The position numbers and the translations under genes were made by a program. From contig NZ_UFTA01000002.1 in assembly GCF_900445265.1 (NCBI RefSeq), positions 1 to 64,000 on the forward strand: a stretch of DNA of 64,000 nt, in the 5' to 3' direction. The notes under the pieces were generated by a model that was given only the letters and a program-made list of their open reading frames with translations, made no database searches and was not told the DNA's origin. This DNA is from Anaerococcus octavius. Lineage in GTDB: Bacteria > Bacillota > Clostridia > Tissierellales > Peptoniphilaceae. Of this stretch, positions 1-64,000 are shown in pieces (positions within the stretch are counted from its first letter, which is position 1; every line of letters begins with the position of its first letter).

Positions 1-1998
1 ATGGCAAAGTGGGAGATATTAAACATTGACCCTTGGATAAAAGACTATGAAGATGATATAAATCTAAGAATGAGCGAGTATGAAAAAGCGAAAAATAGAC
101 TCATAGGAGAGGGTCAAACTCTCTCTGACTTTGCCAATGCCCACCATTACTATGGCTTTCATAAAACTAAAACGGGCTGGATTTACAGAGAGTGGGCACC
201 AACTGCAGATGGTCTTTACCTAATCGGTGACTTTAACGATTGGGATAGGCATGCCCACCCTATGAAAAAAATAAATGATGAAGACTGGGAAATATCTATA
301 AAAGGTATTAAAACCATTCCGCACGGGTCTCGCTTAAAAGTTTTAGTAGATGCCAATGGCAAGATTTCTGATAGAATACCTCTTTTTGCTAAAAGGGTGG
401 AAAGAGATGAAAATGGAGACTTTGCAGCTGTTATGTACAATCCTCGCTCTAAATTTAAATGGAGTGATGCTGACTTTAAAATTAAAAATGACGATTTATT
501 AGTATATGAAGCTCACATAGGCATGGCAGGAGAAGAGGGCAAGGTTTCTACTTATAGAGAATTTGAAAAAAATATTTTGCCAAGGATAAAAAAAGCGGGA
601 TATAATACTGTTCAATTAATGGCCATAGCCGAGCACCCATACTATGGGTCTTTTGGCTACCAAGTAAGCAACTTTTATGCACCTAGTTCTTGGTATGGAG
701 AAATCAACGATTTAAAATCATTGGTAAATACTGCTCACGAGATGGGGTTAAATGTAATTATGGACTTAGTTCATTCCCATGCTGTAAAAAATACTATTGA
801 GGGCATCAATGAATTTGATGGCACGGATTACCAATTTTTCCATCAAGGAGAAAATGGCAATCATCCAGATTGGGATAGCAAGTTATTTGACTATGCAAAA
901 CCTGGAGTTGCTCACTTTTTACTTTCAAATGTAAAATATTGGCTAGAAGAATTTCACTTTGATGGCTTTAGATTTGATGGGGTTACATCAATGATTTACA
1001 AAAATCACGGTCGAGGAATAAGTTTTGATCATTACGATAAATATTTTTCTATGAATACTGATATAGAAGCTATAAATTATTTGCAAATGGCTAACGAGCT
1101 CGCTCGTGAGGTAAAAGAGGATGTAATTACCATTGCAGAAGATATGTCAGCAATGCCTGGTATGTGCCTTCCAATTTCCAAAGGTGGCATTGGTTTTGAC
1201 TATCGTTTAGCTATGGGTATGCCAGATTTTTGGGAACGTACTTTAAAAAAACGTGACGAAGACTGGGATTTATCAAATATGTGGTATGAATTATCCACCC
1301 ACCGCCCAGAAGAAAGACGTATTGCCTATGTAGAAAGCCACGATCAGGCTTTAGTAGGTTCAAAAACTATTATTTTCACCTTGGCTGACCAAGAAATGTA
1401 CTGGCATATGAATAAAGATGATGACAATTATATTGTAGAAAGAGCAATTGCCCTTCATAAAATGATACGATGGATTACAATTACTATGGGTTCTGATGGA
1501 TATTTGAACTTTATGGGCAATGAATTTGGTCATCCAGAATGGATAGATTTTCCTCGTGAAGGCAATGGATATTCATTTGATTATGCCAAACGTCAATGGT
1601 CACTTTTGGATAACAACAATCTTAAATATGAATATTTAGCAAATTTCGATAAGGAAATGCTTGGTTTTATAGAAAAATATAAGCAATTGGGCAATATGAT
1701 TTTTAGACTTTGGATAGATAATGATAGGAAAGTAATTGCCTATAGAAACAAAGATATAGTTTATATTTACAATTTCCATCCTACAAATTCTTATGATTCA
1801 TTTGCAGTACCTATCCATGACATGGGTAAATTTAAGGTGGTTATGGATACAGATGAAGTAAAATTTGGTGGCAAGGGACGTATTTCTCACGAATATATTT
1901 ACAATACAGAAAGATTAGCTGGCACTGACTATGATGGTATAAAAATCTATATTCCAGCAAGAACTGCCCTAGCTTTAGAAAAGTGTGATAATTTATGA
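1..1998 (+). CDS. glgB: 1,4-alpha-glucan branching enzyme (GH13)
   Basis: Forms alpha-1,6 branches in glycogen by cutting and re-attaching alpha-1,4 glucan chains in the cytoplasm. The 665-residue protein has an N-terminal CBM48-like region (REWAPTADGLYLIGDFNDW, about residues 63-82) and a GH13 barrel. The nucleophile is seen as D326 in DGFRFDG, the acid/base as E380 in IAEDMS, and the third acid as D448 in ESHDQA. Length and the short N-terminus fit the eukaryote-like GH13_8 branch of branching enzymes. The ATG lies exactly at base 1, so the ribosome binding site is outside the window, but the N-terminal sequence looks like a natural start. The stop overlaps the next gene (ATGA). No other glycogen genes are in the window. 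Confidence 0.93.
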   Translation: MAKWEILNIDPWIKDYEDDINLRMSEYEKAKNRLIGEGQTLSDFANAHHYYGFHKTKTGWIYREWAPTADGLYLIGDFNDWDRHAHPMKKINDEDWEISIKGIKTIPHGSRLKVLVDANGKISDRIPLFAKRVERDENGDFAAVMYNPRSKFKWSDADFKIKNDDLLVYEAHIGMAGEEGKVSTYREFEKNILPRIKKAGYNTVQLMAIAEHPYYGSFGYQVSNFYAPSSWYGEINDLKSLVNTAHEMGLNVIMDLVHSHAVKNTIEGINEFDGTDYQFFHQGENGNHPDWDSKLFDYAKPGVAHFLLSNVKYWLEEFHFDGFRFDGVTSMIYKNHGRGISFDHYDKYFSMNTDIEAINYLQMANELAREVKEDVITIAEDMSAMPGMCLPISKGGIGFDYRLAMGMPDFWERTLKKRDEDWDLSNMWYELSTHRPEERRIAYVESHDQALVGSKTIIFTLADQEMYWHMNKDDDNYIVERAIALHKMIRWITITMGSDGYLNFMGNEFGHPEWIDFPREGNGYSFDYAKRQWSLLDNNNLKYEYLANFDKEMLGFIEKYKQLGNMIFRLWIDNDRKVIAYRNKDIVYIYNFHPTNSYDSFAVPIHDMGKFKVVMDTDEVKFGGKGRISHEYIYNTERLAGTDYDGIKIYIPARTALALEKCDNL

Positions 1999-2477
1999 AA
2001 ATAATTTGCTTGGGAGACTCCTTTACTGAAGGATACTTAGTAGATAAGGGGTATACAGAATATTTAAAAGATGCAGGTCATCAAGTAATAAATTTAGGTA
2101 TAAATGGTGATAGAACTAGTGGTATGTTAGAAAGATTTGTCCCAGAAGTTTGTGATGTGCAAATAATATTTGGTGGAAGCAATGATACTTTTGATAATAT
2201 AAGTCCAGAAAATATTTTTGCTAATATAAAAGAAATTTTAAGTAAGTCTTTAGGGGAAAAAAATATAGTTATAATTCCTCCGTTGATGGAATTGGAATCG
2301 GCTTACCCAAGGTATGAAATAAACAATAGAACAATTAATGAACTGGGATATTTAATAAAAAGCTTAGATGTGTCAATAGTGGATGCAAGAAAAATTGAAC
2401 CGTCATATATAGACGGTCTTCACATGAGGCAGGATTTTCATAAAAAGTTAGCTGATGAAATATTACAAGCTATTTAA
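1995..2477 (+). CDS. SGNH/GDSL-family hydrolase
   Basis: A small (160 residues) esterase or lipase-like hydrolase of the SGNH family. Block I is GDSFTEG with the likely nucleophile S9, block II is around INGDRTSG, block III is GGSND, and block V is DGLHM near the C-terminus, supplying the Asp-His pair. It has no signal peptide, so it is probably cytoplasmic. Its start overlaps the glgB stop by four bases, which implies translational coupling, and a terminator follows at once. The substrate cannot be told from sequence. Family members remove acetyl or acyl groups from sugars and lipids, so a link to polysaccharide is possible but unproven. Confidence 0.85.
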   Translation: MKIICLGDSFTEGYLVDKGYTEYLKDAGHQVINLGINGDRTSGMLERFVPEVCDVQIIFGGSNDTFDNISPENIFANIKEILSKSLGEKNIVIIPPLMELESAYPRYEINNRTINELGYLIKSLDVSIVDARKIEPSYIDGLHMRQDFHKKLADEILQAI

Positions 2478-2507
2478 AACACAAGAACTATAATTCTTGT
2501 GTTTTTT
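2477..2507 (+). terminator. Rho-independent terminator after the glgB-SGNH operon
   Basis: A perfect 10-bp stem (AACACAAGAA / TTCTTGTGTT) with a 6-nt loop is followed by a T run directly after the hydrolase stop codon. Confidence 0.85.
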
Positions 2508-2566
2508 GATGGAAAAAAATAAAATCCATTATAAAATATATGGTATAAACAAAAAAAGGAGGAATA

Positions 2567-3418
2567 ATGCCGGATATTAATGTAAACCAGTTAACAAAGA
2601 CCAATATATTGAAAGATATTATAATAATATTAATAATTTTGGTTCTTAGCAAAATATTACTAGAAGCTATGTCCCATTTTATAAGCAAAGCATTTTCTGA
2701 TAAGATGGATGAAGACGGATATAGAAAAGTAAGAATAGAAACCTTAAGCAAAAATTTATATACAGTTATTCGCTTTATAGTAGGATTTATTATAGTAATG
2801 ATTATCCTAGATATGATAGGAATAAATACAAGGTCAATCATAGCTACTGCAGGGATAGGTGGTGTTGCCATTGCCTTTGGTGCTCAAACTTTGGTAAAGG
2901 ATATAGTTACTGGAATAATAATCATAGTAGATGATACCTTTAGAGTAGGGGATTGGATAATAGCAGGTGGTGTTGAGGGTACAGTAGAAACACTAGGTAT
3001 GCGTCATACAAAAATCAGAGATTATGATGGATCCCTACATACCATTCCAAACTCTCAAATAAGCACAGTACAAAATTTAAATAGTGGTCCTATCAAATTT
3101 GATTGTGATATATATTTATCCTATGAAGTAAAATTTGAAGAAGTACTTGATATAGTAGACTCAGTATCAAAAAGACTAAAAGAAGAAAAAGACTTAAGCA
3201 AATATATTATAGAAGATGTAAGTTTGTTTGGAATAATGGAAATAAAAGAAACATCCTATCTAGCAAGAACTACAGCTGTTGCAGTACCAGGTCACCAATG
3301 GGCTCTAGCTAGAAGAGAAAGAAAACTGATAATAGATGAAATATACAAAAGAGGTCTAAGCCCAAGTATACAAGTGGTATCACTAAGCAATGGAAAGGAA
3401 GTAAATGAAGAAATATAA
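2567..3418 (+). CDS. mscS: Small-conductance mechanosensitive channel (MscS family)
   Basis: A membrane channel that opens when membrane tension rises and releases solutes during osmotic downshock. The 283-residue protein has three predicted membrane segments (about residues 17-37, 64-85 and 88-113). The third is the glycine/alanine-rich pore helix (GIGGVAIAFGAQTLVKD), followed by the beta domain signature DDTFRVGDW and a C-terminal alpha/beta vestibule. Length matches the E. coli MscS class. A strong AGGAGG site lies seven bases upstream of the ATG. The end overlaps the DUF951 gene by 14 bases, a pairing that is common in Firmicutes. Confidence 0.92.
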   Translation: MPDINVNQLTKTNILKDIIIILIILVLSKILLEAMSHFISKAFSDKMDEDGYRKVRIETLSKNLYTVIRFIVGFIIVMIILDMIGINTRSIIATAGIGGVAIAFGAQTLVKDIVTGIIIIVDDTFRVGDWIIAGGVEGTVETLGMRHTKIRDYDGSLHTIPNSQISTVQNLNSGPIKFDCDIYLSYEVKFEEVLDIVDSVSKRLKEEKDLSKYIIEDVSLFGIMEIKETSYLARTTAVAVPGHQWALARRERKLIIDEIYKRGLSPSIQVVSLSNGKEVNEEI

Positions 3419-3638
3419 AAAATCAGACATAATAAGCCTTAAAAAGGGACATCCATGTGGAGAAAATAAATGGGAAATAGAACGTATGGGTGCAGATATG
3501 AAAATAAAGTGTTTAGGTTGTGGCAAGTCAATCTGGCTAAAACGCATAGACTTTGATAAAAAGATAAGAAAAATACAAAACAAAGATGGAAAAATGGTTT
3601 CAATAGTAAACTATGATCCAGAAGAAGAAAAAAATTAA
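3405..3638 (+). CDS. DUF951 domain protein
   Basis: A 77-residue protein of the DUF951 family, recognised from KKGHPCGENKWEIERMGAD and KCLGCGKSIWL. The CG and CLGCG pairs look like a small zinc or nucleic-acid binding knuckle. No function is established for the family. It overlaps the mscS 3' end and has its own AAAGGAAG binding site inside mscS, so the two are co-transcribed. It is the last gene before the rRNA promoters, and no clear terminator is seen before them. Confidence 0.85.
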   Translation: MKKYKKSDIISLKKGHPCGENKWEIERMGADMKIKCLGCGKSIWLKRIDFDKKIRKIQNKDGKMVSIVNYDPEEEKN

Positions 3639-3646
3639 AAAAAGTA

Positions 3647-3674
3647 TTGACAATATTTTTATCTTATGTATAAT
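3647..3674 (+). promoter_or_regulatory. rRNA operon promoter P1
   Basis: Consensus -35 TTGACA (3647-3652) and -10 TATAAT (3669-3674) with a 16-bp spacer, about 520 bases upstream of 16S. Confidence 0.8.
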
Positions 3675-3730
3675 AGAAAAAGTCAGCACCAAGAGTGGTC
3701 AAGAAAAATTAAAATAAAATAAAAAAACTC

Positions 3731-3760
3731 TTGACAAGCAATCAAAAAGGTGATAGACTA
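3731..3760 (+). promoter_or_regulatory. rRNA operon promoter P2
   Basis: TTGACA (3731-3736), 17-bp spacer, TAGACT (3754-3759), followed by ATATAAAGTCG. It shares its -10 block and downstream sequence with P3, which suggests that the promoter was duplicated. Confidence 0.75.
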
Positions 3761-3826
3761 TATAAAGTCGATACAGTTAATTTGTAAATGCCGAGTAAAC
3801 TTTTTGTAAAAAACTTATAAAAAGAT

Positions 3827-3856
3827 TTGACAAAGCGAAAATTAAGTGGTAGACTA
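3827..3856 (+). promoter_or_regulatory. rRNA operon promoter P3
   Basis: TTGACA (3827-3832), 17-bp spacer, TAGACT (3850-3855), followed by ATAAAAGTCG. Near-copy of P2 located 96 bases upstream. Confidence 0.75.
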
Positions 3857-4195
3857 TAAAAGTCGTTACAAACAAACGACACAATGAACCAGATGTTTAA
3901 AGCAAACATCTAAAATGAAATTTAATATCAATGATTATGTAAACAAAAAACATAATCAACCTATCAATAAATAACTAATAAGTTATTGACAACTTTAACC
4001 AAGTTGATTTCTTTAAGGATGATTAATAGGCCAGTCCGGCCAGAAGAGGACCCTCCACGGAGTGGTCGCAGGACGGAACGGCCGAGAAATAAATCACGCA
4101 TTGATTATTAAGATCAGTGTAAATGAAAAGAGCTTGAATCAAAAAGCTTTTATGAACAAAAGATAAACTACATTAGTAAAATGTAGAAAAATATT
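3857..4195 (+). other. 16S leader with RNase III-type processing arm and a GC-rich repeat
   Basis: No gene is present. Bases 3916-3940 are complementary, apart from a 4-nt bulge, to 5794-5822 downstream of 16S, so the two would form the long stem that frees pre-16S. The same arm (3933-3940) can instead pair locally with 3950-3957. Bases 4029-4087 hold a GC-rich palindromic repeat related to copies at 10201, 11748 and 47190. Confidence 0.7.
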
Positions 4196-5729
<1,534 letters not shown>

Positions 5730-5864
5730 ATTGAGGAAACGACACGTCGTTTCCTCAACGAAGAACATTTAAAAGTTCTTGTTAGAAATACAGACATAAT
5801 CATTGATATAAATTAAATTTCAATAATCCACTATATAATATAAAATAATATAAATAGTAAATAT

Positions 5865-5940
5865 GGGGATATAGCTCAGTTGGGAGAGCACCTGCCTTGC
5901 ACGCAGGGGGTCAAGAGTTCGAATCTCTTTATCTCCACCA
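5865..5940 (+). tRNA. tRNA-Ala(TGC) in the 16S-23S spacer
   Basis: A 76-nt cloverleaf with anticodon TGC, GGTTCGAATC-type T arm (AGTTCGAATCT) and encoded CCA. It is the only tRNA in the spacer; the tRNA-Ile(GAT) often found beside it is instead in the downstream array. Confidence 0.95.
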
Positions 5941-6298
5941 TAATGACCTATCACCATTTGCAAATCAAATGGAATGAAGGTCAGACGTCGCGGCGCTTTA
6001 AAGTTGTTTACAACTTTGTCAGCAAGCCGACGAGTTTGGCTGAAAGATATGGTCATTAATATAGTAGTTTCTAAGCTTTACAAATAAACTTACGAAATCT
6101 ACGACGCTAATAGTATGGATGATTAATCCGTATATTAGAAAAAAAATGAACCACTTAAACTGAAGCAAAATAGTACAAACAAGTACTAGCGTTATTTTGT
6201 CTCTGCCATTAAAAATGACAGAATTCAAAATAATTCGAAATCAAAGATTTCGAACTCACTCAGTATAAGCTGAAAATTAAATAGCAAACAATATTTCC
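5941..6298 (+). other. 16S-23S spacer with hairpins and 23S processing arm
   Basis: No gene. It contains several local hairpins (AAAGTTGTTTACAACTTT near 6000; CAGCAAGCC/GGCTG near 6020-6045). Its end (6278-6306) pairs almost perfectly with 9457-9486 beyond 23S, which gives the pre-23S processing stem. Confidence 0.65.
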
Positions 6299-9464
<3,166 letters not shown>

Positions 9465-9503
9465 TGGAAATATTGTCTGCTATTTATAGGTTCAAAATAG
9501 AAT

Positions 9504-9617
9504 ATGGTGATAATGGCATGAGTGATACACCTGTTCCCATACCGAACACAGAAGTTAAGCCTCATTACGCTGATGGTACTCGGAGGGTGACCTCCCGGTA
9601 GAGTAAGAAATCGCCAA
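9504..9617 (+). rRNA. 5S ribosomal RNA
   Basis: About 114 nt, with the conserved CCCATACCGAACACAGAAGTTAAG segment (9536-9559 region) and pairing TGGTGAT...ATCGCCA ends. It lies 40 nt after 23S. Confidence 0.93.
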
Positions 9618-9629
9618 ACATCTAATAAC

Positions 9630-9650
9630 TGCTAGCCACATTGGCTAGCA
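9630..9650 (+). other. Hairpin after 5S
   Basis: Perfect 9-bp stem TGCTAGCCA / TGGCTAGCA with a 3-nt loop. No T run follows, so it may be a processing or weak pause signal instead of a full terminator, which would let transcription continue into the tRNA genes. Confidence 0.5.
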
Positions 9651-9692
9651 AGCTATTAAATGTATTTTAAGTAAGTTAAGAAGTATTAATAT

Positions 9693-9767
9693 GCTTAGGT
9701 AGCTCAATGGTGGAGCACCCGGCTGTTAACCGGTAGGTTGTGGGTTCGAGTCCCACCCTGAGCGCCA
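9693..9767 (+). tRNA. tRNA-Asn(GTT)
   Basis: 75-nt cloverleaf, anticodon GTT, acceptor GCTTAGG/CCTGAGC, encoded CCA. First gene of the array after 5S. Confidence 0.95.
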
Positions 9768-9863
9768 AATTAGAACTTAAATAGCTGGATATTTTACAAT
9801 TAATGTAATTATTCTATAATAAAATTTAAGCACTAATATGCCAGGTAGATATATAATATTTAT

Positions 9864-9952
9864 GCCGGGGTGGCGGAACTGGCAGACGCACAGGACTTAA
9901 AATCCTGCGATGGTCAAACATCGTACCGGTTCGATTCCGGTCCTCGGCACCA
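9864..9952 (+). tRNA. tRNA-Leu(TAA)
   Basis: 89-nt class II tRNA with long variable arm, anticodon TAA, encoded CCA. Confidence 0.95.
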
Positions 9953-9977
9953 ACTTATTCGGTTATAAACTGTATAT

Positions 9978-10054
<77 letters not shown>

Positions 10055-10073
10055 ATATTTTTTTAAAAAAGGC

Positions 10074-10102
10074 TTGCATTAAAGTTTGATTTATGATATA
10101 CT
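10074..10102 (+). promoter_or_regulatory. Promoter inside the tRNA array, before tRNA-Glu
   Basis: TTGCAT (10074-10079), 17-bp spacer, TATACT (10097-10102), 20 bases before tRNA-Glu. It suggests that the array is not one transcript. Confidence 0.65.
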
Positions 10103-10121
10103 TGTTAAGTCGTTTCAATAA

Positions 10122-10196
10122 GGCCCTATGGTCAAGCGGTTAAGACACCACCCTTTCACGGTGGTATCCCGGGTTCGAATCCCGGTAGGGTCACCA
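10122..10196 (+). tRNA. tRNA-Glu(TTC)
   Basis: 75-nt cloverleaf, anticodon TTC, encoded CCA. Confidence 0.95.
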
Positions 10197-10200
10197 CAAA

Positions 10201-10272
10201 GCAAGTCCCTCCGATTCATGGAGGAGTCGTGCAACAGCACGAAATACCGCAGGACGAAGTCCGAGGACTACA
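10201..10272 (+). repeat. GC-rich palindromic repeat between tRNA-Glu and tRNA-Val
   Basis: Shares the block GGAGGAxTCGTG...CAGCACGAAATA.CCG.AGG with 11761-11800 and contains small hairpins (CGTGCAACAGCACG; GGACGAAGTCC). It is markedly richer in GC than surrounding spacers. Confidence 0.6.
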
Positions 10273-10298
10273 AAAAGTTCTGTGAGTATTGTCTATAT

Positions 10299-10374
10299 GG
10301 AAGTATAGCTCAGTTGGGAGAGCATCTGCCTTACAAGCAGGGGGTCACAGGTTCGAGCCCTGTTACTTCCACCA
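10299..10374 (+). tRNA. tRNA-Val(TAC)
   Basis: 76-nt cloverleaf, anticodon TAC, encoded CCA. Confidence 0.95.
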
Positions 10375-10412
10375 TTTAAAGCTTGCTATTATATAAATGA
10401 AATTATTTTTAT

Positions 10413-10489
10413 GGCTTGGTAGTTCAGCTGGTTAGAATGCCGCCCTGTCACGGCGGAGGTCGTGGGTTCGAATCCCATCCAAGTCGCCA
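10413..10489 (+). tRNA. tRNA-Asp(GTC)
   Basis: 77-nt cloverleaf, anticodon GTC, encoded CCA. The discriminator base is G, which matters for reading the T-box at 21188. Confidence 0.95.
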
Positions 10490-10515
10490 TTTGGATTGCG
10501 ATAGTGATCCAATAT

Positions 10516-10591
10516 GCTGATGTAGCTCAATTGGCAGAGCAATTGATTTGTAATCAATAGGTTGTAGGTTCAAGTCCTATCATCAGCTCCA
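10516..10591 (+). tRNA. tRNA-Thr(TGT)
   Basis: 76-nt cloverleaf, anticodon TGT, encoded CCA. Confidence 0.95.
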
Positions 10592-10638
10592 ATTAAGCTT
10601 ATTATATAAGTAATAATAGCTTTTAAATAAAAAAATAT

Positions 10639-10724
10639 GGGGATGTTCCAGAGTTGGCCAAATGGGACGGACTGTAAATCCGTTAGCTTTGCTTTCAGTG
10701 GTTCGAATCCGCTCATCCCCACCA
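10639..10724 (+). tRNA. tRNA-Tyr(GTA)
   Basis: 86-nt class II tRNA, anticodon GTA, encoded CCA. Confidence 0.95.
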
Positions 10725-10778
10725 TTTAAATTTTGGGATTACATACTAGATAAATTTTACCATTATGATCCGCATAAT

Positions 10779-10852
10779 GCGGGTGTAGCTCAGTGGTAGA
10801 GCCCCAGCCTTCCAAGCTGGTTGCGAGGGTTCGATTCCCTTCACCCGCTCCA
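10779..10852 (+). tRNA. tRNA-Gly(TCC)
   Basis: 74-nt cloverleaf, anticodon TCC, encoded CCA. Only one base separates it from tRNA-Arg. Confidence 0.95.
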
Positions 10853-10853
10853 T

Positions 10854-10930
<77 letters not shown>

Positions 10931-10977
10931 CAAATGAATCTTATTAAAAGATTTATTAAAAAACCTTACAAAAAAAT

Positions 10978-11006
10978 TTGGTTATTTTATAAAAGTGTGG
11001 TATAAT
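10978..11006 (+). promoter_or_regulatory. Promoter before tRNA-Gln
   Basis: TTGGTT (10978-10983), 17-bp spacer and an extended -10, TGG-TATAAT (11001-11006). A second internal start for the tRNA array. Confidence 0.7.
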
Positions 11007-11037
11007 ATATCTTGTTACTGCACAAAACAATTACTAT

Positions 11038-11113
11038 TGGGATATAGCCAAGTCGGTAAGGCACCAGACTTTGACTCTGGTATGCGTAGGTTCGAGTCCT
11101 GCTATCCCAGCCA
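11038..11113 (+). tRNA. tRNA-Gln(TTG)
   Basis: 76-nt cloverleaf, anticodon TTG, encoded CCA. Confidence 0.95.
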
Positions 11114-11117
11114 ATAT

Positions 11118-11193
11118 GATCCATTAGCTCAGCCGGTAGAGCACCTGACTTTTAATCAGGGTGTCCGGAGTTCGAATCTCCGATGGGTCACCA
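11118..11193 (+). tRNA. tRNA-Lys(TTT)
   Basis: 76-nt cloverleaf, anticodon TTT, encoded CCA, four bases after tRNA-Gln. Confidence 0.95.
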
Positions 11194-11202
11194 AATTAGA
11201 AA

Positions 11203-11226
11203 AGCCTATTTCTTTTGAGATAGGCT
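11203..11226 (+). terminator. Possible terminator hairpin after tRNA-Lys
   Basis: AGCCTAT / ATAGGCT stem with a 10-nt loop. The following T content is weak, so termination is uncertain. Confidence 0.4.
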
Positions 11227-11334
11227 AATCTAATACAAATTAATAGGCGAAAGTCAATTGAATTGGCTTTTAGATTCTTAGCCATTTGATTACTTACAAT
11301 ATAATATTTAAATCTTATACATATAAGTACATAT

Positions 11335-11425
11335 GGAGAGGTACCGAAGCGGTCATAACGGGGCGGTCTTGAAAACCGTTAGAGTCTTTCGGCTCACAAG
11401 GGTTCGAATCCCTTCCTCTCCGCCA
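11335..11425 (+). tRNA. tRNA-Ser(TGA)
   Basis: 91-nt class II tRNA with long variable arm, anticodon TGA, encoded CCA. Confidence 0.95.
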
Positions 11426-11506
11426 AATAGCAAAAGCGGCTATTAAAGAATAATCTATTCTTTAATTATGTGACCAATAATTGGTCGCTGAGCGAAAACT
11501 CAAAAT

Positions 11507-11600
11507 GGAGAAGTACTCAAGTGGCTGAAGAGGCTCCCCTGCTAAGGGAGTAGATCCTTTCAAAAGGGATGCGAGGGTTCAAATCCCTCCTTCTCCGCCA
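11507..11600 (+). tRNA. tRNA-Ser(GCT)
   Basis: 94-nt class II tRNA, anticodon GCT, encoded CCA. Confidence 0.95.
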
Positions 11601-11612
11601 AATTAATAGTTT

Positions 11613-11688
<76 letters not shown>

Positions 11689-11747
11689 ATAAAATCAGTG
11701 CGGTTCATGGAGTTCATTCCATTAAATAGTAACCGTAAGCGAAATTA

Positions 11748-11828
11748 GCCTGTCCGGCTTAAGGAGGACTCGTGTATCAGCACGAAATAACCGAAGGTCC
11801 TAATGGACTGAGGACCCTCTATGGGGTC
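11748..11828 (+). repeat. GC-rich modular palindromic repeat
   Basis: Combines two modules seen elsewhere: GCCTGTCCGGCT followed by GGAGGACTCGTG...CAGCACGAAATAACCG (as at 10223 and 47226), then GAGGACCCTCTATGGGGTC (as GAGGACCCTCCACGGAGTGGTC-type copies at 4047 and 47241). Confidence 0.6.
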
Positions 11829-11838
11829 TTATTTTTTT
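11813..11838 (+). terminator. Terminator formed by the end of the repeat
   Basis: GACCC...GGGTC hairpin with a TTATTTTTTT tail, ending the tRNA segment before tRNA-Trp. Confidence 0.55.
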
Positions 11839-11847
11839 AAAAAATAT

Positions 11848-11923
11848 AGGGGAGTAGTTCAGTTGGTAGAACGTCGGTCTCCAAAACCGGATGTCGCGGG
11901 TTCAAGTCCTGTCTCCCCTGCCA
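11848..11923 (+). tRNA. tRNA-Trp(CCA)
   Basis: 76-nt cloverleaf, anticodon CCA, encoded 3' CCA. Confidence 0.95.
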
Positions 11924-11978
11924 ATATAAATTTTAGGATAGTAAAAAATAATTTGATATTATTATATGATGATTTTAT

Positions 11979-12055
<77 letters not shown>

Positions 12056-12181
12056 TAATGTTCTATCTATATTTTGTAAAAGAAATTTATAGGCGATAAA
12101 ACGTCGTTTCGTTTGAAAGCTGCATTTTAATTATGCAAGCAAGCGATGAAATACTTATATTATAATTATATATTATATTGG

Positions 12182-12258
12182 GGGCCTCTAGCTCAGTCGG
12201 TTAGAGCGCCCGGCTCATAACCGGTAGGTCCAGGGTTCGAGTCCCTGGAGGCCCACCA
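12182..12258 (+). tRNA. tRNA with CAT anticodon (elongator Met, or Ile2)
   Basis: 77-nt cloverleaf, acceptor GGGCCTC/GAGGCCC, encoded CCA, discriminator A. It lacks the initiator features of 9978-10054. CAT can be read as Met, or as Ile if the C34 is lysidine-modified; sequence alone does not settle this. Confidence 0.88.
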
Positions 12259-12262
12259 TACT

Positions 12263-12290
12263 AACATCCTTTTTAGGGTGTTTTTCTTTT
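12263..12290 (+). terminator. Terminator of the tRNA array
   Basis: AACATCCT / AGGGTGTT stem (one G-U pair), TTTT loop, then a T-rich tail. Confidence 0.8.
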
Positions 12291-12729
12291 GTCCATATTT
12301 ATTTCTTTGTATCAGAATGACTTATGAATATTTTATATTACTTATTTGAATTCGATTTGATTATCTTAAAAGCTTAAAGTATTTGAAGTTACACTAAAAA
12401 TTAATTTATAGGATTTAAAGTTATTTATAATCATCAAGTTTTTATTATATAAACTTGTTGTAATTCTAAGAAAACTTCAGTTGTTGACTAGATTTTTCAT
12501 TTTAGTAGGCTGTGTATTTTCGGAGTAAATGGCTTATTGGTACTTTTATTATCTTATAGTATTTAAGTTTCAGAGCTGATTTTGTTTTTTATTCCTATTA
12601 TCATATTTTTATTCTTAATAAATTAATATAAGATATCTAATGTAGATTTATGAAAAAGGCAGATAATATTTAATATAGTATTATAAAAATAAATTATTTA
12701 ATAAATTTATAAGGAGTAATAGGAGATAA
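12291..12729. other. AT-rich intergenic region, no gene seen
   Basis: About 440 bases, very AT-rich, with no convincing ORF, repeat or structured RNA. The folC ribosome binding site lies at its end (AAGGAG near 12710 and AGGAG near 12721). Confidence 0.6.
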
Positions 12730-14004
12730 ATGAAATATTTTGATGCGGTTAATTTTATAAATAATAGACCGGTCTCTAAGGGAGATCATACTCTTGAAAA
12801 GATTGAAAAATTATTGGATTTTTTTGATAATCCACAAGATAAGATAAGAATTATTCATATAGCTGGGACTAATGGCAAAGGATCAACAACTAGGTTTTTA
12901 GCTAGCGTATTTTCAAGAAATTATAAAACTGGAAGTTTTACTTCCCCATATATAGCAAGAATAAATGAAAATATTTCAATAGATGGAAAAGAGATAAGTG
13001 ATGAGCAGTTATCAAATTTGGTTCAAAGGCTAGAGCAACCCATAAAAACATTAGATAAAGAAGGTTACTATTTAAGTTATTTTGAAATTATTACTGCAAT
13101 TATGTATATATACTTTTATGAGCAAAGTGTAGATGTTGCTATTGTTGAAACTGGTTTGGGTGGACTATTAGATTGCACAAATATTATAAAGAAACCTATA
13201 GCTTCAGTTATCACAACTATTTCTATGGATCATACAAATATATTAGGAAATGATATAAGACAGATAGCTTATCAAAAAGCAGGCATTATAAAAGAAAATG
13301 TGCCAGTCTTCATATATCCGCAAAAAGATGAGGTAATGAATGTATTTTTAAAAAAGACTTTAGAAACTAATAGTAAGTTATATAGCTTTACTAAAAATGA
13401 AATCAATATAAAGAAAGCAGATGAAAACGCCAATGTATTTGATTTTAGAAATTATAAAGATGTGAATTTACAGTTACTAGGTATTCATCAAATATATAAT
13501 GCTTGTCTAGCTTTGATGGTTATAGACTATTTTAAAGACGAATTGTGCTTAGATGAAAATGATATTAAGCAATCATTATCAAAAGCAGATAACCCTGGTA
13601 GGATTACTTATATATGTAAAAGTCCAAGGGTGCTAGTTGATGGTAGCCATAATGAAGAATCAATAGATGCACTTATAGAAACTCTCAAATATTTTTCTTA
13701 CGATAGGTTGATTGTTGGATTTTCAGTTTTAAAAGATAAAGACTATAACTACATTATAAAACAGCTAAGCAAAATAGCTGATTACTTAATAGTTACAAAT
13801 ATTAATAATCCTAGAGCCTTTGATTTTGATAGTCTTAGTAAAATTGTAGAGGCTAAGAGAGAAGATGTTGTAGCTATAGAGGATAGTATAAAAGCTTATG
13901 AGTATTCTAAAGAAATGAGTAGGAAAGGTGATTTGATATTATGGTGTGGGTCACTTTATTTAATTTCTGAGCTTATAAACTATGAAAATAGCTTTAATAA
14001 TTAG
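12730..14004 (+). CDS. folC: Bifunctional folylpolyglutamate/dihydrofolate synthase
   Basis: Adds glutamate to dihydropteroate or to folates, using ATP, in the cytoplasm; a Mur-ligase-like enzyme. The P-loop GTNGKGST lies at about residues 46-53 and the second ATP site region is ETGLGGLLDCTN near residue 140. The last motif usually reads GLGGRLDATN, so the arginine is leucine here, a mild oddity. The C-terminal ligase domain carries LVDGSHNEES near residue 300, and the 424-residue length is normal. No other folate genes are nearby, and the next genes belong to an unrelated small cluster. Confidence 0.92.
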   Translation: MKYFDAVNFINNRPVSKGDHTLEKIEKLLDFFDNPQDKIRIIHIAGTNGKGSTTRFLASVFSRNYKTGSFTSPYIARINENISIDGKEISDEQLSNLVQRLEQPIKTLDKEGYYLSYFEIITAIMYIYFYEQSVDVAIVETGLGGLLDCTNIIKKPIASVITTISMDHTNILGNDIRQIAYQKAGIIKENVPVFIYPQKDEVMNVFLKKTLETNSKLYSFTKNEINIKKADENANVFDFRNYKDVNLQLLGIHQIYNACLALMVIDYFKDELCLDENDIKQSLSKADNPGRITYICKSPRVLVDGSHNEESIDALIETLKYFSYDRLIVGFSVLKDKDYNYIIKQLSKIADYLIVTNINNPRAFDFDSLSKIVEAKREDVVAIEDSIKAYEYSKEMSRKGDLILWCGSLYLISELINYENSFNN

Positions 14005-14063
14005 CATAAATATCTTTATTTGAAATTTCTTCGGGAAAGAAGACCGATTTTTTCTATATATAA

Positions 14064-14082
14064 GTGTAGGGCGCCACTACAC
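14064..14082 (+). other. Hairpin in the leader of the DUF1659 gene
   Basis: GTGTAG / CTACAC stem with a GC-rich loop (GGCGCCA), 25 bases upstream of the DUF1659 start. Role unknown. Confidence 0.4.
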
Positions 14083-14106
14083 AAAGAAAAAATATATGGA
14101 GGATAT

Positions 14107-14292
14107 ATGAAATTACAAATCAAATTTAAGGTAAGATCTGCTGATGGATCTAATAAAAATGTTACTAAAACTTTTTCAAATATCAATGCAGCAGCTGCAG
14201 AAGAACAATTAAAAGATTTTGCACTTGCTTATACTTCATTAATAGAAGCAAGCGATGTTGAAATCTATCTTGTTAAATTAGAACAGCTTTAA
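14107..14292 (+). CDS. DUF1659 family protein
   Basis: A 61-residue protein beginning MKLQIKFKVRSADGSNKN, typical of the DUF1659 family, which has no known function. The start was placed at the ATG at 14107 because GGAGG lies four bases before it; an in-frame TTG at 14020 would add 29 residues not found in the family. It is followed after 11 bases by a DUF2922 gene, a pairing that recurs in Firmicutes. The facing sigma factor gene (14588-15097) is probably part of the same functional unit. Confidence 0.8.
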   Translation: MKLQIKFKVRSADGSNKNVTKTFSNINAAAAEEQLKDFALAYTSLIEASDVEIYLVKLEQL

Positions 14293-14303
14293 GGAGAATA
14301 TAG

Positions 14304-14525
14304 ATGGATAATAGAAAATTAAAATTATACTTTAAGGATGCATCTCAAAATCAAAAATCAATCTCAGTGGACTATCCAAAAACTGACTATACACCAGATG
14401 AGTTAAGATCAGCTATGGATAGGATGCTTGCTTCAAATGTACTTACTACAAAGTTCGGTACTGTTACATTAAAAGATAAGGCAGAGCTTGAGACTATAAC
14501 AAAAAGAGTACTAGAAATAGTCTAG
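14304..14525 (+). CDS. DUF2922 family protein
   Basis: A 73-residue protein recognised as DUF2922 from KLKLYFKDASQNQKSISVDY and the C-terminal VTLKDKAELETITKRVLEIV. No function is known. AAGGAG precedes the ATG. It is co-transcribed with DUF1659 and ends at a strong terminator shared in position with the convergent sigma gene. Confidence 0.8.
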   Translation: MDNRKLKLYFKDASQNQKSISVDYPKTDYTPDELRSAMDRMLASNVLTTKFGTVTLKDKAELETITKRVLEIV

Positions 14526-14535
14526 GATAAATGTA

Positions 14536-14576
14536 AACCCCAAAATCTATTTGTTGGATTTTGGGGTTATTTTTTT
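14536..14576 (+). terminator. Terminator after DUF1659-DUF2922
   Basis: Perfect 12-bp stem AACCCCAAAATC / GATTTTGGGGTT with a 9-nt loop and ATTTTTTT tail. Confidence 0.9.
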
Positions 14577-14587
14577 ATAATTTAGAT

Positions 14588-15097
14588 TCAAATTTCTAAA
14601 GTCTTTCTTAAAAGTTTAAGAGCTATACTAGACTTATTAGCAATAGTTTTATAAGTTAAATTCATTTTTTTAGCAAGATCATCATTTGTCATATCTAAAA
14701 AATATTTGCCTACAATTATTGACTTTAAATCAGCTGGTAGCGTATTTATAGCCTTGTATAAGTTTTTGTACTTTTGCTTATTTTCCAAATCTTTTTCCAA
14801 ATCATAATCATCTCTTATTGAGTTTATGAGTGAAATCCCATCATTATCAAGTTCATCTAGTGATTTTATATTTCCTTTTTTGCATTCATCTAAAAAATAA
14901 AAGTATAGTTTTTGCTTTAAAAAATTGCCAAAACTTCCTTTTTCTTTTTCATATTCCAAAATTGCATCTAATAAAATCATTTTTGACTGATCAACTGCTT
15001 CTTCGTACTCAAAGGCAGAAAAATTTCTAGCATTGGCTATTATTAGTGGCATATAAGCATCCATTATTTGCTTTGAATTTTCTATATTTATCTTCAC
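14588..15097 (-). CDS. Small sigma-70-family RNA polymerase sigma factor
   Basis: A 169-residue sigma-like protein. The N-terminal half (IMDAYMPLIIANARNF...FLKQKLYFYFLDEC) resembles region 2, and the C-terminal half (LPADLKSIIVGKYFLDMTNDDLAKKMNLTYKTIANKSSIAL) is a region 4 helix-turn-helix. The start is taken as GTG at 15097, because GAAAGGA lies five bases upstream; a TTG at 15112 would place that site inside the gene. Related sigma factors occur beside DUF1659/DUF2922 genes in other Firmicutes, so it probably directs their transcription. No anti-sigma gene is seen. Confidence 0.75.
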   Translation of the reverse strand: MKINIENSKQIMDAYMPLIIANARNFSAFEYEEAVDQSKMILLDAILEYEKEKGSFGNFLKQKLYFYFLDECKKGNIKSLDELDNDGISLINSIRDDYDLEKDLENKQKYKNLYKAINTLPADLKSIIVGKYFLDMTNDDLAKKMNLTYKTIANKSSIALKLLRKTLEI

Positions 15098-15353
15098 AAT
15101 AAATCCTTTCAAAGCGCGCGCTTATTATTTTATTTTGTCGACATTGTTATGATAAAACATTCTTTAAAAAAAGTTTAATTGGCTAAAGGGATGAATAGGT
15201 AGGAAAAATATGTATAATTAGATTTTGAATAAGCTTGCAATAAGGGTAAAAAGTAAATGGCAAAAAGCTTTTAGTTGCAGGTGAAAAATAGTATAATTTT
15301 ATTATTATTGTCTTTTTTAAGTAATGATTTCTATAAAAAACCAAGGAGGGTTT

Positions 15354-16553
15354 ATGAAAAAATTTGGCAAATTTATACTTGCTCTTATTTTAGTAGCAGG
15401 TGTAGGATTTACTGGTTTTACTCTAGGACAAAATTCTAGCGTTTCTAAAAGTTCAAGTACTCGTGATGCTGAACATATTGCACAAATGGAGGGACTAAAA
15501 AGTCTTTTAGATCAGAATTTTCTTTTTGATTATGATGATGAGCAAATTTATGAGGGTTCACTAAAAGGAATGTTTGCAAATCTAGGTGACCCATATACTG
15601 CTTATTACACACCAGATGAATTTAAAAAACTTATGGAGTCTTTAAATGGACGCTATTCAGGTATTGGACTATCTGTTCAAGCCAGTAAAGAAGGATATAT
15701 TAAAGCAGTATCAGTTTTTGACGATTCTCCTGCAAAAGAAGCTGGTATAGAATCTGGAGACTATATTACAAAAGTAAATGGCAAAGCCTTTGGACCTAAT
15801 CAACTTGAAGAAGCAGTTGCAGAAATCAAAGGAGAGCCTGGTAGTGATGTAACTCTTACTATATTAAGAACAGAAGAAGGAACAACAAATAGCAAAGAAT
15901 TTGATGTGAAAGTAACACGTGCTGATGTAAATGTAGATACAATAGATGATGATATCTTAGAAGTACGCGGCAAAAAAATAGGATATATCCACATTAAAGC
16001 CTTTGATGATATAACATGGAAAGACTTTTCAGATAGCTACAGTAAACTTATGGCTCAAGATATAGATGGTCTTATTTTAGATGTTAGAAATAATCCAGGT
16101 GGAGCCTTAGATGTAGTTATAAATATAGCTGATAACTTCTTAGATGAAGGTGTAATAGTAACTACAAAAGATAAAAAAGGCAATGTTGCAACAGAAAAAT
16201 CTGATGCAAATGCTAGTGATATACCTATGGTTGTTTTACAAAACGAAAATTCAGCATCTGCTAGTGAAATTTTAGCTGGAGCTATGAAAGATCGTGGACG
16301 AGCAAAAGTTATTGGCACCCAATCTTTTGGTAAGGGCGTTGTTCAAAAAGTATTTAACTTAGAAGATGGAGCTGGTGCAAAAATTACTATTAGCGAATAT
16401 TTCACACCAAATGGTACACAAATAAATAAGGTGGGCGTTACACCTGATATAAAAGTAGAAAGTGATGAAGACCTTGACCTAAGCAAGAAGGACTATAAAA
16501 ATGATAAACAATTTGTAACCGGTCTAAATGAGCTATTAAAAGAAATAAAATAA
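15354..16553 (+). CDS. S41 family C-terminal processing peptidase
   Basis: A membrane-anchored serine protease (399 residues) that clips exported or cell-wall proteins. It has an N-terminal membrane anchor (FGKFILALILVAGVGFTGFTLG), a PDZ domain at about residues 95-175 (GRYSGIGLSV to LTILRTE), and the S41 catalytic core with the Ser region NENSASASEILAG and the Lys region QSFGKGVVQ. The start was set at 15354 because AAGGAGGG lies five bases upstream. Only 11 bases separate it from the first mgtE gene, and a likely -10 (TATAAT, 15292-15297) lies upstream. Confidence 0.9.
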   Translation: MKKFGKFILALILVAGVGFTGFTLGQNSSVSKSSSTRDAEHIAQMEGLKSLLDQNFLFDYDDEQIYEGSLKGMFANLGDPYTAYYTPDEFKKLMESLNGRYSGIGLSVQASKEGYIKAVSVFDDSPAKEAGIESGDYITKVNGKAFGPNQLEEAVAEIKGEPGSDVTLTILRTEEGTTNSKEFDVKVTRADVNVDTIDDDILEVRGKKIGYIHIKAFDDITWKDFSDSYSKLMAQDIDGLILDVRNNPGGALDVVINIADNFLDEGVIVTTKDKKGNVATEKSDANASDIPMVVLQNENSASASEILAGAMKDRGRAKVIGTQSFGKGVVQKVFNLEDGAGAKITISEYFTPNGTQINKVGVTPDIKVESDEDLDLSKKDYKNDKQFVTGLNELLKEIK

Positions 16554-16564
16554 GGAGGTGATTT

Positions 16565-17935
16565 ATGGACCAAAATAAATCAAATGCAGATAGGGTGGAT
16601 GAACTAAATTACCTATTAGAAAACAAGAAAATAAGCGAACTATCCGACCTGCTAAGCAGAACAAATCCCATAGATATTGTTGAATGCTTTGAGGATTTAT
16701 CAGCAGAAGAAGCCCTTGTTTTATTTAGACTTTTAAAAAAAGAAGATGCAGCAGAAGTTTTTGCTCAGCTTAACCAAACTGATAAGGAAAAACTTCAAGA
16801 AGTCCTAAATGACGATGAATTTAGAGACCTATTAGAAGATCTAAACTTCGATGATATGATCGATACTTTAGAAGAGATGCCTGCAACAATGGTCCAACAA
16901 ATCTTAAAATCTTCTGATAGTCAAACAAGAGATCTTGTAAATGAATATTTGCAATTTCCAGAAGACTCTGCTGGTTCTTTAATGACAACAGAGTTTGTAG
17001 AAGTTTCAGCAGATATGACAGTAGAAGAAACCTTAGCCTTGCTTGAAGATGTTGGTAAGGATAAGGTAACAGTCTATACTTGTTATGTAACAGACCCTAC
17101 CCACAAGCTTTTGGGATATGTATCATTAAGGATGGTAGTAACACGAGAGCCAGATACAAAATTATCTGAGCTTTTATATGAAGATGTAATATATGTTTAT
17201 ACTACAGATGACCAAGAAGATGTAGCCCACACCTTTCAAAAATATGGTTTTACAGCCTTACCTGTTGTAGATAATACAAATCGATTGGTAGGAATAATTA
17301 CTGTTGATGATATTATTTGGATTATTGAACAAGAGGCAACAGAAGACTTCCAACGTATGGCTGGTACTACTCCAGAAGAAGAAGATTATTCAAGAATGTC
17401 TGCTTGGTCGCTTGCAAAAAACAGGATACCATGGCTGATGTTTCTGATGATTTCAGGAGCTTTTACATCGACAATACTAAAAAGATATGAGGATGTTATA
17501 CAAACAGTAATTGCCCTAAATATGTTTATACCAATGCTAACTGGTTCAGGTGGTAATGCTGGTAGCCAAGCATCTACCCTTGTTATTCGTGCTATGGCAA
17601 CTCATGATATACAACCAAGTGATTGGGTAAAAGTTGTTTTAAAAGAAGTCACAGTAGGACTTATTTGTGGTGCTGCTTTAGCTATTGTGGCATTTTTAAA
17701 ATGCTATTTCTTTGATAAGGTAGCCATAAATGTGGCGTTAGTTGTATCACTTACAATCCTAGCTATAGTAGTTATAGCCAAGGCTATAGGTTCTTTATTA
17801 CCTATAGTTGCAGAAAAATTTGGGGCAGATCCAGCAATTATGGCAAGTCCACTTATTACAACTATTGTAGACTCACTTGGATTAATAGTTTACTTTAATA
17901 TTGCCCAAGCTATTTTACCAGGGCTTGGTATATAA
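16565..17935 (+). CDS. mgtE: Magnesium transporter MgtE, copy 1
   Basis: Magnesium channel of the MgtE family (456 residues). The order is the normal one: an acidic N domain of helical repeats (about 1-130), two CBS domains (about 135-255; TVEETLALLEDVGKDKV and HTFQKYGFTALPVVD) that sense intracellular magnesium, and a five-helix membrane domain with TGSGGNAGSQAS and the pore motif DPAIMASPLITTIVDSLG. AAGGAGGTG precedes the ATG. No M-box riboswitch is visible, so gating by the CBS domains may be the main control. Confidence 0.93.
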   Translation: MDQNKSNADRVDELNYLLENKKISELSDLLSRTNPIDIVECFEDLSAEEALVLFRLLKKEDAAEVFAQLNQTDKEKLQEVLNDDEFRDLLEDLNFDDMIDTLEEMPATMVQQILKSSDSQTRDLVNEYLQFPEDSAGSLMTTEFVEVSADMTVEETLALLEDVGKDKVTVYTCYVTDPTHKLLGYVSLRMVVTREPDTKLSELLYEDVIYVYTTDDQEDVAHTFQKYGFTALPVVDNTNRLVGIITVDDIIWIIEQEATEDFQRMAGTTPEEEDYSRMSAWSLAKNRIPWLMFLMISGAFTSTILKRYEDVIQTVIALNMFIPMLTGSGGNAGSQASTLVIRAMATHDIQPSDWVKVVLKEVTVGLICGAALAIVAFLKCYFFDKVAINVALVVSLTILAIVVIAKAIGSLLPIVAEKFGADPAIMASPLITTIVDSLGLIVYFNIAQAILPGLGI

Positions 17936-17951
17936 GAAGGGAGGCAAAAAT

Positions 17952-19316
17952 ATGTATACTTACAAATCTAGTGAAGATAGGCTAGTAGAGCTTAAATATC
18001 TTTTAGATAAAAAAAGACCAAATGAACTATCAGAACTTTTAAGACGTACTAACCCTGTTGATATAGTAGAATTTATAGAAGAATTATCAGCAGAAGAAGC
18101 TCTAGTTGTCTTTAGATTATTAAAAAAAGATGATGCAGTAGAAGTTTTTGCTGAACTTGAAAGCGAAGAAAAAGAAAAGCTCCAAGCAGGTTTACAAGAA
18201 CGAGAATTTAAAGAACTTCTAAGAGACCTTAACTTTGATGATATGATAGATACTTTGGAAGAGATGCCAGCAGCTATGGTTCAAAGAATATTAAAGTCAT
18301 CAGATAAACAAACAAGAGCTTTAGTAAACGAATATCTAAGCTTCCCTGAATATTCTGCCGGAAGGCTTATGACAACAGAATTTGTAGAGCTAAAGCCATA
18401 CATGACAGTTAAAGAAGCTCTAGCTCACATAAAAAAAGTAGGTCACGATATGGTTACTCTTTATACTTGTTATGTTACAAGCCCTACCAAGGAGATCCTA
18501 GGTTATGTTTCTCTTAGGTCAATTGTAACTAATAAGCCAGATACATTAATAGATGATTTAATGTACCAAGATGTAATATATGTACACACAACAGATGACC
18601 AAGAAGATGTTGCCCTTACCTTCCAAAAATACGGTTTTACAGCCTTGCCAGTAGTAGATAAAACAGATCGACTAGTAGGACTAATTACAGTAGATGATAT
18701 TATGTGGATTATCGAACAAGAGGCAACAGAAGACTTCCAACTTTTAGCAGGTACAACACCAGATGAGGAAGCCTATTCAAAAACAAGGCCTTGGGATCTT
18801 GCAAAAAATAGAATACCATGGTTAATGTTTTTGATGATTTCAGCTACATTTACATCAACCATTTTAAGAGGCTATGAATATGTAGTCCAAGCAGTCATTG
18901 CTCTAAATATGTTTATACCAATGTTAACGGACTCAGGTGGTAATGCTGGTAGCCAAGCTTCAACCCTTGTTATCCGTGCCATGGCAACACATGATATAGA
19001 AACAAGTGATTGGGCTAAGGTAGTATTAAAAGAGATTACAGTAGGATTAATATGTGGCTTAGCCTTAGGAATAGTTGCATTTTTAAAATGTTATTTCTTC
19101 GATAAAGTAGGCATGCAAGTTTCATTTATAGTGGGATTAACTATAGTTGGTATAGTAGTAATAGCTAAAACAGTAGGCTCGCTTTTACCAATAGTCGCAG
19201 AAAAATTTGGAGCGGATCCAGCCATAATGGCAAGTCCATTAATATCAACAATAGTAGACTCATTATCATTAATAGTTTACTTCAACGTAGCAAGACTAAT
19301 GATACCAGGACTTTAA
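17952..19316 (+). CDS. mgtE: Magnesium transporter MgtE, copy 2
   Basis: A second MgtE (454 residues) closely related to copy 1 over its whole length, including N domain, CBS pair and membrane domain, so the pair arose by tandem duplication. The start at 17952 is set by GGGAGG before it. Two pore-side differences stand out: TDSGGNAGSQAS in place of TGSGGNAGSQAS, and DPAIMASPLISTIVDSLS in place of the usual TTIVDSLG. The key pore aspartate is kept. A strong terminator ends the S41-mgtE-mgtE operon. Confidence 0.92.
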   Translation: MYTYKSSEDRLVELKYLLDKKRPNELSELLRRTNPVDIVEFIEELSAEEALVVFRLLKKDDAVEVFAELESEEKEKLQAGLQEREFKELLRDLNFDDMIDTLEEMPAAMVQRILKSSDKQTRALVNEYLSFPEYSAGRLMTTEFVELKPYMTVKEALAHIKKVGHDMVTLYTCYVTSPTKEILGYVSLRSIVTNKPDTLIDDLMYQDVIYVHTTDDQEDVALTFQKYGFTALPVVDKTDRLVGLITVDDIMWIIEQEATEDFQLLAGTTPDEEAYSKTRPWDLAKNRIPWLMFLMISATFTSTILRGYEYVVQAVIALNMFIPMLTDSGGNAGSQASTLVIRAMATHDIETSDWAKVVLKEITVGLICGLALGIVAFLKCYFFDKVGMQVSFIVGLTIVGIVVIAKTVGSLLPIVAEKFGADPAIMASPLISTIVDSLSLIVYFNVARLMIPGL

Positions 19317-19331
19317 ATAAGATAAAAAATA

Positions 19332-19358
19332 AACCACTTTTTAGTGGTTCTTTTTTTG
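19332..19358 (+). terminator. Terminator after mgtE copy 2
   Basis: AACCACT / AGTGGTT stem, 4-nt loop, T7 tail. Confidence 0.88.
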
Positions 19359-19464
19359 TTCCTATAAGAATAATATAATAAGCATTAGTAAAATAAGTGT
19401 TATTTTTTTAATATTTTGCAAAAAAATAGCTTTAAAATATAATCATTATAGAAAGAAGGATTGT

Positions 19465-20163
19465 ATGTCATATAGTAAAAAAATCAAAGTTCCATATATG
19501 CTATGTGATAGATATAAAAATTTATCTATTAGAAATTTGATTAGCATTATGGCAGATATATCACTCAACCATTCCTATATACTTGAAAAAGACATGGATA
19601 TGGCAAAGTATAGATGGATAGTATATTCATGGGATGTGGAAATTATAAATGCTATAAGGGAAAATGATCGGATAGAAGTGAGCACCCATGTTGTTGGTAT
19701 GAATAAATTTTATGCTCACAGAAATTTTAGTATAAAAAGAGATGGAGAAATAATTGTAAAAGCATATGGTGTATTTTTGCTAATAGATATAGATAGGATG
19801 CGCCCTGTAAAAATGATGCCAGAGCTTATAGAAACCTATAAAAGAGATGAAAAAATTTATGAAAAACCATCCATAACTTACATAAAAGATTTTGATGAAT
19901 CTAAAGAAATCATTGTAAGGTATACAGATATTGATAGCAATTTTCATGTAAATAACGCTGTATATTTTGACTACATTAATGATTTATGTAAGTTCGATAT
20001 AAAAGATATTAAATTTTTTAATATAGTCTATAAAAATGAAATTAGAAACAAGAAAGTTCTTATAGGTGAGTATAAAAAGCTTAATAGAGAAATAGACTAT
20101 AGGCTAAGATCAACAGATGATAAAACAATTTATACCTATGGAAAGATTATAAAAAATGTATAA
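19465..20163 (+). CDS. Acyl-ACP thioesterase (FatA/FatB-like)
   Basis: Hydrolyses acyl-ACP to release free fatty acid. The 232-residue protein has two hot-dog folds: an N-terminal one with MADISLNHSYILEKD and RWIVYSWDVEI, and a C-terminal one with RYTDIDSNFHVNNAVYFDYI, where N and H belong to the catalytic set of plant-type thioesterases. AGAAAGGA precedes the ATG. The 3' end overlaps the HD-domain gene by eight bases. It may tune membrane fatty-acid pools; the chain-length preference cannot be read. Confidence 0.87.
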   Translation: MSYSKKIKVPYMLCDRYKNLSIRNLISIMADISLNHSYILEKDMDMAKYRWIVYSWDVEIINAIRENDRIEVSTHVVGMNKFYAHRNFSIKRDGEIIVKAYGVFLLIDIDRMRPVKMMPELIETYKRDEKIYEKPSITYIKDFDESKEIIVRYTDIDSNFHVNNAVYFDYINDLCKFDIKDIKFFNIVYKNEIRNKKVLIGEYKKLNREIDYRLRSTDDKTIYTYGKIIKNV

Positions 20164-20797
20164 GGAAAATTTTGGAAACATACCAAATAAAGATAAAATA
20201 ATTTCATATTTAGAAGAAGGATATAAAAACAATCCAGGAAAATGGGTTTTGCACTTGTGGACTATAGGAAAAACTGCTCAAAGAATGGCAAAAGATCTTG
20301 GACTGGATCCAGATATTGCCTTTGCTTGTGGAGCCTTGCATGATATTGGAAAATCAACTGGTGCAAAGAATGCTGAACATTTTTATGAGAGTTATAAAAT
20401 ATTAAGAGCTGATTCATATTTCTTTCCAGCACGTATTGCCCTAAGCCATAGTTTTCAAATAAAAAGTGTAGATGCCTATGTAGGAGCTTGGAATATATCT
20501 GATGATAGGAAAGCATTTGTGGCTGACTTTTTAAAATATAATGAATATAATGACTATGATTTATTGATCCAGTATTTGGATGGGATTATAAAAACGGAAT
20601 ACTTGGGCATAGAAAAACGTGCGGCAGGTGTCTTAAAAAATCATGGATATAATCCATATTTTGACGAAAGAAAAGAAAAGCTTTATGAATTGGAAGATTA
20701 TTTTACAAGAAAATTAGAAAAACCAGTAAAAAAATATTTACCAAATTCAAGATGGTACAAATTTCCTTATAATCTTTTTAGGGAAAGTGGCAAGTAA
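20156..20797 (+). CDS. HD-domain phosphohydrolase-like protein
   Basis: A 213-residue protein with an HD domain: W...HLWT near residue 31, GALHDIGK near residue 63, and further histidines near residues 74 and 100, consistent with a metal-dependent phosphohydrolase. The substrate is unknown; related proteins cleave nucleotides or act on tRNA. It overlaps the thioesterase gene and so is translationally coupled to it. A strong terminator follows. Confidence 0.7.
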   Translation: MYKENFGNIPNKDKIISYLEEGYKNNPGKWVLHLWTIGKTAQRMAKDLGLDPDIAFACGALHDIGKSTGAKNAEHFYESYKILRADSYFFPARIALSHSFQIKSVDAYVGAWNISDDRKAFVADFLKYNEYNDYDLLIQYLDGIIKTEYLGIEKRAAGVLKNHGYNPYFDERKEKLYELEDYFTRKLEKPVKKYLPNSRWYKFPYNLFRESGK

Positions 20798-20851
20798 ACT
20801 TGCAATAAGATACTCAGAGTGTATATTATAAGTGAATTTATTTTACCACCC

Positions 20852-20881
20852 GTTGGAGGCAAGCTAGCCTCCAACTTTTTT
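20852..20881 (+). terminator. Terminator after the HD gene
   Basis: Perfect 9-bp stem GTTGGAGGC / GCCTCCAAC with a 6-nt loop and T-rich tail. Confidence 0.92.
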
Positions 20882-20932
20882 TGTCTTTATATTGTATATA
20901 ATTCATTTTTTTCTATAAATTTAAAAAAATAT

Positions 20933-20961
20933 TTGACAAGCTTTAATGGACATGGTAATAT
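20933..20961 (+). promoter_or_regulatory. Promoter of the T-box/met operon
   Basis: TTGACA (20933-20938), 17-bp spacer, extended TGG-TAATAT (20956-20961). Confidence 0.8.
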
Positions 20962-20989
20962 TTACTTATCAAATAGTTTTACAAAACCA

Positions 20990-21246
20990 TATGAAAAGAA
21001 GAGTAGTTTAGATGGACATTCTACAGAGAACCCAGTATTGGTGAGATGGGTGAGTAAAAATCTAAATGAAGATGGCCTTTTCTTGGGGTGAGTCGATAGT
21101 TAGATTCACACGGGTCTTCCCGTTATAGGAGTAGAGTATGATGGTACTTGATGAGAGTATGTATGCGTGAGCATACATAAATTAAGGTGGTAACGCGAAT
21201 AATATCGTCCTTAGATTCTAGAAATAGAATTTAAGGGCGTTTTTTT
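20990..21246 (+). promoter_or_regulatory. T-box riboswitch, methionine (ATG) specifier
   Basis: A transcriptional T-box leader. Stem I has the AGTA motif at 21002-21005, the pair TTTAGA / TCTAAA (21007-21012, 21061-21066), and GAA-G-ATG-G in the specifier loop, giving codon ATG at 21072-21074. The T-box core AAGGTGGTAACGCG is at 21184-21197 and the competing terminator at 21206-21246. The bulge TGGT pairs with ACCA, matching tRNA-Met with discriminator A. Uncharged tRNA-Met would therefore turn on the M20-metNI-metQ genes. Confidence 0.9.
21206..21246 (+). terminator. Regulated terminator of the Met T-box
   Basis: Long stem from CGTCCTTAGATTCTA to TAGAATTTAAGGGCG with a GAAA loop and T7 tail, just before the M20 gene. 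Confidence 0.9.
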
Positions 21247-21273
21247 ATGACTAACTTTATGAAAGGACTGGCA

Positions 21274-22482
21274 ATGACTAACAATGAAGTAATAAAAGCA
21301 AAAATCGATGAATATTTTGACAGGACGGTTGCTTGGAGAACTTATTTACACGAGAATCCAGAAGTAAGTGATAAAGAATATAAGACAGCAGAATATCTAA
21401 AAAAAGAATGTGAAAGGCTCGGTCTTTTAGTAGAAGATGCAAAAAATACTACTGGATTTACAGCCTTGCTTGATACAGGAAAAACTGGTAATACTTTAGG
21501 AATTAGAACTGATATAGATGCACTTCCTATACTAGAAAGTGAGAACAATTTAAAAAATAAAAAGACTGTAGTTTCAAAAAATAAGGGAGTAAGTCATGCT
21601 TGTGGACATGATTCACATATGGCTACACTTTTAACAACAGCAAAGATTCTAACTGATTTTAAAGATGAACTAAGTGGAAAAATTTACTTTATCTTTGAAG
21701 AAGGTGAAGAAACTGGCGGTGGGATCGATGCAATGGTTGAGCACTTAAAAGATAAAGATTTAGATGCTTGCTATGGTAACCATCAATCACCATTTTTAGA
21801 AGTAGGACAAATAAAAGTCTTAAAAGGCCCATCTCATGCAGGATGTGCTGGAGTAGAATTTGATGTTATTGGTAAAGGAGGTCACGGTTCAAGACCAGAT
21901 AAGTGCATCAATCCTCTTACAGCTACTGCAAATATTGTTACTGCTCTTACAACAGCTTGGGTTAACCAACTTGATGTAAGTAAGACAGTAACTTTTGGAC
22001 TTGGCTCTATAAATGGTGGATCTGCTTCAAATGTTATTCCTGATAGATGTAATGTAAAAGGGACATTGAGATTTTTTGATGATAAAGCTGGGGAAGATGC
22101 TCTCGAAGTTTTAAAAGAGGTAGTAAATACTACTGCTAGGGCTCATAAATGCTATGTGCAATTTTCTGATTATACAAGAATAGTTGCTTATCCAACTATC
22201 AATGATCCAGATCTTGCGGAAAAAGTTATAACATCTCTTAATGATATTTATCCAACATCCTTCTTAGATGGTAATCCCACTTATGGCTCAGAATCATTTT
22301 TTGGATATTCTAAACTTTGTCCATCAGTTTATACCAAGTTTGGAGTAAGAGATGAGAAAAATGGAATTTCAGCAGGATCTCATACATCGGAATTTGATAT
22401 AAATCCAGAAGGGATCAAATACGCTGTAGGACTACAAGTAAAATTTGCACTAGACTTCCTAAAAGGAGCTTTTGATGATTGA
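21274..22482 (+). CDS. M20 family metallopeptidase / amidohydrolase
   Basis: A zinc-dependent hydrolase of amide bonds in amino-acid derivatives (402 residues). Metal ligands are visible in SHACGHDSH, EEGEETGG and the dimerisation-domain segment GKGGHGSRPD. It resembles the M20D group (N-acyl-amino-acid amidohydrolases, aminoacylases). The start at 21274 is set by AAAGGA six bases upstream; the upstream in-frame ATGs at 21247 and 21259 sit in or just after the terminator tail. As first gene behind the methionine T-box it probably releases methionine from an N-acyl or peptide form, but the substrate is inferred from context. Confidence 0.85.
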   Translation: MTNNEVIKAKIDEYFDRTVAWRTYLHENPEVSDKEYKTAEYLKKECERLGLLVEDAKNTTGFTALLDTGKTGNTLGIRTDIDALPILESENNLKNKKTVVSKNKGVSHACGHDSHMATLLTTAKILTDFKDELSGKIYFIFEEGEETGGGIDAMVEHLKDKDLDACYGNHQSPFLEVGQIKVLKGPSHAGCAGVEFDVIGKGGHGSRPDKCINPLTATANIVTALTTAWVNQLDVSKTVTFGLGSINGGSASNVIPDRCNVKGTLRFFDDKAGEDALEVLKEVVNTTARAHKCYVQFSDYTRIVAYPTINDPDLAEKVITSLNDIYPTSFLDGNPTYGSESFFGYSKLCPSVYTKFGVRDEKNGISAGSHTSEFDINPEGIKYAVGLQVKFALDFLKGAFDD

Positions 22483-23503
22483 TTTAAAAAATATAATAGT
22501 AGACTTCGATGGCTTTAAGGCTGTAGATAATGTAAATCTAAAGGTAGAAAAAAATGATATATATGGAATAGTAGGATTTTCTGGAGCTGGGAAATCAACA
22601 CTTGTCAGAACTATAAATCTTCTTCAAAGACCTACATCTGGTGAAGTCCTTATAAATGGAGAAAATATTTTAGATTTACCTAAGAAAGAACTTAGAGCAA
22701 GGAGAAAGAACATAGGAATGATCTTTCAACATTTTAATCTCTTAAATAATATTACAGTCCTAGATAATGTGATCTACCCTATAAGAAAATTAAAAATTCC
22801 TAAGGAAGAAAAGGTTAAAAAAGCTAAGGATCTTTTAAAAGTAGTTGGTATAGGAGATAAGGCTGATAATTACCCAAGAGAATTATCAGGAGGACAACAA
22901 CAAAGATGTGCTATAGCAAGAGCTTTAGCATCTGATCCAGAAATCTTACTTTGTGATGAAGCAACAAGTGCCCTAGATCCCAAAACTACTAAGCAAATAT
23001 TAAAACTTTTAAAAGATCTTAATGCGAAGCTTGGTCTTACAATAGTAATAATTACACATCAAATGGAAGTAGTAAAAGACCTATGTAATAAGTGTGCGGT
23101 AATGCAAGCAGGCAAGATCATAGAAGCAGGACCAACTATAGAAATTTTTGCAAAGCCTAAAGAGCCATTAACTAGAGAATTTGTAGAAACTTCTACAAAT
23201 GTAGCTGAAACTATAGAAGAAGTTAAGCAAAATATTGGAATTCTTAAGGATAATGAGTTACTTGTAAAGCTAAATTACATAGGAGAATCTACTACAGAAC
23301 CTCTTATAAATGACCTTTATGATAAGTTTGGAGTAAAGACCAATGTACTTGCAGGAAATATAGAGTTTATAACAGGAATTCCAGTAGGAAATCTTATAGT
23401 AAGTCTTTCAGGGGATAGAGAGAATTTAGGTAAGATAGGAGATTATTTAGAAGAAAGAAATGTTGATGTAGAAGTTTTAGGAGGTAAAGATGGGATTTTT
23501 TGA
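22475..23503 (+). CDS. metN: Methionine ABC transporter ATP-binding protein
   Basis: ATPase of the MetNIQ importer (342 residues). Walker A GFSGAGKSTL (about residues 35-44), signature ELSGGQQQR, Walker B ILLCDEATSALD, and a C-terminal NIL domain (about 265-342) that in MetN proteins binds methionine and blocks the transporter when methionine is plentiful. The ATG at 22475 follows AAAGGAG; it overlaps the M20 gene by eight bases and the metI start by 14. Confidence 0.94.
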   Translation: MIDLKNIIVDFDGFKAVDNVNLKVEKNDIYGIVGFSGAGKSTLVRTINLLQRPTSGEVLINGENILDLPKKELRARRKNIGMIFQHFNLLNNITVLDNVIYPIRKLKIPKEEKVKKAKDLLKVVGIGDKADNYPRELSGGQQQRCAIARALASDPEILLCDEATSALDPKTTKQILKLLKDLNAKLGLTIVIITHQMEVVKDLCNKCAVMQAGKIIEAGPTIEIFAKPKEPLTREFVETSTNVAETIEEVKQNIGILKDNELLVKLNYIGESTTEPLINDLYDKFGVKTNVLAGNIEFITGIPVGNLIVSLSGDRENLGKIGDYLEERNVDVEVLGGKDGIF

Positions 23504-24155
23504 TTATTCCTACTCCATAAGAGATAGGATAGCCCAGGACTTTAAGACAACCTTATATATGTTATTTTTCTCAGCAATATTTGCAGGAATATTTGGTTTA
23601 ATCCTTGGGGTAATAATGGTTGTTACTGACAGGGATAGGATCTTGGAAAATAAAGTTGTGTATAGCATACTGGATAAGCTGACAAATATCTTTAGATCTA
23701 TTCCTTTTGTAATCTTAGTGGCTCTTGTAGCTCCTATTACAAAAAATATTGTTAATACCAGAATTGGCCCAAAGGCTGCTATAGTACCCCTAGTATTTTC
23801 TTGTGTACCATTTTTTGCAAGACAAGTTGAGCAGGCTTTAGCAGATGTAGATCCAGGTAAGATTGAAGCTGCAGAATCTATGGGAGCTTCTCCATTTCAG
23901 ATTATAACTAGTGTTTATTTAAGAGAAGGACTTCCAAGTATAATAAGAGCTTCATCCATTACTCTCATATCACTTTTAAGTTTAACTGCTATGGCGGGAC
24001 TTATAGGTGGTGGAGGAATAGGTGATTTAGCCATAGCTGTAGGTTATCAACGCTACAAAGACGACGTTGTAGTAGTAAGTGTTATTTTGATATTAGTAGT
24101 CGTATTTATTATTCAGGCCGTTGCAAATTTACTAATTAGAAAAACAAGTCATTAA
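23490..24155 (+). CDS. metI: Methionine ABC transporter permease
   Basis: Membrane subunit of MetNIQ (221 residues) with five to six membrane segments and the coupling motif EAAESMGASPFQIITSVYL near residue 130 that docks on MetN. Starts inside metN (14-base overlap), with GGAGG ahead. Family match is clear from IPFVILVALVAPITK and GLIGGGGIGDLA. Confidence 0.94.
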   Translation: MGFFDYSYSIRDRIAQDFKTTLYMLFFSAIFAGIFGLILGVIMVVTDRDRILENKVVYSILDKLTNIFRSIPFVILVALVAPITKNIVNTRIGPKAAIVPLVFSCVPFFARQVEQALADVDPGKIEAAESMGASPFQIITSVYLREGLPSIIRASSITLISLLSLTAMAGLIGGGGIGDLAIAVGYQRYKDDVVVVSVILILVVVFIIQAVANLLIRKTSH

Positions 24156-24166
24156 GGAGGAAAGTA

Positions 24167-25024
24167 ATGAACAAATTAGGAAAATTAACTTTAGGATTAG
24201 CTCTAGCATTAGGATTAAGCGCATGTGGATCAAATGATGCAAATGAAAGTACAAACAAAGGTACAGAAGATAAAGCTCAAACAGAAGTAAGCGACACAAT
24301 TAAAATTGGTGTTGTAGGTGAAAAAAATGAAGTTTGGGATGAAGTTATCAAAAGATATGAAGAAGGAACAGGCAAAAAAGCGGAACTAGTTAAATTCTCT
24401 GATTATGCTCAACCAAATGAAGCGCTTATAAGTGGAGACATAGATGTAAATAGCTATCAACATTATAAATTTCTAAATGAATTCAATGATGAACAAGGCG
24501 AGGAAAAAGTAGTTTCAATTGGTGATACAATGCTTGCTCCATTAGGATTTTATTCAAATCAAATAAAAAGCTTAGATGATTTAAAAGATGGAGATAGAAT
24601 AGCTATTTCAAATGACCCATCCAATGGTCCAAGAGCCTTATTCCTCTTACAAAGTGCAGGAATTATAAAAGTAAAGGGCGAACCAGGAGAATCAATTACC
24701 CTAGATGATATAACAGAAAATCCAAAGAACTTAGAATTTATAGAAATGGATCCGGCTCAAACGGCAAGAAGCTTAGATGATGTGGTAGCAGCTGCCATAA
24801 ATGATAACTTCGCCCTAGATTCTGGTTTAAGTCCAAAAGAAGATGCTATTTATCTAGAAGACCCAGAAGATCCAGATGCTAAGATTTATGTAAATGTTAT
24901 TGCTGCAAGAGCTGAAGATAAAGACAATGAAGCATACAAAGAACTTGTAAAATATTATCAAACAGATGAGACAAAAAAAGATTATGATAAATACACAAAT
25001 GGTGCTTGGATAGCATCTTGGTAA
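24167..25024 (+). CDS. metQ: Methionine-binding lipoprotein MetQ, copy 1
   Basis: Surface-anchored substrate-binding lipoprotein of the NlpA/MetQ family (285 residues). Signal peptide with lipobox LSAC places the lipidated Cys at residue 20. Mature features are IKIGVVGEKNEVWDEV at the N-lobe and DPSNGPRALFLLQSAGII in the C-lobe. AAGGAGG precedes the start. Followed by a second, diverged copy. Confidence 0.93.
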   Translation: MNKLGKLTLGLALALGLSACGSNDANESTNKGTEDKAQTEVSDTIKIGVVGEKNEVWDEVIKRYEEGTGKKAELVKFSDYAQPNEALISGDIDVNSYQHYKFLNEFNDEQGEEKVVSIGDTMLAPLGFYSNQIKSLDDLKDGDRIAISNDPSNGPRALFLLQSAGIIKVKGEPGESITLDDITENPKNLEFIEMDPAQTARSLDDVVAAAINDNFALDSGLSPKEDAIYLEDPEDPDAKIYVNVIAARAEDKDNEAYKELVKYYQTDETKKDYDKYTNGAWIASW

Positions 25025-25042
25025 AAATAAAGGAGTAATAAG

Positions 25043-25921
25043 TTGAATAATTTAAAATCAATTAGCTTAGTCTTTGCTCTAATTTTGGGACTTAGCTCAT
25101 GTGGAGCAAATAATGAGAAAAGTGCTAATGATAGTTCAGAAAATAAAAACCAAATAGAACATGCAAGTACAGATCCACTAGTAGATAAAGATGTTATAAA
25201 ATTGGGTGTGGTCGGTGAAAACAACGAAGATTGGGATGATGTTGCAAAAAGATACAAGCAAGGAACAGGTAAAACTATAGAAATTGTAGCTTTTAGTGAC
25301 TATAGAGAACCAAACGAAGCTCTACTTTCAGGTGACATAGATATTAATGCCTTCCAACACAAGAAATTCTTGAGTCAATTTAATGAAGAAAGTGGATCAG
25401 ATATTGTAGATATAGCTGATACATCCATAGCACCACTTGGAATTTATTCTTCAAAAATAGATGATCTAGCAGATTTAGAAGATGGAGCAAGAATTGCCAT
25501 TCCAGATGATCCAACAAATGGAGCGCGCTCATTATTTTTATTACAATCAGCAGAACTTATAGAAGTAGAAGGTAAGGATGGAGATCCAATAACAGTTGAT
25601 GAAATAACTGCAAATCCTAGAAACTTCGAAATAGTAGAATTATCAGCGTCTCAAACTGCAAGAAGTCTTGATGATGTAGACATAGCTTGTGTAAACTCAG
25701 GCATGGCTGTAGATGCGGGATTTGTTCCGACAGAATATGCAATATATTTAGAAGATCACAATGACCCTAACAAACAAATATATGTAAACGTAATAGCAAC
25801 AACAAAAGAAAATGAAAACAGCAAAGTATTAAAAGACCTTATAGATAATTATTACCACCAAGATGCCACCAAAAAAATTATAAATGAAGTATCCAAAGGA
25901 TCATCAATTCCGGTTTGGTAA
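25043..25921 (+). CDS. metQ: Methionine-binding lipoprotein MetQ, copy 2
   Basis: A second NlpA/MetQ-type lipoprotein (292 residues), tandem paralogue of copy 1, with lipobox LSSC and IKLGVVGENNEDWDDV. It starts at TTG, preceded by AAGGAG. Binding-pocket surroundings differ from copy 1 (SASQTARSLDDVDIACVNSGMAVDAG against DPAQTARSLDDVVAAAINDNFALDSG, given here only as the aligned regions near residues 205-225), so it may accept other forms such as D-methionine, methionine sulfoxide or a dipeptide. That specificity is inference. Confidence 0.9.
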   Translation: MNNLKSISLVFALILGLSSCGANNEKSANDSSENKNQIEHASTDPLVDKDVIKLGVVGENNEDWDDVAKRYKQGTGKTIEIVAFSDYREPNEALLSGDIDINAFQHKKFLSQFNEESGSDIVDIADTSIAPLGIYSSKIDDLADLEDGARIAIPDDPTNGARSLFLLQSAELIEVEGKDGDPITVDEITANPRNFEIVELSASQTARSLDDVDIACVNSGMAVDAGFVPTEYAIYLEDHNDPNKQIYVNVIATTKENENSKVLKDLIDNYYHQDATKKIINEVSKGSSIPVW

Positions 25922-26032
25922 AGTTCTTTAAATGTTATAAAAATCTCGTATAGTAGTCATAGTGTAAATTATAAAAGTAGCTATGGCTACTTCTTATTTG
26001 GAAAATATTAAAAAAGAAGCAGGCGAATATAA

Positions 26033-26518
26033 ATGAGTGATTTAGTAAAACTTGCCAAAGAGTCCATAAAATATTACTTGGAAACTGGCAAATACCTAAC
26101 AGAATATGATGAAGAATTAAAAAATAATAACAACGGTGTTATAGTAATTGTAAATAAAGATGGTAAAACTGAAAAAAGTGGATCCATATATCCAACTAGG
26201 TCAGACATAGGACTAGATACTATCCATGAAGCAGTAAATGTAACTGTATTTAATAATGCAATTGACTTATCAGATATAGACATTGATGATTTATATTTAT
26301 CTGTCTATGAGATTACAAAAATAAAACAAATCCAATATATGGAAGAATTTGGAATGTATCATGGTTTGCTTTTAAAATACAATAATAACAGTGCCATGGT
26401 ATTTAGAAACGACTACGAATCAGACTATAATATGTTTGAAGATGCTATAAAAATAGCAAATGTAGATAGCCACGATGTTTTTACTATGGAGAAATTTAAG
26501 GTTAATAAACATCTATAG
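26033..26518 (+). CDS. Divergent AMMECR1-like protein
   Basis: A 161-residue protein that looks like the AMMECR1 family: LVKLAKESIKYYLETGKYL at the N-terminus, GVIVIVNKDGK, PTRSDIGLDTIHEAV, and DLYLSVYEIT. In the family the segment LRGCIGTI is almost invariant. Here the aligned stretch (residues 45-52) reads KTEKSGSI, so the RGCI part is lost. The biochemical role of AMMECR1 proteins is not settled; some act with a radical SAM enzyme and a Memo protein, neither of which is seen here. It stands alone between metQ copy 2 and the ileS T-box. Assignment is moderate. Confidence 0.6.
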   Translation: MSDLVKLAKESIKYYLETGKYLTEYDEELKNNNNGVIVIVNKDGKTEKSGSIYPTRSDIGLDTIHEAVNVTVFNNAIDLSDIDIDDLYLSVYEITKIKQIQYMEEFGMYHGLLLKYNNNSAMVFRNDYESDYNMFEDAIKIANVDSHDVFTMEKFKVNKHL

Positions 26519-26519
26519 C

Positions 26520-26547
26520 TTGACTTAGAAGTTTTAATAAGTATTAT
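26520..26547 (+). promoter_or_regulatory. Probable promoter of the ileS T-box
   Basis: TTGACT (26520-26525), 16-bp spacer, TATTAT (26542-26547), overlapping the stop of the AMMECR1-like gene. Confidence 0.6.
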
Positions 26548-26570
26548 AAAAATAGAAATATTATACAAAT

Positions 26571-26756
26571 GTTATAAAGATCAGTAGCTTTTATGGAAGC
26601 TTTAGAGAGGCACGGTTGGTGAGATGTGCTAGTGAAAATAAAAGTGAATATCATCTTTTAGTTTAATAAGTGAAATCAAGTAGTTTATTACGAAAACCAA
26701 TCGTTAAGAGTAATTTTGGAAATAAGTGGACCGTCTGTATGGACGGTTCTTTTTTA
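26571..26756 (+). promoter_or_regulatory. T-box riboswitch, isoleucine (ATC) specifier
   Basis: Leader of ileS with the same layout as the Met T-box: AGTA at 26583-26586, stem CTTTTAT / ATAAAAG (26588-26594, 26638-26644), then GAA-T-ATC-A, giving the isoleucine codon at 26650-26652. The core near 26723-26733 reads AATAAGTGGACCG, which lacks the variable base after TGG found in most T-boxes. Terminator: ACCGTC / GACGGT at about 26730-26747 with a T6 tail. Confidence 0.8.
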
Positions 26757-26770
26757 GTAAGGAGAAGAAA

Positions 26771-29700
26771 ATGAGTAAGTTAAAATCTTTAAATATTAAT
26801 GATACTCGTGCTCGTGAGGCAGAAGTAGAAAAATATTGGCAAGAGATTGACCTTTTAAATGAAACTTTTAAATCTCGTGAAAATGCCAAGGAATATATAA
26901 TATATGATGGACCTCCAACAGCAAATGGAAAACCAGGTATCCACCATGTAATAGCCAGAACTTTAAAAGATATGACAAGCCGTTATAAAAATATGAAAGG
27001 CTATAAAGTTTTGAAAAAAGCTGGATGGGATACACACGGTCTTCCAGTAGAAATCGAAGTAGAAAAAAAATTAGACTTTCACGATAAAAATGATATCGAA
27101 GAATTTGGTATAGAAAAGTTTAATAAGCTTTGTAAAGAGTCGGTTTGGACATATTCTGATATGTGGCGAGATATGTCAGATCGTATGGGATACTTATATG
27201 ATATGGATCACCCATATATCACTATGGATAATGATTATATTGAAACAGAATGGCACTTATTAGACAATGCCTTTAAAAATGGATACATTTACGAAGGTGC
27301 AAAAGTTATGCCATATTGCCCAAGATGTGGTACAGGACTTGCAAGCCACGAGGTAGCTCAAGGTTACCAAATGGATAAAACCATTACACTTACAGTTAAG
27401 TTTAAGAAAAAAGACACAGACAACGAATACTTCCTAGCATGGACAACAACACCATGGACACTTCCATCAAACGTTGCTTTATCTGTAAATCCAGACCTTG
27501 ACTATGTAAAAGTTTTTGATAAAACTGATGATTGCTATTATTATATGGCAAAATCACTTTGCGAAAAACTTATGGAAAACCACGACTATGAAGTAGTAGA
27601 AACTCTAAAAGGTGCTGATATGGAATATATGAAATATGAGCAATTACTTCCATATGTAGATGTAGATTCTGACCATGCCTTTATAATCACCTTAGCAGAT
27701 TATGTTTCAGCAGAAGATGGTACAGGTATAGTTCACTCAGCTCCAGCCTTTGGGGAGGACGACTATCAAATTGGACGTAAATATGATTTAGCGTTTATCC
27801 AACCAGTTGATTTAGATGGTAATTTTACAGAAACTCCTTGGAAAGGCCAATTTATTTTTGATTCTAATGAAGATATTTGGCATCATTTAGTAAATGAGGG
27901 CAAAGTTTTCAAGAAACAAACTATAGAACACAATTACCCACACTGTTGGAGATGTAAAACTCCATTAGTTTACTATGCAAAACCATCTTGGTATATTGAA
28001 ATGAGCAAGTTTTCAGATGCCATGGTTAAAAATAATAATGAAGTAAATTGGTTTCCAGAAACAATAGGTGAGAAACGTTTTGGAAATTGGATTGAAAATG
28101 TAAAAGACTGGGCAATTTCAAGAAGCCGTTACTGGGGAACCCCTTTAAATATCTGGAAATGTGATGATTGTGATCACACTCGTACAGTTGGATCTCGCAA
28201 GGAATTAGCAGAATTAGCCATAGAAGATATTGATGAAAATATTGAGCTACACCGTCCATATGTAGATAATGTATCTATAAAATGTGAAAAATGCGGAGGC
28301 ACTATGCACAGAGTTCCAGATGTAATAGACGTTTGGTTTGACTCAGGAGCTATGCCCTTTGCCCAACTTCATTATCCATTTGAAAATAAGGACTTATTTG
28401 AAAATTATTATCCAGCTGATTTTATCTGTGAAGGTATAGACCAAACTAGAGGTTGGTTTTACTCATTAATGGCTATTTCAACTATTACTTTAGGAAAAGC
28501 ACCTTATAAAAATGTCCTTGTAAATGACCTAGTAGTAGATAAAAATGGTCAAAAAATGAGTAAATCTCGTGGCAATACCCTTGATCCATTTGAATTATTT
28601 GATAAATATGGGGCGGATGCAGTTAGATTTTATTCTCTATACGTATCACCAGCTTGGTTGCAAACAAAATTTGACGAACAAGGTCTTCTAGAGGTTAAAA
28701 ATAATTTCTTTAGAACATATGAAAATGTATATAACTTCTTTACTCTTTATGCAAATACAGATGAGCTTTCAGTAGAAGAATTGCAAAATTTAGGCGATGT
28801 AAAACTTGAAAAAATAGATAAATGGTTATATTCAAGATTAAATAGCTTAATTAAAAACTACTACGAAGAAATGGAAATATTTGAATACAATAAGGTTGTT
28901 CATATGATTTCTGATTTTGTTGTAGAAGATTTATCAAATTGGTATATCCGTCGTAATAGAAAGAGATTTTGGAATACTGGACTTACAGAATCTAAAAAAG
29001 CAGTTTATAAAACAACTTATGATGCACTAACAACTCTTACAAAATTAATAGCACCAATTACACCATTTATTGCAGAAGAAGTTTATAGAAGCTTAACTGG
29101 TGCAAAAACTGTCCACACAGAATTACTTCCAGAAATAGACGAAGATATGATAGACGAAAATCTAGAAGCTGATATGGAACTTGTAAGAAAAATTGTAAAC
29201 CTAGGTCGTGCATCTCGTGAAAAAGAATCTATAAAAGTACGTCAACCATTAGCTAAAATTATAGTTGATGGACAATATCAAGACAAAATTTCGGACCTAA
29301 CAGGTCTTATAAAAGAAGAACTAAATGTAAAAGAAATCGAATTTGCAGCTGACCTTTCAGAATTTATGGACTACTTCCTAAAACCAGACTTCAGAGTTGT
29401 AGGACGTATTTTCCAATCAAAAGTAAATGATTTTGGCAAGTACTTGGCAAACGTGGATGCAAAAGATTTTATAAGCAAAGTTGAGAAGAATCCAATAGAA
29501 ATAGATTTGGGCGGAGAAAAATACGAAGTTACAAAAGATTATCTAGATATTAGAATTTCTGCCAAAGAAGGATTTGATGTAGAAATAGATGGCAATGTAT
29601 TTGTAGTCTTAGATACAGAAATTACAGAAGACTTACTAGATGAAGGATATGCAAGAGAGTTTATTTCAAAAATACAAAATCTAAGGAAAGATAGTGGATT

Positions 29701-29884
29701 TGAAGTTACAGATAGAATAAATATTTTTTATGATACTGATGATAAGCTAAATAATTCTCTAGAAAAATTCGTAGATGAAATTAAAAGTGAAACTCTGGCA
29801 GACAATCTAAAGAGATCTACACTTAAAGAAGAAAAAATAGAGTTAAATGATAAAACTATTGCTATGAAAATAGAAAGAATTTAA
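26771..29884 (+). CDS. ileS: Isoleucyl-tRNA synthetase (type-2-like)
   Basis: Charges tRNA-Ile (1,037 residues). Class I motifs are PPTANGKPGIHH (HIGH) near residue 47 and KMSKSRGN (KMSKS) near residue 598. The editing domain lies between about 190 and 390 and the anticodon-binding domain after about 680. CPRCGTGLASHEVAQGYQ resembles the eukaryote-like IleS2 class, which in other bacteria is less sensitive to mupirocin. The ATG at 26771 follows AAGGAG. An in-frame TTG at 26726 lies within the T-box and is not the start. It is controlled by the preceding T-box and ends at a terminator. Confidence 0.95.
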   Translation: MSKLKSLNINDTRAREAEVEKYWQEIDLLNETFKSRENAKEYIIYDGPPTANGKPGIHHVIARTLKDMTSRYKNMKGYKVLKKAGWDTHGLPVEIEVEKKLDFHDKNDIEEFGIEKFNKLCKESVWTYSDMWRDMSDRMGYLYDMDHPYITMDNDYIETEWHLLDNAFKNGYIYEGAKVMPYCPRCGTGLASHEVAQGYQMDKTITLTVKFKKKDTDNEYFLAWTTTPWTLPSNVALSVNPDLDYVKVFDKTDDCYYYMAKSLCEKLMENHDYEVVETLKGADMEYMKYEQLLPYVDVDSDHAFIITLADYVSAEDGTGIVHSAPAFGEDDYQIGRKYDLAFIQPVDLDGNFTETPWKGQFIFDSNEDIWHHLVNEGKVFKKQTIEHNYPHCWRCKTPLVYYAKPSWYIEMSKFSDAMVKNNNEVNWFPETIGEKRFGNWIENVKDWAISRSRYWGTPLNIWKCDDCDHTRTVGSRKELAELAIEDIDENIELHRPYVDNVSIKCEKCGGTMHRVPDVIDVWFDSGAMPFAQLHYPFENKDLFENYYPADFICEGIDQTRGWFYSLMAISTITLGKAPYKNVLVNDLVVDKNGQKMSKSRGNTLDPFELFDKYGADAVRFYSLYVSPAWLQTKFDEQGLLEVKNNFFRTYENVYNFFTLYANTDELSVEELQNLGDVKLEKIDKWLYSRLNSLIKNYYEEMEIFEYNKVVHMISDFVVEDLSNWYIRRNRKRFWNTGLTESKKAVYKTTYDALTTLTKLIAPITPFIAEEVYRSLTGAKTVHTELLPEIDEDMIDENLEADMELVRKIVNLGRASREKESIKVRQPLAKIIVDGQYQDKISDLTGLIKEELNVKEIEFAADLSEFMDYFLKPDFRVVGRIFQSKVNDFGKYLANVDAKDFISKVEKNPIEIDLGGEKYEVTKDYLDIRISAKEGFDVEIDGNVFVVLDTEITEDLLDEGYAREFISKIQNLRKDSGFEVTDRINIFYDTDDKLNNSLEKFVDEIKSETLADNLKRSTLKEEKIELNDKTIAMKIERI

Positions 29885-29892
29885 TTGTTTAA

Positions 29893-29942
29893 GAAAAAAG
29901 ACTAGATGAAAGTTAAAGAAACTTTTTCTCAGTCTTTTTTCT
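29893..29942 (+). terminator. Terminator after ileS
   Basis: GAAAAAAGACT / AGTCTTTTTTC arms (29893-29903, 29931-29941) enclose a smaller GAAAGTT/AACTTTTTC stem. Confidence 0.75.
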
Positions 29943-30008
29943 TTAATTAAATTTAATAAATTAAATTTTGCAATAATAAAAAAATATTTTAAAATTTCTT
30001 TAAAACTA

Positions 30009-30037
30009 TTGACAAAACGTTTTCTTCGTTCTATACT
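30009..30037 (+). promoter_or_regulatory. Promoter of the dehydrogenase-flavodiiron operon
   Basis: TTGACA (30009-30014), 17-bp spacer, TATACT (30032-30037). The TATACTATAGTA sequence at the -10 is an imperfect palindrome and could hold an operator. Confidence 0.85.
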
Positions 30038-30072
30038 ATAGTAAAATAGTAGTGATGCATAAGGAGGTTTGA

Positions 30073-31998
30073 ATGCTATTTAGAACAACTGACGAGCATG
30101 AAGCTTTACGTAAAAAAGTTAGAGCTTTTGCTGAAGAAAAGGTAAAACCAATTGCCTTTGATCTCGATCAAAAAAATGAATTTCCAGATGACATTGTAAA
30201 AGAAATGGGCGAACTAGGATTTATGGGCATCCCATATCCAAAAGAATACGGTGGTCAAGGCTTAGATGCAATTTCTTATGCTATAACAGTAGAAGAATTA
30301 TCTAGAGTTGATGGTGGTGTTGGTGTAATTTGCTCAGCACACACATCATTAGGTAGCTGGCCAATATTTGCTTATGGTACAGAAGAACAAAAGAAAAAAT
30401 ATCTCACTCCTCTAGCTAGCGGTAAAAAACTAGGTGGATTTGGCCTTACAGAAGAAAACGCAGGTTCAGATGCAGGTGGAACAGAAACTACTGCAGAACT
30501 TGACGGAGATCATTACATATTAAATGGTAAAAAAATATTTATTACAAATGCTCCAAAAGCTGATACTTATGTTGTATTTGCAGTAACTACACCAGGTATA
30601 GGAACACATGGAATCTCAGCTTTTATAGTAGAAAAAGAATTTGAAGGATTTACCTTCTCTGATCATTATGACAAATTAGGTATAAGATCATCTTCTACAG
30701 CTGAGTTACATTTTGATAATGTAAAAGTTCCTAAAGAAAACTTATTAGGTAAAGAAGGTCAAGGCTTTAAGATTGCTATGGAAACACTTGACGGTGGTAG
30801 AATAGGTATAGCAAGTCAAGCTTTAGGTATAGGTCAAGGCGCTTATGAATCAGCTCTAGCTTATGCAAAAGAACGTGAACAATTTGGTATGCCAATAGCT
30901 CACTTACAAAGAAATACATTTAAACTTGCAGATATGGCAACATATTTACATGGTGCAAGACTTATGATTTATCATGCAGCAGATCTAAAAACTCATCATG
31001 AAAGATACTCTGCGGAAGCTGCTATGGCTAAACAAGTTGCATCAGACTTAGCTATGCAAATAACTACAGAAGCTATCCAACTTTATGGTGGTTCAGGATT
31101 TATTAAGGGTGTTGATGTAGAAAGATTCTTTAGAGATGCAAAAATCACTCAAATCTATGAAGGAACCAACGAAATTATGAGAGTTGTAGTTGGAGCTAAC
31201 ACAGTAGGTCGTCCTCCCAGAGTTAAAACAGTTGGAGGAAAATCTAAACAAGGCCCAATCGCAGGAGTTAGAAAAGGCGAAATCTTTGAGGGAGATCCTA
31301 AAGAAGCTGTTAAGAATTTAGTAGCCGCTCTTAAAAAAGACGGATACGACTTTACAGTAGGTATCGACCCATGGACACCAGTTACAGAAGCTGAAAGAAT
31401 AGTAGTAGCAGGTCGTGGTATAGGCGATAAAGAAAATATGAAACTTATAGAAGAACTTGCTTACCAAGCAGGAGCTGCTATATCTTCATCTAGACCAGTA
31501 GCAGAAACACTTAAATACGTACCACTTGATAGATATGTAGGTATGAGTGGACAAAATTTCAAAAACAACTTATATATCGGTGTAGGAGTATCAGGAGCAG
31601 GTCAACACTTAAAAGGTATCCGTGATGCATCTACAATAGTTGCAATTAATAATAGCAAAAACGCTCCAATATTTGCAAATGCTGATTATGGTATAGTTGG
31701 AGACTTTAAAGAAGTATTACCATTATTAATAAAAGAATTAGACAATGGTGAGGAAAAGAAACCAGCTCCACCAATGAAAAAGGTAAAAAGAAGCAAACCA
31801 CGTAAAATGGCACCAAAAGAAGATTTATATGTAGATTTAGGTTCAGGTTATGAATATGATCCAGAAGTTGGAGATCCAACTCAAGGTATAGAAGCAGGTA
31901 CACCATTTGATAAATTACCAGATTCTTGGGTATCACCAGTATCAGGTGAAGCAAAAGAAGAATTCATTAAAGTTGAATTCCCAGAGGATAGAAAGTAG
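30073..31998 (+). CDS. Acyl-CoA dehydrogenase / EtfA FAD domain / cysteine-less rubredoxin-like fusion
   Basis: A 641-residue three-part flavoprotein. Residues 1-378 form an acyl-CoA dehydrogenase ([41 protein letters not shown] with the expected Glu catalytic region). Residues about 390-560 match the FAD-binding C-terminal half of ETF alpha ([20 protein letters not shown], then ADYGIVGD). Residues 585-635 align end to end with rubredoxin ([20 protein letters not shown]), but all four iron ligands are replaced: D588, S591, S621, S624. It therefore cannot hold a normal FeS4 site. It has a consensus promoter and sits six bases ahead of a flavodiiron protein, implying joint electron transfer. 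The acyl substrate is not readable. Confidence 0.93.
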
Positions 31999-32004
31999 GC
32001 AAGT

Positions 32005-33255
32005 ATGTATACAGTTAGAAAAGTAACAGATGACTTATATTATGTAGGTGGGGATGATAGAAGATTAGCTTTATTTGAAAATATATTCCCAATTCCTGAA
32101 GGTGTATCATATAACTCCTACCTACTAATGGATGAAAAAACAGTTTTAGTAGACGCAGTAGACTGGGCAATTACACGTGAATATATATTAAATGTTGACC
32201 GTGTATTAGATGGACGTGAATTAGATTATCTTATAGTAAATCACATGGAACCAGACCATTGTTCATCAATCGAGCTAATGCTACAAAGATATCCAAACCT
32301 AAAAATTATCTCAAGTGAAAAAGCTATACTTTTCATGAGACAATTTGGCTATCACGTAGATGATAGATATATAGAAGTAAAAGAAGGCGATACCATGAAC
32401 TTTGGTAAACATACCTTAGCTTTTGTAGAAGCACCAATGGTTCACTGGCCAGAAGTACTAATGACTTATGATACAACTGATGGAGTATTATTCTCAGCAG
32501 ATGCCTTTGGTTCATTTATAGCGAATAATGGTAGATTGTTTGCCGATGAAGTTGATTGGGATCGTGATTATCTAGATGAAGCACGTCGCTATTACACGAA
32601 TATCGTAGGAAAATACGGTACATTTGTACAAAAAGCTTTGGAAAAAGCTGGTGGATTAGATATAAAATATATCTGCCCACTTCACGGACTTGTATGGAGA
32701 GATAATTTTGGATATATCTTAGATAAATATACACACTGGGCAACATATGAACCAGAAGAAGATGGTGTATTAATTGTCTATGCTTCTATGTATGGTAATA
32801 CAGAATTTGCAGCTCAAGCTCTAGCAGCAAAACTATGTGAAGCAGGTATTACAAATATCAGCCTAAGAGATGTATCCAATACTCACGTTTCAGTTCTAAT
32901 AGCAGAAGCTTTCAAGTATTCAAATATAGTACTGGCATCAGTGACATATAACTTAGGTGTTTATCCACCAATGCAAAATTTCATCGAAGATATGAAAGCT
33001 TTAAATGTTCAAAATAGAGCTGTATCTATTATAGATAATGGTTCATGGGCTCCACAAGCAGGAGAAAAAATGGAAAAATATCTAGATGAAGAAATGAAAC
33101 TCATGGATGTTCTTCCAGAGCAATTAAACATGGTAAGCTCATTAAAAGCAATGAAAGAACCAGATATGGATGCTATAGTAGAAGGAATCCAAGATTCTAT
33201 TAAAAAACGTAAAGAAGAAAAAGAAAAATCTGCATCACAAAATAAGAAAAAATAA
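32005..33255 (+). CDS. Flavodiiron protein (A-type flavoprotein, FprA-like)
   Basis: Reduces oxygen to water, or nitric oxide to nitrous oxide, in anaerobes. The 416-residue protein has an N-terminal metallo-beta-lactamase-like diiron domain with all ligands present: H80, E82, D84, H85 in NHMEPDH, then H in MVHWPE, D in SADAFG and H in CPLHG. The flavodoxin domain (about 255-400) carries the FMN loop YASMYGNTE. C-terminal residues are Lys-rich. Such proteins normally take electrons from rubredoxin. Here the partner encoded six bases upstream has a rubredoxin fold without cysteines. Start AAGTATG with a weak AGGCA site, suggesting coupling to the upstream gene. Confidence 0.94.
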   Translation: MYTVRKVTDDLYYVGGDDRRLALFENIFPIPEGVSYNSYLLMDEKTVLVDAVDWAITREYILNVDRVLDGRELDYLIVNHMEPDHCSSIELMLQRYPNLKIISSEKAILFMRQFGYHVDDRYIEVKEGDTMNFGKHTLAFVEAPMVHWPEVLMTYDTTDGVLFSADAFGSFIANNGRLFADEVDWDRDYLDEARRYYTNIVGKYGTFVQKALEKAGGLDIKYICPLHGLVWRDNFGYILDKYTHWATYEPEEDGVLIVYASMYGNTEFAAQALAAKLCEAGITNISLRDVSNTHVSVLIAEAFKYSNIVLASVTYNLGVYPPMQNFIEDMKALNVQNRAVSIIDNGSWAPQAGEKMEKYLDEEMKLMDVLPEQLNMVSSLKAMKEPDMDAIVEGIQDSIKKRKEEKEKSASQNKKK

Positions 33256-33265
33256 TATAAAAATA

Positions 33266-33304
33266 AAAAAGCTGGCAGCAGATAGCCAGCTTTTTCTTTT
33301 TTTA
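33266..33304 (+). terminator. Terminator after the flavodiiron gene
   Basis: AAAAAGCTGGC / GCCAGCTTTTT stem with a T-rich tail. Confidence 0.9.
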
Positions 33305-33376
33305 AAGTCGAATTTTTTTATTTTAAAGATAAAGTATTTATAGACCCAGAAAAATATAAATAGTAAAGGGAATATA

Positions 33377-33823
33377 ATGAAAACTAGATTAATGAATATG
33401 ATAAAAATAAAAAATCCATCTACAAATAAAGTTGTAATTTTGGATAAGGTAAAAAAAGAAGGATGGGAAGGATTAACTTTTCCAGGTGGCAAGGTAGAAA
33501 TAAATGAGAGTTTAGAAGCTGCTGCTATTCGTGAAGCTAAAGAAGAAACAGGACTTGATATAAAAAATTTGAAATTTATAGGATTTATTACTTGGCTTGG
33601 TAAAGAATATAAAGACTTGGGATTGCTTTATGAAACAAGTGATTACACTGGAAAATTAATCCCGGAAAATCGTGAAGGACATCTAGCTTGGATAGACTAT
33701 GAAGAATTTAAAAAAATGGATGGTATGAGCTTATCCATGGATAAAATTTTAAAAATATATGAAGGAGAATATCGAGAAATATTTTGGAATATAAATACTG
33801 AAGAAATATCATATATTAAATAA
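33377..33823 (+). CDS. Nudix hydrolase (8-oxo-dGTP diphosphatase-like)
   Basis: A 148-residue Nudix enzyme with a perfect Nudix box: GGKVEINESLEAAAIREAKE then ETGLDI at about residues 38-63, binding Mg2+ for hydrolysis of nucleoside diphosphate derivatives. The general layout resembles MutT/YtkD-type cleaners of oxidised nucleotides; substrate is not proven. AAGGGA lies seven bases before the ATG. It sits between two terminators, so it is transcribed alone. Confidence 0.88.
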   Translation: MKTRLMNMIKIKNPSTNKVVILDKVKKEGWEGLTFPGGKVEINESLEAAAIREAKEETGLDIKNLKFIGFITWLGKEYKDLGLLYETSDYTGKLIPENREGHLAWIDYEEFKKMDGMSLSMDKILKIYEGEYREIFWNINTEEISYIK

Positions 33824-33832
33824 AGTGATTTT

Positions 33833-33858
33833 AAAGCAGATTTTTATCTGCTTTTTTA
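33833..33858 (+). terminator. Terminator after the Nudix gene
   Basis: AAAGCAGAT / ATCTGCTTT stem, short loop, T-rich tail. Confidence 0.85.
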
Positions 33859-33893
33859 TTTTATAAATTAATATATATAGAATATAAGCTAAA

Positions 33894-33922
33894 TTGCAAT
33901 AATATGCTTGAGATGATATAAT
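33894..33922 (+). promoter_or_regulatory. Promoter of the ABC/CARDB/lipoprotein operon
   Basis: TTGCAA (33894-33899), 17-bp spacer, TATAAT (33917-33922). Downstream, 33932-33957 can fold into a hairpin (AGTGT.TGGC gaat GCCA..ACACT). Confidence 0.8.
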
Positions 33923-34008
33923 CCTAAAAACAGTGTGTGGCGAATGCCATAACACTAGTTCATGTTTATTTTTCTATTTAACAATATACATAAAATTATG
34001 GAGATAAG

Positions 34009-34740
34009 ATGGCACTTATAGAAGTACGTAATTTAAAAAAATATTATAAGGTGGGAGATAATATTATAAAGGCTCTGGATGGGATAAATCTTGACATAGA
34101 AAAAGGAGAATTTATAGCTTTACTTGGTACAAGTGGGTCTGGTAAATCTACTCTTTTAAATATGCTTGCAGGTTTAGAATATCCAACAAAAGGTAGTATA
34201 AAATATGGTAATATTATCTTAAATGAGCTAAAAGAAACTGATATTACAAAATTTCGTAATTTAAATATTGGTTTTGTTTTTCAATCATACAATCTCTTGC
34301 CATATCTTACAGCTTGGGAGAATGTATCCCTTCCTTTAACTTTTAAGGGAATTAGTGTAGAAGAAAGAAAAGCAGAGGCTTATAAGATCTTAAAACAAGT
34401 TGGTCTTGGAAATAGGATGAATAATAGGCCCAATGAATTATCTGGTGGCCAACAGCAAAGAGTATCTATAGCTCGTGCTTTTGTAGGTACACCAAAAATA
34501 ATTTTTGCCGACGAACCAACAGGAAATCTCGACACTAAAACTAGTTTTGAGGTTATGCAATTAATAAAAGATATTACAAGAGAAAATATGCAAACTTTTA
34601 TCATGGTAACTCACGATGATGAAATGACAGAATTTGCTGATAGAACGCTTTTTATGAGAGATGGAAAAATAGAGAATATACACAAAAATTTAACTATTGA
34701 TGAGGTTTTAGAAGATGACATACTACCAACAAACAAATAA
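34009..34740 (+). CDS. ABC transporter ATP-binding protein (MacB/LolD-like)
   Basis: A 243-residue ATPase. Walker A GTSGSGKST at residues 40-48, Q-loop FVFQSYNLLPYL, signature NELSGGQQQR, Walker B IIFADEPTGNLD. This is the 3.A.1.122-type ATPase that pairs with a FtsX/MacB permease (present at 35739-37118). The transported or handled substrate is unknown; members export peptides or lipoproteins, or act in mechanotransmission. The 3' end overlaps the next gene by 26 bases. Confidence 0.92.
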   Translation: MALIEVRNLKKYYKVGDNIIKALDGINLDIEKGEFIALLGTSGSGKSTLLNMLAGLEYPTKGSIKYGNIILNELKETDITKFRNLNIGFVFQSYNLLPYLTAWENVSLPLTFKGISVEERKAEAYKILKQVGLGNRMNNRPNELSGGQQQRVSIARAFVGTPKIIFADEPTGNLDTKTSFEVMQLIKDITRENMQTFIMVTHDDEMTEFADRTLFMRDGKIENIHKNLTIDEVLEDDILPTNK

Positions 34741-35752
34741 TGGTGATCAAAACACAAGCTTAGATACTAGTAACGATGTAAATGATGCACCTGTTCAAAT
34801 GAAAAATCAACCTAAGTTAATAATTTCAAATTATGATATTAATCCAAAAACCGTAGAGGCTGGTGAAGACTTTAGCCTAGCTTTTACTCTATATAATACT
34901 AATAACAAAAATACTATTTATAACTTAAAGGTAAGTATTGACCAACAACTGCAATCTCAACCACAAGCAAGTGGTGAAAATGAAGCACTTATAAGTGACG
35001 GTTCAGTTTTTTCTCCTGTAAATACATCAAATAGTTTTTATGTTTCTGCTCTTTATCCTTGGAATACAACAACTAAGTACTTAAATATGAAAGTAAATCC
35101 AAATGCAGTTGCAGGAAACTATGTAATTGGGCTTACTTTAGAATACGAGGATTATCTAGGCAACCAATATCAAACTAAAGAATCTATTGGTATACCAGTA
35201 GTCCAAAGAGCAAATGTAACAATTGGAGAAGTGAAGCACGAAGAACTAAGTGTAGGAAATCAGACCCAAGTAAGTGTAAATATTTATAATACTGGTAAAG
35301 ATAATTTAAATACCTTTATGTGTGATGTAATAGGTAAGGGCTTTAGCATTGACAATGATAGAAAGTTCATAGGTAATTTTAATTCAGGAACTACAGAAAC
35401 TTTTACCTTTAATATAACTCCAGAACGAGAGGGTGAAGTCGAAGGCAAGATCATGCTAAGCTATGAAGACTCAGCTGGAAATATTATGCACACAACAACA
35501 AAAGATTTTTCTGCAGATGCTAGCAATATGGGAGCAGAAGATGTTGATGGGCAAATGACGAAAGATCCAGAAACTGGAGAAATGATACCTGTTGATAATG
35601 GTATGGATCAAAATTCAGGATCTAGCCTTTTAAAATCGCCATTTTTATGGATGGGATTAATTATTATTCTAATTCTTATTGGACTTTTACTTAGAAAACG
35701 CAAAAAAAATAAGAAAAATGAGGAGCTAATAATCGACGATGAGGATATCTGA
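34715..35752 (+). CDS. CARDB/COG1361-like protein with a C-terminal membrane anchor
   Basis: A 345-residue protein with two Ig-like CARDB-type domains (PKLIISNYDINPKTVEAGED and NVTIGEVKHEELSVGNQTQV mark the starts), an acidic linker, and a C-terminal membrane helix (FLWMGLIIILILIGLLL, about 307-324) followed by a Lys/Arg-rich tail, which suggests an extracellular N-terminal part. No signal peptide is seen at the annotated start, which is odd. The start at 34715 overlaps the ATPase gene by 26 bases and lacks a clear binding site. It probably forms an outer partner for the ABC module. Confidence 0.75.
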   Translation: MTYYQQTNNGDQNTSLDTSNDVNDAPVQMKNQPKLIISNYDINPKTVEAGEDFSLAFTLYNTNNKNTIYNLKVSIDQQLQSQPQASGENEALISDGSVFSPVNTSNSFYVSALYPWNTTTKYLNMKVNPNAVAGNYVIGLTLEYEDYLGNQYQTKESIGIPVVQRANVTIGEVKHEELSVGNQTQVSVNIYNTGKDNLNTFMCDVIGKGFSIDNDRKFIGNFNSGTTETFTFNITPEREGEVEGKIMLSYEDSAGNIMHTTTKDFSADASNMGAEDVDGQMTKDPETGEMIPVDNGMDQNSGSSLLKSPFLWMGLIIILILIGLLLRKRKKNKKNEELIIDDEDI

Positions 35753-37118
35753 TAGATTTATAATGGCATTAAGAAATCTATGGCGTAGAAAATCTAGAAC
35801 AATCCTTACTATTTTATCAGTTATAATTGGGTCAACATCTATTATTTTAATGCTAGCCTTTGCCCAAGGCATTTCTAATTCTCAAAAAGAAATGATAGAG
35901 TCTTTTCAAGGACTTACTTCTATAAATATTATGGATGAAAATGGAGAGGGTATAGATGTAAATGATTCAGTTATAAATAAGCTAAAAAATATTGATAATG
36001 TAAGAGCAGTTGTTCCTAGTAAAAATATTTATGCAGATTTTAAAATAGTAGATAATGATGAATACGAAATAGATGGATCTATAAATGTCATTCCAGATAA
36101 TATGTTTTCCTTACTTACAGATGATATGTTAGATATGGGAAGTATTCCCAATCCATCTGATACTGACAGCATACTTCTAGGTCCGAATACAGCAGCTAAT
36201 AAAACTACTGATACAGGTGATGGTGGATATTACATGGAACCTGATGAAAACTTTGACTTTGCAAGCCATGAATATTTTATACGTCTAGGATATAAAGACG
36301 AAAGTGAAGATGATGGTGTAAATTTTGGCAAGGAAGAAAATCCTTTAGACAGTGAAGGCAAGGAAACAAATAAGCCTCAAACAGTTGACATACCTATAAA
36401 AGTAGCTGGAAAATTAAATAATACATCATTTTTAAACGGCTGGGGTTCTTATATATCTGAGTCTACTTATAAAAAATTAAAAGAAGAAGACGACAAATTA
36501 GCTTTCCCTACTTTAAACCAAGATTTTGATGAACAAGGCAATCCTATAAAGTCAAATGATAAAGAGATAAAATATGATAATCTCCAAGTAGTAGTAGATA
36601 AAGCAGAAAATGTAAAAGATGTTGAACAGGCAATTAGAAAACTTGGATATCAAACAAATTCTATGGCAGAAGCTAGCAAAGAAATAGAAAGCCAAACTAG
36701 AACCATTATGCTGATTTTAGGAGGAATAGGATCCATAGCTTTTATAGTATCTGCAATTGGAATTATAAATACAATGCTAATGAGTATTTATGAACGCCAA
36801 AAGGAAATCGGAGTTATGAAAGTAATAGGAGCATCTGTATCAGATATACAGACAATGTTTTTGATAGAATCTGGTTTTATAGGATTTTTTGGAGGAGTTC
36901 TTGGACTTTTAATATCACTATTGGCAGGAAAATTAATAAATAATGTATTTACAGGTTTAAATGAGGGTATGGTTGGGGTAGATAAGATAATAATTATACC
37001 AACTTGGCTAGCCCTAGTAGGAGTTGGATTTTCTGCTTTGGTTGGAGTTCTAGCAGGATATTTACCAGCTAGACGTGCTACAAAATTATCTGCAATTGAT
37101 GCTCTTAGAGCAAACTAA
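35739..37118 (+). CDS. ABC transporter permease (FtsX/MacB family)
   Basis: A 459-residue permease with an N-terminal membrane segment (SRTILTILSVIIGSTSIILML), a large extracellular MacB-PCD domain (about 45-320) and three C-terminal segments from about residue 325. Sequence ERQKEIGVMKVIGASVSDIQ is the characteristic FtsX coupling region. Overlaps the CARDB gene by 14 bases. It works with the ATPase at 34009-34740. Confidence 0.9.
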   Translation: MRISDRFIMALRNLWRRKSRTILTILSVIIGSTSIILMLAFAQGISNSQKEMIESFQGLTSINIMDENGEGIDVNDSVINKLKNIDNVRAVVPSKNIYADFKIVDNDEYEIDGSINVIPDNMFSLLTDDMLDMGSIPNPSDTDSILLGPNTAANKTTDTGDGGYYMEPDENFDFASHEYFIRLGYKDESEDDGVNFGKEENPLDSEGKETNKPQTVDIPIKVAGKLNNTSFLNGWGSYISESTYKKLKEEDDKLAFPTLNQDFDEQGNPIKSNDKEIKYDNLQVVVDKAENVKDVEQAIRKLGYQTNSMAEASKEIESQTRTIMLILGGIGSIAFIVSAIGIINTMLMSIYERQKEIGVMKVIGASVSDIQTMFLIESGFIGFFGGVLGLLISLLAGKLINNVFTGLNEGMVGVDKIIIIPTWLALVGVGFSALVGVLAGYLPARRATKLSAIDALRAN

Positions 37119-37128
37119 GGAGGATATT

Positions 37129-38325
37129 ATGAAAAAAATTATACCAGTAATGCTTATTTCATTTGCTTTAGTAGGGTGTACGAATCAAGGTACCCCAAAA
37201 AATGAAGCAAATAATAATCAAGCCCAAGAAAGTGAACAAACTGACGATAAACAAGTTATTGAAGTAAAAAAAGCAGAAGATAACCTAGAAAATAAAGAAG
37301 AAGCTAGCAAAGCTGAACAAAATAAAGAAAATGAAGAAGATTCATCATATAAAGAAGATAACAATGATGACGAACATCTAGAAAAAGACCAAGAAGATGA
37401 TAATGAGGAAAATGAAGAATCTGATAATAAAGAAATTAGTAAGGATGATTTGTTTTTCACACCAAATGGACCATTTACAAGCGTAAATGAAAATGGCGAA
37501 TTAGTCGATGAAAATGGAAATGTCTTAACAGGTACAGATTCAAATCATTATGATTATGTAAAATATACCAATAATGTTTTTGTAAAAATGAAAAATGATC
37601 TATATGATACAGTTTCAATTGTAAGAATGAATGATAAAAATATTGAAACTCTATTTGAATTTCCAGAAGCTGATGAGTTTAGACCCCTTGGTATGATTGG
37701 AGATAAGATTTATGGTTTCCACGAAGAAAAATCAAAAGCTGAAGTTAATGGCACACCATCTTTAAATACTGACAAATCAGCAATTGGATATGTTGATCTA
37801 GCTAGTGGAGAAATTCACGATTTTGATGCAACAGCTGAAGAATTAACTGGAGGAGCTGTGGTAATTGATGGTGAATTACAATTTACCAAACCAGGAGACA
37901 ATAGCGAACAAAATGCCTATAACTTTGATTTATATAAATTGGATTTATCAAAAGGAACTGACCAACAAGCAGAATTACTAGAAAAAGACTTTGACCTACA
38001 ATACTTATTTGGACAAAAAAGATTTGAAAATGGTAATCCAGTTTGGAAGGTATATAGGGCAGATAATGACCATATCTATGCCAATGACCAAGAATTCCCA
38101 TTCCTATGGGCAGAGCAAGGCTTCCAAGAAATCATAGGAAACAATATATTCTACTTTGATAGTGAAGAAGTTAATGATAGATTGTCTAGACCAATAAAAA
38201 TAATAAATATGTCTACGGGTGAGACAGTCTTAGATACTCAAATTAGGGGAATGAAAATTTCTGATGGTAAACTTTATTACCTAACTACAGATAATGAATT
38301 AGAGTCAATAGACGTAGAACTTTAA
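37129..38325 (+). CDS. Lipoprotein with an acidic low-complexity linker
   Basis: A 398-residue lipoprotein of unrecognised family. Signal peptide with lipobox LVGC puts the lipidated Cys at residue 16. Residues about 25-110 are an unstructured, strongly acidic Glu/Asp/Asn/Lys region, typical of a spacer through the cell wall. The rest (IETLFEFPEADEFRPLG, IGYVDLASGEIHDFD) has repeating beta strands that suggest a propeller-like sensor domain. AAGGAGG precedes the ATG. It ends the ABC operon and has a diverged paralogue downstream. Confidence 0.75.
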   Translation: MKKIIPVMLISFALVGCTNQGTPKNEANNNQAQESEQTDDKQVIEVKKAEDNLENKEEASKAEQNKENEEDSSYKEDNNDDEHLEKDQEDDNEENEESDNKEISKDDLFFTPNGPFTSVNENGELVDENGNVLTGTDSNHYDYVKYTNNVFVKMKNDLYDTVSIVRMNDKNIETLFEFPEADEFRPLGMIGDKIYGFHEEKSKAEVNGTPSLNTDKSAIGYVDLASGEIHDFDATAEELTGGAVVIDGELQFTKPGDNSEQNAYNFDLYKLDLSKGTDQQAELLEKDFDLQYLFGQKRFENGNPVWKVYRADNDHIYANDQEFPFLWAEQGFQEIIGNNIFYFDSEEVNDRLSRPIKIINMSTGETVLDTQIRGMKISDGKLYYLTTDNELESIDVEL

Positions 38326-38340
38326 TTATAATAAAAATTA

Positions 38341-38366
38341 GGACCACAATTGTGGTTCTTTTTTTA
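38341..38366 (+). terminator. Terminator of the ABC operon
   Basis: Palindromic ACCACAATTGTGGT core with a T7 tail. Confidence 0.8.
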
Positions 38367-38388
38367 TTTTTCATAGTATAATGAAATT

Positions 38389-39303
38389 ATGAAAAAGTTT
38401 AAGATTTTATTGGGATTTTTATTTGTTTTCCTTGTAGCTTGTCAAAATCATACTCCAAGTGCAACCCTTACAGGAGATCCTATAGATACAAATAAGGAGC
38501 AAATATACTATGACCCAATCGATAAAAAATTAGTAAAATTTAATCCGAATGGCAACCAAAGTCAAGTAATTAATGCTAATGAAAGTGATTTTGCCTATGA
38601 TATAAATAATGCCGATAATCTTTTTATTATAGGAGATAGTTTAAATCATAAGTACAAATTAGTAGAAATCAAGGGAGATCAAATAGAAACTCTCCACGAA
38701 TTTAAGCAAGGAGAAGAAATTTTTCCTATAGGTTATAATGCAGGAAATATTTATTTTATCCATAGTTTTTATAATGAAAATGGAGAGGATAAAAATAAAC
38801 GTACCATTAGTTTAATTGATCTAGAGGAATTTAACATTACAGATATTGAAAGCGTAAATGGACTTTTGACAGATGGCATTGTCAGTCCAAATAATATTTA
38901 TTACACAGTTTTTAATAATGAAAATAATTATTATGAACTTCATAGAAAATCTATCGAAGAGGGCAAGAAAGGTGAAGCACCAGAATTAATTAGTGTAGGT
39001 TATGAAGCACCAGAGCTTTTTTTATCAAAAGACTTAGAAAATGAAAAAGAAATTATGAATCTGTATGCTTCTGATAATAACAAGATTTATTCAAAAGAAG
39101 ACTCTTGGGATAAGCATCAGGCAAATTATTTTAAACCAACAACTGTAATTGGTATAGATAAAAATCCTGATGGGACTATGAAAATTACCTTTATAGAAAA
39201 AAGAAGCAGAGAAAAAGTAAATGAAGTTGATGATGTGGTGGGTATACACTTTGAAAATGACTCAATAGTAGTTGCCACAAAATCTGGAGCAAGTAAATAT
39301 TAA
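38389..39303 (+). CDS. Lipoprotein, paralogue of the preceding gene
   Basis: A 304-residue lipoprotein with lipobox LVAC (Cys at residue 18). It resembles 37129-38325 in the same order of motifs, for example QIETLHEFKQGEEIFPIG against IETLFEFPEADEFRPLG, but lacks the acidic linker. No recognised domain. It has a terminator before it, so it may be transcribed separately from a promoter around TATAAT at 38376-38381, only a few bases before the ATG; this would leave almost no leader. Confidence 0.7.
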   Translation: MKKFKILLGFLFVFLVACQNHTPSATLTGDPIDTNKEQIYYDPIDKKLVKFNPNGNQSQVINANESDFAYDINNADNLFIIGDSLNHKYKLVEIKGDQIETLHEFKQGEEIFPIGYNAGNIYFIHSFYNENGEDKNKRTISLIDLEEFNITDIESVNGLLTDGIVSPNNIYYTVFNNENNYYELHRKSIEEGKKGEAPELISVGYEAPELFLSKDLENEKEIMNLYASDNNKIYSKEDSWDKHQANYFKPTTVIGIDKNPDGTMKITFIEKRSREKVNEVDDVVGIHFENDSIVVATKSGASKY

Positions 39304-39329
39304 AAAAATCCACAAATTAAATTTTGTGG
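39303..39329 (-). terminator. Terminator of the minus-strand xre-immA-mnmM operon
   Basis: CCACAAA / TTTGTGG stem (39310-39316, 39323-39329) with a T7 run on the minus strand. The stem overlaps the last codons of the methyltransferase gene. Confidence 0.75.
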
Positions 39330-39862
39330 CCTATAAGCATTACATAGGGTGGATTATTTATTTTATTTGTAAAAGCAAGTGATAAGACCGTATATTTTTT
39401 ATAATTTAAATTCCTTAAAAATTCATTGATTTTTTCGGATTCGATTTGACCTGCAGGATGACCTGGATAGATTGTAATAATGATTTTGCCCCTAGGACTT
39501 AAAAGTTCTAGGGATTTTTTTATTGAAATAATACTAGATTGCCAATTAGTAGTAATATTTTTATCTCCCTTGGGCAAATATCCTAGATTAAATATAAATA
39601 AATCAACTTTTTCATTAATATACTTATCAATATTTGCATGACTGTCTAAGATAAAGTTAAACTTTGAATTATCTCCTATCAAATCTAGTGTATTTTTCCT
39701 AGCTAATTCTTGGATATCAAAAGCAAAAACCTTATTAGCTTTTGTATTTTCCAAAATAAATTTAGAATCATTGCCATTTCCTGCCGTCATATCAACTGCT
39801 ATATTTATATTTTCGTCTCTTAAGATTAATTCTTTTACTATATGTGTTGCGTGATCTATCAT
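39317..39862 (-). CDS. mnmM: YtqB-type SAM methyltransferase (tRNA mnm5s2U methyltransferase MnmM-like)
   Basis: A 181-residue class I methyltransferase of the YtqB family. The SAM site is DMTAGNGNDSKF near residue 24, followed by FAFDIQ, and the FNLGYLPKGDK and IYPGHPAGQ motifs are family hallmarks. In Bacillus YtqB has been renamed MnmM, which methylates the wobble uridine (nm5s2U to mnm5s2U) of some tRNAs. Start overlaps the immA stop by four bases. Its presence in an operon with a repressor/protease pair is unusual. Confidence 0.85.
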   Translation of the reverse strand: MIDHATHIVKELILRDENINIAVDMTAGNGNDSKFILENTKANKVFAFDIQELARKNTLDLIGDNSKFNFILDSHANIDKYINEKVDLFIFNLGYLPKGDKNITTNWQSSIISIKKSLELLSPRGKIIITIYPGHPAGQIESEKINEFLRNLNYKKYTVLSLAFTNKINNPPYVMLIGHKI

Positions 39863-40407
39863 TCTAAGTTCCCGTAAAATTCATCTCTACCATCAATTTT
39901 ATTAAAAAATTTGGAATCTGCAATATTTTTATTTACTGGAAGTCCCATTCTGTGCATTTCATTTAGCTTAAAAATCATCAGATTTACATTTACATCATAT
40001 AAGCTTGCTAATTGCTGGTAGGTGTAACCTTCTTTAATATCATCCATTAATTTATTTTCATCTAAAAGCAAATGGGCAGCAAAAATATTTGCCTCAATTT
40101 CCATTTCAGTATTTATATCAAAAAGTTCATATTCAGCAACACCATCTTTTGCTTCTTTTTTGTGGTAAATATCATGACCAAGCTCATGGGCTAGGACCAT
40201 ATTTATTATTCTTTCATCTACAAAAGGATTATAAAATACAAAGCGATTTCTCATAATTATCTTATACATACCTAATATAGTTGTAGGGGATGTGAAAGGA
40301 ATTATAAAAACACCACGACCTTCTAATATTTCCTTAGGATCACGAGTTTTGTATTTTTCTATCAAATTTTGACTATCTGCATAGATTTTATCATAAGAAG
40401 ATAACAT
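39859..40407 (-). CDS. ImmA/IrrE family metalloprotease
   Basis: A 182-residue zinc protease with HELGH near residue 75 and the downstream EIEANIFAAHLLL glutamate. ImmA/IrrE enzymes cleave partner XRE-type repressors to switch on genes, as in ICEBs1 (ImmA-ImmR) and in Deinococcus (IrrE-DdrO). The partner is encoded directly upstream (one-base stop/start overlap). No mobile-element genes are near, and the divergent gene is a DNA polymerase, so a DNA-damage role is the better guess. Confidence 0.88.
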   Translation of the reverse strand: MLSSYDKIYADSQNLIEKYKTRDPKEILEGRGVFIIPFTSPTTILGMYKIIMRNRFVFYNPFVDERIINMVLAHELGHDIYHKKEAKDGVAEYELFDINTEMEIEANIFAAHLLLDENKLMDDIKEGYTYQQLASLYDVNVNLMIFKLNEMHRMGLPVNKNIADSKFFNKIDGRDEFYGNLE

Positions 40408-40808
40408 TATTTTCTCTTACCTGCTCCATACTTTTTATTTTCATTTTTTGCTATATAGTAAGCTTCGCTAATAGCATCAAGGATTGCTTTTTTATCCTTT
40501 TCTGGTAAGTCTCCACCAGCCATAAGACCTATAACACCTTGGACTAACTCTTCAGCATCGCGACCAGCAGCATTTCCATATCTTTCCCTAGCTGATAAAA
40601 CAAAGTCTTCTTCATCAGTTACTAAATAATCGTGGCTAGTATCGAGTGCTTCTGCTAGGGCATCGTAAGTTTTTCTATATCTAGGTTTAGATTGACCAGC
40701 TTCGTAGCGGGATATAGTTTTTAGTGAAACATCACACATGTTTGCAAGTTCTTCTTGGGTTAGATTTTTTGCCTCTCTTAGGTCTCTTAATTTGTTAGCA
40801 AATGCCAT
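40407..40808 (-). CDS. XRE-family transcriptional repressor (ImmR/DdrO-like)
   Basis: A 133-residue regulator with an N-terminal helix-turn-helix (LRDLREAKNLTQEELANMCD, then VSLKTISRYEAGQSKPR; residues 7-45) and a C-terminal region likely to be the cleavage or dimerisation part. AGGAGATATA precedes the start. It is probably the target of the ImmA/IrrE protease encoded next. Likely operators are the repeated GTC/GAC half-sites in the divergent promoter region 40817-40930, including one in the -35/-10 spacer of the polymerase promoter. Confidence 0.85.
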   Translation of the reverse strand: MAFANKLRDLREAKNLTQEELANMCDVSLKTISRYEAGQSKPRYRKTYDALAEALDTSHDYLVTDEEDFVLSARERYGNAAGRDAEELVQGVIGLMAGGDLPEKDKKAILDAISEAYYIAKNENKKYGAGKRK

Positions 40809-40816
40809 TATATCTC

Positions 40817-40930
40817 CTTGTAGTCACCAAGTGACTGTTAATTTTATAATTTTCTTGACATAAGACTATTAATGTCTTATAATATTACAAAAGTCATTTA
40901 ATGTCTTAATTATACATTAATAGTCATCTA
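40817..40930. promoter_or_regulatory. Divergent control region with operator-like repeats and the polymerase promoter
   Basis: A perfect plus-strand promoter, TTGACA (40855-40860) and TATAAT (40878-40883) with 17 bp between, has AAGACTATTAATGTCTT (40862-40878) as its spacer. Similar elements follow: AAGTCATTTAATGTCTT (40890-40906) and ACATTAATAGTCAT (40914-40927). A perfect palindrome AGTCACCAAGTGACT lies at 40822-40836 in the repressor leader. These are the likely binding sites of the XRE protein. Confidence 0.75.
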
Positions 40931-40948
40931 AAATCAATAGGAGTTTTT

Positions 40949-42189
40949 ATGAAAAGAGTAATACTACATTCTGATATGAACGCCTGCTATGCGTCTATAG
41001 AAACAAAATTAAATCCACATCTTAAGGGAGTCCCTATTGCAGTTGTAGGCAATCCTCAAAACCGCCACGGAATTATCCTTGCCAAAAGTGAAGAGGCAAA
41101 AAGAATGGGAGTTAAAACGGGAGAAGCAATTTGGCAAGCTCAAGCAAAGTGTCCAGGTATAAGACTAGTACCGCCACATTATGAAGAGTATTAAAACATT
41201 CAAAAATGGCTCGTAATTTGTATTATGAATATACTAACCAAGTAGAACCTTTTGGTCTTGATGAATGCTACCTAGATGTCACAGGTTCTACCCATCTTTT
41301 TGGTGGTGGAGAAAATATTGCAAAAGAAATTAGAAAACGTATGAAAGAAGAAATTGGCATTTCTGTAAGCATTGGGGTTAGCTTTTGTAAAATTTTTGCA
41401 AAACTTGGCAGGAACATGAAAAAACCAGATGCGATTACGATTATAAACGAGGAAAATTTTAAGGATAAAGTTTGGCCACTAGAAGTTTGTGAAATGGTAG
41501 GCATAGGAAAAGCTACAAAAAGAAAATTAAATAAAATAGGCGTTTTTAGCCTAGGAGACTTAGCCTGTGCACCAGTAGGAACATTAAAAAATCTTTTAGG
41601 AGTAAATGGAGTTTATCTTTGGCAATATGCAAATGCTTTGGATATACGTCAAGTAGTAGATAGAGATCATAAACAGACAATTGAATCCATAGGAAATAGT
41701 TGTACTTGTAAACGTGATTTATATACAAATGAAGAAGTTTTTAATATTATGCAAGAACTTTCATTTTCTGTTTCAAAAAGACTAAGAGAAGCAAAATTAG
41801 AAGCAGGTGGAGTAGAAATTTTTGTTAGAAATAATGAATTGCAGAGCTTTAATTTTGCAAGTCACTTACAAATGCCAACACAAAGTTCAATTATTGTGGT
41901 AAAAAAAGCTATAGAAGTTTTTAAAGAAAAATATAATTGGTCATTCCCAGTTCGTGCAGTTGGTATTAGGGCAATAAATTTAAGAAATGAAGGACTAGGT
42001 AAGCAAATTGATGTATTTTTAAATCACGAAAAATTTCAAAAAAACGAAGATGTAGATACAGCTATTTATAATATTAGAAAAAAATATGGTGAAAAGTCTA
42101 TAACATTTGCTGCCCTTAAGCAAGATATAGGATTACCAAGTGATATTACAGAAATAGTAACTCTACCAGCCAGGCAATATAATATGTAA
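40949..42189 (+). pseudogene. Y-family DNA polymerase (DinB/UmuC/UvrX-like), frameshifted
   Basis: Translesion DNA polymerase split into two reading frames. Part 1 (40949-41194, 81 residues) has the catalytic start LHSDMNACYASIETKLNPHL. Part 2 (41206-42189, 327 residues) continues at ARNLYYEYTNQVEPFGLDEC with the second catalytic acids in DECYLDVTG, then little-finger sequence to a normal end. The frame breaks at 41189-41196 (TATTAAAA): adding one T would restore Y-L-K-H-S-K-M-A, so a single-base deletion in a short run explains it. It could be a true null allele, phase variation or a sequencing error. An operator-containing promoter lies just upstream. Confidence 0.88.
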
Positions 42190-42230
42190 AATGGGTAGAA
42201 ATATAAAAATAAATAAAAAGAGGTGATAAT

Positions 42231-42659
42231 ATGCCCTTTGATAGAAGAAATTACCCAAACTCTATGAAAAATCTGGACAAAGAAGTCCGTGATAAGGCAA
42301 TTGATATAATAAATGCCATGCTTAAAGAAGGATATGATGAGGATAATGCTATACCTATTGCTATTTCTCAAGCTAAAGATTGGGCAAATAATGCAAGTAA
42401 AGCAGAGCTTAAAGAAATTCGCAAAAAAGATTTAAAAGATCATGAAAAAAGTAAAAATAAACCAGGAGCAAGGCTTCAAGAGGCAAACGTAGGAGTTTCC
42501 TATAATTATGATAAGGAAAAATGGCAGGTAAAGTCCCAAAAAGCAACTCAGGCAGAAGGATACTATGATAGTAAAAAAGATGCCAAGAAAAGAGCTGAAG
42601 AAATTGCTGAAAACAGGGGAAGCAAAGTAATTACAAAAACCAAGGAGGAATCAAAATGA
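42231..42659 (+). CDS. YdaT-like general-stress protein
   Basis: A 142-residue protein that resembles Bacillus YdaT. The N-terminal part (MPFDRRNYPNSMKNLDKEVR and NAMLKEGYDEDNAIPIAISQ) is a ChaB-like helical domain. The C-terminal part (WQVKSQKATQAEGYYDSKKD then AKKRAEEIAENRGSKVI) matches DUF2188. In Bacillus the gene is under general-stress control; its biochemical role is unknown. AGAGGTG precedes the ATG. Placed 41 bases after the polymerase, it may share its transcript. The end overlaps the ATP-cone gene by four bases. Confidence 0.78.
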   Translation: MPFDRRNYPNSMKNLDKEVRDKAIDIINAMLKEGYDEDNAIPIAISQAKDWANNASKAELKEIRKKDLKDHEKSKNKPGARLQEANVGVSYNYDKEKWQVKSQKATQAEGYYDSKKDAKKRAEEIAENRGSKVITKTKEESK

Positions 42660-43063
42660 GTGAACTAAGTAGAGAAGTTTTAAAATACTTTGAAAGCCAA
42701 GGCTATGATATAAATGAAATAGCAGCAGAGATCGATAATCTAAAAGTAGAAGTAATAAGAGATTTTCTAAAAAAATCAGATGATGACAAAATTTATGTAA
42801 TAAAAAGAAGCGGAAATCTAGAAGAATACATCCCGGAAAAAATAGCAAGGTCAATTAAAAATGCTGCAGATAGAAATGATAAGCAGCTTAACAGCTCTGA
42901 TGTAAAAATTTTAATAAAAGATGTTGAAAAAAGTATGAAAGAGATGAACAGAAAAGTATTTAGAACAGACGAGATAAAAGAATACGTAAAAAATGCCCTA
43001 GTAAGTGAAGGATATAGTCAAATATACGATTCATACGTATCATATGTACAAGCACAAAACTAA
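42656..43063 (+). CDS. Stand-alone ATP-cone protein
   Basis: A 135-residue protein whose residues about 45-130 match the ATP-cone domain: IYVIKRSGNLEEYIPEKIAR, SIKNAA, then VFRTDEIKEYVKNALVSEGY. ATP-cones sense ATP/dATP in NrdR and in ribonucleotide reductases. Here there is neither a zinc ribbon nor a reductase, and the N-terminal 40 residues are helical with no known domain. It overlaps the ydaT-like gene and could link nucleotide levels to the polymerase operon. Function not known. Confidence 0.75.
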   Translation: MSELSREVLKYFESQGYDINEIAAEIDNLKVEVIRDFLKKSDDDKIYVIKRSGNLEEYIPEKIARSIKNAADRNDKQLNSSDVKILIKDVEKSMKEMNRKVFRTDEIKEYVKNALVSEGYSQIYDSYVSYVQAQN

Positions 43064-43089
43064 ACTCAATCTATGGATTGAGTTTTTTT
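43064..43089 (+). terminator. Terminator between the ATP-cone gene and rlmH
   Basis: CTCAATC / GATTGAG stem, 4-nt loop, T7 run that leads straight into the rlmH binding site AAGGAG. Confidence 0.75.
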
Positions 43090-43100
43090 AAGGAGAAAAA

Positions 43101-43583
43101 ATGGATATAAAAATAATATCGGTAGGAAAGATCAAAGAAAAATTCTATAAAGCAGCTATAGATGAGTACTTAAAAAGGATGCAAGGGTATAATAAAATAG
43201 AAATAATAGAAGTAGCTGACGAACAAGCCCCTGAAAATCTATCGGAAAAAGAAATAGAACAAGTAAAAGCAAAAGAAGGAGAAAGGATACTAGGAAAAAT
43301 AGAAGATAGCGACTATGTAGTAAGTCTAGAAATAGAAGGAAAGCAAATGGATAGCATAAAATTTGCAGACTTTATAGAAAATGAAATGCAAGAAGGGTTT
43401 GGCAGAAACTTAGTATTTGTAATAGGTGGGTCAAATGGACTTTCAAAAGAAGTAAGTCAAAGATCAAACTATAAATTATCATTTTCAAAAATGACCTTCC
43501 CCCACCAATTGATGAGGGTAGTACTAGTTGAGCAGATTTATAGAGGATTTAGGATAATAAATGGACATCCGTATCATAAGTAG
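43101..43583 (+). CDS. rlmH: 23S rRNA pseudouridine-1915 N3-methyltransferase
   Basis: SPOUT methyltransferase (160 residues, normal length) acting on pseudouridine 1915 in 23S helix 69 on assembled ribosomes. Visible marks are [17 protein letters not shown] at the start, [10 protein letters not shown] (SAM-binding knot), [20 protein letters not shown] and the C-terminal GHPYHK end. AAGGAG is seven bases upstream. Repeats follow directly. Confidence 0.96.
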
Positions 43584-43592
43584 TCCCACCAT

Positions 43593-43980
43593 TATGGGTG
43601 GCCGATTTATAATCGGCCATCTGCGAGATGAACGCAGAAGCTTTGCTTCAAGTGAGTCCGCAGAACTAAGCGAGAAAACTCGAGAAGAGTTTTCGAGAGG
43701 AATTACCATCATGGGTGTAAAATCTGAAAGATTTTTCATCTCTGAGGCGAAGCGAAGCTGAGCCCAGAGAACTAAGCGAAGAAAGATTTTAATCTTTCTG
43801 AGAGGACAGAATCATGGGTGGCCGATTGAAGTTGTGTCCGAACTCCTGGACTCTGTCATCTGCGAAATGAACGCAGAAGCTTTGCTTCAAGTGAGTCCAC
43901 AGAACTAAGCGAGGGCTAAAGCCGAGCGCACTACCTTTTCTGTGGGTGAAAAATGTGAAAGATATTTCATCTCTGAGAGG
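43593..43980. repeat. Repeat block with duplicated 57-bp unit and palindromes
   Basis: Non-coding block. Bases 43618-43674 and 43857-43913 are near-identical copies (two to three differences) with GAACGCAGAAGCTTTGCTTC and AGAACTAAGCGAG. Also repeated are GGGTGGCCGATT (43597, 43816) and TTTCATCTCTGAG (43735, 43965). Many segments can form hairpins, for example GGCCGATTTATAATCGGCC at 43600-43618. The motif AGAACTAAGCGA occurs three times. Confidence 0.75.
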
Positions 43981-44093
43981 ATATAAAAGAAGAGTAAATA
44001 AAAAGCTACACATTTATTTAGAAAATACATTTAAAATATTATAATGTCCTAATATATTAGAGAAAAAAATTATAAGTTAAGGAGGTGATTTTA

Positions 44094-44555
44094 ATGAGTC
44101 CTTTGGTTGTATATTATTCATACTCAGGAACAACAAGAAGATTAGCAGAAGATATTGCGTTGATTACTGATGGAAATTTAAGAGAACTGAAACCACAAAA
44201 GCCTTATTCATTCTCATATAATACAGCTGTAAAAGAAGTGAGAGAAGAAATCGAAAGAGGATATTGCCCTCCTCTTATACGAGGGGCGGAGGCGATTGAA
44301 AATGAAGAGGTAGTTTTTGTTGGTTCTCCTAACTGGCTTAAGACTTTTGCCCCACCAGTGCTGTCTTTTTTAAGAACAGTTGACTTAAGCGGAAAGAAAA
44401 TCATTCCCTTTTGCACACACGGCGGAGGAGGATTTGGAAGAATGATTGAAGATTACAAAAAGGAATGTACAAATTCAATTATTAAAGATGGAATAGCGTT
44501 AAAAGGAGATTACAGCTTCGATGAACTAAAAATATGGCTAGATAATAATTTATAA
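44094..44555 (+). CDS. Flavodoxin-like protein
   Basis: A 153-residue flavodoxin-fold protein. FMN phosphate loop SYSGTTRR at about residues 9-16, then VFVGSPNWLKTFAPPVLSFL and a Gly-rich segment FCTHGGGGFGR. This group (flavodoxin_4-like) includes electron carriers and some quinone-reductase-like proteins. The start was placed at 44094 because AAGGAGGTGA lies just before it; an upstream in-frame GTG overlaps that site. A -10 like TATAAT is at 44040-44045. No obvious partner gene is adjacent. Confidence 0.85.
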   Translation: MSPLVVYYSYSGTTRRLAEDIALITDGNLRELKPQKPYSFSYNTAVKEVREEIERGYCPPLIRGAEAIENEEVVFVGSPNWLKTFAPPVLSFLRTVDLSGKKIIPFCTHGGGGFGRMIEDYKKECTNSIIKDGIALKGDYSFDELKIWLDNNL

Positions 44556-44624
44556 ATACCAGTTTATCAAACTGAAACAAGCAAATAAATACTATTTTCG
44601 AGAAAAAATGAAAATCACCATATT

Positions 44625-44658
44625 AAAAAAACTAGGACTTGCTATTCCTAGTTTTTTT
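44625..44658. terminator. Bidirectional terminator between flavodoxin and msrB
   Basis: AAAAAACTAGGA / TCCTAGTTTTTT stem with an 8-nt loop, usable by both convergent genes. Confidence 0.85.
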
Positions 44659-44666
44659 TGCCTTTT

Positions 44667-45107
44667 CTACTCAAAAATCCTTAAATACTCCCCATATCCT
44701 TCTTTTTCCAAATCTTCTTTAGGAATAAATCTTAAGGCAGCACCGTTTATGCAATATCTTAGCCCGCCTAATTCTTGTGGACCATCTGGGAAAACATGGC
44801 CTAAGTGGCTATCTGCGCACTTACTTCTTACTTCAGTTCTTACCATGCCATGGGACAAATCTTCTTTTTCTTTTATTTCTATTCCATCTACTGGTTTTGA
44901 AAAACTTGGCCAACCACATCCAGCATTAAATTTATCCTTGCTTGAAAAAAGTACTTCACCGGATACTTTGTCTACATATATTCCTTCTTCATAAAAATCA
45001 TCATATTCTGAAGAAAATGGTCTTTCTGTAGCTGCATTTTGAGTTACTTGGTATTCTAAATCACTCAATGTTTCTCTTAATTGTTCATCGCTTGGTTTTT
45101 TATACAT
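44667..45107 (-). CDS. msrB: Peptide-methionine (R)-S-oxide reductase
   Basis: Repairs oxidised methionine (R form) in proteins. A 146-residue MsrB with [23 protein letters not shown] and the catalytic Cys in RYCINGAAL. The zinc-binding CxxC pairs of many MsrB proteins are absent, as in the zinc-free subgroup. The ATG at 45107 is chosen because AAAGGAGAATA precedes it; an upstream in-frame ATG would add six residues. Single-gene unit. Confidence 0.94.
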
Positions 45108-45146
45108 ATTATTCTCCTTTATCATATTTTACCTCAATTTATAGAT

Positions 45147-45174
45147 TTGATTTTTTAACTAAAGGTAGTACATT
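45147..45174 (+). promoter_or_regulatory. groESL promoter
   Basis: TTGATT (45147-45152), 16-bp spacer, TACATT (45169-45174), just upstream of the CIRCE element. Confidence 0.55.
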
Positions 45175-45184
45175 ATAAATGTAA

Positions 45185-45211
45185 TTAGCAATCAGCGCTA
45201 TCGAGTGCTAA
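45185..45211. promoter_or_regulatory. CIRCE element (HrcA operator)
   Basis: TTAGCAATC-N9-GAGTGCTAA: the 9-9-9 inverted repeat bound by HrcA, with one mismatch in the left arm (A for C at 45191). It implies HrcA heat-shock control of groESL. Confidence 0.93.
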
Positions 45212-45235
45212 AAATATTAGACTAAGGAGTAAAAA

Positions 45236-45517
45236 ATGCAATTAAAACCTATCGGAGATAGAGTAGTTATAAAAAAAGCTGAAGCAGAAAAAACAACACA
45301 ATCAGGAATAGTTCTTCCAGAGTCTGCACAAGAAAAACCAGTATATGCAGAAGTTGTAGCTATCAGTGATGACATTTTAAATGATGAAAAGAAAAAAAGT
45401 TCTCTTTCTGTAGGAGATAAGGTGATTTATTCTCAATATGCAGGAACAGAAGTGAAATTAGAAGATACAGACTATATAGTTGTAAAATACGTTGATATTT
45501 TAGCAGTAGTTAAATAA
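45236..45517 (+). CDS. groES: Co-chaperonin GroES
   Basis: A 93-residue Hsp10 that caps GroEL. LKPIGDRVVIKKAEAE at the start, mobile-loop region TTQSGIVLPESA, and the end DTDYIVVKYVDILAVVK are typical. AAGGAG precedes the ATG. First gene of the groESL operon, 25 bases after CIRCE. Confidence 0.97.
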   Translation: MQLKPIGDRVVIKKAEAEKTTQSGIVLPESAQEKPVYAEVVAISDDILNDEKKKSSLSVGDKVIYSQYAGTEVKLEDTDYIVVKYVDILAVVK

Positions 45518-45531
45518 CTTAAGACATTTAA

Positions 45532-47163
<1,632 letters not shown>

Positions 47164-47189
47164 AGCACTCCTGCTCGGTGATCTGAGAA

Positions 47190-47295
47190 GCTCTCCACGG
47201 AATGGTCTTGCGAAGCAATAGACAAGCCTGTCCGGCTAGCGGAGGACCCTCCACGGAGTGGTCTTGCGAAGCAAGAAACAATTCTGTCCTGCTAG
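47190..47295. repeat. Tandem GC-rich palindromic repeats after groEL
   Basis: Two units, each with CTCCACGGARTGGTCTTGCG and GAAGCAA, followed by CTGTCC(G/T)GCTAG. They share GAGGACCCTCCACGGAGTGG with the 16S leader copy at 4046-4067 and GCCTGTCCGGCT with the tRNA-array copy at 11748-11759. Confidence 0.65.
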
Positions 47296-47496
47296 AGAGT
47301 ATTCGCTATGGAAAGTTTATAAGAAGTGAAAATACTTCCTAAAGCTTTAATAAGGTTTGTAACTTATCTTAATAAGCAAAGCTTATGTTAATTATGACAA
47401 ACACTATTTATTTGTCATCAAAAATGTTGCACTAAGTTCGATGAACCATTAGATCCAGAAAAATTTAAATATATCAAAAAAACTTAATAATAAATC

Positions 47497-47530
47497 AAAA
47501 AAACGCTCTTTTTAAAAGAGTGTTTTTTTA
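47497..47530 (+). terminator. Terminator downstream of groEL
   Basis: AAAAACGCTCTTTT / AAAAGAGTGTTTTT stem with a T-rich tail. Confidence 0.8.
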
Positions 47531-47756
47531 TTTGTCTAATAATATATAAGTTAATATTTCCTAAATTTAACTATTTTATAAAGCACTAATATTTTATATT
47601 TGTTTCGAATATGCTATAATGAAAATGGTATATAGAGTGGAAATTTTTATAAAAGTATCTTAAAATCATACTTTGCCGCTCTACCTTATTTACTTTTTTA
47701 AATAAACGTTTTACAGCTTTATTTATAGGTAAATAAATCTTTATAAGGAGGAGATT

Positions 47757-49220
47757 ATGGAAAAAAATGTTTCTAATCAAAAACCCCGTGGGTTTTATGC
47801 AGCTTGTATTTCTTTTTCCTTTGAACGTTTTGCCTTTTATGCAGCAAAATGGTTAATGACCGTTTTTGTAGCTGCGTCTATTATGGATGGCGGTCTTGGA
47901 TTAAGTACAGGAGAAGCTGCAAGAATGAGTGCGAACTTAGTAGCATTCACTTATTTGTTGCCGTTATTTGGAGCATACATATCAGATTATTTAGTGGGAG
48001 CTAGATATCTTATACCAATTGGATTGATTTTGATGGGTGCAGGATTTTTAGCAGCTTGGAAAGCAGAGAGTGCTTCTGGTATAAATGTTATGGTTATCTT
48101 GGTTTCACTTGGTACAGGTCTATTTAAATCTCAAAATAATGCTATTATTGGTAGACTTTTTACAGACAAGAGCAAACTAGATGAGGCCTATTCTACCCAA
48201 TATTCTTTTGTAAATATTGGTTCGTTTATAGGTACAACAGTTATTGGTATTTTAGCTGCTAAGCATGGTTATAGATTCTGCTTTTTAATATGTGCCATCA
48301 TAGTATTCATTGATGCTATATGGTATATAGCAAATTATAAAAACTTTGGTAATGTAGGTAAAAAACCATTTAAAATTAATGAAAATGCAGATCCAGATGA
48401 AGTTAAAAATAAGGAAAAAGTACCACTAACAAAACTTGAGAAAAATAGAATTTTTGCTATTATACTAGTTTCACTATTCTCAATTATATTCTGGATATTT
48501 TGGTATCTAGCATCTCTACCAGTATTATTCCACTGGGCAGGAGAAACTGCAGCAGCAAACTGGACTATAGGTTCATTTGAAGTGCCAACTTCATGGTTTG
48601 ATTCATTAAATGCTATTTTATGTATCATTCTTGGACCAGTCTTAGGTTCATATTGGACTAAAAAAGCTAATTCTCCAAAAGGAGACTTTAATATGTTCCA
48701 AAAAACAGCTCTTGGTATATTCTTATTAGGATTATCATATATTGTTTTTGGTACTGCTGAAGTAGTTCGTGGTAATGGACAAGCTTCATTAATTTGGATA
48801 ATAATATTTGGTATATTTTTAACACTTGGTGAGATGGTATTTTCACCACTTGGTAACTCATTTATAGCTAAATATGCACCTTCTCAACTTATTACAACAA
48901 TGATGAGTGTTTGGGTTCTAGCAGTATTTTTCTCAGGAAAATCTTATGGTGCAATTTATGACTATACTCAACAATTCCCATTTGATAAGGTAATGTTTAC
49001 CATTGCTGCTATTGCAATTATATCTGCAGCTGTTCTATGGATCTTTAGTGGTAAATTACAAAGACTTGTAGAACCAAATGCAGCTGATAAAAAAGAATAT
49101 GAAAAACTTCACAAAACAGAAAAGACAGAAGATATAGAAAAAACAGAAAACACAGTAGATAAGGAAAATATTAAAACTGAAGAAACAATCACCTTTGAAT
49201 CAGATGATGAAAATAACTAA
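47757..49220 (+). CDS. POT/PTR family peptide transporter
   Basis: Proton-driven di- or tripeptide uptake protein of the MFS superfamily (487 residues, about 12-14 membrane segments). FSFERFAFYAAKWLM at residues 20-34 is the family motif, although the first Glu of the usual ExxERFxYY is Phe here. NIGSFIGTTVIG and GEMVFSPLGNSFIAKYAP (PTR2 signature) support the call. The C-terminal 45 residues are a charged Lys/Glu tail. AAGGAGGAG precedes the ATG. It leads an operon with two proline-directed peptidases. Confidence 0.9.
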   Translation: MEKNVSNQKPRGFYAACISFSFERFAFYAAKWLMTVFVAASIMDGGLGLSTGEAARMSANLVAFTYLLPLFGAYISDYLVGARYLIPIGLILMGAGFLAAWKAESASGINVMVILVSLGTGLFKSQNNAIIGRLFTDKSKLDEAYSTQYSFVNIGSFIGTTVIGILAAKHGYRFCFLICAIIVFIDAIWYIANYKNFGNVGKKPFKINENADPDEVKNKEKVPLTKLEKNRIFAIILVSLFSIIFWIFWYLASLPVLFHWAGETAAANWTIGSFEVPTSWFDSLNAILCIILGPVLGSYWTKKANSPKGDFNMFQKTALGIFLLGLSYIVFGTAEVVRGNGQASLIWIIIFGIFLTLGEMVFSPLGNSFIAKYAPSQLITTMMSVWVLAVFFSGKSYGAIYDYTQQFPFDKVMFTIAAIAIISAAVLWIFSGKLQRLVEPNAADKKEYEKLHKTEKTEDIEKTENTVDKENIKTEETITFESDDENN

Positions 49221-49231
49221 GGAGTTATAAA

Positions 49232-50317
49232 ATGACTGATAGATTTAAAAGAGTTTTAGACAAGATGCAAGAAGAAGACTTAAAGCAAATTATTGTTACA
49301 GATCCAATTGCGATTTATTATTTAATTGGTAAAAAAATTAACCCAGGCGAAAGAATGCTTGCTCTTTATCTAAATACAGATGGAGATAGGAAACTTGTTA
49401 TAAATGAACTTTTCCCACAAGAAGGCGACCTTGGAGTAGATTTAATCTGGTATAACGATATTGAAGATCCTATCGAATATTTGGCAAAAGAAATCAAAGA
49501 CTATGACAAAATAGGCATTGATAAAACTTGGCCATCAGGATTTTTACTAAGACTTCAAGAAAAATTCCCAGACAAAAAATATGTAAATTCATCCCTTTTA
49601 ATCGATGAAGTTCGTATGATAAAAGATAATGAAGAAATTGATCTTATGAGAGAATCCTCTAGAATCAATGATGAAGTTATGGATGAAGTTATTCCTTGGG
49701 TAACAAAAGGACTTACAGAAAAACAACTATCAGATAAGGTAAAAGAAATATATGCCAAACATGGTATAGAAGATGTTTCATTTGAACCAATCACAGCTTA
49801 TGGTAAAGGTGGAGCAGATCCTCACCATGAGACAGACGATTCAAAAGGAAAGTTAGGCGATAGCGTAGTTTTAGATATAGGTGGTTTTTACAAAGGCTAT
49901 GCTTCTGATATGACAAGAACAGTATTTATTGGGGAAGTATCTGATAAGGCACGTGAAGTTTATGAAATAGTAAAAGAAGCTAATCTTCGCGGTATAGAAG
50001 CTGCAAAGCCAGGAAATAAGATGAGTGATGTGGATAAAGCATGCCGTGACTATATAGAAGAAAAAGGCTATGGAAAATATTTCACACACAGAACAGGTCA
50101 CTCAATTGGTCTTGAAGATCATGAATATGGGGATGTTTCTAGTGTAAATGATGCCATTATCAAACCGGGACAAATTTTCTCAGTAGAACCAGGTATATAT
50201 CTAATGGATGAAGGCATCGGTGTAAGAGTAGAAGACCTTGTAATCATTACAGAAGATGGAAACGAAGTAATAAATAACTACACCAAAGATTTAATCGTGG
50301 TAGATTTAGATGATTAA
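49232..50317 (+). CDS. M24 family Xaa-Pro dipeptidase/aminopeptidase
   Basis: A metallopeptidase (361 residues) that splits Xaa-Pro bonds. N-terminal creatinase-like domain (1-125), then the pita-bread catalytic domain with ligands in VVLDIGGFYKGYASDMTRT, HRTGHSIGLEDHE, FSVEPGIY and GVRVEDLV. AAGGAG precedes the ATG 12 bases after the transporter, and the gene overlaps the prolyl aminopeptidase by eight bases. Confidence 0.92.
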   Translation: MTDRFKRVLDKMQEEDLKQIIVTDPIAIYYLIGKKINPGERMLALYLNTDGDRKLVINELFPQEGDLGVDLIWYNDIEDPIEYLAKEIKDYDKIGIDKTWPSGFLLRLQEKFPDKKYVNSSLLIDEVRMIKDNEEIDLMRESSRINDEVMDEVIPWVTKGLTEKQLSDKVKEIYAKHGIEDVSFEPITAYGKGGADPHHETDDSKGKLGDSVVLDIGGFYKGYASDMTRTVFIGEVSDKAREVYEIVKEANLRGIEAAKPGNKMSDVDKACRDYIEEKGYGKYFTHRTGHSIGLEDHEYGDVSSVNDAIIKPGQIFSVEPGIYLMDEGIGVRVEDLVIITEDGNEVINNYTKDLIVVDLDD

Positions 50318-51191
50318 TGAAGGATATATGCCTTTTAAGGATTACAAAACATATTATAGAATTGTAAATCCAGAAGGAAAAAAAACACCCTTAATTTTAA
50401 TCCATGGTGGACCAGGATCAACCCATAATTATTTTGAAGTTTTTGATGAATTTGCCTATGAAAATGATAGACCAATAATTATGTATGACCAAATAGGCTG
50501 TGGAAATTCTTTTGTAGATGGTGATAAAGATTTGTTTAATGCTGATATTTGGATGGAAGAATTAATTTCGCTTAGAAAATATTTAGATCTAGATAAAGCT
50601 CATATCTTAGGTCAATCTTGGGGTGGTATGCTTGTAATACTTTATGCTTTAACAAAACCGGAAGGAGTAGAATCTATCATTTTATCTTCTACTCTATCAT
50701 CTGCAAAATTATGGAGAAGTGAGCAAATTAGAAGAATAGCATACATGGATGATGAATACAAAAGTCCTTTGCTAGATGCAGAAAAAACAGGCAATTATTC
50801 TTCAAAAGAATACCAACAAGCCCTAGAAGTATTTATGCAAAGATATTGTGCTGGTCCCTATGATGAAAATGCTCCAGAATGTCTCACACGTGAGAAAAAA
50901 TCTGGTTCAAAATCCTATGTAGTTGGCTGGGGAGAAAATGAATTTTCACCAACAGGTACCCTTGCAGGATACGAAGTCACAGATAAATTAAAGGAGATAG
51001 AAATACCAACTTTAATTACAAGTGGTGCTGAGGATTTATGTTCACCAGTTATTGCCAAAGCTATGCATGATAATATCAAAAACTCAAAATGGGAATTATT
51101 CCCAAATTCTCGTCATATGCCATTTGTAGACGAACATAATGATTATATTAAAGTTTTATGCAAATGGTTAGATGAAATAGACAATAAGTAA
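50310..51191 (+). CDS. pip: Proline iminopeptidase (prolyl aminopeptidase)
   Basis: An alpha/beta-hydrolase of peptidase family S33 (293 residues) that removes N-terminal proline. The oxyanion motif HGGPGS is near residue 31, the nucleophile in GQSWGG near residue 103, the Asp in SGAEDLCSP and the His in SRHMPFVD. With the upstream transporter and Xaa-Pro peptidase it completes the use of proline-rich peptides. Confidence 0.92.
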   Translation: MINEGYMPFKDYKTYYRIVNPEGKKTPLILIHGGPGSTHNYFEVFDEFAYENDRPIIMYDQIGCGNSFVDGDKDLFNADIWMEELISLRKYLDLDKAHILGQSWGGMLVILYALTKPEGVESIILSSTLSSAKLWRSEQIRRIAYMDDEYKSPLLDAEKTGNYSSKEYQQALEVFMQRYCAGPYDENAPECLTREKKSGSKSYVVGWGENEFSPTGTLAGYEVTDKLKEIEIPTLITSGAEDLCSPVIAKAMHDNIKNSKWELFPNSRHMPFVDEHNDYIKVLCKWLDEIDNK

Positions 51192-51194
51192 ATA

Positions 51195-51231
51195 AAAAGC
51201 AGGTAAATAAATATTTTACCTGCTTTTTTGT
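51195..51231 (+). terminator. Terminator of the peptide operon
   Basis: AAAAAGCAGGTAAA / TTTACCTGCTTTTTT stem and T tail. The extended -10 TGT-TATAAT (51231-51239) for the malic enzyme overlaps its end. Confidence 0.88.
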
Positions 51232-51276
51232 GTTATAATCGTAAAAAAGGAAGCTTTAATATTTAAGGAGATAATT

Positions 51277-52428
51277 ATGGACGTTTATGAAAAAGCTTTA
51301 GAAAAGCATAGAGATTGGCAAGGAAAAATTGGTACTGATGTAAAAGCAAAGGTAAATAATGCAGAGGATTTAACTTTTGCTTACACACCAGGAGTGGCTG
51401 AGCCATGCAGAGAAATTGCTAAAGACGAAACAAAAGCCTATGAGTATACATCAAAAGCAAATACAATTGCAGTAGTTTCTGATGGATCTGCTGTATTAGG
51501 ACTTGGAAATATCGGTCCAAAAGCTGCTATGCCAGTTATGGAAGGTAAGGCTGTTTTATTTAAAGAATTTGGTGGAGTTAATGCTGTGCCGATAGTGCTT
51601 GATACTCAAGATCCAGATGAAATTATAGAAACTGTAAAAAATATCGCTCCAGGATTTGGAGGGATAAATTTAGAGGATATTTCTTCACCAAGATGTGTTT
51701 ACATAGAAGATAAATTAAAAGAAATCCTAGATATACCAGTATTTCATGATGACCAACACGGGACAGCAATTGTAACGGTTGCAGCTTTAATAAATGCCCT
51801 AAAATTAGTGGATAAAAAGCCAGAAGACATTAAACTTGTAATGAGTGGAGCTGGAGCAGCTGGATTTTCTTGTGCAAAACTAATCAGTGATTTGGGTGTA
51901 AAAAACATTATAGTATGTGACTCTCACGGAGCAATTAATAAAATGATGTTAAATTCTGGAAACCCAGTAAAAGCTCAAATTGCAGAAATGTTTAATCCAG
52001 ATGATTTCGAAGGCTCAATTTCTGAAGCAATAAAGGGGGCAGATGTATTTGTAGGAGTTTCTGCACCAGATGTATTAACTAGCGAAGATATTAAGAATAT
52101 GAATGATAATGCCATTGTTTTTGCTATGGCAAATCCTGTGCCAGAAATTGACTACAATGTAGCTAAAGAAGCTGGAGCAAGAATTGTAGCAACCGGTCGT
52201 TCAGATTTTCCAAATCAAATCAATAATGTCCTAGCATTTCCAGGAATTTTTAAAGGAGCTTTAGAATCTCATGCTCCACAAATCACTGATCAAATGAAAA
52301 TGACAGCAGCTAAGGCTCTAGCTTCATTTGTAAAAGAGGAACAATTAAACGAAGAATACATCATACCATCAGCCTTTGAAGAAGGAATTGCAAAAGCTGT
52401 AAGTGATGCGGTAAAGACTTTAAATTAA
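51277..52428 (+). CDS. NAD(P)-dependent malic enzyme
   Basis: Converts malate to pyruvate and CO2 with reduction of NAD(P) (383 residues, the short bacterial form without a phosphotransacetylase domain). Substrate region FAYTPGVAEPCREIA, active-site and metal segments VVSDGSAVLGLGNIGPKAAM and FHDDQHGTAIV, nucleotide site GAGAAGFSCAKL. AAGGAG precedes the ATG. Single-gene unit with its own terminator. Confidence 0.94.
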   Translation: MDVYEKALEKHRDWQGKIGTDVKAKVNNAEDLTFAYTPGVAEPCREIAKDETKAYEYTSKANTIAVVSDGSAVLGLGNIGPKAAMPVMEGKAVLFKEFGGVNAVPIVLDTQDPDEIIETVKNIAPGFGGINLEDISSPRCVYIEDKLKEILDIPVFHDDQHGTAIVTVAALINALKLVDKKPEDIKLVMSGAGAAGFSCAKLISDLGVKNIIVCDSHGAINKMMLNSGNPVKAQIAEMFNPDDFEGSISEAIKGADVFVGVSAPDVLTSEDIKNMNDNAIVFAMANPVPEIDYNVAKEAGARIVATGRSDFPNQINNVLAFPGIFKGALESHAPQITDQMKMTAAKALASFVKEEQLNEEYIIPSAFEEGIAKAVSDAVKTLN

Positions 52429-52473
52429 TTGAAAAATACCTTTTTAAAAGTAAAATAAAAGAGAAAGTTAAGG

Positions 52474-52500
52474 GACTGATTATTACAATCAGTCTTTTTT
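52474..52500 (+). terminator. Terminator after malic enzyme
   Basis: GACTGATT / AATCAGTC stem with T6 tail. Confidence 0.88.
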
Positions 52501-52523
52501 GTATGTGAAATATAAGAGGAATT

Positions 52524-53336
52524 ATGGATAAAGATATAAAGTTAGTTGCTATTGATCTTGACGGTACTCTTTTGGCAACTGATAAGAAAATAGTAGAAAA
52601 AAATATAGAAGCAATCAAAAAAATACATGAAAAAGGAATAGAAGTTGTTATCGCAACTGGTAGATGCTTTAATGGTTTTTGGTGGATACGCCAAAAGCTT
52701 GGTCTAGAAGGCTTTGATGATTATTCGATTTGTAATACAGGAGCTTTTGTAAGACGTAATGCAGATGGTAAAGCAATTATAGAAAATCCTTTGGAAAAAT
52801 CAGACTATGAAAAAATCTCGTCATACCTTGGAGAATATGATTTACAAATTGGAATTTTTACAAAAGATGTCTTATACAATAATGCAGAAGTTGTAAATGA
52901 TGGTTTCAGAAAAGATCAAGAAATAATGAAGCTTCCACGCCTAAAATTTAAGGACTATGATGATATAGAAGGAAAAGTAGCTAGAATTAATTTTATGGGT
53001 GATGAAGATAAGCTAGATAGATTTTATGAAGAAAATAAAGAAGCTTTAGAAAAAGACTATATGACTATGAGAAATGAGAGCTATGCCCTAGAGGTTTTAA
53101 AAAAATCTTCTGGCAAATCCAATGGACTTAAAAAACTTTGTGAGTATTTAGATATAGATTTAGAAAATGTAGCTTATTTTGGTGATGGATCAAATGATAT
53201 AGAATCTATAAAAATTGCAGGTCTTGGTATAGCCATGGCAAATGCAAGTAAAGAAATCAAAGAAGCTGCAGATTATGTAACAAGTTCAAATGATGAGGGT
53301 GGAGTAGCTGAATTTTTAGAAAAATTATTTAATTAG
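52524..53336 (+). CDS. Cof-type HAD phosphatase
   Basis: A 270-residue haloacid-dehalogenase hydrolase of the Cof/YidA group. Nucleophile motif DLDGTLL (D11, D13), motif II ATGRCF, Lys in KSSGKSNGLKKL, and motif IV GDGSNDIESIK; the C2 cap lies between motifs II and III. These enzymes dephosphorylate sugar phosphates or nucleotides with low specificity. It starts an operon-like row reaching to uppP. Confidence 0.88.
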   Translation: MDKDIKLVAIDLDGTLLATDKKIVEKNIEAIKKIHEKGIEVVIATGRCFNGFWWIRQKLGLEGFDDYSICNTGAFVRRNADGKAIIENPLEKSDYEKISSYLGEYDLQIGIFTKDVLYNNAEVVNDGFRKDQEIMKLPRLKFKDYDDIEGKVARINFMGDEDKLDRFYEENKEALEKDYMTMRNESYALEVLKKSSGKSNGLKKLCEYLDIDLENVAYFGDGSNDIESIKIAGLGIAMANASKEIKEAADYVTSSNDEGGVAEFLEKLFN

Positions 53337-53344
53337 AGGTTTTA

Positions 53345-54136
53345 ATGGATAAATTTGCAATTCTTTCATCGGGATCGTCAGGAAACTGCTTATTTATCGA
53401 ATATAAGGGCAGTAAAATCTTGGTGGATGCAGGATTTTCAGCACGAAAAATAGAAAATTTATTAAAAGAAATAGGCAAAGATGCCAACGAATTAGATGCC
53501 ATTTTTTTAACCCACGAGCATGCCGACCACACAAAAGGGGCTGGAACTCTATCCCGCCGTTACAATATCCCTATATTTGCCAATGGCGGTACATGGAAGG
53601 GCATAGAAAAATATGTTGGCAAGGTGAAAGATGAAAATATAAGAGTTTTTGATAGTGACAAATTTTTGTCATTTGGATCTATGGATATTATGCCCATAAA
53701 AACTCACCACGATGCCAATGAACCCGTTGGATATATTCTGTATCTGGGCAATCAAAAAATTACTATTTTGACAGATACTGGCATAGTTGATGAAAATATG
53801 GCTTATGAAATAAAAGGATCTGATATTTATTATATGGAAGCCAACCACGACTTGGAAGCCTTAAAACGTGGTCCCTACCCATATCCTCTAAAATTAAGAG
53901 TGATGAGCAATATGGGTCATTTGTCAAACGATCAATCAGCAGAAGTTTTGGCAGATGCCCTAGAAGGCAAAGAAGAAAAAGTTTTTTTAGGTCACCTTTC
54001 AGAAACAAATAATACACCAGAATTATCAAGACTTACCGTAGATAATTATCTAACAAGTCTTGGACTAGATACAAAAAAAGATATACTTTTAGAAGTAGCA
54101 GATAGGTACGCACCATCTGGCATTGTAGAATTATAG
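53345..54136 (+). CDS. walJ: MBL-fold hydrolase (WalJ/YycJ-like)
   Basis: A 263-residue metallo-beta-lactamase-fold protein with SSGSSGNCLFIEY at the N-terminus and metal motif LTHEHADHTKG near residue 55, then GILTDTGIV-type Asp and a late His (LGHLSETNN). This matches YycJ/WalJ, whose gene usually sits with the walRK two-component system and is linked to DNA repair and cell-wall upkeep. No walRK genes are in the window, so placement is unusual. AGAGG precedes the start. Confidence 0.83.
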   Translation: MDKFAILSSGSSGNCLFIEYKGSKILVDAGFSARKIENLLKEIGKDANELDAIFLTHEHADHTKGAGTLSRRYNIPIFANGGTWKGIEKYVGKVKDENIRVFDSDKFLSFGSMDIMPIKTHHDANEPVGYILYLGNQKITILTDTGIVDENMAYEIKGSDIYYMEANHDLEALKRGPYPYPLKLRVMSNMGHLSNDQSAEVLADALEGKEEKVFLGHLSETNNTPELSRLTVDNYLTSLGLDTKKDILLEVADRYAPSGIVEL

Positions 54137-54147
54137 AAAGTTAAATT

Positions 54148-54960
54148 ATGGAATTAGTAGATATTGAAAGATCAATTATAAAAAAATATAGAAAACAAAT
54201 TTGGTCTCCATTCATAAAAGCAATTAAAGAGTTTGAACTAATAAATGATGGGGACAAGGTTGCTGTTGCAATATCTGGGGGCAAGGATTCACTATTACTT
54301 GCAAAAGTAATAGAAGAGCTTCATAAGCATAGCAAAGTAAAATTTGATGTAGCTTACATTTCGATGGATCCAGGATACGATCCCCGAAATCGTCAACAAC
54401 TAGAAAAAAACTTGGATTATCTTGGCATAGATGGTCAAATATTTGATACAGAGGTATTTAAAATAGCAGAGGAAGTTTCTGAAGGAAAATATCCTTGCTA
54501 TATGTGTGCAAGAATGCGTAGGGGTAGCCTTTATTCCAAAGCTGAAGAATTAGGCTGCAATAAAATTGCCCTAGGTCACCATATGAATGATGTAATAGAA
54601 ACAATCATGCTAAATGTCCTTTATGCAGGCAAATTTAATACAATGAAACCAAAATTAAAGGCACAAAATTTTGAAGGTATGGAACTAATTCGCCCATTTT
54701 ACTATGTGAAAGAAGAAGATATTATAAAATGGCGTGACTATATAGAACTGTTTGCCCTAAATTGTGCATGCACAGTTACAAAATCACAAGAAGCCTATAC
54801 AAGAAAAATGATAAAACAAATGATAGCACAAATGAAAGAATCTAATCCTGAAGTTGAAATGTCTATTTTAAGATCTGGAGAAAATGTAAATTGTGATATG
54901 CTTGTAGGCTATAAATTACATGGTGAAAAGCACTCTTTCTTGGAGGAATTTGATGATTAA
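54148..54960 (+). CDS. ttcA: TtcA-family tRNA 2-thiolation protein
   Basis: A 270-residue PP-loop ATPase with SGGKDSLLLAK near residue 44, CYMCARMRRGSLYSKAEELG and GHHMNDVIETIMLN, and a further Cys pair in LNCACTVTKSQ. TtcA adds sulfur to C32 of tRNAs using an Fe-S cluster held by the CxxC cysteines. The E. coli protein acts on Arg and Ser tRNAs; the exact target here is inferred. It overlaps uppP by eight bases. Confidence 0.83.
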   Translation: MELVDIERSIIKKYRKQIWSPFIKAIKEFELINDGDKVAVAISGGKDSLLLAKVIEELHKHSKVKFDVAYISMDPGYDPRNRQQLEKNLDYLGIDGQIFDTEVFKIAEEVSEGKYPCYMCARMRRGSLYSKAEELGCNKIALGHHMNDVIETIMLNVLYAGKFNTMKPKLKAQNFEGMELIRPFYYVKEEDIIKWRDYIELFALNCACTVTKSQEAYTRKMIKQMIAQMKESNPEVEMSILRSGENVNCDMLVGYKLHGEKHSFLEEFDD

Positions 54961-55834
54961 TTTTATAAAAGTTTTAATTCTCTCAATTGTAGAGGGTGTT
55001 ACAGAATTTTTGCCTGTTTCATCCACTGGTCACCTTATATTAGTAAATGAATTTGTAAAGCTAGAGCCAGCTGAGTTTTCAAATGCCTTTAATGTCATCA
55101 TCCAACTAGGTGCCATTATGGCAGTTGTAGTTTTATATTTTAAAAAACTAAATCCTTGGGATCATGAAAAAACTTATAGATACTATCCAAAAAATTATGA
55201 CAAATTAAATAGCCAATCTAGATTTTATTATAGGTTAACCCATCCAGATCAAAGAACAATGGAACTTTGGAAAAGAGTAATAGTTGGTGTTATCCCAGCT
55301 GGTGTTTTGGGTTTGTTATTTGATGATTATATAGATGCACATTTCTTTAACCCAATGGTTGTTGCAACTATGCTGCTTGTTTGGGGTATTATAATTATTT
55401 TGGTTGAAAAAAGAAATAAAAATAGAAATGGATTTATAAATGATAATATTATAAATGTCTCCTATAAAACTGTACTAGCAATAGGATTTTTCCAAGCTTT
55501 GGCAATGATACCAGGCACATCAAGATCAGCTGCCACAATTATGGGAGCGATGATATTAGGTTTATCTAGGGAAGCTGCAGCAGAATTTTCATTCTTTTTA
55601 GCAATTCCTACTATGCTTGGAGCAACCTTACTAAAGGTGGTTAAAAATGTCCAAGGTTTTACAGGAAGCCAATGGCTACTAATTTTACTAGGTATGGTTT
55701 TAAGTTTTGTAGTAGCTTATGTAGTAATAAAGAAATTTATGGAGTATATCAGCAAAAACGACTTTATTCCTTTTGGAATATATAGAATAATACTTTCTAT
55801 CATAGTATTTTTATACTTTGGGATTATAAAATAA
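54953..55834 (+). CDS. uppP: Undecaprenyl-diphosphatase (UppP/BacA)
   Basis: Membrane enzyme that regenerates the lipid carrier for peptidoglycan and other wall polymers; overexpression is known to give bacitracin resistance. The 293-residue protein has the motifs EGVTEFLPVSSTGHLIL and PGTSRSAATIMGAM and about eight membrane segments. The ATG at 54953 follows TGGAGG; an upstream in-frame ATG at 54920 would extend into ttcA without a site. Confidence 0.93.
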   Translation: MINFIKVLILSIVEGVTEFLPVSSTGHLILVNEFVKLEPAEFSNAFNVIIQLGAIMAVVVLYFKKLNPWDHEKTYRYYPKNYDKLNSQSRFYYRLTHPDQRTMELWKRVIVGVIPAGVLGLLFDDYIDAHFFNPMVVATMLLVWGIIIILVEKRNKNRNGFINDNIINVSYKTVLAIGFFQALAMIPGTSRSAATIMGAMILGLSREAAAEFSFFLAIPTMLGATLLKVVKNVQGFTGSQWLLILLGMVLSFVVAYVVIKKFMEYISKNDFIPFGIYRIILSIIVFLYFGIIK

Positions 55835-55905
55835 AAAAAAGAAAGTATCATAACTTTCTAAAATAATAAGTACTTTTATATAAGTAATACTTGTAGATAA
55901 GCGAT

Positions 55906-55939
55906 TAAAGGACCTATAAAAATATGAGTAGGTCCTTTA
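55906..55939. terminator. Hairpin between uppP and the minus-strand gene
   Basis: TAAAGGACCTA / TAGGTCCTTTA stem with a 12-nt loop. A weaker AGAAAGT/ACTTTCT hairpin lies at about 55838-55858. Usable in either direction. Confidence 0.6.
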
Positions 55940-55974
55940 ATTATGCTTAATTTAAGTATTTTTATATTGATTTT

Positions 55975-57459
55975 TTATTTTTTTAAGACTAATTTTATAT
56001 TTTCCCAGGTTCTTTTAGAAACATTCTTTTTAACAAAATTAGCTATTTTATTTTTTCCTGTACTTGGATTTATTGGGTAGTTCATTAGTTTTGGATCTAG
56101 CTGATTTATTATATCTTTAAATATTTCGTTGTGGTCAATCTTATTTTCGTATTTCGCTTTCATAAGTAATAAGAATAATTCCCTATTATTAAAGGCAGCA
56201 AATTCATCTACTGCTATATCTTGGTTAGCTACGTATTTAACACCAAAATTTGCCAATCTATGTTCCCAATAAAAAAGATCCATCATATTAATATGGGATT
56301 TTTTTATAAGGTATTTGTTTTCTCGAATCCACTTATCAAAACTATTGTCAAAAATTGTATATTTTTTTGGAATGCCGCTAAGTTTGGATATTTCCTTACC
56401 ACTTGAAGCTTCTCTTTTTCTGTAATAATCTTTGAATACTGCTGAATTATTACCAGTTATGTAGAGAGTATTATTAGGAATGTTTGGACTGAGTAATAGG
56501 TGCTGAGCTGTGAGACTTTTTGGTAAAATTTGAGTTTTTTCTATATTTTCTTTGTAATAGTATAAAAAATCATCAGTCAATTCTTCAAGATCATCTAAAA
56601 TTATAAGCTCTTTGTTATCATCATTTAATATCTTTTCTGCTATTACCAGATCTGGGTTATCTGATTTTAGGATATTCATAGTTGATAAGAAATACTTGCA
56701 ATCTATATTTGCGTAAGAACTAGCTGCATATATAACTCTAGAATCAAATCCAGAAGTTAAAGCTAATATTTTATAATAATCTCTTTTATCTACAGCTTTA
56801 AATGAATTTACTAGGATTTCTATAGATCTATCTATGGCTTGATTGTAGTTTATGTAATCAATATCTATCCAAAATTTTTGACTTTTTTTGTTTTCTAAAT
56901 CATAGTAATGGTTTGGCAAAAGTTTATAGATATTTTCATATCCCGTCACATCTGAGTACCATTCTCCTTCATTTATATTATAAAATTTAGAAGAAATATA
57001 TTCCTGGTATTCTGGATCTGAGTTTTTTGGATGATTTATATAATAATTGATTGTATTTGAGTTAGAAGCAAGCATCAACTCATCTCCAGTAGAATAGTAA
57101 ATATGTCTAGATGTTGCCGGATCGTTGAAGATCTTTTTTTCATCATCTGTTAAGAAAATCAATATCCACCTACCTGATAAAGATAGAGAATTTTTTTGAA
57201 AATCTTCAAAACTATTGGATTTTTCTAGCATATCCTTTAAAATGTCATAGTCAGTATATGAAATATGATTAGGATCTATTAAAAAGCCAAGGAGTACAGC
57301 TCTTTTTTCGCCAGCATCTAAACTTATATCAACAATATTTAAGTCAGGATGAGTATACAGCTTGTAATCATCAAATAAATTAGTTTCTTTCCAAGATTTT
57401 AACTTATTATGTCTATTAGTCATTAAGAATTGTCTTCTAAATAATAGCTTTTCGCTCAT
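55975..57459 (-). CDS. Asparagine-synthase-like protein without glutaminase Cys
   Basis: A 494-residue protein with class-B asparagine-synthetase architecture. The N-terminal part (1-190) resembles a glutaminase fold but begins MSEKLLFRRQ, not with the catalytic Cys2. The C-terminal synthetase domain has a PP-loop-like ALTSGFDSR near residue 240, in place of SGGxDS, and YWEHRLANFG later. Such proteins amidate sugars, wall polymers or peptides; the true substrate cannot be read. It lies alone on the minus strand between uppP and gltS and near polysaccharide genes, which supports a cell-surface polymer role. Confidence 0.7.
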   Translation of the reverse strand: MSEKLLFRRQFLMTNRHNKLKSWKETNLFDDYKLYTHPDLNIVDISLDAGEKRAVLLGFLIDPNHISYTDYDILKDMLEKSNSFEDFQKNSLSLSGRWILIFLTDDEKKIFNDPATSRHIYYSTGDELMLASNSNTINYYINHPKNSDPEYQEYISSKFYNINEGEWYSDVTGYENIYKLLPNHYYDLENKKSQKFWIDIDYINYNQAIDRSIEILVNSFKAVDKRDYYKILALTSGFDSRVIYAASSYANIDCKYFLSTMNILKSDNPDLVIAEKILNDDNKELIILDDLEELTDDFLYYYKENIEKTQILPKSLTAQHLLLSPNIPNNTLYITGNNSAVFKDYYRKREASSGKEISKLSGIPKKYTIFDNSFDKWIRENKYLIKKSHINMMDLFYWEHRLANFGVKYVANQDIAVDEFAAFNNRELFLLLMKAKYENKIDHNEIFKDIINQLDPKLMNYPINPSTGKNKIANFVKKNVSKRTWENIKLVLKK

Positions 57460-57543
57460 AATTTCTCCTATGCAAAAGTCTTTCTTAATTTATATATTCT
57501 AAAACTATTTATTCAATTGTTTAATTTGCTAAATACTAATAAT

Positions 57544-58722
57544 TTATTTTAAGAAATTTATAAAAAATGTAATAACAAGAGGGTTAAATAAATTAACTGC
57601 TATAGCCAAAACTATTGGTAATACAAACATTGCAACATCTGCAGGACCCTCTTTTTCTATAATTGCTTCCATATTAGCAATGGCATTTGGTGTTTGTCCA
57701 AGTCCCACTCCACAGTGGCCAGCAACCATTACTGCTGCATCGTAATCGCGACTGGTTAAATTAAATGTAACAAGACTTGTATATATGGCTATAAATATTG
57801 CTTGAGCAATCATTATTACAAACATTGGTAGGGCAAGACCTAGCATAGCACTTATATTTAGATTTATAAGAGCTAATGATAAAAATAAATTAAGGGAAAT
57901 ATTGCCTAAAACTTCTATATTATCTATATGAGAATCTTTTTTAAGTAGGTCATAAATATTTCTTGTAATAAGTCCCCCAAATTGGCAACCTACGTAGTAA
58001 GGGAAGTTTAGATTTGTAAAAGCTAGAAGCTTATTTATAAAAGTTCCCAAAAATGAAGCCAGGGCAATAACTACAATAGCATCCATCAAGTTTTTTTGAT
58101 TAATTTGATTTATATTTTTCTCCTTGATATTTGCAATTTGAGCACCGGTTGATTTTAAGTTGTGAACTCTTATTAGTCTCTTTGCAACTGGACCTCCAAC
58201 AAGAGATCCTATTAGCATACCAAAAGTTGCAGCGGCAACACCTATAGATGTGTTATTAGTCGCTCCATATCCTTCCATAATCTTTCCGAAACTTACCGCA
58301 GAACCTATTCCACCTGTCATTGATGTAGAGCCCATAGCAACTCCATGTAGAGGATTTATGCCCATAGCTTTTGCCAGACCAACTGCTAGTATATTTTGTA
58401 AGGGTAGTAGTAAAATAATAGCAATAGCAAGTTTTATACCAAGCCATCCACTTTTTTTAAGCACTTTAAAACTACAAGCTAGACCTATGCAGGTGAAAAA
58501 TATGTTCATAAAAAAATCTTGGATTATATCATCAAATTTAAAGAATCCAAGTCCGTTTTGTTTTAAGATAAGATTTATTATGCTAATAATTAAGCCACCT
58601 ATTACAGGTGAGGGTATAAAAAACTTTTGAAAAAACATTACCTTTTTTTTAATAAATACTCCAAGCATATAAGCGATAATTGCCACACCTAGAGATTGTA
58701 AAATATCTAATTGTATCTCCAT
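57544..58722 (-). CDS. gltS: Sodium/glutamate symporter GltS
   Basis: A 392-residue sodium-coupled glutamate carrier with about ten membrane segments. Two inverted repeats have re-entrant loops: GVAMGSTSMTGGIGSAVSFG near residue 124 and VAGHCGVGLGQTPNAIANM near residue 334, both conserved in GltS. No clear binding site; the start codon is ATG before a TA-rich stretch. It may supply glutamate for the amidotransferase-like neighbour, but this is conjecture. Confidence 0.92.
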   Translation of the reverse strand: MEIQLDILQSLGVAIIAYMLGVFIKKKVMFFQKFFIPSPVIGGLIISIINLILKQNGLGFFKFDDIIQDFFMNIFFTCIGLACSFKVLKKSGWLGIKLAIAIILLLPLQNILAVGLAKAMGINPLHGVAMGSTSMTGGIGSAVSFGKIMEGYGATNNTSIGVAAATFGMLIGSLVGGPVAKRLIRVHNLKSTGAQIANIKEKNINQINQKNLMDAIVVIALASFLGTFINKLLAFTNLNFPYYVGCQFGGLITRNIYDLLKKDSHIDNIEVLGNISLNLFLSLALINLNISAMLGLALPMFVIMIAQAIFIAIYTSLVTFNLTSRDYDAAVMVAGHCGVGLGQTPNAIANMEAIIEKEGPADVAMFVLPIVLAIAVNLFNPLVITFFINFLK

Positions 58723-58772
58723 ATTTACCTCGTTTTAAATATATTGTTCTTATATTATATAAGAAATATTGC

Positions 58773-58778
58773 TATAAT
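58773..58778 (+). promoter_or_regulatory. Extended -10 of the glycosyltransferase operon
   Basis: TGC-TATAAT (58770-58778), 41 bases before the first glycosyltransferase start; no good -35 is seen, as expected for an extended -10. Confidence 0.5.
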
Positions 58779-58818
58779 CCTAGTTTTTTTATATAATTGT
58801 CACAGAATAGAGGGAAAA

Positions 58819-59967
58819 ATGAAAATAATATTTTTTATAGCAGCTTTTGCAATTTTTTATGCAATGATTGGTTATCCATTCACTCTTTTAATTTTAGAAA
58901 AAATTTTAAGAAGAAAAAATGACAAGGATTTATCTTATAAACCATTTGTATCAGTAATCATATCTGCATATAACGAAGAAAAGGTAATTGAAAAAAAGCT
59001 AGAAAACATAATAGAAACTAAATATCCAAACTATGAGGTCATAGTTGCTAATGATGCATCAAATGATATGACTGTGCCACTGGTAAATGAATTTATTAAA
59101 AATCATCCAGATAAAAATATTAGGCTAAATACAGTTAAAAATCATTTGGGAAAAACAAATGCCCAAGATGAGGCAGTAGATGTTGCAAATGGAGAAATAA
59201 TTGTATTTTCAGATGCAAATTCTATGTTCAAAAATGATGCTATTGACGAGCTTGTTAGCTATTTTACAGATGAGAATATAGAATATGTATGTGGATCATT
59301 AATTTATAGCAAAGATGATGATATAGCATCAGTTGTAGCTGAAAATTCTTACTGGGATATAGAACTTTTGATGAGAAAAATCGAATCGGAAATATCGACC
59401 ATAGCTGCTGGCAATGGAGCTATTTATGCAGTAAGAAAAAAAGATTATAGGCATTATGATTTGGTAAGCAGTCATGATTATGAGATGCCTCTTGCAGCTG
59501 GACTCAATCACAAAAGAGCCCTTTATAATCCCGATGCTATTGCAGTTGAAAAGGCAGGTGCAACTACAAAAGACGAATTTAAAAGAAAGGTTAGGATGCA
59601 AAGACGAATCCTTACTAATCTTTTTACAAATTTGCGTCGCTTAAATATATTTAATTACGGCTGGTTTAGTTTTTTTCACTTTAACCATAAAACATTGAGA
59701 TTTTTACAAGCTTTTAACCATATAATGTTGTTTATTTCAAACTTAGCTTTAATAAATCATGGATTATTTTATAGGATTGTTTTCATAGGACAAGTAATAT
59801 TTTTCACATTGGCCGCTATAGGTAAATTTAGCGAATCAAAAACAAAGATATTTTATTTCCCGAGATACTACACTATGATGATGCTAGCTCAAATAAAAGG
59901 AGCTATTAATGAAGCTACAGGAAAGAGCAAGCCAACTTGGGAAAAGGCAGAAACAACTAGGATATAA
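58819..59967 (+). CDS. Family 2 glycosyltransferase, membrane-bound
   Basis: A 382-residue GT2 enzyme. An N-terminal membrane helix is followed by the GT-A domain (VSVIISAYNEEKVIEKKLEN; VANDASND; FSDANSMF as DxD-like site), then EAGAT-like VEKAGATTKDEFKRKVRMQRR, which is the QxxRW-type acceptor region, and C-terminal membrane segments. It probably makes a polysaccharide chain at the membrane. The start at 58819 was chosen for AGAGGGA ahead; an in-frame upstream ATG at 58711 lies in the gltS divergent region. Confidence 0.87.
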   Translation: MKIIFFIAAFAIFYAMIGYPFTLLILEKILRRKNDKDLSYKPFVSVIISAYNEEKVIEKKLENIIETKYPNYEVIVANDASNDMTVPLVNEFIKNHPDKNIRLNTVKNHLGKTNAQDEAVDVANGEIIVFSDANSMFKNDAIDELVSYFTDENIEYVCGSLIYSKDDDIASVVAENSYWDIELLMRKIESEISTIAAGNGAIYAVRKKDYRHYDLVSSHDYEMPLAAGLNHKRALYNPDAIAVEKAGATTKDEFKRKVRMQRRILTNLFTNLRRLNIFNYGWFSFFHFNHKTLRFLQAFNHIMLFISNLALINHGLFYRIVFIGQVIFFTLAAIGKFSESKTKIFYFPRYYTMMMLAQIKGAINEATGKSKPTWEKAETTRI

Positions 59968-59968
59968 G

Positions 59969-60760
59969 ATGAATATTGAAGTATTAATTTCAACTATGAA
60001 TGAAAAATCCATAGACTGTTATAAGCGTTTTAATTTAAAAACAGATGCTCTTATCATAAACCAAACTGACCACAATGCTTATGAAGAAATATCAGTAGAT
60101 GGCAATAAAATTAGAATGATTTCGACAGATACTAGGGGTTTAGGAGTAAGCAGAAATCTTGCCTTACTAAACTCAAATGCTGATATTGTAGTTTTTTGTG
60201 ATGATGATGAAGTTTTTGAAGATGACTATGATAAGATAATCTTATCTGACTTTACAAAACATCCGGATGTGGATTTTTTCGTATTTAAAACTATAATATA
60301 TCAAGATGGCAAAGAAATAATTAAGGTAAAAGAAGAAAAAAATCTTTCTATATATAATTCGCTAAGATATGGTTCGGTTCACTTTGCTTTTAAAAGAGAA
60401 AGTCAAAGAAGAAAAAATATTTGGATTTCTACATATTTTGGAGCAGGAACTAATAATGGATCTGGCGAGGATAGTATTTTTATTAGTGATTGTTTAAGAG
60501 ATGGTATGAAAGTTAGAACTAGTGAAAATCTTATAGCAAGGATTTATAACGACGATTCAACATGGTTTAAGGGTTTTGATCGAAAGTTTTTCTATGATAA
60601 GGGAAAACTATCAAAAGCACTTTTTCCAAAAACCTACAAACTATATATAGAGCAATTTTTAAGACGCCACAAGGAAATGACAAAAGACATAAACATTAAA
60701 ACTGCCCGCAAGCTTATGCTAGATGGGGCAAAAGACTTTGGAGGAGAAAATGGAAAATAA
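59969..60760 (+). CDS. GT-A type glycosyltransferase, family 2-like
   Basis: A 263-residue soluble glycosyltransferase-like protein: NIEVLISTMNEKS at the start, GLGVSRNLALLNSNADIVVFCDDDE with the DDD metal site near residue 84, and GSGEDSIFISDCLRDG as catalytic-acid region. The ATG at 59969 follows AGGATATA immediately after the preceding stop. Its end overlaps the Wzz-like gene by 11 bases, so all genes here form one operon. Confidence 0.82.
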   Translation: MNIEVLISTMNEKSIDCYKRFNLKTDALIINQTDHNAYEEISVDGNKIRMISTDTRGLGVSRNLALLNSNADIVVFCDDDEVFEDDYDKIILSDFTKHPDVDFFVFKTIIYQDGKEIIKVKEEKNLSIYNSLRYGSVHFAFKRESQRRKNIWISTYFGAGTNNGSGEDSIFISDCLRDGMKVRTSENLIARIYNDDSTWFKGFDRKFFYDKGKLSKALFPKTYKLYIEQFLRRHKEMTKDINIKTARKLMLDGAKDFGGENGK

Positions 60761-61577
60761 AAAATCATTATTTTCAGCGATACCTTCTGCAATTATTGCT
60801 GGAATAATTATTGGTATGATTACTTACTTTGGTCTAAATTTTGGAGGTTATAAAGAATACCAAGCTCAATCAAAAGTAGTAACAACAAATATAGAAAACT
60901 TAGATGAGGCGAGTGGCACAGCTGCAACATATGCTGCAACAATTAATAGTCCAAAAATCAAACAAAAAACTCTAGAAACTTTAGGTATTGATTGGAATGT
61001 TGGCAAACTAGACTCAAAACTTGAGATTAGACCAATTGAAAATACTTCTATAATTGATATTGTGGTTACAGATACAAATAAGCTTCGTGCAGAAGACATA
61101 GCTGACCAATACGCTGATTATACAGTAAGAGTTATAAATAATATATACAATTCTGGTGCCAAAGTTATGGAATATTCTTATGGTTCAGCTAGTGCAATTG
61201 ACAATACTTTAAGATATGCTTTGATAACTGGTGGTATTGGATTTGTATTGTGGACCATTATTAAAATGATTAGTATAAACTCTTATAATAACAAACTTGC
61301 TAAAAATTATGCTAATAACAAAGAAGCTAAAGAAGTAAGAGAAGTTAGAGAAGTAAAAGAAAAACCAGCTAAAAAGAAAGAAAAGTCAGCTAGCAAATCA
61401 GCTACAAGAAAAACTAGCAAGGTAGATAGAGATAGCATGGCTTTTGAAAGTGGATCTACAAAAGTAGTTGATAGCAAAGAAGTAAATAGGCAAGTTGACT
61501 TACAAGAAACTTCTTCAAGTAAATACGAAGTTTTAGGAAGAATTCCTTCTTATGATAAAGGAGACTTAGATGTTTAG
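60750..61577 (+). CDS. Wzz/CpsC-like chain-length protein
   Basis: A 275-residue membrane protein with two membrane helices (about 14-33 and 153-173) flanking an extracellular Wzz-like domain (QAQSKVVTTNIENLDEASGT), and a cytoplasmic C-terminus rich in Lys/Glu/Ser. This is the CpsC/Wzz layout that pairs with a CpsD/Wze tyrosine kinase, whose gene overlaps it by eight bases. GGAGG precedes the ATG at 60750. The domain is small compared with typical Wzz. Confidence 0.78.
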   Translation: MENKKSLFSAIPSAIIAGIIIGMITYFGLNFGGYKEYQAQSKVVTTNIENLDEASGTAATYAATINSPKIKQKTLETLGIDWNVGKLDSKLEIRPIENTSIIDIVVTDTNKLRAEDIADQYADYTVRVINNIYNSGAKVMEYSYGSASAIDNTLRYALITGGIGFVLWTIIKMISINSYNNKLAKNYANNKEAKEVREVREVKEKPAKKKEKSASKSATRKTSKVDRDSMAFESGSTKVVDSKEVNRQVDLQETSSSKYEVLGRIPSYDKGDLDV

Positions 61578-62235
61578 AAAGAAAACAAATGAAAAAAGGG
61601 AGATTGCCCTCCAATCTTTTTATAATTTAGAGGATAGACTTACAGAAAAACTTGGTACAAATTTAGTTACGGTTACTTTTACTGCTTCAAGTGATGATAC
61701 AAATAAAACAATGCACATCTTAAACTTAGCTAAGCACTTAGCAGAAGATGGAGATAGGGTTTTAATAATTGATGCAGATCTTAGACAATCTCATTTACCA
61801 GGTATTACCGAAAAAAGTAAGGATCGTGGATTTATCGATATTATCTTAGGTGATTATTCTATAGATGATGTTATTATTGATGATGATAGCTATGATGACC
61901 TATCATATATATTTACAGGTGAAGTTGCCGATTATGCTGACAAATTTTTAGAACCAAATATCATTAAAGATTTTTATAATGATATTCGTGATAGATTTGA
62001 CTATGTATTTATAGATATTTCACCAAATATAGATATTCCAGAAGCAAATATGTTTGCAGGAAATGCTGATGCAGCAGTTGTATTTTCAACATATGATCTA
62101 AGCAATAATCCTGTAACTCGTGATAGCTTAAAACAACTGGAAAAAGCAAATGCAAATATTCTAGGAATAATAATTACAGATTATTTGTATGCGGAAGATG
62201 AATTAGATGAGCTATTTGGAGGAGACGATGAATAA
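61570..62235 (+). CDS. CpsD/CapB-like ATPase with a degraded P-loop
   Basis: A 221-residue bacterial tyrosine-kinase-like protein. The Walker A' motif VLIIDADLRQSHL and Walker B YVFIDISPN are normal, but the Walker A region (residues 37-47) reads FTASSDDTNKT instead of SxxPGEGKST, so both P-loop glycines are replaced. The C-terminus is Asp/Glu-rich with only two tyrosines (TDYLYAED) and no tyrosine cluster. It may be a pseudokinase that modulates the Wzz-like partner. It overlaps both neighbours. Confidence 0.78.
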   Translation: MFRKKTNEKREIALQSFYNLEDRLTEKLGTNLVTVTFTASSDDTNKTMHILNLAKHLAEDGDRVLIIDADLRQSHLPGITEKSKDRGFIDIILGDYSIDDVIIDDDSYDDLSYIFTGEVADYADKFLEPNIIKDFYNDIRDRFDYVFIDISPNIDIPEANMFAGNADAAVVFSTYDLSNNPVTRDSLKQLEKANANILGIIITDYLYAEDELDELFGGDDE

Positions 62236-62650
62236 TAAAATAAAAGTAGTAGCAGCCTTGGCATTAACTCTTGCCTTAACAGGATGTAGCGATGATAACT
62301 ATGTATCAAAAAGACATCCAGAAGGAGAAGCTCAAGAGGTAACTGACCAAGATATGGAAGAGCCAGCAAATCAAGAAGATAATTCTGCTGATGGTCAAAA
62401 CTCTCAAACACAAGATCAAAATCAAGACCAAGCACAAGAAGAAAGTGATACTGCAGCAGATGATGGAGTAAATTACACAGTAGAAAATACTGTAAATGTT
62501 AGGGTGGCACCAAGTGAAACTTCAAATGTGATGACTACTGTAGAAGCCGGTGATGATATTTTAAAATTAGGAGAATCTGACAATTGGACAAGAATAAGTA
62601 TTGACGGTCAAACAGGATATATCAGAAGCGATTTATTAATCGCAAAATAA
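62228..62650 (+). CDS. SH3-domain lipoprotein
   Basis: A 140-residue lipoprotein: lipobox LTGC (Cys at residue 20), an acidic, Gln/Asp-rich linker (about 30-78), and a C-terminal bacterial SH3 domain (YTVENTVNVRVAPSETSNVM to GYIRSDLLIAK) of the type that binds cell wall. GGAGG is just before the ATG at 62228; it overlaps the CpsD-like stop. Last gene of the operon, followed by a terminator. Confidence 0.85.
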   Translation: MNNKIKVVAALALTLALTGCSDDNYVSKRHPEGEAQEVTDQDMEEPANQEDNSADGQNSQTQDQNQDQAQEESDTAADDGVNYTVENTVNVRVAPSETSNVMTTVEAGDDILKLGESDNWTRISIDGQTGYIRSDLLIAK

Positions 62651-62651
62651 A

Positions 62652-62684
62652 AGCTCCGGGAAATTTTCCTGGAGTATTTTTTTT
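62652..62684 (+). terminator. Terminator of the polysaccharide operon
   Basis: GCTCCGGG / CCTGGAGT imperfect stem with a T8 tail. Confidence 0.82.
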
Positions 62685-62715
62685 ATGTTATAATAAATAA
62701 AAATAGGGGGAGAAT

Positions 62716-63045
62716 ATGGAAGCTTCATTAATATTTGGAAATATGCTATGGCCAGCACTTTTAACAATTGGGGTTATAAGCTTGCTTGATTATATCCTAG
62801 ACCGAAAAAAAATTAGCAGAAATTGTGCTATTATTTTTAATATTTTAGGTTTAGCAACCTTAATTTATTTTATTATAAATAGTAAGGGATATATGTTTTT
62901 GCAAATATATTTATTTATGTTTTTACTCTCCATTTCTCTGGTAATATTGGCCCTTAAAAAAAGAATAGATGCCTTTACAATACTCGGTATTGTATTGATG
63001 GTAGTAATGCTTATCTTGCTTTTAAGATTTACTTTAATTGAATAG
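62716..63045 (+). CDS. Small membrane protein, unknown
   Basis: A 109-residue protein with four predicted membrane helices (about 10-26, 38-55, 61-78, 87-106) and short charged loops (DRKKISRN, LKKRID). No family recognised. AGGGGGAG precedes the ATG. Single gene between two terminators. Confidence 0.7.
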   Translation: MEASLIFGNMLWPALLTIGVISLLDYILDRKKISRNCAIIFNILGLATLIYFIINSKGYMFLQIYLFMFLLSISLVILALKKRIDAFTILGIVLMVVMLILLLRFTLIE

Positions 63046-63076
63046 AAAAAATGCTAGGAAGATTCCTAGCATTTTT
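63046..63076. terminator. Bidirectional terminator
   Basis: AAAAATGCTAGGAA / TTCCTAGCATTTTT stem with a 3-nt loop, shared by the convergent genes at 62716 and 63087. Confidence 0.9.
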
Positions 63077-63086
63077 ATTTTGTATT

Positions 63087-64000
63087 TTATTTATTTATTG
63101 CATTTTCAGCTGCATCTACTATTAATTGTAGGTAGCCAGCTGTATCTACAAGTGTTGCTCCGGAAACAGTTTCTATAGCTTCACCTTCTTTGGCATTTGA
63201 AATTGTTTTACCTGCTACAAAGTTTTCTATAGCTTCAAAGTTGTCTTTGATAGATGTTGTAGATTTTGCTTTTTCTTTCATTAGGTCAGAATATAGGTCG
63301 TTATTTTCTAGTTTACTTGCTAAAACTGTTTTGCTATCAGCATAGTCTTTTGCAAAGTCACTGTCTTCACCTTGTTTTGTTATTCCTTCTTCGATGTATT
63401 GATATTCATCAATGCTTGCAGCAATTATTTTATCGCCTTCAACAGCTATAACTGCATTGGCAAATGATTTGTCTCCGTGTGGAGCACCTAGTGCATATCT
63501 TAATTCTATATCTTCTGGATTATCTGCATTTCCTTCTATTACATAGCTATCATCTTTGGATGCATCTACAACATATCTTAATAGGCTAGGTGTTGATTTA
63601 AATGTAGCGCCACTTAGAGAGTCAATGATCTTTTCATCATCATTTTCGTCTAAGAATTCTTCTAATTCAGTGATTGTTTTGCCTTTTACAAAGTCAGTTA
63701 CTGCATTGTAATTATCCATTAAAGAAGCTTTTCCGCCGGCTTGTTTCATGCTTTCGGAGTATGGTTGTTTATTTTCTATTTTTGATGCTAAAACTTTACC
63801 TTCTTTTGCTCCTTGACCAAATTCTTTATCTGAGTTTGGAACTCCTTGATAGTTTTCATCTTCGTCAAAATATTGGTACTCATCTATAAATGCATTTACA
63901 ATTTTATCTCCGCTTGTAGCTACTACTACATTTGTAAATGATCTTGAAGCTTCATCTGGATAAGCTCTGTGTAATACTACATTGCCCTCCATAGAGCTTT
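63087..64000 (-). CDS. Surface protein with two FMN-binding-like repeats (5' end outside window)
   Basis: The visible 304 codons run open to the window edge, so the N-terminus, probably a lipoprotein signal, is missing. Two tandem repeats of about 145 residues are seen: one from SSMEGNVVLHRAY to VVDASKDD, one from YVIEGNADNP to the end. Each starts with a TSGDKIVNAFIDEYQY-type strand and ends with DSLSGATFKST or ETVSGATLVDT. DxxSGAT matches the motif at which ApbE attaches FMN to Thr; the second repeat has Glu for Asp. It may be a covalent flavoprotein for extracellular electron transfer. Family call is moderate. Confidence 0.7.
   Translation of the reverse strand, partial: SSMEGNVVLHRAYPDEASRSFTNVVVATSGDKIVNAFIDEYQYFDEDENYQGVPNSDKEFGQGAKEGKVLASKIENKQPYSESMKQAGGKASLMDNYNAVTDFVKGKTITELEEFLDENDDEKIIDSLSGATFKSTPSLLRYVVDASKDDSYVIEGNADNPEDIELRYALGAPHGDKSFANAVIAVEGDKIIAASIDEYQYIEEGITKQGEDSDFAKDYADSKTVLASKLENNDLYSDLMKEKAKSTTSIKDNFEAIENFVAGKTISNAKEGEAIETVSGATLVDTAGYLQLIVDAAENAINK

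Follow-up and report, generated by a model that had tools for sequence, protein, structure and literature searches.

Rubredoxin is the usual electron donor of flavodiiron proteins (FDPs). In Anaerococcus octavius, an FDP gene lies directly behind a gene for a fusion of an acyl-CoA dehydrogenase (ACAD), a part of EtfA and a rubredoxin (Rd) domain in which all four iron ligands have been replaced. How electrons might reach the FDP at such a locus, and why the domain has been kept, is considered here for the window (the whole stretch of 64,000 nucleotides analysed, from contig NZ_UFTA01000002.1) and for its homologues. Loss of the cysteines while the domain stays suggests that the FDP, as the oxygen-reducing partner, can receive electrons without help from rubredoxin iron.

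The two-gene locus and its known relatives

The features of the locus are as follows.

30009-30037, forward strand: candidate promoter of the two-gene operon, sigma-70-like TTGACA-N17-TATACT (11/12 consensus match)
30073-31998, forward strand: BCR-like fusion of 641 aa, acyl-CoA dehydrogenase + EtfA FAD domain + ligand-less Rd domain
30088-31200, forward strand: residues 6-376, the acyl-CoA dehydrogenase domain, for which 5ol2_C is the best match among solved structures
31381-31740, forward strand: residues 437-556, the FAD-binding domain that corresponds to the C-terminal part of EtfA; V445, S471, G503 and V506 are specific to the genus
31822-31983, forward strand: Rd-fold domain, residues 584-637, without cysteines
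31834-31845, forward strand: D588-x-x-S591, where the first CxxC would be
31933-31944, forward strand: S621-x-x-S624, where the second CxxC would be
32005-33255, forward strand: class A FDP of 416 aa, with the seven diiron-site motif residues present
33266-33295, forward strand: intrinsic-terminator-like hairpin 3' of the FDP gene, detected on both strands

Pfam places Acyl-CoA_dh_N, Acyl-CoA_dh_M and Acyl-CoA_dh_1 at residues 6-375 of the fusion, ETF_alpha at 437-517 and Rubredoxin at 592-631 (E 5.9e-13; score 49.1 bits, cut-off 23), and solved rubredoxins match the last 85 residues (best E 3.4e-14). The structure best matching the dehydrogenase domain, 5ol2_C, is presumably the acyl-CoA dehydrogenase of a Bcd/Etf complex. 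The original prediction for this locus had named dehydrogenase, EtfA, rubredoxin and flavodiiron domains; Pfam agrees on all but the EtfA part, which is not a whole EtfA but only its C-terminal FAD-binding domain. The SR and SGA-x-QH loops, which contact the flavin in ETF structures, are present in it. The predicted replacements of the four ligands are borne out by the sequence, at D588 (codon 31834-31836), S591 (31843-31845), S621 (31933-31935) and S624 (31942-31944), and the open reading frames confirm a tight operon with a gap of 6 bp between the fusion and the FDP. The further claim of a single consensus promoter stands in part: TTGACA is kept across the genus, in 29/29 Anaerococcus loci, where the match based on it begins 57-76 bases 5' of the start codon. 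However, the region holds 13 promoter-like matches, no more than expected by chance (mean 16.5, sd 5.1, in shuffles).

The FDP is assigned to class A by its diiron motif and flavodoxin domain. We take the motif H-x-E-x-D-H...H...D...H to mark H80, E82, D84, H85, H147, D166 and H227 as the diiron site, and these seven residues are kept in 27/27 FDPs of the genus (one of the 28, incomplete, was excluded) and in all 107 examined outside it. The FDP gene is directly 3' of the fusion gene in 28/28 distinct Anaerococcus cases. However, adjacency is no proof of partnership, since a second FDP occurs in all 31 Anaerococcus genomes, two of which are without any fusion found. The same distribution weakens the idea that the second FDP specifically serves iron-less fusions.

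That the two proteins could form an acyl-CoA-driven oxygen reductase, as had been predicted, is not a new idea. According to excerpts of PMC12288474, the same pair, BCR plus FDP, has been characterised in Fusobacterium nucleatum as BOOR (butyryl-CoA oxygen oxidoreductase), and the two-gene system is also treated in excerpts of PMC13404960 and PMC12630350. BOOR carries out butyryl-CoA-dependent O2 reduction as an alpha4beta4 complex. The Anaerococcus pair resembles it in sequence: it has the same three-domain fusion, with Rd present as a domain but without ligands, and a class A FDP directly downstream. The fusion of Fusobacterium gastrosuis is 69% identical to that of the window over residues 1-633. 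Unlike the Anaerococcus proteins, the Fusobacteriaceae copies (L084, L089, L099 and L106) retain four cysteines, and where the BOOR fusion has its Fe(Cys)4 relay, Anaerococcus has D,S,S,S; its EtfA FAD domain is altered as well. In the literature searched, which did not cover the founding BOOR paper, no mention was found of a Cys-less rubredoxin form or of Anaerococcus FDPs. Since BOOR is known and the Cys-less form was not found in print, the iron-free form is a variant of a known system; the two-gene architecture is already known, and the novelty is the iron-free Rd domain.

Loss of the cysteines and retention of the domain

Fusions were gathered from genomes drawn from the family (130), order (249), class (391) and phylum (398), together with the best 80 loci of a scan. 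This gave 166 distinct ACAD-EtfA fusions, 28 with D,S,S,S at the ligand positions, 110 with four cysteines and 28 without an Rd domain. A fusion gene was found in 29 of the 31 Anaerococcus genomes searched (none was found in G013 and G025), and D,S,S,S occupies the ligand positions in every one of the 29, corresponding to 28 distinct proteins after identical ones were merged; the fusions of the window and of genome G012 share 99% identity. The alignment of homologues thus places the loss clade-wide. Among the loci gathered, all 110 distinct Rd-bearing homologues outside Anaerococcus have C,C,C,C, and two frameshifted fusions not counted among them (L101 and L128) likewise have CxxC and CPEC. 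Intermediates between the two states were absent from the 166 distinct fusions, as were independent losses outside the genus from the partial sample of 110 distinct Rd-bearing proteins.

A tree of 94 representatives, computed with the Rd columns removed, unites the Cys-less proteins in a single group (SH-aLRT 100) and places two Cys-bearing genera next to it as sisters. These are the nearest genera, with fusions 80% (G096) and 76% (G092) identical. Because the Cys-less proteins are a single group and both nearest genera keep their cysteines, the replacement of all four ligands maps to one stem branch. Being common to 29 separate genomes, the loss cannot be put down to chance or sequencing error, and the alignments strongly support it as real and genus-wide. 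The original prediction had named, as one outcome that would count against it, cysteines kept by close relatives together with a sequencing or decay artefact in this copy. Such an artefact is excluded by the 29 genomes, although close relatives in other genera do keep all four. With these residues, an Fe(Cys)4 site cannot form in the Rd domain of the Anaerococcus fusion.

The domain shows several marks of constraint. On the genus gene tree at least 17 codon changes fall at the four ligand positions, among them switches between TCN and AGY serine codons, with zero amino-acid changes. There are 17 Rd columns in which 90% or more of the Cys-bearing proteins agree (the two sister genera set aside); Anaerococcus differs from them at the four cysteines only and keeps the other 13. 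The domain carries a mean net charge of -8.7 in Anaerococcus and -8.9 in Cys-bearing proteins. Values of pN/pS within Anaerococcus are 0.179 for Rd, 0.160 for EtfA and 0.099 for the dehydrogenase, compared with 0.130 and 0.069 (Rd) and 0.105 and 0.101 (EtfA) in two Cys-bearing groups, making the Anaerococcus Rd and EtfA domains slightly looser on estimates for which synonymous sites are close to saturation (median dS about 1). Comparisons across the genus strongly support selection holding the Rd domain and its D,S,S,S residues in place.

The rubredoxin fold is predicted to persist without the cysteines. AlphaFold2 run on the 29 Cys-less sequences alone gave a block-mean pLDDT of 84-90 for Rd in the best model, with two good and three poor models among the five (mean pLDDT 75.5 and 75.2 vs 62.4, 52.5 and 45.1) and a pTM of 0.51 for 85 residues including the linker. 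Among re-examined Foldseek hits, D. gigas rubredoxin (1rdg) superimposes on the best model along 52 residues, with an rmsd of 0.8 A and a Z of 10.4. The domain therefore shares sequence, predicted fold and charge with rubredoxin (PF00301), which has four cysteines in two CxxC loops, but lacks these cysteines and with them any possible Fe(Cys)4 site. The matches in the PDB include 1qcv, the Cys-less Pf rubredoxin variant PFRD-XC4, which Strop and Mayo reportedly designed in 1999 as a metal-free protein. Both are rubredoxin chains that fold, or are predicted to fold, without their cysteines; however, PFRD-XC4 is man-made and has different replacement residues, whereas the Anaerococcus case is natural, conserved and genus-wide. 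Rubredoxin has also been reported to refold without iron (excerpts of PMC3945938).

Changes in the EtfA domain and fusions without rubredoxin

On the same stem branch as the loss of the cysteines, S445V, G471S, A503G and I506V became fixed in the EtfA domain, and both sisters retain the old residues. Conserved columns changed on this branch at 4/69 sites in EtfA vs 1/204 in the dehydrogenase (post hoc Fisher p 0.015). By reference to human ETF, residues 471, 503 and 506 presumably lie in or next to the flavin-holding SR and SGA-x-QH loops. A503 is present in 110/110 Cys-bearing fusions, and both A503 and I506 are kept in the 24 separate EtfA proteins of the loci examined, that of A. nagyae included. 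Position 471 is less telling, being S in 9/110 Cys-bearing fusions and variable among separate EtfAs too. Gene conversion of the EtfA domain from an Rd-less paralogue is not supported by identities or by the EtfA tree: the window domain is 80.8% identical to that of sister G096 and at most 62.5% identical to a same-genome paralogue (16 genomes), and the EtfA-domain tree, built on few columns, leaves the Cys-less group with its two sisters.

Fusions without any Rd domain provide a second view of the same arrangement. An FDP neighbour was seen for 17 of the 28 distinct Rd-less ACAD-EtfA fusions. Sixteen of these come from Anaerococcus and are oriented divergently from the gene of a second FDP (in L257 the ORF between the two resembles a transposase, by eye), and the remaining one, from a Tissierellia MAG (L100, JAAYEL010000045.1; the same sequence as G085, a member of the family of the window), is co-directional and directly before its FDP. 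At least two of EtfA positions 445, 471 and 503 are changed in 17/17 of the FDP-adjacent Rd-less fusions and in 0/65 Cys-bearing representatives. Five of the 11 Rd-less fusions with no nearby FDP carry changed positions too, four of them belonging to one Anaerococcus paralogue group. Of the 11, two (L253 and L199) have flanks that reach no further than about 1.6 kb on a side, and L181 is ambiguous, being a tandem copy next to a Cys-bearing fusion and its FDP, where the stretch searched contains a stop codon; another, L038, sits within an apparent butyrate-pathway operon (by eye). Over the four independent pairs on the tree, pocket change accompanies the combined lack of Rd iron and presence of an FDP neighbour in about 3.9/4 (sign test p 0.125) under a definition chosen after looking, in about 2.7/4 when position 503 alone is used and in 3.1/4 when any change is admitted. 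An association of EtfA pocket change with the absence of Rd iron and an FDP neighbour is in this respect suggestive only.

The FDPs themselves were compared for matching changes. Five sites are fixed differently between the two groups, and only for N17D and T339A is the ancestral residue found in both sisters. Neither change is present in the FDPs of L100 and L040 (by eye), and since they are not common to these, nothing is drawn from them as a signal of co-evolution.

Possible routes from acyl-CoA to oxygen

In the scheme that we favour, the dehydrogenase domain would oxidise a short acyl-CoA, probably butyryl-CoA, and pass the electrons to the FAD of the EtfA domain. In an ordinary BOOR, the electrons would travel on through the Fe(Cys)4 rubredoxin built into the fusion and arrive at the FDP FMN, and the FDP would reduce O2 to water. 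In Anaerococcus, the Rd domain, with its fold and acidic surface kept, would act in docking or assembly, probably free of any metal and holding the FDP, and the EtfA FAD in its remodelled pocket may hand electrons straight to the FDP FMN. This reading as a whole, a BOOR with an iron-free rubredoxin as docking piece, is one for which we see the chances as evenly balanced, and direct transfer from FAD to FMN on its own, as in the original prediction, may equally well prove right or wrong. The direct transfer gains circumstantial support from the EtfA changes on the same branch and from Rd-less fusions beside FDPs.

Some FDPs are known to bypass rubredoxin, namely a class with a fused flavin reductase domain and the F420H2 oxidase FprA, chains of which are among the solved-structure matches of the window FDP. 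As proposed for Anaerococcus, their FMN is reduced by a flavin or deazaflavin with no rubredoxin involved. Unlike in these proteins, however, the proposed Anaerococcus donor is the FAD of an ACAD/EtfA fusion, and a ligand-less Rd domain is retained. A fused flavin oxidoreductase domain in FDPs is mentioned in the excerpts of PMC12288474.

The main rival to direct transfer is an iron carrier acting in trans, which is available because free rubredoxin is encoded throughout the genus. The tethered domain would be only a scaffold, and a separate Fe-rubredoxin would be reduced by the ETF FAD, or by some other reductase, and would in turn reduce the FDP. A standalone rubredoxin gene is present in 31/31 Anaerococcus genomes, and the copy in the window genome encodes 58 aa with CTACG and CPVCG loops. 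However, rubredoxin genes are general in the family (some match in 117/130 genomes, and at least two Rd matches, fusion included, in each family genome with a Cys-bearing fusion), so that special compensation by the free copy is not supported. Moreover, the free copy in the genome of the window is found at a distance of about 97 kb, with typA-like and glycosyltransferase-like ORFs (by eye) as neighbours, and a carrier in trans would not explain why D,S,S,S is so strictly conserved. We regard this explanation as unlikely, although the strongest of the alternatives.

Slightly less probable again is that the two proteins are uncoupled, the fusion being only a dehydrogenase or flavin oxidase, the FDP being fed elsewhere and the apo-Rd being kept for folding or oligomerisation. 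The 11 distinct Rd-less fusions with no FDP seen nearby, one of them in the butyrate-pathway-like operon, are in keeping with such a role. The existence of Rd-less fusions nevertheless suggests that the fusion folds without Rd, and an FDP directly downstream in every distinct Anaerococcus case, here after a 6-bp gap, argues against uncoupling, as does the retention of the acidic charge and conserved columns of the Rd domain.

It is improbable that the site has been re-purposed, with D588, S591, S621 and S624 binding another, oxygen-loving metal or making a polar core with a new function. The invariance of these residues in 29 genomes in the face of so many codon changes would fit such a role, and a rubredoxin with a single Cys-to-Ser change exists in the PDB (1be7). 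On the other side, we know of no metal site of D,S,S,S make-up, and the Cys-less 1qcv and the reported iron-free refolding of rubredoxin (excerpts of PMC3945938) indicate that the fold can be explained without any metal. Finally, pseudogene decay or a sequencing or assembly error, for which nothing speaks beyond the loss of the cysteines itself, has a negligible chance of being correct and is rejected in view of 29 genomes sharing identical ligand residues, open frames and the partner gene, of the low pN/pS of the Rd domain and of the silent codon changes.

A bolder form of the direct-transfer reading treats the domain as a retired rubredoxin. Its conserved D-x-x-S/S-x-x-S core would make it a metal-free adaptor, the FAD pocket would have been retuned on the same branch for direct FAD-to-FMN transfer, and rubredoxin-free BOORs would have arisen more than once, in Anaerococcus and in the Tissierellia relative. 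This extension is tentative, and we hold it somewhat less probable than the simpler scheme.

If direct transfer is true, rubredoxin iron would be dispensable in an FDP electron chain, even though the usual scheme makes iron the relay. The natural pairs of Cys-bearing and Cys-less systems, with fusions 69-80% identical (F. gastrosuis and the two nearest genera), offer a ready experiment on direct transfer from an ETF-type FAD to an FDP. The Anaerococcus domain would also be a natural example of a metal-binding fold retained by selection past the loss of its metal site, and common human-associated anaerobes would handle oxygen with one metal site fewer.

Promoter and dehydrogenase domain

A palindrome, AAAACGTTTT, is located at positions 30014-30023 of the window, covering the last bases of the -35 hexamer and reaching into the spacer, and TTGACAAAACGTTT is common to 12 of the 29 genus promoters (counted by eye). 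This palindrome, lying in the promoter of the operon that encodes the fusion and its flavodiiron protein (FDP), is perhaps an operator. Within the dehydrogenase domain, the sole conserved column altered on the branch leading to the Cys-less Anaerococcus fusions is fusion residue 87, where L87C (window 30331-30333) arose.

The second FDP in Anaerococcus

In eight Anaerococcus genomes (loci L022-L029), a second FDP is encoded immediately upstream of the Cys-less fusion and divergently from it; in genome G009 (L026) this upstream gene is broken into two frames. The second FDP, here sharing 44-48% identity with the window FDP, also stands divergent to an ACAD-EtfA fusion lacking the rubredoxin domain in 16/31 Anaerococcus genomes (L263-L273, L258-L260, L040 and L257), with a transposase-like ORF separating the two in genome G026 (L257). 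In genome G029 (L262) the rubredoxin-less fusion is split into two frames. Three of the loci (L040, L259 and L260) form a fast-evolving ACAD-EtfA group, with a branch of 1.5 changes per column and approximately 40% identity to the window protein, which the second FDP still adjoins.

Homologous fusions and their neighbours

At L189 (G088:C8:5648-5788), a free rubredoxin gene lies approximately 1.3 kb downstream of a fusion gene retaining the four cysteines, and therefore near the FDP of that fusion. The Cys-bearing fusion of Allobaculum mucilyticum (L098) is divergent (58% identity), and no FDP was found directly downstream of it. In a Tissierellia MAG (L100:89-3100), a rubredoxin-less ACAD-EtfA fusion is directly followed by an FDP, and this is a rubredoxin-free pair beyond Anaerococcus.
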